From the NCBI GenBank assembly GCA_007692665.1, contig REBP01000120.1, positions 1 through 34,218 of the forward strand: a stretch of DNA of 34,218 bases. Direction: 5' to 3'. The position numbers and the translations under genes are program-made. The notes under the pieces are model-generated. The model ran no database searches. It was not told the DNA's origin and worked only from the letters and a program-made list of their open reading frames with translations. Below are positions 1 to 34,218 of this stretch, in pieces. Numbering within the stretch: position 1 is the stretch's first letter; each line of letters begins with the position of its first letter. Source of the DNA: Gemmatimonadales bacterium. GTDB taxonomy: Bacteria; Gemmatimonadota; Gemmatimonadetes; Longimicrobiales; Gaopeijiaceae.

Positions 1-1361
1 CCTCGTTCTCGTCCAGCACGGCGGGTACGGCCACGATCACCGCCTACCTGGGCTCGAACGCCAGCGCGCCGCAAATCGGCACCGCCACCGTGATCATCGA
101 ACCGGGCACCCCAGACCCGGACCGGTCGGACCTGGATACCGGATCCGGGGCTTCCGAGGTGCCTGCGGACGGCTCCCTGACGATCCGGGTGCAGTTGCGT
201 GATGCGGAGGGGAACGAGGTCACGCGGAGCGGGGATGCGATCTTCCTCACGACGGACCTGGGGGATCTGGATCCGGTTGGAGGGCCGACCACGGAAGGGA
301 GGTTCGAATCCGAGTTCTCGTCGTCGGAGGCGGGAACCGCGACGATCGCGGCCTTCCTCGGGGCGGACGCGGGCGGCCAGGAGATCGGCAGGCTGACCGT
401 GACCGTGACCGAGAGAGCCGCGGACCCCGAGGCCTCCGAAATCACCTCCGACCAGACCCACATCAATCGGGACGGTTCGGCGAACATCCGTGTCCAGCTC
501 CGGGACGCCGCGGGTGCCCCGCTCACGACCTCCGGGACACCCATCTTCCTCACCTCGTCCCGCGGGCAGCTCACACCCCCGAGCGGTACCTCGACGAACG
601 GCGTCTTCGAAGCAGTCTTCACGTCGAATCAGCCGGGCAACACCGTGATCACGGCCTATCTGGGCGAGAGTGCAGAGGGCGCCCGAATCGGCTCCGTTTC
701 CGTGGTGGTGCGTGGCGCCGCAGGGGACGAGACCGGGGAACTGGTCGCGGACACCCTGGCCATGACCACGGACGACTCCCTTCCCCTCCGTGTCGAACTC
801 CGGGACGCGGAGGGCAACCTTGTACCCACATCGGGCACCGAGGTCTCCGTGCGTACCACGATGGGGGTCCTTATGCCGTCCAGCGGGGTAACGACGGAGG
901 GGATCTTCGAAACGGTCTTCTCGTCGTCCTCCACCGGCGTTGCTTCGATCACGGCCTACCTGGGAGATCCCGAAACCGGGGAGCTGCTGCACGAGGTCCA
1001 GGTATCCGTCAGTCCCGGAGCAGCTTCGGCGGACGGTTCGACGATCACCGCCGCAGCGGACGAGGTTGCCCCGGGAGAGCCCACCACGCTGACTGTCCAG
1101 CTCCGGGATGCAGCGGGGAATGCCGTACCTTCTGCCGGACAGGGCATCGTCCTTGCAACAACCGGGGGTGAGCTTTCCGGCACGTCGGGAACGACCGATG
1201 CGAACGGCCAGTGGGCTTCGACGCTTCTCCTCGCGGGGACTTCGGAGGTCGCCACCGTCACCGCCTATCTGGTCGAGGGAGACGAGCAGGTCCTGATCGG
1301 GAGCGTCGTCATTACGACCTCCAGTATCACAGCAGTGGAATACGGAGCAGATCATGGATAA
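1..1361 (+). CDS. Invasin/intimin-like Ig-repeat surface protein, 5' end missing
   Basis: The reading frame is open from position 3 with no stop, so the gene begins left of the window; about 452 C-terminal residues are visible. They form the end of one repeat and four further repeats of about 100 residues (roughly nt 130-420, 430-715, 740-1015 and 1030-1330). Each repeat has a core like V-Q-L-R-D-A-x-G-N, then S-G-x-x-I-F-L-T-T, S-G-T-T-x-G-x-F and a T-A-Y-L-G ending. This pattern fits Big_1/invasin-type bacterial Ig domains, which usually build rod-like adhesins or surface spacers. No membrane anchor or sorting signal follows the last repeat, so any anchor (lipobox, barrel) must lie in the missing N-terminus. 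The TAA stop overlaps the next gene's ATG by 8 bases, which implies a shared operon with the FHA-PP2C and kinase genes. The same repeat type recurs in the lipoprotein gene at 20901-23147. The exact function is unknown. Confidence 0.85.
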   Translation, partial: SFSSSTAGTATITAYLGSNASAPQIGTATVIIEPGTPDPDRSDLDTGSGASEVPADGSLTIRVQLRDAEGNEVTRSGDAIFLTTDLGDLDPVGGPTTEGRFESEFSSSEAGTATIAAFLGADAGGQEIGRLTVTVTERAADPEASEITSDQTHINRDGSANIRVQLRDAAGAPLTTSGTPIFLTSSRGQLTPPSGTSTNGVFEAVFTSNQPGNTVITAYLGESAEGARIGSVSVVVRGAAGDETGELVADTLAMTTDDSLPLRVELRDAEGNLVPTSGTEVSVRTTMGVLMPSSGVTTEGIFETVFSSSSTGVASITAYLGDPETGELLHEVQVSVSPGAASADGSTITAAADEVAPGEPTTLTVQLRDAAGNAVPSAGQGIVLATTGGELSGTSGTTDANGQWASTLLLAGTSEVATVTAYLVEGDEQVLIGSVVITTSSITAVEYGADHG

Positions 1362-2895
1362 CGGAATCCTTGGGGGTCCCGCGGGAGTTCTCCTTCTCGC
1401 CGTCGGGATCGGTGCCGTCGTGCTGGGCGCATGGCTGTGGTTCAGGTCCCGGAGAACTTCCAGGAGCGAGCCCCCGATGCTGGTCTTCCCCACGCACCGG
1501 GCATCGCGTGCGCGCGGTGTGCAGGCCTTCGACGCGCACGTCTCGGGCGGACCCGCCAGCACCTCGAACGGGACTGCGGCCACCTCCCCCGGACCCGACG
1601 GCTCGAATGCGGCACGGCGTGACAACCCGATTCCGCCGCCCCGGCCAACGCCGCCGGCAACCGCGGCGCCCGCCGGGCGCGGGGCGTCCGATCCGGGCAG
1701 CCGCATGGTCATCTCCACGGCACCAGCCCCTCCGGGCCTCCATGCTCCCGGCCGCCTGTCGACTGGTGGAGGGGCCCAGCAGCAGCGCCCCCCCGACGGC
1801 ACGCTCCAGCTTCTCCCGGGCCGGTTCGAGGTAACCGGGGGACCGGGAGCCGGTGAAGAGATCCGGTTTGTCCGCCTTCCTGGCCTGCCCGCCGAGATCA
1901 CCTTCGGGCGGGGCGACGGGCCCGAGTATCGTCACGTGAGACTCGAGTCTCCAACCGTGAGTCGACAGCAGGCCAGGATCAGCTTCAACGGGGGGAACTG
2001 GTCACTCCGCAACGAGTCGAGCACCAACCCGACCTCCGTGAATGGCAGTCCCCTCGCATCCGACATCGAGGAAGTCCCGCTGAGTGACGGGGACCGGATC
2101 GAGATGGGGGAAATCAGCTTCACCTTTCATCACAAGGAGACGCGGGACCGCCTGCCCTTCCGAAGCTCCTGGCACACGGACCTCGGCAGACGCCCGACGA
2201 ACCAGGACGCCGTCATCGTGAAGTCCCTTCCGGACGGGCGCGAGCTGGCGGCGGTATGCGACGGGATGGGGTCGCACCAGGCCGGGGGAGAGGCAAGTCA
2301 CCTCGCCCTCGAGGCGCTGGTCGCTGCCCTCTCGCTCGGTGCAGGGCTCGTCGACGCAGTGAAGCAGGCCAACACCCGGGTCATGGATGCGGCCCGACTC
2401 GGATCGACCCGTGACGGCATCGGGACAACACTTGTCGCACTCCTCCGACACGGGGCGACCTACCAGATCGCGAACGTGGGGGACAGTCGCGCCTACCGGA
2501 TCGCTGCCGGGGGCGTCCGGCAGCTCACCGAGGATCATTCCTTCGTGGCGGAAGCGACGCGGGAAGGGCGCATGTCCCACGAGGAAGCCTCGCGCTCTCC
2601 CTGGCGGAATGCCGTGACGCGGAACCTGGGCGCTTCGGACCACGTCGAAGTCGACCTGTTCGCCGGGTTCGACGCCACCGAGAACCACCTGATCATCCTG
2701 TGCACGGACGGAGTTCACGGCGTCCTCGCAGAGGACGAGATCGCGGAGGTCTGCAGGCAGACTCCGGATGTCCGTGACCTGGCGCGGGCCCTCTCCGAGC
2801 AGGCGCTGATCCGGGGTGGAGAGGACAACGTGGCCGTGGCCGCCGTCTCCTTCGGTTCGCTCCGTGCCGCGACAAGCCCCACCACGGCGGAATGA
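1354..2895 (+). CDS. Membrane-anchored FHA domain-PP2C protein phosphatase
   Basis: The 513-residue protein has one N-terminal membrane segment (about 8-30), a Pro/Ala-rich linker (about 35-150), an FHA domain (about 160-260) and a PP2C Ser/Thr phosphatase domain (about 270-505). PP2C landmarks are all present: RPTNQD (D285), CDGMG (D303), NVGDSRAYR, LTEDHS, TRNLG, CTDG (D452) and GGEDN (D491). These supply the metal-binding aspartates, so the enzyme is probably active and removes phosphate from Ser/Thr in the cytoplasm. The FHA domain normally binds phosphothreonine; here the usual SRxH motif reads SRQQ, so the His is replaced, while the GR and VNG motifs remain. Its start overlaps the upstream gene by 8 bases and its TGA overlaps the kinase ATG by 4, so all three are probably translationally coupled. 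The natural inference is that it reverses or tunes the downstream kinase at the membrane. Family assignment is firm; the partner is inferred. Confidence 0.93.
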   Translation: MDNGILGGPAGVLLLAVGIGAVVLGAWLWFRSRRTSRSEPPMLVFPTHRASRARGVQAFDAHVSGGPASTSNGTAATSPGPDGSNAARRDNPIPPPRPTPPATAAPAGRGASDPGSRMVISTAPAPPGLHAPGRLSTGGGAQQQRPPDGTLQLLPGRFEVTGGPGAGEEIRFVRLPGLPAEITFGRGDGPEYRHVRLESPTVSRQQARISFNGGNWSLRNESSTNPTSVNGSPLASDIEEVPLSDGDRIEMGEISFTFHHKETRDRLPFRSSWHTDLGRRPTNQDAVIVKSLPDGRELAAVCDGMGSHQAGGEASHLALEALVAALSLGAGLVDAVKQANTRVMDAARLGSTRDGIGTTLVALLRHGATYQIANVGDSRAYRIAAGGVRQLTEDHSFVAEATREGRMSHEEASRSPWRNAVTRNLGASDHVEVDLFAGFDATENHLIILCTDGVHGVLAEDEIAEVCRQTPDVRDLARALSEQALIRGGEDNVAVAAVSFGSLRAATSPTTAE

Positions 2896-5800
2896 TGTCC
2901 GAGAACCGACAGGGCGACCTTCCGCACATTCCCGAGCTGGCCGAGGAGTACGATCTCGTCCGCGAACTCGGCCGGGGGGGGACCGCGGTCGTCTACCTGG
3001 CCCGGGACCGGGAACTGGGGCGGGACGTGGCGGTGAAGCTCATCAGGCCCAGCTTCGTACAGGACGAGGATGCGGTGCAGCGGCTGGTGCGCGAGGCCCG
3101 CACCGTGGGAAAGCTGCAGCACCCGAACATCGTCATGCTTCTGGGTACCCGGAGACTCTCGGACGGGGGCCTGGCTCTCATCCTCCAGTACGTTCCGGGA
3201 CGCTCCCTGAAGGACCGGATCCGGGCAGATGGACCCCTTCCCTTCGAGGACTGCGAAACCATCCTGCGGGACTTGGCCGGGGCACTGGCCTTCGCCCACC
3301 GGTCCCGGATCGTCCACCGCGACCTGAAGCCCGAGAACGTCTACCTCGACGAGACCCTGGGGATCGCGCGGCTGGCGGACTTCGGGATCGCGCGCGCCTG
3401 GGACAGTGATTCGGGGCTCACCCTCCCCGGCACGGCCATCGGGACCCCGACCTACATGTCGCCGGAACAGGTGGACGGGCGGGAGCTGGACGGCCGGAGC
3501 GACATCTACAGTCTGGGCCTGCTGGGGTACGAACTCCTGACCGGGAAGCAGCCGTGGGAGGGCGAGAGCCTCTACGCCGTCATCTACAAGCAGAAGCACG
3601 AGGACCTTCCACCCCTCGAGGAGATGAGGCCGGGGGTACCCGAAAACCTGCGTGTCGCCATCGCCGGCGCCGTCCGGAAAGACCCGAACGACCGCTGGAA
3701 GAATGCCGAGGCGTTTCTCGCGGCGCTCTCGGGTGAGCTCGCCGAACCTGGAACGCCGGGGTCCGCAGCGGGCAGCAGGGATGCATCGGGGTCGGTTCCA
3801 CCCGCCATGGCAGGGGTTCCCTTCCCGTCGGCGGGAGATCCGCTCCCGCCGGAAGCGGTTGGAGCGGCCCCCGTGCAGGGGTCCGTGGGCGCCCCCCCGG
3901 CGCGCCGGATCTCGAAACAGGGCTCCCGCCGAGTCAGGCTTGTCGGGATCGGAGTGGTTGCGCTGGCCCTGCTGGTGGTGGCGGGTCTTGCCGTGGCCTC
4001 CCCCGACGACGGTGTGCGGGGGCTGTTCGGCACCCTGAACCCGTGGGCCTCGGATGCGGGTCCGGTATGGGACGACAGGGCGTGGGCCCGGGATGATGGG
4101 CCCGGCACCGGCGAGGGCGGAGCACCAGCCACCGGCGATCCCTTCGGGGACGACAACTTCACCGATGGAATCGGTCAGTTCGACCCCATGGATCCCATGG
4201 ATCCCGGGGCGCTCGCCGGGCAGACGAGCGCATCCCCCGGCACGGGGGGACTCGCGATCCTTCAGGGGAACCGGCAGACCGGAACCCCCGGAACGGCGCT
4301 TGCTTCCCCTCTCATCCTTCGGCTGGTGGATGAGGACGGAACGGCGATCCCCGGGCAGCAGGTGGTCTTCGAAGTCACCGACGGCGGCGGAAGCGTCGAG
4401 CCCGGCGTCGACCGTACGCGCCCCGACGGGAGCGTCCTGGCCTGGTGGACGCTCGGAAGCTCGGGCCAGCAGCGCGTTCGCGCACGGGTGGAGGGGATGG
4501 ACAATGCGGCCGCGGAATTCCAGGCGGTCATTTCCACGGGGTCGACCCCATCCAGCCTCCAGTTCGTCTCGGGCGAGTCTCTCGAGGGCGAGGTCGGGGC
4601 TCCCCTCCCCGGTCCGGTGGCGGTGCGCGTCCTCGATTCGAGGGGCGTGGCCATGCCCGGCGTGGCCGTGCGGTTCGATCCCGGCGATGGCAGTGGCTCA
4701 GCCAACCCGGCGGTCGTGGAGACGGACGCCGAGGGGGTGGCACGCACGACCTGGACCCTCGGATCGGGAACCGGAACCCAGGAACTCGCAGCGCGCGTGG
4801 CATCGCGTCCGCAGCTCCTCGCACGCTTCGAAGCCAGCCCCCGGGCCGCCTCCCTCGCGGTGCGTCCGGCCCTCGCCGTCGGGGGGACCCACGCCTGCTC
4901 GCTTCGGTCCAACGGAACGCTCACGTGCTGGGGGGGCAACGAAAGCGGACAGCTGGGCGACGGATCCCGGGCGCGCCGGGTGTCGCCCTCCAACGACGTC
5001 CGGGGGGGCCCGTTTGCGGTCGTGGCAGCCGGAGTCTCGCACATGTGCGGGCTGACCTCCGGGGGAGCGGCACAATGCTGGGGTGCGAATGACCAGGGGC
5101 AGGCCGGCGGGGGGGCCGGAGCGCCTCTCAGCGAGCCTCGCCCGGTTTCGGGCGCTCCCGCCTTCGCGGGGATCGCCGTGGGGCTGGGCCACAGCTGTGG
5201 CAGGACCAGTGGCGGCGCCGTGTACTGCTGGGGGGCGAACGGAAGCGGTCAGCTCGGGGACGGATCCACGAGTCGGCGCGATACCCCCACACGGGTCGCG
5301 GGGAATCAGAGCTTCCGGTCCATCGCCGCCGGCTGGCAGCACACCTGCGGGCTGGACGCATCCGGGCGGGCCTACTGCTGGGGGAACGGGGGAGAAGGCC
5401 GACTGGGCACCGGCGGCGTCGGGGGCTCCTCCCGGCCGCAGCCGGTCCTTGGCGGCCACCAGTTCCAGCGGCTTGCGGCCGGGAACGCCCACACCTGCGG
5501 CCTTACCACGAACAACCGCATCCTCTGCTGGGGCTCGAACGAGTTCGGACAGCTGGGCACGGGATCGACGGACCGGGCGCTGACGCCCGAGCCCATCGAA
5601 CTCGACGAAGCCTTCAGCGAAGTGGCTGCCGGGGGCGTGCATACCTGCGGCGTGGCTGCCGGCGGCGCCGCCCTCTGCTGGGGGCGGAACCACTACGGAC
5701 AGGTTGGAGACGGCACCACGCAGGACCGGCTTTCTCCCACCCGCGTGGCGGGGTCCGCGCGCTTTTCCGAACTCAGGTCGCTGGGGTCGCACAACTGCGG

Positions 5801-5915
5801 CCGGACGGCGGCGGGCGACGTCCTCTGCTGGGGCTACAACGTCGAGGGGCAGCTTGGCGACGGGACGCGCCAGAACCGTTCGACTCCGGTGGCCATCGCG
5901 GGGGCCAGACCCTGA
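2892..5915 (+). CDS. Transmembrane Ser/Thr protein kinase with Ig-like and seven-repeat RCC1 outer domain
   Basis: The 1007-residue protein starts with a Hanks-type kinase domain (about 20-280): Gly-rich loop at 27-30, K49, E68, HRDLKPEN (D144, N149), DFG at 163-165 and GTPTYMSPE at 184-192. All catalytic residues are present. A low-complexity juxtamembrane stretch leads to one membrane helix (about 349-370), which puts the rest outside the cytoplasm. That part has an acidic Gly/Pro/Met linker, two Ig-like domains (about 453-548 and 555-650), and seven RCC1-type repeats (about 661-1004) with H-x-C-G at one end and C-W-G-x-N near the middle. Seven repeats would close a full beta-propeller, and each has two cysteines. 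Typical bacterial kinases of this class carry PASTA or other sensor repeats instead, so this outer domain is unusual. The ATG overlaps the phosphatase stop (ATGA). Ligand and substrates are unknown; a role as envelope sensor is inferred. Confidence 0.95.
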   Translation: MMSENRQGDLPHIPELAEEYDLVRELGRGGTAVVYLARDRELGRDVAVKLIRPSFVQDEDAVQRLVREARTVGKLQHPNIVMLLGTRRLSDGGLALILQYVPGRSLKDRIRADGPLPFEDCETILRDLAGALAFAHRSRIVHRDLKPENVYLDETLGIARLADFGIARAWDSDSGLTLPGTAIGTPTYMSPEQVDGRELDGRSDIYSLGLLGYELLTGKQPWEGESLYAVIYKQKHEDLPPLEEMRPGVPENLRVAIAGAVRKDPNDRWKNAEAFLAALSGELAEPGTPGSAAGSRDASGSVPPAMAGVPFPSAGDPLPPEAVGAAPVQGSVGAPPARRISKQGSRRVRLVGIGVVALALLVVAGLAVASPDDGVRGLFGTLNPWASDAGPVWDDRAWARDDGPGTGEGGAPATGDPFGDDNFTDGIGQFDPMDPMDPGALAGQTSASPGTGGLAILQGNRQTGTPGTALASPLILRLVDEDGTAIPGQQVVFEVTDGGGSVEPGVDRTRPDGSVLAWWTLGSSGQQRVRARVEGMDNAAAEFQAVISTGSTPSSLQFVSGESLEGEVGAPLPGPVAVRVLDSRGVAMPGVAVRFDPGDGSGSANPAVVETDAEGVARTTWTLGSGTGTQELAARVASRPQLLARFEASPRAASLAVRPALAVGGTHACSLRSNGTLTCWGGNESGQLGDGSRARRVSPSNDVRGGPFAVVAAGVSHMCGLTSGGAAQCWGANDQGQAGGGAGAPLSEPRPVSGAPAFAGIAVGLGHSCGRTSGGAVYCWGANGSGQLGDGSTSRRDTPTRVAGNQSFRSIAAGWQHTCGLDASGRAYCWGNGGEGRLGTGGVGGSSRPQPVLGGHQFQRLAAGNAHTCGLTTNNRILCWGSNEFGQLGTGSTDRALTPEPIELDEAFSEVAAGGVHTCGVAAGGAALCWGRNHYGQVGDGTTQDRLSPTRVAGSARFSELRSLGSHNCGRTAAGDVLCWGYNVEGQLGDGTRQNRSTPVAIAGARP

Positions 5916-5916
5916 T

Positions 5917-5933
5917 CCCGGGCGGAAGCCGGG
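5917..5933. terminator. Short hairpin between convergent genes
   Basis: CCCGG at 5917-5921 pairs with CCGGG at 5929-5933 around a 7-base loop. It fills the 18-base gap between the stop codons of the convergent kinase and substrate-binding genes. There is no T-tract on either side and the stem is only 5 bp, so a terminator role is weakly supported. Confidence 0.2.
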
Positions 5934-7094
5934 CTACCTGCGTTCGGCCCAGGGCGGGGTGGGAAAACGGGGCGCTGCCGTGGCGACGTCGTCGGGCCAG
6001 ACCACGACCTTCTCCCCATCCTGCCACTGGATGAAGGTACCCCGGTTCGCAACCTGGTACCCCCGCTCGTCCACGGCATAGCTGCCGAAGACGGTGGTGG
6101 TCTCGAGGGCGAGCAGGACGTCGCGAATGCTGTCGGCCTCGAGGCTCCCGGCGGTGCGGATCGCCTCCATGAAGATCTGGCAGCTTCCGTAGGCGCCCGC
6201 CGCGTGAAAGCTGGGCTCCTGGCCGAACTCCGACCGGTACGCCTCCACGAAGTCGTCGATGCCCGGGTTCGGCAGGCTCGGCTCCCAGGCCGACAGCCCG
6301 TAGGCAAATTCGGCGGTCTCCCCGAGGGCTTCCTGGAACTCGCTGACCGCGCCGGAGGTTCCGAACATCGCGACATCCACCCCCTGCTCGCGCATCTGCC
6401 GCGCCATGACGATGAAGTCATCGAGCGCCGACGCCGCCATTCCGAAGACCTGGACGTCGTCGGCGCGAAGCCGGTCCAGGAACGCGGTGAAGTCGTCGGT
6501 CCCGCTGGGATAACGCTCGTGGAAGACGACCTCGAGTCCACGTTCCCGGGCAAGCTCCGCTGCACCGGCTCCTGCCGCCCGGGGAAAGAGGGCATCCTCC
6601 TCGAGGACGGCGATGCGCTCCAGCCCACGCGACGCCGCCATGTCCACGAGTCCGGCCAGGAAGAGTTCGGCAGGGGGAAGCACCATGAACAGGTACCGAC
6701 GGTCCTGCTCCCAGATGGAACTCGTGGCGGCCAGGGGGGAGATGTGAACCTTCCGGTGCCGCTCCGTTACCGGCGCGACGGCTTCCGTCAGCGTGGACCC
6801 GTACGGCCCCATGACCGCATCCACGCCCTCCTCGGAAATGAGGCGCTCGTAGAGGGCTACGGCCGTGGCGGGGTCGGAGGCATCGTCGTGGATCACGAAT
6901 TCCACCGGGCGGCCGAGGAGCCCGCCCGTCTCGTTCACATGGGCTTCGCACAGCCGATACCCGTTGCGCGCCGGGATCCCCTGCGTGGCGTAGGCTCCGG
7001 ATTCCGACATTGTCGCGCCGACGCGGATGGGCGGCTCCGCCGCGCCACATCCTGCCATCAGGCCAGCGACCGCCAGCACGGGGACGACTCGCAT
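5934..7094 (-). CDS. ABC transporter substrate-binding lipoprotein (LivK-like, Peripla_BP_6)
   Basis: The protein resembles type I periplasmic ligand-binding proteins of the branched-chain amino acid/amide class: IRVGATMSESG near the N-terminus, then ARNGYRLCEAHVNETGGLLGRPVEFVIHDD, a GPYGSTLTEAV hinge segment and a second lobe. The chosen start at 7094 gives MRVVPVLAVAGLMAGC, a short lipoprotein signal with lipobox LMAGC, about 386 residues in all. The frame is open further upstream: an ATG at 7148 and a GTG at 7223 are alternatives, but they add an acidic or Pro/Gly-repeat leader that does not look like a signal n-region. No permease or ATPase genes of the Liv type lie next to it, so it is an orphan here, perhaps feeding a distant transporter or acting as a sensor. 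It is divergent from the ExoD-like gene. The ligand cannot be told from sequence. Confidence 0.88.
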   Translation of the reverse strand: MRVVPVLAVAGLMAGCGAAEPPIRVGATMSESGAYATQGIPARNGYRLCEAHVNETGGLLGRPVEFVIHDDASDPATAVALYERLISEEGVDAVMGPYGSTLTEAVAPVTERHRKVHISPLAATSSIWEQDRRYLFMVLPPAELFLAGLVDMAASRGLERIAVLEEDALFPRAAGAGAAELARERGLEVVFHERYPSGTDDFTAFLDRLRADDVQVFGMAASALDDFIVMARQMREQGVDVAMFGTSGAVSEFQEALGETAEFAYGLSAWEPSLPNPGIDDFVEAYRSEFGQEPSFHAAGAYGSCQIFMEAIRTAGSLEADSIRDVLLALETTTVFGSYAVDERGYQVANRGTFIQWQDGEKVVVWPDDVATAAPRFPTPPWAERR

Positions 7095-7403
7095 CCACGG
7101 GCCGGACACCCGGGATTCGTCGAGGGGAAGGTGGGTGGTTGGCCGCATTCTTTCGAACCTGGAGTGGAGGGGAATGCCGGGAAGAACGCCGGGGCGGACG
7201 CCGGGAGGAATGCCGGGATCCACCGGACTCCGGAGATCCTAAGGCGCTCTCCCCGCGAGAGCAACGCGAGGTGCAGCGCATCCGGCGGGGCCACCGCCGC
7301 GTGGTCCGCACCTTGCTGGACGAAGAGGCGGGGGATCTCGGCCGGGGGCGGCGCCCACGCCAGGCGGAGCGTCAGGCATCCGGGCTCAGGAGGAGGGCGA
7401 CCC
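7095..7403. other. Divergent intergenic region with 12-bp tandem repeats
   Basis: This 309-base stretch separates the divergent substrate-binding and ExoD-like genes. It holds the four-copy 12-bp repeat at 7172-7219 and, at its right edge, a strong Shine-Dalgarno run AGGAGGAGG (7388-7396) for the gene starting at 7404. All three possible starts of the minus-strand gene (7094, 7148, 7223) fall at or inside it. From about 7245 to 7400 one plus-strand frame reads a charged Arg/Glu-rich peptide without a credible start; I do not call it a gene. No clear -35/-10 pair was found. Confidence 0.5.
7172..7219. repeat. Four tandem copies of a 12-bp unit
   Basis: The copies are GAATGCCGGGAA, GAACGCCGGGGC, GGACGCCGGGAG and GAATGCCGGGAT, head to tail without spacers. 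If the minus-strand gene used its GTG at 7223, these would encode a four-residue (x-P-G-x) repeat ahead of the signal peptide. With the internal start preferred here they are noncoding and sit between two divergent genes. The sequence shows only the repeat; any role in expression is unknown. Confidence 0.85.
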
Positions 7404-8015
7404 GTGGGGAAGATCGACCAGAACGGCGAGGATCGGACAACCTGGGAACTCCTGGAGGAGATCCAGGAGATGGAGGGGGAGGAGAAGCTCGGCGTCGGGG
7501 AGATCACCGAGGTCATCGGGAGCCGGGCCCACGGGCTGATCCTGCTCGTGCTCAGCCTCCCGGAGACCATTCCCATGGTCGGGCTCTCGGCGATCCTCGC
7601 CGCTCCCATCTTCGTCATCGGGATCGTGCTGGTGGTCAAGGGCGCAGACCCTCCGGTTCCGAAATGGGTGCGCGACCGCTCCTTCTCGCGGGACAAGGTG
7701 CAGGGGGCGATCCGCAGGCTCCGCCGCGTCGTGCAGTGGCTCGACAAGGTGCTTCGGCCCCGCTGGTCCCGTCTTGCCCGGGCAGGGCGGCTCCAGGGGC
7801 TGATCTGCGTGGTCATGGCGATCCTCCTGGCCATTCCGGTTCCGGGAATCAACCTGCTGGCAGCCGCGGCCGTGGCCGGGGTCGGGCTCGGGATCCTCCA
7901 GAGGGACGGCGTGGTCATCGCGCTTGCCTGCGTCCTCGCCGTCGTCGCCACGGTGGGATTCGGGTTCGTCATGTCCGGCGCCGGTTCCCTTGTCATGGGC
8001 TGGTTCGGGTCCTGA
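7404..8015 (+). CDS. ExoD-family exopolysaccharide synthesis-related membrane protein
   Basis: The 203-residue protein matches the ExoD family in length and plan: a short acidic N-terminus (TTWELLEEIQEM), then the typical stretch ILLVLSLPETIPMVGLSAI, a hydrophobic pair of helices, a basic central segment (about residues 90-125) and three more hydrophobic segments to the C-terminus. ExoD was first linked to exopolysaccharide production and alkaline tolerance in rhizobia; its biochemical role is unclear. The start is a GTG chosen because AGGAGGAGG lies 7 bases upstream and because the long open frame further upstream has no family similarity. The TGA overlaps the next gene's ATG by one base (TGATG), so it is probably co-translated with the ABC exporter. 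Confidence 0.88.
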   Translation: MGKIDQNGEDRTTWELLEEIQEMEGEEKLGVGEITEVIGSRAHGLILLVLSLPETIPMVGLSAILAAPIFVIGIVLVVKGADPPVPKWVRDRSFSRDKVQGAIRRLRRVVQWLDKVLRPRWSRLARAGRLQGLICVVMAILLAIPVPGINLLAAAAVAGVGLGILQRDGVVIALACVLAVVATVGFGFVMSGAGSLVMGWFGS

Positions 8016-9889
8016 TGGCTTCCGGGGAGCGGACCCCCCGCAAGGATCCGCCCGGACCGGCTTCGCTTCGCGCCCGACTGGGGGCCCTCCGGAACCTCCC
8101 CCCCTTCCTGGCCATGGTGTGGCAGAGCAGCCGCGCCCTCACCGTGGGGAACCTCTCGCTGCGACTGGTCCGGGCGCTCCTCCCCGTGGCGACGCTGTAC
8201 GTGGGAAAGCTGATCATCGACGAGGTGATCCGGCTGGTGGGGCTGCCGGCGACCCCGGATTCCCTGGAGGAGTGGATCCGCTCGGGGCTGCTCACACCCC
8301 TCGGGATTCTCCTTCTCATCGAGCTGGCGTTTGCCATCGCCTCCGACGTGCTCGGGAGATTCGTCAGCCTGTTCGACGCCCTGCTCTCGGAGCGGCTCAC
8401 GAACGCGACGAGCCTCCGGCTCATGGCCCATGCCGCCACCCTGGACCTGGAGGACTTCGAGAACCCGGAGCTCCAGGATCGCATGGACCGGGCGCGGCGC
8501 CAGACCATGGGGCGCTCCCCGCTCCTGGGACAGCTTCTGGGCCAGGCGCAGGACGTCGTCACCATCGCGACCTTCGGCGCGGGGCTCCTCATCTATGCCC
8601 CGTGGCTGGTGCTCCTCCTCGGGGTGGCGCTGGTTCCGGCCTTCCTCGGCGAAGCCCATTTCAACGCGCTGAGCTACTCCCTGAACTACCGCCGCACGCC
8701 GGAGCGCAGGGAGCTGGACTACGTGCGGCAGACGGGGGCCGGGGTGGAGACCGCCAAGGAGGTCAAGATCTTCGGGCTGAACGACTTTCTCATGGAGCGG
8801 TACCGGAGCCTGGCCGATGCCTTCTACGCGGAGAATCGCCGCCTGGCGATCCAGCGGGCCGGCTGGGGCGGACTCCTGGCCGCCCTCGGCACGGTGGCCT
8901 ACTACCTGGCCTACGCCTACATCGCGTGGAGCACGGTCACCGGCCGCTTCACCGTCGGGGACCTGACGTTTCTTGCCGCCTCGTTCCGCAGGCTGCGCAA
9001 CCTCCTCGAGGGTCTCCTCGGAGGCTTCTCCCAGGTGGCCGGGCAGGCCCTCTACCTCGACGACCTCTTCTCGTTCTTCGCCATCGAGCCGGAGATCCGG
9101 TCGCCTGAACACCCGCGGCCCTTTCCCGACCGGATCCGCGAGGGCTTCGTCTTCGAAAACGTGGGGTTCAGGTACCCGGATGCGCAGGGGTGGGCGGTCC
9201 GCCACCTCGACTTCACGCTCCGCGCAGGGGAGATCCTCGCCCTGGTCGGAGAGAACGGCGCCGGGAAGACCACCATCGTGAAGCTCCTGTCCCGGCTCTA
9301 CGACCCGGACGAGGGACGCATCCTCCTGGACGGGCACGACCTTCGGGAATACGACCTGGCGGGGGTTCGTTCGGGGATGGGCGTCATCTTCCAGGACTTC
9401 GTCCGCTACGCCCTGACGGCCGGCGAGAACATCGCGGTGGGTCGCATCGAGGCCCGGGCCGACCGCCCGCGCATCGCGGAGGCGGCCGCCAGGAGTCTGG
9501 CCGACGGCGTCATCGAGTCCCTCCGGGAAGGGTACGACCAGCGCATCGGGCGCCGCTTCCAGGGGGGTGTGGACCTGTCCGGCGGAGAGTGGCAGAAGGT
9601 GGCCATCGCCCGTGCCTACATGCGCGATGCCCAGGTCCTGATCCTGGACGAACCCACGGCGGCCCTCGATGCCCGGGCCGAGTTCGAGGTCTTCCAGCGC
9701 TTCAGGGAGCTGAGCCGGGGACGCACGGGGATCCTCATCTCCCACCGGTTCTCGAGCGTCCGCATGGCGGACCGGATCCTCGTGCTGTCCGGGGGGCGGG
9801 TGGAGTCTTCGGGCACCCATGCCGAACTCATGGCAGAGTCAGGGCGGTATGCCGAACTCTTCGACCTGCAGGCCAAGGGGTACCGCTGA
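8015..9889 (+). CDS. ABC exporter, fused membrane and ATPase domains (MsbA/MDR-like half transporter)
   Basis: This 624-residue protein has a transmembrane region (about 40-340) and a C-terminal nucleotide-binding domain (about 378-620). The ATPase motifs are complete: Walker A GENGAGKTT at 412-420, Q-loop around Q460, signature LSGGE at 521-525, Walker B VLILDE at 541-546, and the switch His in ISHRF (H577). It should work as a homodimer in the inner membrane, exporting a lipid, polysaccharide precursor or drug; the substrate is not readable from the sequence. Its ATG (8015) overlaps the ExoD-like gene's stop by one base, and no separate Shine-Dalgarno is needed for coupling. The pairing with an ExoD-family gene hints at an envelope or polysaccharide substrate, which is inference only. 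A longer open frame upstream of 8015 is out-of-frame shadow of the ExoD gene. Confidence 0.93.
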   Translation: MASGERTPRKDPPGPASLRARLGALRNLPPFLAMVWQSSRALTVGNLSLRLVRALLPVATLYVGKLIIDEVIRLVGLPATPDSLEEWIRSGLLTPLGILLLIELAFAIASDVLGRFVSLFDALLSERLTNATSLRLMAHAATLDLEDFENPELQDRMDRARRQTMGRSPLLGQLLGQAQDVVTIATFGAGLLIYAPWLVLLLGVALVPAFLGEAHFNALSYSLNYRRTPERRELDYVRQTGAGVETAKEVKIFGLNDFLMERYRSLADAFYAENRRLAIQRAGWGGLLAALGTVAYYLAYAYIAWSTVTGRFTVGDLTFLAASFRRLRNLLEGLLGGFSQVAGQALYLDDLFSFFAIEPEIRSPEHPRPFPDRIREGFVFENVGFRYPDAQGWAVRHLDFTLRAGEILALVGENGAGKTTIVKLLSRLYDPDEGRILLDGHDLREYDLAGVRSGMGVIFQDFVRYALTAGENIAVGRIEARADRPRIAEAAARSLADGVIESLREGYDQRIGRRFQGGVDLSGGEWQKVAIARAYMRDAQVLILDEPTAALDARAEFEVFQRFRELSRGRTGILISHRFSSVRMADRILVLSGGRVESSGTHAELMAESGRYAELFDLQAKGYR

Positions 9890-9904
9890 AGGAAAGCGCC
9901 CGAT

Positions 9905-9932
9905 CAGCGGCACCCCGGGCCCCACTCCGCTG
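9905..9932. terminator. Possible shared hairpin between convergent genes
   Basis: CAGCGG at 9905-9910 pairs with CCGCTG at 9927-9932; the 16-base interior is GC-rich and could pair further. It lies in the 50-base gap between the ABC exporter stop and the stop of the convergent outer-membrane gene. No T-tract follows on either strand, so it is a tentative call. Confidence 0.3.
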
Positions 9933-9939
9933 CGGTCGG

Positions 9940-10431
9940 TCAGCCCCCGAACAGGACGCCGAAGGAGACCGTGAGGAATCCCAGCCCCGACGTGCTGTAC
10001 TGGATCTGCGCGAAGGCCGGGATCTCCGCCAGCCCGAACGTGACGCCTCCGAGGAGGTTCAGTCCCGAGAAGCTGCCGGAAGCTCCCTCGACCGATTGCC
10101 GCACGTGGTTCAGTCCAGCCCCGGCATAGGGGACGAAGTCGGCATCGATCTCGAAGGGGACGAGTCCGTTCACGTTGAAGTGAAAGGTCGTGAAGTCGCT
10201 GTCCTGGAAGACGTAGGTAAGGTCGGCAGACACCTTGGTGTGCTGGAACCATCCTTCCTCGAGGTCCAGCATGTCTCCGAGCGCGTAGTCCCCCCGGACG
10301 CCGATGCCGAGATGTTCGAATTCGACGAGCGTGAGCTGGGGTCCGAACATGACCTGTGCACGCGCCTCACTTGCCGAAAACGTGATGACCGCCAGGGCGG
10401 CCATCGCCAGCAGCATTCCCCATTTCTTCAT
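9940..10431 (-). CDS. Small outer-membrane beta-barrel-like protein
   Basis: The 163-residue protein starts with a Sec signal (MKKWGMLLAMAALAVITF...ARAQ, cleavage probably after ARA at residue 25). The mature part has alternating hydrophobic strands with glycine turns (QVMFGPQLTLVEF, LGIGVRGDYALG, VSADLTYVFQD, FVPYAGAGLNHV, LNLLGGVTFGL, GLGFLTVSFGVLFGG), the pattern of an 8-stranded OmpA/OmpW-like outer-membrane barrel. It ends in glycine rather than the usual terminal Phe. The internal ATG at 10431 was chosen because it begins the signal peptide and has a GAGGTGGGG stretch just upstream; the frame open to 10554 adds a Cys/Arg-rich leader with no signal character. It is divergent from the deacetylase gene. 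No specific family or ligand is recognised. Confidence 0.8.
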   Translation of the reverse strand: MKKWGMLLAMAALAVITFSASEARAQVMFGPQLTLVEFEHLGIGVRGDYALGDMLDLEEGWFQHTKVSADLTYVFQDSDFTTFHFNVNGLVPFEIDADFVPYAGAGLNHVRQSVEGASGSFSGLNLLGGVTFGLAEIPAFAQIQYSTSGLGFLTVSFGVLFGG

Positions 10432-10618
10432 CTTCCCCACCTCGCTGAATGAATACGTTCGGTCCGGGCGGACATCATTCTCGTCATGCAGGACGGAATC
10501 GACGCCCGGGTCCCGCAGAGGGTAAACATCACCGGAGCACCCGCATCTGCGCAACCTGCAGGGTCACCGGAACTTGAGTCTCGGAAACGCGCCGGGCGAC
10601 TGCCGGGTAGGACCCATC

Positions 10619-11530
10619 ATGCGAACCCTCCCCTGGATCTGGTCCCCTGCGTACGAGGTCGACATCGGGCTGCATGTCTACCCGACGACCAAGTACCGGC
10701 GTATCCGGGATCTTCTCGTGGCCGAAGGCTCCCTGCGGGAGGCGGACTTTCGGGCTCCCGCACCCGTTTCCCGCGAGGTCCTTGCCGTCGCCCACGATGC
10801 CGCGTGGATCGACCGCGTCCTGACCGGAGGTCTGACGCCCAGCCAGGAGCGTCTTCTGGAACTCCCCTTCACGCCGCAGCTTCGGGATGCCTTCGTGCTC
10901 TGCTGCGGCGGCACGCTGGAGGCCGGGCGCCTCGCCCTGGAGCATGGGACCTCGGTCCACCTGGGCGGGGGGTTCCATCATGCGTTCCGGGGACATGGGG
11001 AGGGTTTCTGCCTCCTGAACGACGTGGCCGTGGCTGCCGCGGCCCTCTGCGCCGAGGGGTCCGCCTCACGGGTCGCGATCGTGGACCTGGACGTGCATCA
11101 CGGAAACGGCACCGCTTCCATCTTCCAGGGCGATCCGGACGTCTTCACCTTCTCCATGCACCAGGCGTGGAACTACCCCGCCCGGAAACCCGCCGGAGAC
11201 CTGGACATCCCCCTCCCCGACGGCACCCCGGATGCGGCGTATCTCGACCTTCTCGAGACCCACCTGCCCACCGTTCTCGCCCACGATCCCGACCTGGTCC
11301 TCTACCTGGCCGGCGTGGACCCCTTCGAGGACGACCAGCTCGGGGGGCTCAGCCTCACCCCGGAGGGCCTGCGAGCCCGCGACCGCCTGGTGTTCGAGGC
11401 GGCCGGGCGCGCCCGGATCCCCGTGGCGATCGTGCTGGCCGGGGGGTACGCCCGACGGGAGGAGGTCACCGTGGACCTTCACTGCAACACGATCCGGGAA
11501 GCGGCGGCCGCGCACGCCGCCCTGCCCTGA
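10619..11530 (+). CDS. Histone deacetylase-superfamily (class II/AcuC-like) amidohydrolase
   Basis: The 303-residue protein carries the full set of HDAC-fold active-site motifs: the catalytic His pair in GGGFHHAFRG (H120-H121), zinc ligands in DLDVHHGNG (D158, H160) and AGVDPFEDD (D234), and the transition-state Tyr in LAGGYA (Y277). GFCLLNDVAVAA matches the conserved G-F-C-x-x-N-D segment. Bacterial members remove acetyl or other acyl groups from lysine of acetyl-CoA synthetase, from polyamines, or from other small amides. No acetyl-CoA synthetase or acetoin gene is next to it, so the substrate stays open. The ATG at 10619 was taken over a TTG at 10574 because the family similarity begins right after it. 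There is no strong Shine-Dalgarno. The gene converges on the small charged-protein gene at 11571-11774. Confidence 0.93.
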   Translation: MRTLPWIWSPAYEVDIGLHVYPTTKYRRIRDLLVAEGSLREADFRAPAPVSREVLAVAHDAAWIDRVLTGGLTPSQERLLELPFTPQLRDAFVLCCGGTLEAGRLALEHGTSVHLGGGFHHAFRGHGEGFCLLNDVAVAAAALCAEGSASRVAIVDLDVHHGNGTASIFQGDPDVFTFSMHQAWNYPARKPAGDLDIPLPDGTPDAAYLDLLETHLPTVLAHDPDLVLYLAGVDPFEDDQLGGLSLTPEGLRARDRLVFEAAGRARIPVAIVLAGGYARREEVTVDLHCNTIREAAAAHAALP

Positions 11531-11570
11531 CTCCGGCGCCGCGGCCCACCGTGAAGGGGATGAAGGGGAT

Positions 11571-11774
11571 TCAGCCCCGCTTCGTGTCCTTCTGGGAGCC
11601 CCCGGGGTTCTTCCGGGCCCCGCCACGCCCGCTCTGGGAGGAATCGCCCTGGAGATCGGGCTCGCGGTCGGGGGACTTGTCCTTGCCGACCTGGCCTCCG
11701 GGTTCCTTCCGGTCGCGGCCCTTCCCCTCTTCGGGGTGGTCCTTGCGCTCTTCCTTGCTGTTCGGATCCGTCAC
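11571..11774 (-). CDS. Small highly charged hypothetical protein (67 aa)
   Basis: The 67-residue product is almost wholly Lys, Arg, Glu, Asp, Gly, Pro and Ser, with no hydrophobic stretch (it begins MTDPNSKEER and ends GGSQKDTKRG). It is predicted to be disordered and soluble. It starts with GTG at 11774, and AGGAG lies 6 bases upstream on the minus strand, which is good support for translation. It converges on the deacetylase gene, 40 bases apart. I do not recognise a family; small disordered stress-related proteins look similar. Composition alone could also arise from a chance frame in GC-rich DNA, so the ribosome-binding site is the main evidence. Confidence 0.55.
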   Translation of the reverse strand: MTDPNSKEERKDHPEEGKGRDRKEPGGQVGKDKSPDREPDLQGDSSQSGRGGARKNPGGSQKDTKRG

Positions 11775-12024
11775 TGGATGCTCCTGGGTCTGGAAAGCTG
11801 GTTTCGGGTGATGATGCGTTCACATGGAGCAAGGCGTGTGCCTCGGGCGCACCCCGCGCATCCGGCGGGCTTCGGCACCCCGGGATCCGGGGCGCGCGGG
11901 GTCGTGCGGGGGGCAGGCAGGGCAGGAGCACGACGCCCCGGTGGGGCACGCTTCTCGCATCAGGGTGGTGAACCCGGCGGAAGGTCCCTCCTCGCGCCGT
12001 CTTCACACGAACCGGATCCAGTCC

Positions 12025-12153
12025 ATGAGCAAACTCCTCCGAGGTCTCGCCGCCGGCTATGGCGCCAAGAAGCTGGGTGGCGGCTGCATCACGACCATCC
12101 TCATCTTCATCGTCCTCTGGATGGTTCTCGGAAACTTCGAAATCTTCCGCTGA
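12025..12153 (+). CDS. Small single-pass membrane protein (42 aa)
   Basis: The frame encodes MSKLLRGLAAGYGAKKLGGG followed by CITTILIFIVLWMVLGNFEIFR: a basic, glycine-rich amphipathic N-terminus and one hydrophobic helix of about 17-18 residues. The lysine-rich side is expected to face the cytoplasm. A longer open frame begins at 11824, but its first 67 residues are Arg/Gly/Cys-rich and look like noncoding translation. No clear Shine-Dalgarno precedes the ATG. The product resembles small G-Y-G-A-K-K-L-G-G-G-type membrane proteins I associate with many bacterial genomes, but I cannot assign a function. It lies 82 bases upstream of the flavoprotein gene on the same strand, so the two may be co-transcribed. 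Confidence 0.6.
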   Translation: MSKLLRGLAAGYGAKKLGGGCITTILIFIVLWMVLGNFEIFR

Positions 12154-12205
12154 CCCCGGATCGACCGACCGACGTTTCACAAACGCAACGCTGCCTGCGG
12201 AGAGC

Positions 12206-12247
12206 GCATGACGGAGAGAGCATGACGGAGAGAGCATGACCGAGCGG
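12206..12247 (+). repeat. Tandem 14-bp repeat duplicating a start region
   Basis: Two perfect copies of GCATGACGGAGAGA (12206-12219, 12220-12233) precede a diverged third copy (12234-12247) that contains the true start of the flavoprotein. Each copy has its own ATG (12208, 12222, 12236). Because 14 is not a multiple of 3, the ATGs are in three different frames. The first two open reading frames are 5 codons long (M-T-E-R-A-stop) and each TGA overlaps the next ATG as ATGA. The GGAG inside each copy can serve as Shine-Dalgarno for the next ATG. Confidence 0.9.
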
Positions 12248-13144
12248 TTCGACGTGGCGGTGATCGGGGGCGGCCCGGCGGGACTGGCGGGCGCCCTCTG
12301 GTCGGCACGGTACCGTCTGAAGACGATCCTCGTCGATGCAGAGCGCCCCCGGAACGCGCCCACAGCGGCGATTCATGGCTACCTGGGGCTGGAGGACATC
12401 CCTCCCGAGGAGCTGCGCCGCATCGGCCGGCGCCAGGTCCTGAATGCCGGCGCCGAGTTCAGGAGCGTGGTTGTCGGGTCCGTGGAGGGCGAGAAGGACG
12501 CCTTCCGGGTCAACCCCCAGGACGGTCCCTCCTTCGAGGCCCGTCGCATCCTGTTCGCCACCGGGCTGCACGACGCGATCCCCGAGATACCCGGCCTCCT
12601 CGACTTCTACGGCAGGAGCATCTGGCACTGCCCCGACTGCGATGGTCCATCCGCCACCGGGAAACGGATCGGGATCATCGGATGGAGCCCGGCCATCGTG
12701 GCCTACTGCATGATGATGCTCACCTGGACGGACCGGATCACCCTCCTGACCCACGGACACCGTCCGGCACTCCCGGAACCCTCACGCGCCGCGCTGGAGC
12801 GCTTCTCGATTCCGGTCCGCCACCAGGAGATGCATCGCCTGACGGGGGAGGACGGCCAGGTGGAGCGGGTGCATTTTGCCGACGGGAGCACGGAGGAATT
12901 TGACGCCCTCTTTTTCCGGCTGGAGTGCGTCCCCGGGTCCTCGCTCCCCGGTTCCCTCGGGTGCGAGATGGACGAGGACGGCATCCTGAGCGTCGGGCCT
13001 GACCACGAGACGAGTGTCCCCGGGGCCTATGCTGCCGGCGACGTCACCCATGGTTCCAAGCTCGCCATCCGGGCCGCCGGGGAGGGAACGCGGGCAGCCA
13101 TCGGGATCCATCGGAGCCTGATCCCGCCGGAACGACAGGTTTGA
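12236..13144 (+). CDS. Thioredoxin reductase-like FAD-dependent oxidoreductase
   Basis: The 302-residue protein has the two-domain layout and length of low-molecular-weight thioredoxin reductases. An N-terminal FAD site (VAVIGGGPAGLAGAL, residues 7-21) is followed by the redox pair C132-P-D-C135-D-G, in the position of CATCDG of thioredoxin reductase, and a C-terminal AAGDV FAD motif. The second dinucleotide-binding site is altered: the usual G-G-G-D-S-A reads I-I-G-W-S-P-A, so NADPH binding is doubtful and another electron donor is possible. It may reduce a thioredoxin-like partner or act as another pyridine nucleotide-disulfide oxidoreductase. The ATG at 12236 is the third of three tandem start codons (see the repeat at 12206-12247). 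The gene lies downstream of a 42-residue membrane protein gene; no thioredoxin gene is in the window. Confidence 0.9.
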   Translation: MTERFDVAVIGGGPAGLAGALWSARYRLKTILVDAERPRNAPTAAIHGYLGLEDIPPEELRRIGRRQVLNAGAEFRSVVVGSVEGEKDAFRVNPQDGPSFEARRILFATGLHDAIPEIPGLLDFYGRSIWHCPDCDGPSATGKRIGIIGWSPAIVAYCMMMLTWTDRITLLTHGHRPALPEPSRAALERFSIPVRHQEMHRLTGEDGQVERVHFADGSTEEFDALFFRLECVPGSSLPGSLGCEMDEDGILSVGPDHETSVPGAYAAGDVTHGSKLAIRAAGEGTRAAIGIHRSLIPPERQV

Positions 13145-13311
13145 CAGGGGTGGCGAACCCGCAGCGGCCGACGTACGTTGACCGGCATTGCATCCCGGAC
13201 CCCTACCCGGATCCGGCCGGCCCGGCTCGCTCCCGGCCGGCTGTGCCGACCACGGGTGTCGGGCTCGCCACCGAACACAACGCAGACTCTCCAGAAGGGC
13301 CCGGTTCCCCG

Positions 13312-14046
13312 ATGACCCAGCCGCTCGCAGGGCTTTCCTCAACCCTTCGCATCCTGGGAGTGCTGATCCTCACCGCAGGGTGCGGTTCCGCCGGACACGG
13401 AAGCGGAGACCACAACGCCGGGCATGAGCCCGCACCCCCGGGGATGACCGCCGCCCCGGATCACGCGGGCCATGCGGATCATGCAGACCATGCGGATCAC
13501 GCCGACCACGCGGGTCATGAGATGCATGGCCTGGGTGCCACCGCCGGCCCGGGCTTCACCGTCGACGATGTCCGGTTCATGCAGATGATGATCGGGCACC
13601 ACGCCCAGGCGCTCACCATGGCCCGGATGGCGCCCACGCACGGGGCCGGGCGCGACCTCCTCACGCTGGCGCATCGCATCGACATCTCGCAGCGCGACGA
13701 GATCGGACTGATGCAGGACTGGCTCCGTGAGCGGGGCCAGCCGGTCCCCGACGAGGAGCAGATGCACACGATGGAAATGCCCGGCATGGTGACGCCGGAG
13801 CAGTTCGCCCAGCTCGACGCCGCACGGGGTTCCGAGTTCGACCGCCTCTTCCTGACCTTCATGATCGAGCATCATGTCGGCGCGCTGCAGATGGTGGACG
13901 ACCTCTTTGCGAACCCCGTGGCGGCACAGGATTCCGACATCTTCCGATTCGCCACCGACGTGGCCGCCGACCAGCTCGACGAGATCGGCGTGATGGAACG
14001 GATGCTCGAGCGCCTCGACCCTTCCTCCCGGAGCAATTCCCGATGA
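13312..14046 (+). CDS. DUF305 lipoprotein with His-rich linker
   Basis: The 244-residue protein begins with a lipoprotein signal (lipobox LTAGC, C24), so it is probably lipid-anchored in the periplasm. Residues about 29-72 are very His-rich, including tandem H-A-D triplets. The DUF305 four-helix, ferritin-like domain follows (about 82-240) with its signature histidines in MQMMIGHHAQALTMA and MIEHHVGALQM, and a Met/His segment (QMHTMEMPGM). DUF305 proteins bind metal, and some are linked to copper handling; the His/Met content supports a metal role. The ATG at 13312 gives the signal peptide; the upstream open frame from 13141 (TTG) lacks one. The TGA stop overlaps the ATG of the LVIVD gene by 4 bases, so the two are probably co-translated. 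Confidence 0.92.
   Translation: MTQPLAGLSSTLRILGVLILTAGCGSAGHGSGDHNAGHEPAPPGMTAAPDHAGHADHADHADHADHAGHEMHGLGATAGPGFTVDDVRFMQMMIGHHAQALTMARMAPTHGAGRDLLTLAHRIDISQRDEIGLMQDWLRERGQPVPDEEQMHTMEMPGMVTPEQFAQLDAARGSEFDRLFLTFMIEHHVGALQMVDDLFANPVAAQDSDIFRFATDVAADQLDEIGVMERMLERLDPSSRSNSR
13462..13527 (+). repeat. 9-bp repeats encoding His-Ala-Asp triplets
   Basis: Within the DUF305 gene, 9-base units of the form CATGCGGAT/CACGCCGAC repeat in frame and encode H-A-D or H-A-G triplets (residues about 51-72). The third bases vary between units, which suggests selection on the peptide as well as repeat slippage. The stretch offers about ten histidines and could bind metal ions. Confidence 0.8.
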
Positions 14047-15836
14047 CCGAACACCTTCGTTCCTCCTCCGATCCGGTTTTCACCGATTCGGCGCCTGCCT
14101 CGCTGCACCCCGTGCGTTCCACGGTTCGCAGGACCCTCGCGGTGGCCCTGTCCGCCGGCGTCCTGGCCGTGCTCTCGCCCCTGTCCGCCGAGGCCCAGAC
14201 CCAGAACACCCCGTCGCTGGACGATCCCCGGGTCGGCCTGGCTGCCGGGCCCGGCGACACTGCCGAAGAGGCGGCGCTCCACATGCGCCTTGTCTCGCTG
14301 TCGCCCAAGCCGCCCGAGTTCGACTCGGCCCAGGGTCTCACGTACATCAACTCGGATCTCGCCTTCCGGGGGAACTACGTCTACCAGGGCAACTTCAGCG
14401 GCTTCATGATCTGGGACGTGAGCAACCCGGAGAGTCCGACGCTGGTCAACACGACGGTGTGCGCCACCGACCAGGGTGACCCCTCGATCTACGGCGACCT
14501 TCTGTTCATCTCGGCAGAAAGCCGTCGTTCCAGGAACGACTGCGGAATCCAGGGCGTGGAGGACGTGGCCGACCGGATGCTCGGTGTCCGCATCTTCGAC
14601 GTGAGCAACCCGGCGAGCCCCCGCCTGGTCAAGAACGTGCAGACCTGCCGCGGCTCCCACACGCACACGCTCGTTCCGCATCCCACGGACGCCGGCATCC
14701 TCTACATCTACGTGGGAGGCTCCTCGGGTGTTCGCAGCGAGGACGAGATGCCCGGGTGTTCGTCGGGCACGGTGGACGAGAACCCCGAGACGGCGCAGTT
14801 CCGGGTGGACATCATCCGGGTCCCGCTGGCAAACCCCGAGCAGTCCGAGGTCATCGGCTACGGCCGCATCTTCGAGGGTCTGGCACCTCGGGGAAGCCGC
14901 GGGGGCCCCTCCGGCTGCCATGACCTCACCGCCTACCCGGAGCTGAACCTCGTGGCCGGTGCCTGCGGGAGCTACGGCATCCTCCTCGATGCCTCCGATC
15001 CCGAGCGCCCGGTGCGTCTCGACGCGCAGGCCGACGACAACTTCTCGCTCTGGCATACCGCGGTGTTCAGCAACGACGGACGGTCCCTCGTCTTCACCGA
15101 CGAGTGGGGGGGAGGCACCTCGCCCCGCTGCCGCGCCACCGACCCCATGGAGCTCGGAGGCAACACGATCCTCCGCATCGACAACGGCCGGCTCACGCAG
15201 CACGCCTACTTCAAGCTGCCGGCGGCCCAGACCGAAACCGAGAACTGCGTGTCGCACAACGGGGGGCTGATCCCGGTGCCCGGCCGCGACATCATGGTGC
15301 AGGGCTGGTACCAGGGCGGCGTGAACGTCTTCGACTTCACCGACCCGGACAACCCCTTCGAAATGGCCTACCACGACCGCGGCCCGGTGGACGCCGAGAC
15401 GCTGGTGGTCGGCGGCTCGTGGGGCGCCTACTGGTACAACGGGTACATCTACTCGTCCGAGCTCTCCCGGGGATTCGACGTGCTCGAGCTCGAGCCCAGC
15501 GAGTTCCTGTCGGAGAACGAACTGGCCGCCGCGAAGCTGGTGGTCATGGAGGAGTACAACCCGCAGAGCCAGCCGAAGCTGGTCTGGCCCGCGGCCTTCC
15601 CGGTGGTCCGCTCGTACCTGGACCAGCTCGTCCGGAACCAGGGGCTCCCCGCGGCACGCACCTCGGCGATCTCCGAGGCGCTCCGCTCCGCCGAGGCGGC
15701 CAGCGGCGCCGCCCGTCGGGACGCGCTGAACCGCCTGGCAGGTGAACTCGACGCCGACGCAGGACGTGCCACCGATGCGGACCGGGTCCGGGCCATGGCC
15801 GCCGCGGTCCGGGACCTGGCGAACGCCTCGCAGTAG
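14043..15836 (+). CDS. Secreted LVIVD-repeat beta-propeller-like protein
   Basis: The 597-residue protein has a Sec signal (TVRRTLAVALSAGVLAVL...SAEAQ, cleavage near residue 51) behind a long N-region. The body contains LVIVD-type repeats that read G-x-x-I-W-D-V-S-N-P-x-x-P, V-R-I-F-D-V-S-N-P-A-S-P-R-L-V, I-L-L-D-A-S-D-P-E-R-P-V and V-F-D-F-T-D-P-D-N-P, typical of propeller proteins in this family. Several cysteines and His-rich loops (SHTHTLVPH, SLWHTAVF) occur. The C-terminal 110 residues are Ala-rich and helical. Its ATG overlaps the DUF305 stop (ATGA), with GGAG about 10 bases upstream. DUF305 and LVIVD genes are known neighbours in other genomes, pointing to a shared periplasmic or surface job, possibly metal-related; the biochemical role is unknown. 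Confidence 0.9.
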   Translation: MTEHLRSSSDPVFTDSAPASLHPVRSTVRRTLAVALSAGVLAVLSPLSAEAQTQNTPSLDDPRVGLAAGPGDTAEEAALHMRLVSLSPKPPEFDSAQGLTYINSDLAFRGNYVYQGNFSGFMIWDVSNPESPTLVNTTVCATDQGDPSIYGDLLFISAESRRSRNDCGIQGVEDVADRMLGVRIFDVSNPASPRLVKNVQTCRGSHTHTLVPHPTDAGILYIYVGGSSGVRSEDEMPGCSSGTVDENPETAQFRVDIIRVPLANPEQSEVIGYGRIFEGLAPRGSRGGPSGCHDLTAYPELNLVAGACGSYGILLDASDPERPVRLDAQADDNFSLWHTAVFSNDGRSLVFTDEWGGGTSPRCRATDPMELGGNTILRIDNGRLTQHAYFKLPAAQTETENCVSHNGGLIPVPGRDIMVQGWYQGGVNVFDFTDPDNPFEMAYHDRGPVDAETLVVGGSWGAYWYNGYIYSSELSRGFDVLELEPSEFLSENELAAAKLVVMEEYNPQSQPKLVWPAAFPVVRSYLDQLVRNQGLPAARTSAISEALRSAEAASGAARRDALNRLAGELDADAGRATDADRVRAMAAAVRDLANASQ

Positions 15837-15860
15837 GCTTCGGGCAGTTCGTCACACGCG

Positions 15861-15899
15861 GGGGGTGCGGGCGCTTTCGGGCCCGCACCCCTCGTGCGT
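15861..15899. terminator. Strong hairpin terminator between convergent genes
   Basis: GGGGTGCGGGC (15862-15872) pairs perfectly over 11 bp with GCCCGCACCCC (15881-15891) around an 8-base loop (GCTTTCGG), and flanking bases can extend the pairing. It sits 25 bases after the LVIVD gene stop and ahead of the convergent MscS-like gene stop at 15964. The T-run is short (CTCGTGCGTT), so termination would depend mostly on the stem; it could serve both strands. Confidence 0.7.
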
Positions 15900-15963
15900 T
15901 CCGGCAGGGTGGCCTGGGCGCGTCGGCTGCGTCCGCTTGGCCGGAGCGCATGGCGAAGCGGCT

Positions 15964-17289
15964 TCAGGGGAGGTCCGGCGCCTCCCGCGGCTTGCCGTCC
16001 GCCCCGAGGACCTGGAGCTGGCGGCGGGGATAGACCGCCACGATCCGGCCGTGGTGGGCCGGGTCGGTAAACGCCTCCATCGCCGCCTTCGAGAGGCGCG
16101 ATTTCCAGATCCTCCGTTCGCGGGCGTTGACCAGGTACCTGACGCTGAGGTCCGTCCAGGAATCGGCGAGTGACACGAAGACCTGCGGCCCCCGGGGGAT
16201 CGAGCTCTCCAGGCGACGCTGCCGGAGGATCGATTCGTAGGCAGCCGCCGGTTCCGCCATCCCATCGCCCAGCGTCTTCTCGGCGACCCCCTGCAGCACC
16301 TCCATCGCGTGTCCGATGTTCGACTCGTTGGCGACGGGGATCGACAGTTCGTCCCACACGAACGGGAAGTCGCGGGTGAAGTTCACGATGCTCCCCGTCA
16401 GGACCTCGTTGTTCGGAAAGGTGATCATGCGCCCGGTGGGCTGTTCGGCGTTCACGAACACCCCCTGGCGACCCGGCCCGCCGATCTCCCACACCGTGGT
16501 GGTGAAGAAGTCGATGCGGAAGACGTCACCCATGACCTCGCCGACCGCCACCCGGTCTCCCACACGGTAGTAGCCCCGCATCCCGTTCATGAGCCACCCC
16601 GTGAAGCTCTCGATGGGGGTCTGAAGCGCCCACGACAGCGCGAGCCCGATGAGCCCGAGGGAACCCACGAGAGCCCGCACGTCGCCCACGAGAATGCTCA
16701 CCGCGATGCCGAGGGCGAAGAGCCAGATCACGACACCGGCCAGTGCCGTGACCGCCTGCGCCCGCTCCCACTGGCCAAGGGCTCGGCGGAGGAGGGGCCG
16801 GAGGGCCCGGGTCAGGAGCCAGGCCAGGAGCAGCACGAGGCCGGCCACGATGTACCGAGGCAGGTTCCGGACGAAGGCGTTCCAGAGGGCGAACGCGGCC
16901 TGGCTGGCCTCTCCCAGCACCTCGTCCACCACCTCGCCGGGGGCGAGCGGCGGAGGGTCCTCGGCCTGGCCCTGGGGCTCGGTACGGGGTTCTTCGACCG
17001 GGGCCTGCTCTTCGACCTGGACCTGCTCCCCGGCCGGTGCCGTCTCGATGGCCTCCACGTCGTCCAGACCCAGCGAGAGGAGCAGGATCCCGGTGATGGC
17101 CACGGCCACGATGCTGGCCTGCCGGGTGCCTCTCAGGCTCCGTCGCGCCCCCTGGACCGCCCCCTTGGCGCCGGGGCGGCCGCTCCGGCGTCCGGCCCGG
17201 CCGGCGCGGCCCCGCCGTCCGCGAGCGCCGCCGGTGCGGGGAGCGCCGCCGGCTCGGGGCATCCTGCTCGACAGGCGTGGGGCGGACAT
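15964..17289 (-). CDS. MscS-family mechanosensitive ion channel
   Basis: The protein (441 residues from the chosen ATG) has a very Arg/Gly-rich N-terminus, one early hydrophobic helix, an acidic Gln/Glu/Pro linker, and then the membrane core: YIVAGLVLLLAWLLTRAL, VTALAGVVIWLFALGIAVSILVG, and the pore-lining helix LVGSLGLIGLALSWALQTPIESFTGWL. Next comes the conserved MscS beta-domain start YYRVGDRVAVGEVMGDVFRID and, further on, FPNNEVLTGSIVNFTRD. This fits small-conductance osmotic safety valves or related ion channels of the inner membrane. The start at 17289 has GGAG 9 bases upstream; the frame is open to 17406, and an ATG at 17262 is also possible. It shares the minus strand with the histidine kinase upstream, which ends 125 bases away. 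Confidence 0.92.
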   Translation of the reverse strand: MSAPRLSSRMPRAGGAPRTGGARGRRGRAGRAGRRSGRPGAKGAVQGARRSLRGTRQASIVAVAITGILLLSLGLDDVEAIETAPAGEQVQVEEQAPVEEPRTEPQGQAEDPPPLAPGEVVDEVLGEASQAAFALWNAFVRNLPRYIVAGLVLLLAWLLTRALRPLLRRALGQWERAQAVTALAGVVIWLFALGIAVSILVGDVRALVGSLGLIGLALSWALQTPIESFTGWLMNGMRGYYRVGDRVAVGEVMGDVFRIDFFTTTVWEIGGPGRQGVFVNAEQPTGRMITFPNNEVLTGSIVNFTRDFPFVWDELSIPVANESNIGHAMEVLQGVAEKTLGDGMAEPAAAYESILRQRRLESSIPRGPQVFVSLADSWTDLSVRYLVNARERRIWKSRLSKAAMEAFTDPAHHGRIVAVYPRRQLQVLGADGKPREAPDLP

Positions 17290-17414
17290 GCAGAGGGGCT
17301 CCGGACAGCGGGTCAGGGGGTCGGTGGGACGTAGTCCCCGTTCGATGCAAAACCCGAACCACCGACCCGGGCCGGGGCGCACCCTCGGTCGCCCGCGCCA
17401 CATCACCCGGCGCT

Positions 17415-19340
17415 TCAGCCCCCCGCCCGTACCTCCAGCACCTTCCGGAGTGCAGCCGCGAGTTCGCCGGTGGTCGCGGGCTTGCGCAGGATCTCGCCGA
17501 CCCCGGCGGCCCGGATGACGTCCTCGGGGAGGTCATCGATGTAGCCGGTCAGCATGACGATGGGAAGGCCGGGCCGGACCCGGGAGAGCTCGCCGGCGAG
17601 GTCGAGCCCGTTCCGGCGGGGCATGAGGTAGTCGCTCACCACCACGTCGAAGGCGTCGGGGGCGGCGAGGAAGAGCTCGAGGGCGGCCTCGCCGTCTCCG
17701 GCCAGCACGACCCGGTATCCCAGCCGCTCCAGGCGCCGCTTGCCGACCATGGCGAGGCCCGGTTCGTCGTCCACGTACAGGACGAGCTCCCCGTTGCCCC
17801 CGGGGGGCGCGACCACCTCGCCCGGCTCCTCGGCACCGAAGAAGTCGGCCGCGGGCACGATGACCCGGAACGTCGTCCCCGCGCCCATGGCGCTGTCGAT
17901 CTCGATGACGCCGCCGTGGTCCTTCACGATCCGGTGCACGATGGCGAGGCCCAGCCCGCTTCCCTGCCCCACGGGCTTCGTCGTGAAGAAGGGCTCGAGG
18001 ACCCGACCCAGGAGTTCCGGGGGGATCCCGTTCCCCGTGTCCTGCACGGAGATGAGGGCGTGGTGACCCTCCCGAAGCTCGGGATGGGCGCGGGCGCGAC
18101 TGTCGGTGATGTAGACGCCGCCCACCTCGATGGCGAGGTGCCCGCCCCCGGGCATGGCCTGGCCGGCGTTCATCCCCAGGTTCATGAGCACCTGGTGCAT
18201 GGCCGACGGGTCGGCAATGACGCGGGGGGCGTCGGGCTGGATCATGGTCCTGATCTCGATGCTGGGCGGAAGGCTCGAACGAAGGAAACTCTCCACCTCC
18301 CGCACCGGTCCGTCCAGGTCGAGAGCCCGCCGTGCCCCCTCGTGGCGCCGCCCGAAGGCCTGGATCTTCTCGACGAGGCTCTTGCCGCGGAGCGTGAAGG
18401 CAATGAGCTCCTCCAGGTCCCGCCGTCCCTGGTCCCCTTCCACCGAATCCTGGAGCAGCTCGCCGAACCCGAGGATCGCCCCCAGGATGTTGTTGAAATC
18501 GTGGGCGATGCCCCCGGCGAGGGTCCCCACCGCGTCCATCTTCTGGGCCTGGCGGAGTTCCTGCTCGAGCTGCGCCCGCTCCGCCTCCTCCCGCTTCCGC
18601 TCGCTGATGTCGACGATGGACGAGAGCACGAACATGCCGTCTTCGGTCTCGATGGGGTTCAGGCCGATCTCCACCGGGACCTCGGAGCCGTCCTTCCGGA
18701 GCCCGTAGAGGTCGCGTCCCACGCCCATGGGGCGGGTATCGGGCGCGTGGAAGAAGCCGTCCCGGTACCCGGGATGCGCCTTTCCGAAGCGTGCCGGAAC
18801 GAGCAGCTCGATGGAGCGCCCCATGAGCTCCTCCCGCTGCCAGCCGAACATCCGCTCCACCTCCCGGTTCACCAGCACGATGCGGCCCTTCTCGTCCACC
18901 ATGACCATGCCGGCGGGGGAGGACTCGACGGCGGCCCGGAAGCGGGCCTCGGCGCCGCGGCGTGCGCTGATGTCGACAATGGACGAGAGGACGAACATTC
19001 CCTCCTCGGTGGCCACCGGGGTGAGCCCGATCTCCACCGGGACCTGGGAGCCGTCCTTGCGCCGGCCGTGGAGGTCCCGCCCGGCGCCCATGGCCCGGAC
19101 CTTCGGACTGGCGAAGAACTCGGCGCGGACGTCGCCGTGGCCGTGCCGGAAGGCCTCGGGGACCAGGAAGTCCACGGACTGGCCCAGGAGTTCCTCCCTG
19201 GGGTAGCCGAAGAGCCGCTCGATCTCCTGGTTCACCAGGACGATGCGGCCCTCCGCATCCACCATGAGAAGTCCGCTGGGCGCCGATTCCACGGCGGCGC
19301 GGAGCCGGAGTTCACTGGTGCGGGACGGGTCCGGCGACAT
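17415..19340 (-). CDS. Hybrid sensor histidine kinase: PAS-PAS-HisKA-HATPase-REC
   Basis: The 641-residue protein has no membrane segment, so it is a cytoplasmic sensor. Two very similar PAS domains (about 10-133 and 134-256) each end in FVLSSIVDIS and share A-A-V-E-S, G-R-I-V-L-V-N and K-D-G-S-x-V-P-V-E-I-G-L. A short coiled coil leads to the phospho-acceptor box GGIAHDFNNIL (His near residue 282), then N-box NLGMNAGQAM, G1 DTGNGIP, F-box FFTTKP and G2 GSGLGLAIV. A C-terminal receiver domain (about 515-635) has VDDEP, the phospho-acceptor Asp in VVSDYLMP, and the conserved LTGY and RKP residues. The start is well supported: GGAGGTG lies 5 bases before the ATG. No separate response regulator is adjacent, so the output partner is elsewhere. 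Signal unknown; PAS domains of this type often sense redox, oxygen or small ligands. Confidence 0.95.
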   Translation of the reverse strand: MSPDPSRTSELRLRAAVESAPSGLLMVDAEGRIVLVNQEIERLFGYPREELLGQSVDFLVPEAFRHGHGDVRAEFFASPKVRAMGAGRDLHGRRKDGSQVPVEIGLTPVATEEGMFVLSSIVDISARRGAEARFRAAVESSPAGMVMVDEKGRIVLVNREVERMFGWQREELMGRSIELLVPARFGKAHPGYRDGFFHAPDTRPMGVGRDLYGLRKDGSEVPVEIGLNPIETEDGMFVLSSIVDISERKREEAERAQLEQELRQAQKMDAVGTLAGGIAHDFNNILGAILGFGELLQDSVEGDQGRRDLEELIAFTLRGKSLVEKIQAFGRRHEGARRALDLDGPVREVESFLRSSLPPSIEIRTMIQPDAPRVIADPSAMHQVLMNLGMNAGQAMPGGGHLAIEVGGVYITDSRARAHPELREGHHALISVQDTGNGIPPELLGRVLEPFFTTKPVGQGSGLGLAIVHRIVKDHGGVIEIDSAMGAGTTFRVIVPAADFFGAEEPGEVVAPPGGNGELVLYVDDEPGLAMVGKRRLERLGYRVVLAGDGEAALELFLAAPDAFDVVVSDYLMPRRNGLDLAGELSRVRPGLPIVMLTGYIDDLPEDVIRAAGVGEILRKPATTGELAAALRKVLEVRAGG

Positions 19341-19509
19341 TGCACCTCCATGCGGAACGGAAGACGGATGATCGGTGCATCACGTCCGCCGCTGACACGG
19401 AGGTTGGGATTCAGCCGGGGCCGTGCCCGAAGTATCGGGGGAGGGACCCCGGTACGCAAGACATAATGTCCCCGCAGTAACGCTCGTACGACGCACGATG
19501 AACGCTTAT

Positions 19510-19525
19510 CGTCCCGCACGGGGCG
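19510..19525. terminator. Possible hairpin after the aldo/keto reductase gene
   Basis: CGTCCC (19510-19515) and GGGGCG (19520-19525) form a 6-bp stem with one G-T pair and a GCAC loop. It lies 17 bases past the stop of the minus-strand aldo/keto reductase gene. There is no proper T-run on the minus strand, so the call is weak. Confidence 0.25.
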
Positions 19526-19541
19526 TTATTACCCAGGCTTT

Positions 19542-20525
19542 CTATCCTTCGAGGTACTCCACCATCCTGCGCCGGATGGCAGGATCCTCGGGGAGCCGCC
19601 CGTACCCTGCGGCCATGTTGTCGCGCATGTGGACCGGGTTGGAGGTCGCCGGGATCGCGCAGGTCACCGCCGGGTGACCCAGCACGTACTTCAGGAAGAA
19701 CTGGCTCCAGGAATGGCAGTCGAATTCCGCCGCCCAGTCCGGAAGTTCGCGGCCCTCGACGGCTCCGAAGAGCGCGCCTCCCCCCAGGGGACGGTTCAGC
19801 ATCACCGCCAGCCCCCGCTCGGCGGCCTTCGGCAGGATCCGGTCTTCGGCCTCGCGCTCCGCCATGCTGTAGTTGATCTGGATGAAGTCCAGGCGCTCGT
19901 CATCCATCCAGCGTTCGACCTCGGGGAAGGCCCTGGACTGGGAACGGGTGATCCCGATGTAGTCGATCCGCCCCTCTTCCTTCCACGCTTCGAGGGTGGC
20001 CAGGTGGGTCTCGGTGTCGACCAGGTTGTGCACCTGCATGAGTTCGATGCGGGGCCGCCGAAGGAGCCCCATGGACTCCTCCATCTGGGCGACCCCTTCC
20101 GGCGCGCCTTCGGTCCAGACCTTGGTTGCCCACCAGAGATCGTCCTGGATGCCGAGTTCGGCGGCAAGATCACCCAGTACCTCCTCCGACGTGCCGTACA
20201 TCGGCGATGCATCGACGGCGGAGCCCCCCATCTCCACGAAGATCCGCAGGACCTCCCGGAGGGGTTCACGGGCCGAAGTGTCTTCGCCCACGTCGAAGGT
20301 CTGCCAGGTTCCCATCCCCAGCGCAGGGATCCGTTCCCCCGAAGACGGAATTGCGCGGGTGAGGATCTCCGGGCCGACGATGCCCGGCCCTCCGGATGCC
20401 GAGAGGACCCGGGGGCCGAAGACCCCGTGAGGGAAGAACACGCCGGCCGCGAGGAGCCCGACCCCTCGGGCCAGGGCCTCGCGGCGCGTGATGGATGGGG
20501 AAATGTCCTGGCTCATGGTGGCCAT
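19542..20525 (-). CDS. Tat-exported aldo/keto reductase
   Basis: The 327-residue protein begins with a twin-arginine signal: ITRREALARG (R14-R15) followed by a hydrophobic stretch VGLLAAGVFF, so it should be exported folded, with cofactor, to the periplasm. The mature part is an aldo/keto reductase with the catalytic tetrad in place: D105 and Y110 in VDASPMYG, K135 in ATKVW and H166 in LMQVHN. The cofactor-binding end reads AIPATSN. It would reduce carbonyls with NAD(P)H in principle; in the periplasm, where free NADPH is scarce, such proteins may carry bound cofactor or have another role. Two starts are possible, 20525 and the ATG at 20516; neither has a clear Shine-Dalgarno. The gene follows a 27-residue microprotein gene on the same strand by 70 bases. 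Confidence 0.92.
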   Translation of the reverse strand: MATMSQDISPSITRREALARGVGLLAAGVFFPHGVFGPRVLSASGGPGIVGPEILTRAIPSSGERIPALGMGTWQTFDVGEDTSAREPLREVLRIFVEMGGSAVDASPMYGTSEEVLGDLAAELGIQDDLWWATKVWTEGAPEGVAQMEESMGLLRRPRIELMQVHNLVDTETHLATLEAWKEEGRIDYIGITRSQSRAFPEVERWMDDERLDFIQINYSMAEREAEDRILPKAAERGLAVMLNRPLGGGALFGAVEGRELPDWAAEFDCHSWSQFFLKYVLGHPAVTCAIPATSNPVHMRDNMAAGYGRLPEDPAIRRRMVEYLEG

Positions 20526-20595
20526 GGGCTCGAGCAGTGTTCAGGAATTCGAGGTGCGCAGCGGGTGCGCTGTCAGGTAACCGGGTCGTTGGCGG

Positions 20596-20679
20596 TCAGC
20601 GGCCGCGACGCGTGTATCCCCATCCGCCGCCGAAAACGATGAGAAGGACGACGATGATGAGAATGGTCGTGGTGGACAT
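20596..20679 (-). CDS. 27-residue membrane microprotein
   Basis: On the minus strand an ATG at 20679 opens a 27-codon frame ending in TGA at 20596. The product is MSTTTILIIVVLLIVFGGG followed by WGYTRRGR: one hydrophobic helix, a glycine-rich turn with aromatic residues, and a basic tail. AAGGAG lies 7 bases before the ATG, an excellent ribosome-binding site. The pattern (M-S-x-T-I-L-x-I-x-x-V-L-L-I...G-G-G-x-x-G-Y) resembles the very short DUF3309-like proteins common in proteobacteria and other phyla, with function unknown. The gene lies between the aldo/keto reductase and the big Ig-repeat lipoprotein genes, all on the minus strand. Confidence 0.7.
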   Translation of the reverse strand: MSTTTILIIVVLLIVFGGGWGYTRRGR

Positions 20680-20900
20680 GTCGAGACTCCTTGAACTTGC
20701 GTGGATTCCGGGCGAGACCAACGGGTGGTGCTCCCTACAACAAGATCGGTGCCACGTCCGGTCCCATCGGTCCTTCGTCCCCCTGCCGGGCCATTCCCGC
20801 CGAATGCGCGTCCTTCAGGCTCGACTGCCGCCCCCGTTCCCGTAACGCCGGATGCTCCGATTGAACGATCCGGTACCCAGGGAGGAAGAAACTTCCCGGC

Positions 20901-23147
20901 TCACCACCGGGTGACCCCGATCTGGACGCTGCCGATCCGGGCGTCGTCATTGCTGCCGTCGCTGCCGAGCCAGCCCGTGACGGTCACCGTGCCCACGTCG
21001 CTCGGGTTGACCCGGATGGTGGCGACAAACCGGCCCTCGGTGTCCGTCCCGCCGGTGCGTCGGGAGAGCTGGCCCCCCGTGGCCCCCAGGAAGACGCTCT
21101 CGCCTGCCGTCCGGACCGCGTTCCCCGCTGCATCGCGAAGCTGAACGACGATGGTGGCCGTGTCGAAGGCGCGGATGTCGGTGGGCGTCACCGAGAGGGT
21201 CGATCCTTCCGCCGACACCCGGCCGACATCGACCCTGATGTCGACCGACCCGATGCGTGCCCCCTCGGCGTCGGTGCCCAGGTAGGCGGTCACGGTACCG
21301 GTTCCCACGGTGCCCGACCGGAGCGTCGTTTCGAACTCGCCATCGTCGTTGCTGGTGCCCGAGGTCCGGGCGAGTTCGCCGATCGTGGTCACGAGAAAGA
21401 CCTCGAGCCCCTCGCCTTCGAGGTCGTTGCCCTCGGTGTCGCGGAGCTGGATCCGGATTCTCGCGTTCTCGTCGGTCGTGAAGCGTGCCGGAGCGGCTTC
21501 GATGGTCGAGCGGTCCGCATCCACCTCGCCCCGGACCGTCACGGTCGCGGTGCCGATGAGGGGGTCCGAGGCGCTCGAGCCCAGGTACGCCGAAACCGTC
21601 GCCGTCCCGACCTGATTCGAGGTCAGCGTGGCCGTGAACCGCCCGTTGTCGTCGGTGGTTCCCGACGTGCGGTTGAGCGTCCCCAGTGATGTCGCGAGGA
21701 AGACGTCGTCGCCCCCCGTCGTCATGTCGTTCCCGTCCGCGTCCCTGAGTTGGACCAGCACGGTGGACGGCTCATCCCGGCCCACGCGCGAGGGGGTCGC
21801 CCCGATGGTGGAGGTGGACGCCGACGGGGGGATCGCGCGCTCCTCGACCCGGAGCCGCAGGAGGACGGTGGCAGGGGAGTTGACCGCAGCAGACGATGCC
21901 AGGCGTGCCCGGGCCTCGTAGGTTCCGGGTGCGAGACCGTCCGGGTCCATCCTCACGATGAGGTGGGCCGGCGCCCGGTTCGACGAGAGCCGGGCATCCA
22001 GCCAGCCCTGTGCCGAGCCCGCATGGTCGACGCTGAGCGTGATGCCGTCGAGGGTCCCGCTTCCCGCGTTGGTGATCGCGATGGAATCCGGTCCCGTAAC
22101 CGGCGCATCCTCCTCGACGACCCGCGTCAGACTTCCGGACGAAATGGCGAACTCCGGCGGCGCCTCCCCGTAGCGGTATCGGACCTGGACCACGGCGGGA
22201 CTCCCACCCCCCGAACTCGTGAGCCGCACTTCTGCGTCGTGGACGCCGGGGGCGAGGCGCTCGGGATCGACCCGGAGCACGAGGTCGGTGGGCGCAGAGC
22301 TTCCGGCGAGCGCGGCGTCGAGCCAGCCCGAGGCACCTCCGGAGGCGTAGGCGATGGACGCCTCCAGGCCGGTCAGTGAACCCCCACCCAGGTTGGTTAC
22401 CCGCACCGACTGGGAGGGGGGGGTTCCCTGTCCCTCCGACGAGGCGAAGCCGACGGCGCCCGGTGACAGGCCGATGGAGGGATGGGGATCCGCGATCTGG
22501 AAGACCACGGAAAGCGTTCCCGGGCTCACGCCGGAGCCCGCCGGGGTCACCGTGACCTCGGCCTCGTAGCGTCCGCTGGGAAGGCTTCCGGGCGTCGCGC
22601 GGAGGGCCAGGGTGGTGGGAGCCGACGTGCCGGAGAGCGTCGCCTCGAGCCAGCCTCCCTGTCCCTCGGTCCAGGCGATGGAGGTGCCGAGCCCCGTCAG
22701 GCTCCCGCCGCCCCGGTTCGTGACCGACACCGCGATGGGCTGGGTCGGGCTCCCGCCGGCCGTGGCGCTGAACTGGACCGCCGCCTCCGAGAGGGCGACC
22801 TGGGGGGAGGCGCCGACCTCGATCGATGCCATCGCCGACTGCCCCTGAACCGACGCACGAATCTGCGCGGTACCCGTCGAAATGCCCCGAACGAGCCCCG
22901 AACCACTTACCGTCGCGATCTCCGGATCCATGGACGTCCACTCGGCGCTTCGGCCCGTGAGCGGGGCCCCCGAAGCATCGAAGGGCGTGGCCGAGAGCTG
23001 GACCGTCTGATCGGGAAGGAGCGACGCCGACACCGGGTCCACCTCGACCGACGCCACCGTGGCCTCGGTCACGGACACGTCCTCGCAACCCGTGCCCACC
23101 GTCATGAGCACGAAAGCGAGGAGGATCGCGAGAGGTCGTTTCAGCAT
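20901..23147 (-). CDS. Large multi-domain Ig-repeat lipoprotein
   Basis: From the ATG at 23147 the protein has 748 residues. It opens with a lipoprotein signal (MLKRPLAILLAFVLMTVGTGC, Cys at about 21), so it should be anchored in the outer membrane or envelope. Domains in order: a BIG2-like Ig domain (V-x-S-V-E-V-D-P...A-T-V-S...G-T-A-Q-I-R-A), about three repeats of a BACON-like type with the pattern S-V-T-N-x-G-G-G-S-L-T-G-L and G-W-L-x-A-x-L-x-G-x-S-A-P, and three C-terminal invasin-like domains (V-Q-L-R-D-A-x-G-N...V-F-L-x-T...T-A-Y-L-G). The last type is clearly homologous to the repeats in the gene at 1-1361. The frame is open to 23363, but the extra 72 residues are Arg/Cys-rich without signal features. 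It is divergent from the protease gene. A surface-spacer or adhesion role is inferred. Confidence 0.9.
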   Translation of the reverse strand: MLKRPLAILLAFVLMTVGTGCEDVSVTEATVASVEVDPVSASLLPDQTVQLSATPFDASGAPLTGRSAEWTSMDPEIATVSGSGLVRGISTGTAQIRASVQGQSAMASIEVGASPQVALSEAAVQFSATAGGSPTQPIAVSVTNRGGGSLTGLGTSIAWTEGQGGWLEATLSGTSAPTTLALRATPGSLPSGRYEAEVTVTPAGSGVSPGTLSVVFQIADPHPSIGLSPGAVGFASSEGQGTPPSQSVRVTNLGGGSLTGLEASIAYASGGASGWLDAALAGSSAPTDLVLRVDPERLAPGVHDAEVRLTSSGGGSPAVVQVRYRYGEAPPEFAISSGSLTRVVEEDAPVTGPDSIAITNAGSGTLDGITLSVDHAGSAQGWLDARLSSNRAPAHLIVRMDPDGLAPGTYEARARLASSAAVNSPATVLLRLRVEERAIPPSASTSTIGATPSRVGRDEPSTVLVQLRDADGNDMTTGGDDVFLATSLGTLNRTSGTTDDNGRFTATLTSNQVGTATVSAYLGSSASDPLIGTATVTVRGEVDADRSTIEAAPARFTTDENARIRIQLRDTEGNDLEGEGLEVFLVTTIGELARTSGTSNDDGEFETTLRSGTVGTGTVTAYLGTDAEGARIGSVDIRVDVGRVSAEGSTLSVTPTDIRAFDTATIVVQLRDAAGNAVRTAGESVFLGATGGQLSRRTGGTDTEGRFVATIRVNPSDVGTVTVTGWLGSDGSNDDARIGSVQIGVTRW

Positions 23148-23527
23148 GGCGCTGCCCGGTGGTGTGACATGTGGGATCCTACCCTTTCGGTGCAAGGGTC
23201 CTGCCATCTTCTCCCGGGGCCTCCCGGAACCCGTGCTTTCCCATCGTTGCTGGGAATAAGGCTGAATCCAGGAGGACGCAACCCGGGGTGACCTGACGCA
23301 TCTGCACGACGAGGTGTGTCGAAAGGGCAAGTGTTTCCCGCAGGCGCAGCGGCCTGACCGCACTTGCTTGTTCGCCGGGCCGGCGGCCGACCGGATTCCT
23401 TGACAGGATGATTACAGCCCCCTATGACAAATGTGCCACCGGGTCCTTCAAGCTTCGACGGTGTGCCGGCCGCGCCCGGACCCGAGCGGTGAACAGATCG
23501 GTTTCCTCGTGCAGCAAGGAGCACATC
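23148..23527. other. Divergent intergenic region with a near-consensus promoter
   Basis: This 380-base gap separates the Ig-repeat lipoprotein (minus) from the protease (plus). The right third holds the promoter at 23400-23428 and the protease leader, ending in the ribosome-binding site AAGGAG (23516-23521). The left two thirds (23148-23399) carry no open frame that looks coding; no promoter for the minus-strand gene was clear to me. Confidence 0.5.
23400..23428 (+). promoter_or_regulatory. Sigma-70-type promoter for the protease gene
   Basis: TTGACA at 23400-23405 matches the -35 consensus exactly and is followed, after a 17-base spacer, by TATGAC at 23423-23428 as the -10 box. Transcription would start near 23435, giving a leader of about 93 bases before the ATG at 23528. 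The elements stand out in this GC-rich region. TGACAG, TTACAG and ATGACA occur at 23401, 23412 and 23424, about one helical turn apart, so a regulator could also bind here. Confidence 0.6.
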
Positions 23528-25159
23528 ATGAACGTTCCGATGCGAAACAGGTTCGGTGGAATTGCCGCGGTCCTGGGCCTTCTCGTCCTGGCGTCCTGTG
23601 CCGACATGGGCGACGAGCTTCCCACGAGCCCCCCGGCGGCGAGCGAGTCCGTAGCCCCAGTGGACCGGGGTCCCCAGGACTTCGGGCCCGCCATCCGGGC
23701 CGCGGAGCGCCATACCCCGGCCCTCATGCAGCGCCCCGGCGTGGTGGGGACCGGCGTGGGACTCGACGAGGAAGGCCGGCCGTCGGTGCGGATCTTCCTG
23801 GTCCATGGTCAGGTCCGGGACCTCCCCGCCCGCCTGGACAACGTCCCGGTGAGCCGTGTGGTGACCGGCAACTTCGTGCTGCGGCAGGACCGAACGGCCC
23901 GGGCTCGCCCGGCCCCCATCGGGTTCTCGGTGGGGCACCCGAACATCACGGCGGGCACCCTGGGCGCCCGGGTCACGAACGGCAGCCAGGTCTTCATCCT
24001 GAGCAACAACCACATCCTGGCCAACAACAACAACGCCAGCATCGGGGATGCGGCCCTCCAGCCCGGAGCCTTCGACGGAGGTTCGGAGCCGAACGACGTG
24101 ATCGGAACCCTCCATGACTTCGAGCCGTTCAACTTCGACTCGAACAACCTGATGGACGCCGCCATCGCCCTCGTGAACCCGAACGACATCAGCGGCTCGA
24201 CCCCTTCCACGGCGGGGTACGGGGCGCCCAGCACGAACACGGTGACCGCCACCGTGGGTATGGGCGTGCAGAAATACGGGCGGACCACCGGCCACACCTT
24301 CGGGACCGTGGCGGAGACCAACGTGACGGTGAGCGTGTGCTTCGAGACCCGGGGTCCGTTCACCTGCGCGAGGTCGGCGACGTTCGTCGGCCAGTTCACC
24401 GTCACCGACGGGAGCTTCAGCGCCGGGGGTGACTCGGGTTCCCTGATCGTGACCGCGAGCGGGAACAACCCGGTGGGTCTCCTCTTCGCGGGGAGCTCCA
24501 CCCGGACGATCGCGAACCCCATCCAGGTGGTCCTGGACCGGTTCGGGGTCACCATCGATCCGACGATACCGGACGGAAATGGCGGGCCCCCCGATCCCGA
24601 CCCGGATCCCACCGGGCCGACGGCCAGCTTCACCGACTCCTGCTCGGAGCTGGCCTGCACCTTCGACGGGTCTGGCTCGACCGCCGGCGACGCTGCCATT
24701 TCGACCTATGGCTGGACCTTCGGCGACGGGAACTCGGGCTCGGGAGCGACCGTCTCCCACACCTACGCGGCCGGCGGTACCTACACGGTGACCCTCACCG
24801 TCACCGACGCCGACGGGCTGTCCGATTCCGCATCCCGGACCGTTTCGGTGGCAGAAGCCCCGGGAGAGGGTGAACTCGGCATCCAGCAGTTCAATGTGAG
24901 CGCCCGCACCCAGGGGCCGTGGCGGCGGGCCGACGTCACCTGGTCGGTGTCCCACAGCGGAGGGGACCTGGCCAGCGTCAGGACCGAGCTCAGGAGCGGA
25001 ACCACGGTGCTCGATGCCCAGACGTCGTCCGTCAGCGGCGGCAGCGCATCCGGGGAGCACAGCGTCCGGACGCGGAGTGGTGCGCCGGACAGGGTGCGCC
25101 TGATCGTCACCGACGGGCAGGGCAACCAGCTCATCGAGGAGAAGCCTGTTTCCTTCTGA
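23528..25159 (+). CDS. Trypsin-like serine protease lipoprotein with PKD domain
   Basis: The 543-residue protein is a predicted lipoprotein (lipobox VLASC, C24). An N-terminal module (about 52-120; ERHTPALMQRPGVVGTGVG, then VRIFLVH...VVTGNF) precedes a chymotrypsin-fold protease domain with all three catalytic residues: H162 in LSNNHIL, D210 in NLMDAAIAL and S303 in GGDSGSL. It resembles bacterial relatives of the Nal1-like protease group. After a Pro/Asp linker comes a PKD domain (about 364-442; YGWTFGDG...YTVTLTVTDADG) and a final Ig-like C-terminal domain (about 450-543). The protease would act outside the cytoplasm. The start has AAGGAG 6 bases upstream and a near-consensus promoter 100 bases away. 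The next gene encodes a homologue of the N-terminal module only. Substrate unknown. Confidence 0.92.
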   Translation: MNVPMRNRFGGIAAVLGLLVLASCADMGDELPTSPPAASESVAPVDRGPQDFGPAIRAAERHTPALMQRPGVVGTGVGLDEEGRPSVRIFLVHGQVRDLPARLDNVPVSRVVTGNFVLRQDRTARARPAPIGFSVGHPNITAGTLGARVTNGSQVFILSNNHILANNNNASIGDAALQPGAFDGGSEPNDVIGTLHDFEPFNFDSNNLMDAAIALVNPNDISGSTPSTAGYGAPSTNTVTATVGMGVQKYGRTTGHTFGTVAETNVTVSVCFETRGPFTCARSATFVGQFTVTDGSFSAGGDSGSLIVTASGNNPVGLLFAGSSTRTIANPIQVVLDRFGVTIDPTIPDGNGGPPDPDPDPTGPTASFTDSCSELACTFDGSGSTAGDAAISTYGWTFGDGNSGSGATVSHTYAAGGTYTVTLTVTDADGLSDSASRTVSVAEAPGEGELGIQQFNVSARTQGPWRRADVTWSVSHSGGDLASVRTELRSGTTVLDAQTSSVSGGSASGEHSVRTRSGAPDRVRLIVTDGQGNQLIEEKPVSF

Positions 25160-25176
25160 TCGGCTCCGCTGAACAC

Positions 25177-25212
25177 CGGGCGCGCATTCCGGGGTACCGG
25201 GATGCGCGCCCG
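25177..25212 (+). terminator. Long hairpin between protease and small lipoprotein genes
   Basis: CGGGCGCGCATTCC (25177-25190) pairs with GGGATGCGCGCCCG (25199-25212) over 14 bp with one G-T pair and an 8-base loop. It is 17 bases after the protease stop and 16 bases before the next gene's start. Only TCATT follows, so it may act as a partial terminator or an mRNA-stabilising element between two cistrons. Confidence 0.55.
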
Positions 25213-25227
25213 TCATTGGAGGCCTCA

Positions 25228-25560
25228 ATGTCGAATCGAGCACCCCCGAGCGCAGCGCTCCTGCTTCCATTCCTTCTCCTGCTCCTGCCGGCCTGCGGCC
25301 TCAACCGCGGGCCATCTGCCGAGGAAGCCGTGCCCCGTCCCCCCATCGAGGAGGTCCAGGAACGCCACACGCCGGCGTGGATGGAGCTCCCCAGGGTCAC
25401 CGGAACCGGGATCGGCCTCTGCGACGAGGAGCCCTGCATCCGGGTCTTCCTGTCCGCCGCGTCGCCCGAGGCCGAGAAGGCCATCCCGAAGGAGGTGGAA
25501 GGCTATCGGGTGGAAGTGGTGGTGACCGGCATCTTCCGACCCCGCCGGCCAGGAGGCTGA
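25228..25560 (+). CDS. Small lipoprotein homologous to the protease N-terminal module
   Basis: The 110-residue protein has a lipoprotein signal (LLLPFLLLLLPAC, C23). The mature part (residues about 40-105) aligns with residues about 54-120 of the preceding protease: both read E-R-H-T-P-A-x-M-x-x-P-x-V-x-G-T-G-x-G-L, then V-R-I-F-L (here I-R-V-F-L), a variable middle, and V-V-T-G-x-F at the end. The small protein adds two cysteines (C65, C70) that could form a disulfide. GGAGG lies 5 bases before the ATG, so translation is well supported. It may be an inhibitor, chaperone or decoy for the protease, or just a paralogous module; this is inference. The frame is open further upstream to 24919, but that part is antisense-like overlap of the protease gene. 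Confidence 0.82.
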   Translation: MSNRAPPSAALLLPFLLLLLPACGLNRGPSAEEAVPRPPIEEVQERHTPAWMELPRVTGTGIGLCDEEPCIRVFLSAASPEAEKAIPKEVEGYRVEVVVTGIFRPRRPGG

Positions 25561-25582
25561 TCCGCCCGCCGGGGGAGCCCGG

Positions 25583-25834
25583 TCAGGGCTCGATGACCTG
25601 GCCTGACCATACCCGCTCGTGCTCGACGCGCGCCTGCATCAGGACGCCCCGCACCACGTCGGCGTCGGGGGCCTCGAACTCGCAGATGAGACGGGTCCGG
25701 TCGCGGGACTGGCAGCTCCGGATCCAGCGCACCCCGCCACGGTCGAGACAGGGTTGCAGGCGGCCGGTGATCTCCTCCAGGCGCTCGTCGGTGAGGGGAG
25801 GGTCGAAGCTGCGCTCGAGGATGACATGGGCCAT
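25583..25834 (-). CDS. DUF4242-family small protein
   Basis: The 83-residue protein (MAHVILERSFDPPLT..., with VRWIRSCQSRDRTRLICEFEAPDADVVRG and a final VWSGQVIEP) fits the DUF4242 family: short ferredoxin-like-fold proteins, one of which binds nickel. The family pattern of an E-R-x-F start, a W-x-x-S-Y-like centre and a D-A-P-x-P-E-like segment is recognisable. It starts 34 bases after the stop of the BTAD-AAA regulator on the same strand, with GGGAG upstream of its ATG, and is probably in an operon with it. DUF4242 genes are often found next to regulators of this type, to my knowledge, so the regulator may control it or sense with it. Function is not known. Confidence 0.85.
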   Translation of the reverse strand: MAHVILERSFDPPLTDERLEEITGRLQPCLDRGGVRWIRSCQSRDRTRLICEFEAPDADVVRGVLMQARVEHERVWSGQVIEP

Positions 25835-25868
25835 GGTCGTTCTCCCGGGTTGGGGTGGTTGCGTGGGG

Positions 25869-28800
25869 TCAGGAGGGTGCAGCAGCCGCCGCGGCGGCCC
25901 GGGCTCGCTCCAGAGCCTCCAGGGCGCGGTGCGAGGGACGGTGGTGGGGATGCGTCACTTCGGGGGCGTCCAGGTGCTTCCTCGCGGCGCGGGGGTCCCC
26001 CTCGAGAGCCGCGCAGTGGGCAAGGAGCGCCCGCGAGAGCACATGCAGGCTGGGGCGCTCCAGCGTTCGCGCGGCCCGGAGGGTCTCGTCGGCCCGCTCC
26101 CGGGCGGAGGCAGGGCAGCCTCGCGCGATGTCGTCTTCTGCGGCGTAGCCCTGCAGGTGGGCGATCTTCCAGAGGCTGTCCAGGTCTCGCAGTTCCTCGA
26201 GGGCGGCATCCACCCGCTCCATGCCGCCTTCGGCTTCCCCTCCCCTCCCGGCGGCCAGCGCGGCGAGTCCCCGGGCGAAGGCCCCCTGGACCGGGTCACC
26301 CATCCGCACCGCCAGTTCCCCGGTCTCGCGGGCCCGGGCCAGGGCCGCCGCGTACGCGCCCTGGTCCAGCTCCACCATCGTCATGCGGGCCAGCGCGGGC
26401 AGTTCCCACCACCGGTCGCGCTGCCGGCGGCCCCTCCGGATCACCTCCCGGAAGGCGGCATGGGCCGCCGCAAGTTCGCCGTCCTGGTGGCTCAGCAGCG
26501 CCCCGGCCAGGGCCACGACGTCGATCTCGAGCCCATGCGACCGCGCCAGTTGTGTGGACTCGTCGACCAGCCGCCGTGCGTCGTCCAGCGCCTGGTCCAG
26601 CAGCAGGAGACAGGCCGCGGTCTCGGCCAGCGCCCGGGCCGCGCTCCCCGGGTCCCCCGTGCGGCCAGCCTCGGCGGAGCGGAGCGAACTCCGGCCGGCC
26701 TCGTCGAAGGCCCCGCGCTGGTACTGGATCTCCATGAGGCTCGCATGCCCCTTGGCCACCGACTGCCCCAGCCCGAGGCTCACGGCCTCGTCGGTCACGC
26801 GGCGCAGCTCGTCCTCCACGTCGTCCGGACGATGGTCGGCGAGCCCGGCGAAGCTGTAGAGACGAAGGAGGTCCACCTCGAGGGGGATGCGGGTCTCGTC
26901 GGGGAGGCCCTCGAGCTGTGCGCGCCCCCGTTCGACCATGGTGGCCGCCTCGTCGTAGGCGAAGACCCAGAGGTGGTCATCCGCCGCCTCCGCGCAGGCC
27001 GCGGCGGCGACGGCAGACAGGCCGCCCCGCTCGGCGTGGTGAGCCACGGCGCCGGGGAGCCTCCCCTCGGTACGGTCCATGGCGTCGAGGGCCCGGGCGA
27101 TGCTCCGGTGCACCTGCCGGCGCACGGGCTCCGAGAGGCGGTCCGTTGCGGCCTGCCGGAGGAGCGAGTGGGTGAAGTCGTAGCGATCCTCCCCGCTTGC
27201 CCGCAGGATCCCCCGGCGCTCCAGCGTGTCGATGGCCTCCACGATCTCGTGGTCCGGCCGGTCCACCACCCTCACCAGCAGGGGCACGTCGAAGGCCCGC
27301 CCCAGGGCCGCCGCCCAGGGGAGGAGGGCCCGCGCCCCGGGGTCCAGTCGCTCCAGCCGGTCATCGAGTTCCTCCTCGATGCTGCGGGGGGTCTCTCCCC
27401 GCCCGGGGGCATCGGAGGTCGCGAGGGCCAGGGCGAAGAACGGGTTCCCCTCGCTGGCCGCGAAGACCCGGGCCGGATCGACCTCGCGTGCCACCGAGCG
27501 GACCAGCGTCTCCGTGTCCGGGGCGTCCAGTCTGGCCAGCGACACGCGGGCCGTGCGCCCCGAGACCAGCAGGGACCGGAGCATGCGGGCCACCGGCGTG
27601 GTGGGGGAGATCTCTCCCTCCCGGGCGGCCAGCCCGAAGGCGACCGGCGTCGGGGCCAGCTCCCGGACCAGGAAGTGAAGGAGCGCGGCCGACGACGCGT
27701 CGAGCCACTGGATGTCGTCGAGTACGACGAGAGCCGGCGTGCGGGCCTCGGCCAGCGAAGCGAGCCACCGGGCCACCGCGCCGAAGAACTGCGCCCGCGC
27801 GGTGGGGCGGTCGGTCCGCGCCCCCGAGGCCCGCCCCTGCAGCACCGCCGAGAGCCCTGCCACCTCCGCATCCCCCCCGAGGGCACCCCGGGGAAGTCCC
27901 GCCAGGAGGTCGGCCCAGGGGCCGAAGGGGCGCACCTCCTCGGTCTCGAAGATCGGCCCCGACAGGACCCACCCCCCGGCCTCGCGCACCCGGGCGACGA
28001 GTTCGCGGAGAAGCCGGGTCTTGCCGATCCCGGCCTCGCCGGTGAGGAGAAAGGAGTTGTCCCTCCCTCCGTCCCCGGATCCGTGGATCACGCCCAGGAG
28101 CGCCTCGAGCTCGGAGGATCGACCCACCAGCCGGGGCTCACCCGTGTCGAGGGCCGGGAGGTGATCGGGGGGCGGCAGGTCGGCGAGGATGGCGGCCAGG
28201 TTGCTGCCTGCCGGAGAGGGGGCGTCCGCCTCCGGGGCGTCCGCGTCCGGCTCCGCCGCGCGCGCGGATGGGGAGGCGGAAGGGGCCGCAGACGGGGACG
28301 CGGGTGGGGCCGCGGAACCGAGCTGCCACCTCGCCGTCTGCAGGGCCTCCGAGGGCCCCCGCCCCAGGTGGTCGGCCAGCATGCGGCAGCAGCGCTCGTA
28401 GACCTCGAGCCCCTGGTCCACGCGTCCCACCCCGGCCAGGACCTCCATGGCCTCCAGGTAGGCCGCCTCGGTGAAGGGATCGAGGGACAGCCGCGCCAGG
28501 GCATGGGGGAGCGCGGCTTCCGGGTCCCCCTGGAGCCGCCGGCAGAGGGTGGCATGGACCGAGACGTGGAGCCCGTGGAGCCGCTCCCGGGTGCCCAGCG
28601 ACCAGGCGGCGAACTGGTGGCACGCGGGCAGGTCGAGCCCTTCCACGAACCCTCCGCGGAAGGCATGGACCGCCTCGAGCAGGGCCTCGGTGGACGCCTG
28701 GCTCGCCTCCGCGGGAACGAGGGAGGTCACGCGGCGCAGGTCCACGTCGACTGCGTCCACGTCCAGCGCCACCCGGTCGCGGGCGCACATCAGGGGCTCG

Positions 28801-29042
28801 GCGCCCTCGTGGTGCACCACGTCCCGGAGCTTGGAAAGCGCCCACCGGAGCCCGGCCCGCGGGTCGTTCACCTCGGGCCAGAAGAGGTCGCAGAGCGCGC
28901 TCCGGGCGTGGGGGCGGCCGGTGGCCGCGAGGTAGGCCAGCAGGGCCCGCGCCTTCCGGGAGGGCGGCAGATCGACGCGCTCCCCACCCGTCTGGACCTC
29001 GAGGGGGCCCAGCAGATGGACACTCAGGCGTGGAGGGCTCAT
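25869..29042 (-). CDS. BTAD-AAA ATPase-TPR transcriptional regulator (AfsR/SARP-like)
   Basis: The 1057-residue protein starts with an OmpR-type winged helix (about 5-100; HLLGPLEV...RKARALLAYLA...LRWALSKLRDVV) and a bacterial transcriptional activation domain (about 105-240; LEAVHAFRGGF...AAYLEAMEVL). A low-complexity Ala/Pro/Asp/Glu linker (about 243-285) joins a STAND-type AAA domain with Walker A GEAGIGKT at 335-342 and Walker B ALVVLDDIQWLD at 437-448. The C-terminal half is helical and TPR-like, for sensing partners or ligands. This architecture is that of AfsR-like activators that bind direct repeats upstream of target promoters. AGGAGGTG lies 6 bases before the ATG at 29042; the 12-residue extension from 29078 has no support. 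Target genes are unknown; DUF4242 directly downstream is the most likely. Confidence 0.92.
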   Translation of the reverse strand: MSPPRLSVHLLGPLEVQTGGERVDLPPSRKARALLAYLAATGRPHARSALCDLFWPEVNDPRAGLRWALSKLRDVVHHEGAEPLMCARDRVALDVDAVDVDLRRVTSLVPAEASQASTEALLEAVHAFRGGFVEGLDLPACHQFAAWSLGTRERLHGLHVSVHATLCRRLQGDPEAALPHALARLSLDPFTEAAYLEAMEVLAGVGRVDQGLEVYERCCRMLADHLGRGPSEALQTARWQLGSAAPPASPSAAPSASPSARAAEPDADAPEADAPSPAGSNLAAILADLPPPDHLPALDTGEPRLVGRSSELEALLGVIHGSGDGGRDNSFLLTGEAGIGKTRLLRELVARVREAGGWVLSGPIFETEEVRPFGPWADLLAGLPRGALGGDAEVAGLSAVLQGRASGARTDRPTARAQFFGAVARWLASLAEARTPALVVLDDIQWLDASSAALLHFLVRELAPTPVAFGLAAREGEISPTTPVARMLRSLLVSGRTARVSLARLDAPDTETLVRSVAREVDPARVFAASEGNPFFALALATSDAPGRGETPRSIEEELDDRLERLDPGARALLPWAAALGRAFDVPLLVRVVDRPDHEIVEAIDTLERRGILRASGEDRYDFTHSLLRQAATDRLSEPVRRQVHRSIARALDAMDRTEGRLPGAVAHHAERGGLSAVAAAACAEAADDHLWVFAYDEAATMVERGRAQLEGLPDETRIPLEVDLLRLYSFAGLADHRPDDVEDELRRVTDEAVSLGLGQSVAKGHASLMEIQYQRGAFDEAGRSSLRSAEAGRTGDPGSAARALAETAACLLLLDQALDDARRLVDESTQLARSHGLEIDVVALAGALLSHQDGELAAAHAAFREVIRRGRRQRDRWWELPALARMTMVELDQGAYAAALARARETGELAVRMGDPVQGAFARGLAALAAGRGGEAEGGMERVDAALEELRDLDSLWKIAHLQGYAAEDDIARGCPASARERADETLRAARTLERPSLHVLSRALLAHCAALEGDPRAARKHLDAPEVTHPHHRPSHRALEALERARAAAAAAAPS

Positions 29043-29080
29043 GCGCACCTCCTGACCGGGGGGGACGCCCACCACCACCC

Positions 29081-29098
29081 TTACAGGTTATGACAAAT
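29081..29098. promoter_or_regulatory. Possible regulator-binding box upstream of the BTAD gene
   Basis: TTACAG (29081-29086) and TATGACAAAT (29089-29098) form an AT-rich island in GC-rich DNA, 39-56 bases upstream of the BTAD gene start. The same 10-mer TATGACAAAT, also preceded by TTACAG, occurs in the protease promoter at 23423-23432, with a different spacing. It could be an operator for a shared regulator; nothing else supports this. Confidence 0.3.
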
Positions 29099-29151
29099 CG
29101 CCCGGGTCGCGCAACACCAGAAGGTCTGCGGGTTCGTGGGGTGCAAGCCCC

Positions 29152-29195
29152 TTGCGCCCAGAGTGGGCGTAGTGGATACTCCCAAAATGGACACT
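29152..29195 (+). promoter_or_regulatory. Candidate promoter and operator of the toxin-antitoxin genes
   Basis: TTGCGC (29152-29157) and GATACT (29175-29180) with a 17-base spacer could be a moderate -35/-10 pair. Two direct repeats TGGATACT (29173-29180) and TGGACACT (29188-29195) overlap the -10 and the expected transcription start, 15 bases apart. Antitoxins of the AbrB type often repress their own promoter by binding repeats in this position, so these are candidate operator half-sites. Confidence 0.4.
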
Positions 29196-29217
29196 GCCCA
29201 GTTCCAGGAGGCCTGTG

Positions 29218-29532
29218 ATGATAATCCTTACTGTCGACAAGCGCGGACGCAGCACCCTCCCCGAGAGCGTTCGTCGCGATCTCGGGATCGGGAAGGAGGA
29301 TACCACCCTCCTCCTTCTCGAGAAGACGGACCGTGGCACCTACGAGCTTGTGCCGGCGGCGATCATTCCGAAAGACCAGCTCTGGTTCCACCATCCCGAG
29401 ATGGAACGTCGGGTTGCCGAGGCAGAGGCCGACTTCCGGGAGGGGCGTTCAACGAGCACTTCCACCGTGGAAGAGGCGCAGGCCCACCTGGACCGCCTCA
29501 AGGAACTGGACCGCCTCAAGGAAAAGGGCTAA
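29218..29532 (+). CDS. AbrB/MazE-type antitoxin or swapped-hairpin DNA-binding protein
   Basis: The 104-residue protein has an N-terminal SpoVT/AbrB swapped-hairpin domain: ILTVDKRGRSTLPESVRRDLGIGKEDTTLLLLE, with the canonical K-x-G-R-x-x-L-P-x-x-V-R-x-x-L-G-I pattern. The C-terminal half is charged and helical, as expected for toxin binding, and ends in a duplicated L-D-R-L-K-E. The ATG at 29218 was chosen over the GTG at 29215 because AGGAGG lies 6 bases upstream of the ATG. The next gene starts 7 bases after its stop and encodes a RelE-like toxin, so this is very likely a type II toxin-antitoxin pair. It would bind both the toxin and its own promoter. Confidence 0.85.
   Translation: MIILTVDKRGRSTLPESVRRDLGIGKEDTTLLLLEKTDRGTYELVPAAIIPKDQLWFHHPEMERRVAEAEADFREGRSTSTSTVEEAQAHLDRLKELDRLKEKG
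29488..29523 (+). repeat. In-frame 18-bp tandem duplication in the antitoxin gene
   Basis: CTGGACCGCCTCAAGGAA occurs twice in direct succession (29488-29505, 29506-29523) and encodes L-D-R-L-K-E twice at the end of the antitoxin. The copies are identical in sequence, so the duplication is probably recent. It lengthens the helical toxin-binding tail by six residues, nearly two helix turns. Confidence 0.9.
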
Positions 29533-29539
29533 TCGTACC

Positions 29540-29842
29540 GTGGCTCGGAAACGAGCGTTCCTGGGCGCCGCGTGGTCGAGACGCTGGGACAGGAGTTATG
29601 GGAAGCTGACCCACGAACAGCAGAAGGCCGTCGACAAGGTTGTCATGGCCCTGTTGAAGCAACAGCCCACGCCGGGGATGCGCATCAAACCCGTGGAGCC
29701 GGAGAAATTCTACAACGAAGCCCGGGTCAACGATGGGGACCGGGTGATCCATCGGATCGAGGCCGGCAAGGTCTGGTTCGTGGACATCGTGGTGCACGAC
29801 GACATCAGCCGGTACGGCAAGGCGCTGGGAGGCCTCTTCTGA
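29540..29842 (+). CDS. RelE/ParE-superfamily toxin-like protein
   Basis: From a GTG at 29540 the product has 100 residues. The pattern MRIKPVEPEKFYNEARVNDGDRVIHRIEAG, then VWFVDIVVHDDISRY, is the RelE/ParE fold pattern of a helix pair followed by a beta-sheet with a conserved R-V-N-D-G-D-R motif. Members of this superfamily cleave ribosome-bound mRNA or poison gyrase; which applies is not readable here. The gene starts 7 bases after the antitoxin stop, with AAAAGG about 11 bases before the GTG. An open frame extends upstream over the antitoxin gene but has no family similarity. It is convergent with the V4R-like gene, whose stop is 9 bases away. Confidence 0.82.
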   Translation: MARKRAFLGAAWSRRWDRSYGKLTHEQQKAVDKVVMALLKQQPTPGMRIKPVEPEKFYNEARVNDGDRVIHRIEAGKVWFVDIVVHDDISRYGKALGGLF

Positions 29843-29851
29843 GGTGACACT

Positions 29852-30460
29852 TCACCCGTCCCACCCCAGCGCCCACTCGCAGAACGCGTCGCCCTCGTGC
29901 ACGCACCGCACGTGGCGCACCCGCGGCTCCCCGCCCCGGGCCAGCACCAGCGCCCGCCGGAGCCCCCCGGTCTGCCGCCTGCAGAAGAGCGGATCCGAGG
30001 GCCCGAAGTCCACAAGCCGGAGGAGGGCGGACCCCGTGTCGTGGCTCACCACCTCCATGCGCCCCGACCGGTAGAAGAGCCGGAAGAGCGACACCCGCTG
30101 GGTGAGGAACTCAAGGGGCGAAGGCTTCCCCACGATCCCCCCGTACTGCTGCCGCCCGGCGGACTCGATGGAGTACGCCCCGGCCCGCTCCATCCACTCC
30201 GGGTCGACGGGACCCAGCTCCGCATCCACGGCGTTCCAGAGCGCGAACACCTGCCCGAGCGGCACCTCGTCCAGGGGCGGCGAGGCCCGGACCGCCTCCA
30301 GCCCCGGCCCGTCCAGCCGCTCCAGCACGCGGGCCACGCCCTCCGCCCCGACCTCCTCCCGCACGAAGTCGAGGGTCGCCTGCACCACCGCACCCCGCGC
30401 GGTGCCCTCTCCGGACCGTGCGGTGCCTGGCGCTCCGGGGCCCGGCGAGGCCGCTGTCAT
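29852..30460 (-). CDS. TIGR02265/V4R-like protein of unknown function
   Basis: The 202-residue product from ATG 30460 begins with a short Gly/Ala-rich segment, then a helical region (VVQATLDFVREEVGAEGVARVLERL) and a C-terminal part ending RHVRCVHEGDAFCEWALGW, which resembles the end of 4-vinyl-reductase-like (V4R) or heme-NO-binding-type folds. The whole recalls the TIGR02265 family first seen as paralogues in Myxococcus. Three cysteines cluster in the C-terminal third (L-F-C-R-R, V-R-C-V-H, A-F-C-E-W). No catalytic role can be named; ligand sensing is possible. The ATG overlaps the stop of the upstream esterase gene by 4 bases (ATGA), so the two are translationally coupled. The open frame reaching 30643 is the antisense shift of the esterase end. 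Confidence 0.6.
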   Translation of the reverse strand: MTAASPGPGAPGTARSGEGTARGAVVQATLDFVREEVGAEGVARVLERLDGPGLEAVRASPPLDEVPLGQVFALWNAVDAELGPVDPEWMERAGAYSIESAGRQQYGGIVGKPSPLEFLTQRVSLFRLFYRSGRMEVVSHDTGSALLRLVDFGPSDPLFCRRQTGGLRRALVLARGGEPRVRHVRCVHEGDAFCEWALGWDG

Positions 30461-31404
30461 CGGTGGCCACTCCCTTCCGAATCCAGGAAGAAGTCCAGGA
30501 TCATGCGGCTCGCGTCCGGCCCCCGCGGGTCCGTGTAGGTCCCCTCCGGCGCGCCTCCCGACCACGCGTGGCCGAGGCCCGGCACCATGACGACCCGGAG
30601 CAGGTTCGCCGGCAGGAGCTGCACCCCCTGTGCTTCGAACCACGCGGCGTTTCGAGGCGACACCACCGCGTCCTCGCTCCCGTGGATGATGAGGGTGGGG
30701 ATGTCACGGGCCCGGTCACCCATGGCGCTCCGGACGGCCTCCGCCGCTGCGTCGGGGTCCACCTCCAGCGTGCCGCTCAACGCGGCGGTGGCGGCGGGGA
30801 GTCCCCGGGCGATCCCGAAGGGCACCCCCGAGTGGCTGGCCATGCCCGCGAACAGCTCCGGGTAGGTGGCCGCCAGGATCGCCGCCATGGCGCCCCCGGC
30901 CGACATCCCGGCCACGAACACCCGGTCCGGGTCGAGGCCGTGCGCTTCCACCACCCCGCGGATCATCCCGGCCAGGATCGCCGGCTCCCCCGCATCGCGG
31001 CCCTGGTGGGCCGGCTCGTACCAGTTCCAGCACCGGAGCGGGTGCGCGTCGGGCGCCTGCTCCGGGTAGAGCACCGCCACCCCCCGCGCCGTGGCCAGCG
31101 CGTCCATGCGCGTGCCCCGGGCCACGTCGTCCGCGTCCTGGGTGCAGCCGTGCAGCAGGACGAGGAGCGGCCTCGGGGCCCCGGCCTCCGCGCCTCCGGC
31201 CCCGGCCCCGGCCCCGGCTGGCAGCACGAGCCGCCAGGCCCGCGTCCCCGCCGCGTCGGTGTGGCTCCCCCGGACGATCGTCACCGTGTCCGGGGCCGCC
31301 GGCGCGTCCGCGCCCTCGGCGCCTTCGCCGGCCGGACCCGGCGCCACCGCACAGCCCACCAGGAACGGGATCATCATCAGTGCGTTTCCGATCATGTCAG
31401 GCAC
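30457..31404 (-). CDS. PHB depolymerase-type esterase (Esterase_PHB/LpqC-like)
   Basis: The 315-residue alpha/beta hydrolase shows the oxyanion motif LLVLLHGCTQDADD, the nucleophile elbow AGMSAGG (S168), the acid D245 in HGSEDAVV and the catalytic H279 in GLGHAWSGG. This set is typical of poly(3-hydroxybutyrate) depolymerase-like and feruloyl/acetylxylan esterases. A hydrophobic start (MIGNALMMIPFLVGC) with a possible lipobox (LVGC, C18) suggests secretion as a lipoprotein, though the n-region lacks a positive charge. Start choice is uncertain: GTG at 31404 or ATG at 31395, neither with a good Shine-Dalgarno. The stop overlaps the following gene's ATG. It lies downstream of the TonB receptor gene on the same strand, separated from it by a terminator. 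Confidence 0.9.
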   Translation of the reverse strand: MPDMIGNALMMIPFLVGCAVAPGPAGEGAEGADAPAAPDTVTIVRGSHTDAAGTRAWRLVLPAGAGAGAGGAEAGAPRPLLVLLHGCTQDADDVARGTRMDALATARGVAVLYPEQAPDAHPLRCWNWYEPAHQGRDAGEPAILAGMIRGVVEAHGLDPDRVFVAGMSAGGAMAAILAATYPELFAGMASHSGVPFGIARGLPAATAALSGTLEVDPDAAAEAVRSAMGDRARDIPTLIIHGSEDAVVSPRNAAWFEAQGVQLLPANLLRVVMVPGLGHAWSGGAPEGTYTDPRGPDASRMILDFFLDSEGSGHR

Positions 31405-31419
31405 CCGCGTGACGTCTCG

Positions 31420-31497
31420 AGAAAAAAAGGGGGGACCGGGAGGGAGGAGGAGGTCGCACCGGCCGCACAGGCCGCCGATACGCCCCTCCTCCTCCCC
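31420..31497 (-). terminator. Rho-independent-like terminator of the TonB receptor gene
   Basis: On the minus strand a stem of 12 perfect base pairs (genome 31485-31496 with 31442-31453) encloses a loop of 31 bases that itself can fold (CGGCC/GGCCG). A run of seven T follows on the minus strand (31422-31428), 13 bases past the stem. It lies 18 bases after the receptor stop and ahead of the esterase start, so it should end the receptor transcript. Confidence 0.6.
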
Positions 31498-31514
31498 GAT
31501 CCCAGGTTACGGGC

Positions 31515-33998
31515 CTACAGCCCCCAGCGCATCCCGATCAGGAAGACCGAGCCGATGGCGGGCATGTTGATCATCTGGATGTGCCGCTGGTCGAACCCGC
31601 ACTCGCGCTCGCCGTCGGGCGTGTCGCTTCCGCAGGCGAAGAGGTTCTGCGCGGTGGCGTTCAGCGTGAGCCCCGTACCGGCGAACCGGTAGCGGAGCGA
31701 CAGGTCGAGCCCGGCGTGGGTCGGGATCTCGCCCCGGTTGATTCCCGACGTGAAGGTGTAGCCGTTCACGTACCGCACCGAGGCGGATCCGCCGAACCCG
31801 CCGAAGTCACGGCCCTCGAGGCCCACCGACCACTTGGTGCCGGGGGAGTTCAGCGCAGTGGCTTCCTGCACCTGCGCCCCGCCCTCGGCCTGCTGCGTGA
31901 GTTCGATGAACGACAGGGTGGTCTTCAGGTCCAGGCGCGGGTCGAGGATCCAGGTCGCGCCCAGGTCCACGCCGCGGATCTTCGCATCGCCCATGTTCCA
32001 GTAGGTGAGCGGGATCTGCGGTCCGCCGTTCTCGTCCACCACCGCATCGCCGCTGCCGGCGAAGAAGGCTGTCGTGGGGACGTTGCTGAAGATCGTGGTG
32101 CCGAAGGGGTTCGCGAAGATCGTGAGCGGGCTCAGGAAGTCCTCGTACGAGGCCATGTACCCGGCCACGTCCAGCAGGAAGCTGTTCCCGAGCACGCCCC
32201 GGTAGCCGAGCTCCCAGGTGATGTTGGACTCGGGCACCAGCGGGTCCAGCCGGTGCACCTCGACGCCGGCCCCGTTCCGGATGCTGTACCCCTCGGTGTT
32301 GTGGAAGACGCCCACCAGGGGCACGAAGTTCGGGATCCAGAAGTTGGTCTGGAGGATCGACGGCGACTTGAAGGCGCGGTTCACGCTGAAGCGCACCGCC
32401 TGGTCCGCACGGGGCGACCAGACGAGGGCGGCCTTCGGGCTCACCTGCGTGTCGTAGTTCTCGTGCTCGTCCACCCGGGCGCCGAGGACCAGGCGGAGGT
32501 CCGTCGTGACGGGGGTTTCGAGCTGACCGTAGACGCCGACCTGGCTGATCGTCACGTCCTCGCCGGTGAGGCGGTCCGTGAGCCACTGACGGTCGCTGGA
32601 CACGACGTCGCGGCGGGCCTGGATCCCCCAGGTGAGGTCGCTCCCGCGGAGGGGTGCGATGGTCCACCGGTTCTGCACCTCGGCGGCGTAGAGGCGCCCG
32701 TCCGACGGCCAGTCGGACATGAGGCGGACCTCGTCGTCGCTCAGGCCCGGGTTCGCGGCCCGGTTCGACGTGTAGCGGTTCAGGGCATAGGAGTTTCCGG
32801 CCTGCGACTGGGCGCGGTAGGCGTTCAGGAACCAGTTGGGGGTCGTGTAGCGGAGCTGCAGGTAGTTGTAGGTCCAGCCGTCGAACTGGTTGCGCCCGAC
32901 GTTGGTCTGCCCGACCCCGCTGCTCTGACTGGCACCCGCGCCCAGCTCCAGGCGGCTGTCGTCCATGTAGTAGGCCAGGAGCCCCTGCCCACGAAGCACC
33001 CGGTTCTCCCAGTCGATGCCGCTGTCGCCGGTGGCGCTGGGATTGCCGCCGGTGCCGATCTCCCAGCTGGGGGCCGCGGCGGTGCCGTAGTTCAGGCGGT
33101 TCTCGAAGTCGTCCACCCGGTGGAACTCGCCGGTGACCTTGTAGCCCCAGTCACCGGACGTGCCGGCCTGGCGCACCTGTGCGTTCATGTAGCCTCGCGA
33201 CCCGCCGGTGAGCATGGCGGATGCGCCGGGGAAGTCCCGCGGGTCCTTGGACTGGAGGCTGATGACGCCGCTCGACGCATCCGGCCCGTAGAGCGCGGCA
33301 CCGGGACCCACCAGGATCTCCATGCTGGCCATGTCGATCATGGGGATCGGCGTGAACGCCCCGATGGGGAGGCCGCTTTCCGGAAGGACCGCGATGCGGC
33401 CGTCTTCCATCATCAGCATGCGGTTGTTGAACGAGGAGTTGAAGCCCCGGGCGTTCACGGCGGCGCCGCTCACGCCGACCTGGATGAAGTCGAGCCCCTT
33501 CACCTGCTTGAGGGCACTGGCGAAGCTGCCGCCGGCCAGGTTGCCGAGTTCGGCGGCCTCGATGCGGGTGACGGTGGCCGGGGCCTCGGACTGCCGCTGG
33601 GCCCGGCGACCGGGCGAGACCACGACGCCCGACAGCGCGATGGGGAGCGACTCGAGCCGCACGTTGGCGCGGGTCTCGGCGCCCGGCCTTACCTGGACGC
33701 CCTCGATGCGCGCCTCCCGGTAGCCGAGCTGGAAGGCCCGGAGCTGGTACGTTCCCGCGGGAACGCCGTCGATCCGGAAATTGCCCTGGGGTCCGCTCAC
33801 CGTGCGGAAGCCGGTTCCCGGGATGTTGATGTCCACGCCGGAGATCGGCGCCCCTGCCTCGGTCTGTACCGTCCCCACCACCGTGCCCGTCTGGGCGTGT
33901 GCCGCCGGGGCCAGGGCCAGGGTCATGACCAGGGCCAGGACCAGGGCCATGGGATTCAGGCCGAGTCCGGTGGCCAGGTACTGAAGTCGAGCAACCAT
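31515..33998 (-). CDS. TonB-dependent outer-membrane receptor with carboxypeptidase-regulatory-like domain
   Basis: The 827-residue protein starts with a Sec signal ending PAAHAQ (cleavage about residue 35). A carboxypeptidase-regulatory-like Ig-type domain follows (about 38-115; GTVVGTVQTEAGAPISGVDI...GNFRIDGVPAGTYQLRA), then the plug (about 130-235; VNARGFNSSFNNRMLMMEDGR, GPGAALYGPDASSGVISLQ) and the 22-strand barrel. Such receptors import siderophores, vitamin B12, glycans or peptides with energy from TonB; no SusD-like partner or iron-regulation site is seen, so the substrate is unknown. The start at 33998 is well supported by AGGAGG 6 bases upstream; the open frame to 34211 adds a Cys/Pro-rich leader without signal features. 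It is followed by a terminator and then the esterase gene. Confidence 0.95.
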   Translation of the reverse strand: MVARLQYLATGLGLNPMALVLALVMTLALAPAAHAQTGTVVGTVQTEAGAPISGVDINIPGTGFRTVSGPQGNFRIDGVPAGTYQLRAFQLGYREARIEGVQVRPGAETRANVRLESLPIALSGVVVSPGRRAQRQSEAPATVTRIEAAELGNLAGGSFASALKQVKGLDFIQVGVSGAAVNARGFNSSFNNRMLMMEDGRIAVLPESGLPIGAFTPIPMIDMASMEILVGPGAALYGPDASSGVISLQSKDPRDFPGASAMLTGGSRGYMNAQVRQAGTSGDWGYKVTGEFHRVDDFENRLNYGTAAAPSWEIGTGGNPSATGDSGIDWENRVLRGQGLLAYYMDDSRLELGAGASQSSGVGQTNVGRNQFDGWTYNYLQLRYTTPNWFLNAYRAQSQAGNSYALNRYTSNRAANPGLSDDEVRLMSDWPSDGRLYAAEVQNRWTIAPLRGSDLTWGIQARRDVVSSDRQWLTDRLTGEDVTISQVGVYGQLETPVTTDLRLVLGARVDEHENYDTQVSPKAALVWSPRADQAVRFSVNRAFKSPSILQTNFWIPNFVPLVGVFHNTEGYSIRNGAGVEVHRLDPLVPESNITWELGYRGVLGNSFLLDVAGYMASYEDFLSPLTIFANPFGTTIFSNVPTTAFFAGSGDAVVDENGGPQIPLTYWNMGDAKIRGVDLGATWILDPRLDLKTTLSFIELTQQAEGGAQVQEATALNSPGTKWSVGLEGRDFGGFGGSASVRYVNGYTFTSGINRGEIPTHAGLDLSLRYRFAGTGLTLNATAQNLFACGSDTPDGERECGFDQRHIQMINMPAIGSVFLIGMRWGL

Positions 33999-34185
33999 TG
34001 GATGCCTCCTGTCGAAGCTGTGCAGCGTGCCGTCCGGGCGCAGTCCCGGCGCGGGTTGGTACGTATGATCAACCGGGCAACACGGCATCATCCGGCCGCG
34101 CACCCCCTCCGGCATGGCCGGGTCCGGCACGCTCATGGAGGATCCCGGGGGCGTTTCTCCATGTGGTCGCGTCGTGGGACCCCCC

Positions 34186-34218
34186 GGCAGCCACACCCGC
34201 GGCAGCCACACCCGCGGC
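34186..34218. repeat. 15-bp tandem repeat at the right edge
   Basis: GGCAGCCACACCCGC occurs twice in succession (34186-34200, 34201-34215) and a third copy begins at 34216 where the window ends. The array may continue further right. It lies about 190 bases upstream of the TonB receptor gene start; no role is evident. Confidence 0.8.

Follow-up and report, generated by a model that had tools for sequence, protein, structure and literature searches.

A stand-alone NAL1_N-like lipoprotein as a probable dedicated partner of a bacterial protease of the NARROW LEAF 1 type

Within a 34,218-nucleotide stretch of DNA from a Gemmatimonadales bacterium (the window, by which we mean this entire stretch), a gene for an exported serine protease is followed by one for a small lipoprotein that resembles the protease's own N-terminal module. 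Comparative analysis strongly supports the view that this stand-alone NAL1_N protein is a dedicated partner of the adjoining protease, which its sequence marks as a secreted relative, in bacteria, of NARROW LEAF 1 (NAL1), a growth protease of plants. The original prediction had suggested that the two genes may be a protease pair built around a propeptide-like module; the pairing is upheld by a neighbourhood conserved across phyla, by one ancient split with subsequent co-inheritance, by correlated evolution with the catalytic domain and by co-occurrence in whole genomes, whereas the term 'propeptide-like' loses ground through the link to NAL1_N. The partner may bind the exported protease in trans and set its activity, most likely by restraining it, a reading in which confidence and doubt are about evenly balanced.

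The locus and its two proteins

The protease comprises, in order, a lipobox signal peptide, an NAL1_N-like module (the cis module), a Nal1_C/S64-like catalytic domain, a PKD domain and a C-terminal tail (Table 1). Its lipobox reads LASC, with Cys24 as the lipobox cysteine; that of the small protein reads LPAC, with Cys23 and an atypical proline at position -2, and a separate Shine-Dalgarno-like sequence stands in front of each gene. In BLASTP, residues 54-120 of the protease and 39-107 of the small protein share 30 of 71 positions (42%, E=3e-11), confirming the proposed alignment of the 110-residue lipoprotein with protease residues of about 54-120. At the family level, a profile comparison between 52 protease-borne and 49 stand-alone modules returned a probability of 99.6% (E=2e-24). 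The protease and the small protein are the only two module matches at E<0.01 in the whole 4.2-Mb genome, so that the adjacency of the two modules is not a matter of chance. As the downstream neighbours are convergent, namely a gene for an 83-aa protein (25583-25834, minus strand) and one for a large regulator that we take to be AfsR/BTAD-like (25869-29078, minus strand), the pair appears as an isolated two-gene unit. Upstream of the protease lies a divergent gene (20901-23363, minus strand), whose long product contains repeated Ig-like segments, as recognised by eye.

Table 1. Features of the two-gene locus, in window coordinates
Feature	Position	Strand	Basis or remark
Lipoprotein serine protease gene	23528..25159	+	543 aa; ORF with SD AAGGAG before ATG
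Protease-borne (cis) NAL1_N-like module, residues 54-120	23687..23887	+	BLASTP to stand-alone copy; profile-profile comparison
Trypsin-fold catalytic domain	23906..24559	+	HMM boundaries; Foldseek of a relative's model
Catalytic His162 codon	24011..24013	+	invariant, 113/113
Catalytic Asp210 codon	24155..24157	+	invariant, 113/113
Catalytic Ser303 codon (GDSGS)	24434..24436	+	invariant, 113/113
PKD domain, residues 370-439	24635..24844	+	PF18911 (PKD_4), E=2.2e-21
Intergenic hairpin	25177-25212	+	16-bp stem, 4-nt loop; possible transcript-end or attenuation element
Stand-alone (trans) NAL1_N-like lipoprotein gene	25228..25560	+	110 aa; ORF with SD GGAGG before ATG
Trans module core, residues 39-107	25342..25548	+	BLASTP range
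CX4C pair Cys65/Cys70 of trans module	25420..25437	+	across predicted beta hairpin; Cys70 is the near-invariant trans-type cysteine

The long hairpin that had been noticed between the two genes is real, with its 16-bp stem, and the 86-nt intergenic region as a whole folds at -48.2 kcal/mol (z=-5.2). Strong hairpins also follow the protease stop codon in close relatives, their sequences differing. An intrinsic terminator between the genes was considered and rejected, as there was neither a pattern match nor a T tract. Since the genes abut in many distant lineages, leaving no room for such an element, we regard the hairpin as a local expression feature outside the core system.

Relationship of protease and module to NARROW LEAF 1

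H162, D210 and S303 had been put forward as the active site, an assignment that holds in the family at large, as the His-Asp-Ser triad is intact in all 113 homologous proteases. Against the Pfam model Nal1_C (PF25819), the window protease itself scores 17.0 bits (E=0.0036), under the curated cut-off; 56 of 58 relatives match the model (best 1.4e-10), and one, L108, exceeds the cut-off with 31.0 vs 26.1 bits. Peptidase_S64, the family of Ssy5, is matched by 49 of 58 relatives at E<=0.1, more weakly than Nal1_C, and L108 reaches 23.4 bits here, with the curated cut-off at 23.6. The best solved relative in a family profile search was rice NAL1, which was also matched in Foldseek by the AlphaFold model of one relative (E=7e-17). 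The same model aligned with bacterial trypsin-fold proteases at TM scores of about 0.74-0.82, Streptomyces griseus protease B being matched at 0.80. Some Gemmatimonadota (L098, L103, L104, L111, L114, L117, L118 and L121) have a very long protease ORF of about 1160-1565 aa, roughly 770-1140 residues of which form a C-terminal extension; the small partner is still found downstream in most of these. At locus L080, a second module-protease copy (1503-3018), located 5' of the intact one, is apparently broken by a frameshift.

The module is less readily assigned. Window-type modules, cis and trans alike, have no direct match in Pfam or NCBIfam, and a Pfam search for NAL1_N in 121 Gemmatimonadota genomes gave no match, because this branch is too diverged for the Pfam model. 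A diverged form of the pair (L191) is present in Gemmatimonadota genome G244, and its stand-alone module passes the NAL1_N cut-off (28.4 vs 27 bits). A bridge profile of eight diverged modules, drawn from L191, Rubrobacter, Rhizobium, Tsukamurella, an uncultured phage and Aeropyrum coil-shaped virus, matched the window-type cis and trans modules in profile-profile comparison (E=6e-9 and 1e-11, respectively) and the N-terminal region of rice NAL1 in the PDB (E=6e-4). Through these bridging sequences, the module is recognisable as a probable homolog of the NAL1_N domain of rice NARROW LEAF 1. NCBIfam does not recognise the partner family as such and Pfam misses most of it; those of its annotated members that we encountered are named 'hypothetical protein'. 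For the trans module, AlphaFold2 predicts an alpha-beta-beta-alpha-beta fold with a mean pLDDT of 90. The best PDB match to this module, the MamM C-terminal domain, was not significant and was discarded as a solved fold, and ribosomal S19 and eS7 were set aside as relatives on account of weak sequence matches.

Combinations of module and protease occur in other settings as well. Three proteins from actinobacterial and Rhizobium plasmids (L202, L203, L206), annotated as 'DNA/RNA non-specific endonuclease', have an N-terminal region that resembles an NAL1_N-like module plus protease; the Tsukamurella protein (L202) carries an Endonuclease_NS domain (1e-42), and no stand-alone module gene was recognised among the neighbours of the three. 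Viral NAL1-like module-protease proteins are encoded by Aeropyrum coil-shaped virus (L207) and in an uncultured 484-kb phage record (L204); a stand-alone partner is not visible at either locus.

Conservation, ancestry and export of the pair

A survey of the homologues' neighbours had been suggested as a check on the pairing. In 40 regions from the same bacterial family and 80 loci taken from the species collection of GTDB, two sets that have a few loci in common and whose counts thus include some duplicates, we found 113 proteases, of which 11 lie too close to a contig end; among the 102 assessable ones, 91 have a stand-alone module on the same strand, no more than 1.5 kb downstream, and the other 11 lack one. 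The pair occurs in at least eight phyla, including Gemmatimonadota, Planctomycetota, Pseudomonadota (Oceanimonas, Vibrio), Bacteroidota, Chloroflexota, Desulfobacterota, Nitrospinota and KSB1. A plasmid of Rubrobacter carries a diverged pair, with the small protein judged by eye; in Rhizobium, an 81-aa protein that resembles a very diverged module, again by eye, is encoded 8 nt downstream of a protease. In L089 and in one Gemmatimonadota family the order is reversed, with the small gene preceding the protease, so adjacency outlasts a change of gene order. In about a third of the pairs, the trans module starts no more than 20 nt after the protease stop, and such short gaps suggest translational coupling. 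At least two module copies were present in 55 of the 59 module-bearing Gemmatimonadota genomes, and more than two in none of the 37 searched genomes of the other loci. No protein bearing both cis and trans modules was found among the surveyed homologues, and a search for a conserved third gene beside the pair yielded shadow ORFs and clade-level synteny only. A role in anti-phage defence was dismissed, as there was no PADLOC match.

The association has exceptions. Some genomes encode a protease with no partner detected (for example Vibrio L090/L091, L112, L125 and L148), which counts against a strict need for the partner, as a toxin-immunity reading would have it. In Mariniphaga the stand-alone copy is located elsewhere in the genome; unlinked stand-alone copies are few, and the protease is still present in most of the genomes concerned. 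Small homologues far from proteases, named at the outset as evidence against the pairing, thus proved uncommon, the exceptions being these few unlinked copies and a set of fusions. In the latter (L047, L048 and L061, in genomes G029, G034 and G032), a trans-type module with two cysteines forms the C-terminus of a lipoprotein that looks like a beta-propeller by eye; there is no protease nearby, and a normal pair is found elsewhere in each genome. Trans-type modules in such a context weigh against a partner that restrains the protease and would be expected if the trans module were a docking tag through which other cargo is bound and brought to the protease. The presence of the fusions in genomes that also hold the pair speaks for such an adaptor, but most stand-alone copies consist of the module with nothing attached, and we consider this explanation quite improbable.

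The ancestry of the modules was assessed in a tree built from 66 pairs, with the cis and the trans module of each. Cis and trans forms lie on opposite sides of a single branch (99/94), and the split is recovered in 98% of bootstrap trees, values that come from few alignment columns and a bootstrap not fully settled. One old split, followed by co-inheritance, is well supported by this topology as the probable history of the modules, and the single cis/trans branch rules out a recent local duplication. Sequence similarity and adjacency, taken alone, would fit a functionless leftover of local duplication; with an ancient split, a conserved cysteine and retention across phyla, however, this explanation is already refuted by the tree and the conservation, and we consider it hardly credible.

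Evolutionary distances of the catalytic domain correlate with those of the trans module (r 0.62; partial 0.50 given cis; 0 of 2000 permutations) and with those of the protease's own module (r 0.47). The catalytic domain thus seems to track the trans module at least as closely as the cis module, which fits co-inheritance and alone is no proof of contact. The same correlation, together with the tight coupling of one partner gene to each protease gene and the retention of NAL1_N on the protease domain in NAL1 structures, can be cited in favour of an assembly subunit. The stand-alone NAL1_N protein would then be a structural or activating component of a hetero-oligomer, replacing or pairing with the cis NAL1_N and tuning assembly or substrate access while the active site stays unblocked. 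Signal-less stand-alone copies beside exported proteases are a poor fit for a permanent subunit, and we judge this alternative somewhat unlikely, although it ranks close behind that of a restraining partner.

These signal-less copies, and the cysteines that go with export, bear on the restraining partner too. A trans-type cysteine is present in 96% of stand-alone copies and in 0 of 98 protease-borne modules. A second cysteine, five residues before the invariant one, is found in 28 of 35 exported but only 1 of 43 non-exported stand-alone copies, with export called by a hydrophobicity heuristic (Fisher p=1.4e-13, overstated because related sequences are not independent). On the simplest reading, exported trans forms would have a disulfide across the beta hairpin, while the invariant cysteine would be kept in all trans forms, exported or not, for a separate reason. 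Of 78 distinct stand-alone copies, 43 lack an export signal, chiefly at loci where protease gene and small gene touch, whereas practically all proteases have a hydrophobic N-terminal segment that could serve as signal peptide, lipobox or anchor. A signal-less partner would thus have to act before export, or its topology must differ from appearance; a plain periplasmic inhibitor leaves these 43 copies beside exported proteases unexplained. They would be accounted for by a folding or export chaperone that helps the protease to fold or guards it before export, acting in the cytoplasm during synthesis where the signal is missing. In favour of a chaperone, half of the stand-alone copies appear to be cytoplasmic, with tight coupling to the protease gene, and subtilase propeptides are known to aid folding and then to inhibit (PMC6993865). 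The exported lipoprotein form, as in the window, nevertheless has the second cysteine, as would suit a protein active outside the cytoplasm, and the protease already has a module of its own; we consider a chaperone unlikely.

A possible mode of action and its relation to known systems

If the stand-alone copy is a restraining partner, the enzyme would be a serine protease of the NARROW LEAF 1 type, exported as a lipoprotein, with its NAL1_N module preceding the Nal1_C/S64-like trypsin fold, and the partner, encoded just downstream and itself a lipoprotein here, would be expected in the same compartment. It would bind its cognate protease, where it would either compete with the NAL1_N module of that protease or pair with it, and would thereby set the activity of the enzyme, most likely holding it in check. 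A linked-chain AlphaFold model of the pair counts against this reading, as it reached a pTM of only 0.72, with the linker disordered. That the two proteins bind, where they dock and that the effect is one of inhibition are all inferred, the restraint by analogy with Ssy5 and SUB1-ProM.

In Ssy5 (Peptidase S64), whose catalytic domain appears to be related and is also preceded by an N-terminal region, the self-cleaved prodomain stays bound and the enzyme is inactive meanwhile (PMC12958826). We detected no sequence relation between this prodomain and the module; unlike in Ssy5, the partner in the window is a separate gene, and there is no sign here of self-cleavage as known for Ssy5. A parallel in gene arrangement is SUB1-ProM, a propeptide-like protein with a gene of its own next to subtilase genes and a proven subtilase inhibitor (PMC6993865). 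There, too, the gene for a stand-alone copy of a protease N-terminal domain adjoins a protease gene, but protease family and domain are different, and inhibition in the window pair is suggested by analogy. Moreover, NAL1_N is not a removed propeptide but still attached in the solved rice NAL1 structures, which weakens a reading of the module as a cleaved propeptide.

NAL1 itself (NAL1_N plus Nal1_C in Pfam) appears to have the same domain order as the window protease, an NAL1_N-like module followed by the Nal1_C trypsin fold, and the bridging sequences match both NAL1_N above the Pfam cut-off and rice NAL1 in the PDB. The window modules themselves fall under that cut-off, and the window protease differs in being an exported lipoprotein with a PKD domain and a stand-alone NAL1_N-like protein at its side. 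Literature searches returned no description of a role for the NAL1 N-terminal domain and nothing on bacterial NAL1-like proteases. In plants, NAL1 degrades TOPLESS-type corepressors, affecting leaf size in rice and flowering in maize (PMC12915138). Tentatively, and with doubt outweighing confidence, stand-alone NAL1_N proteins could form a class, widespread and undescribed, of dedicated regulators for bacterial NAL1-type proteases, possibly sensitive to thiols, with the NAL1_N of plant NAL1 being an activity-control domain derived from the same unit. The bacterial pair, in which NAL1_N is found within the protease and again as a distinct, co-inherited partner, offers a small, expressible test case.
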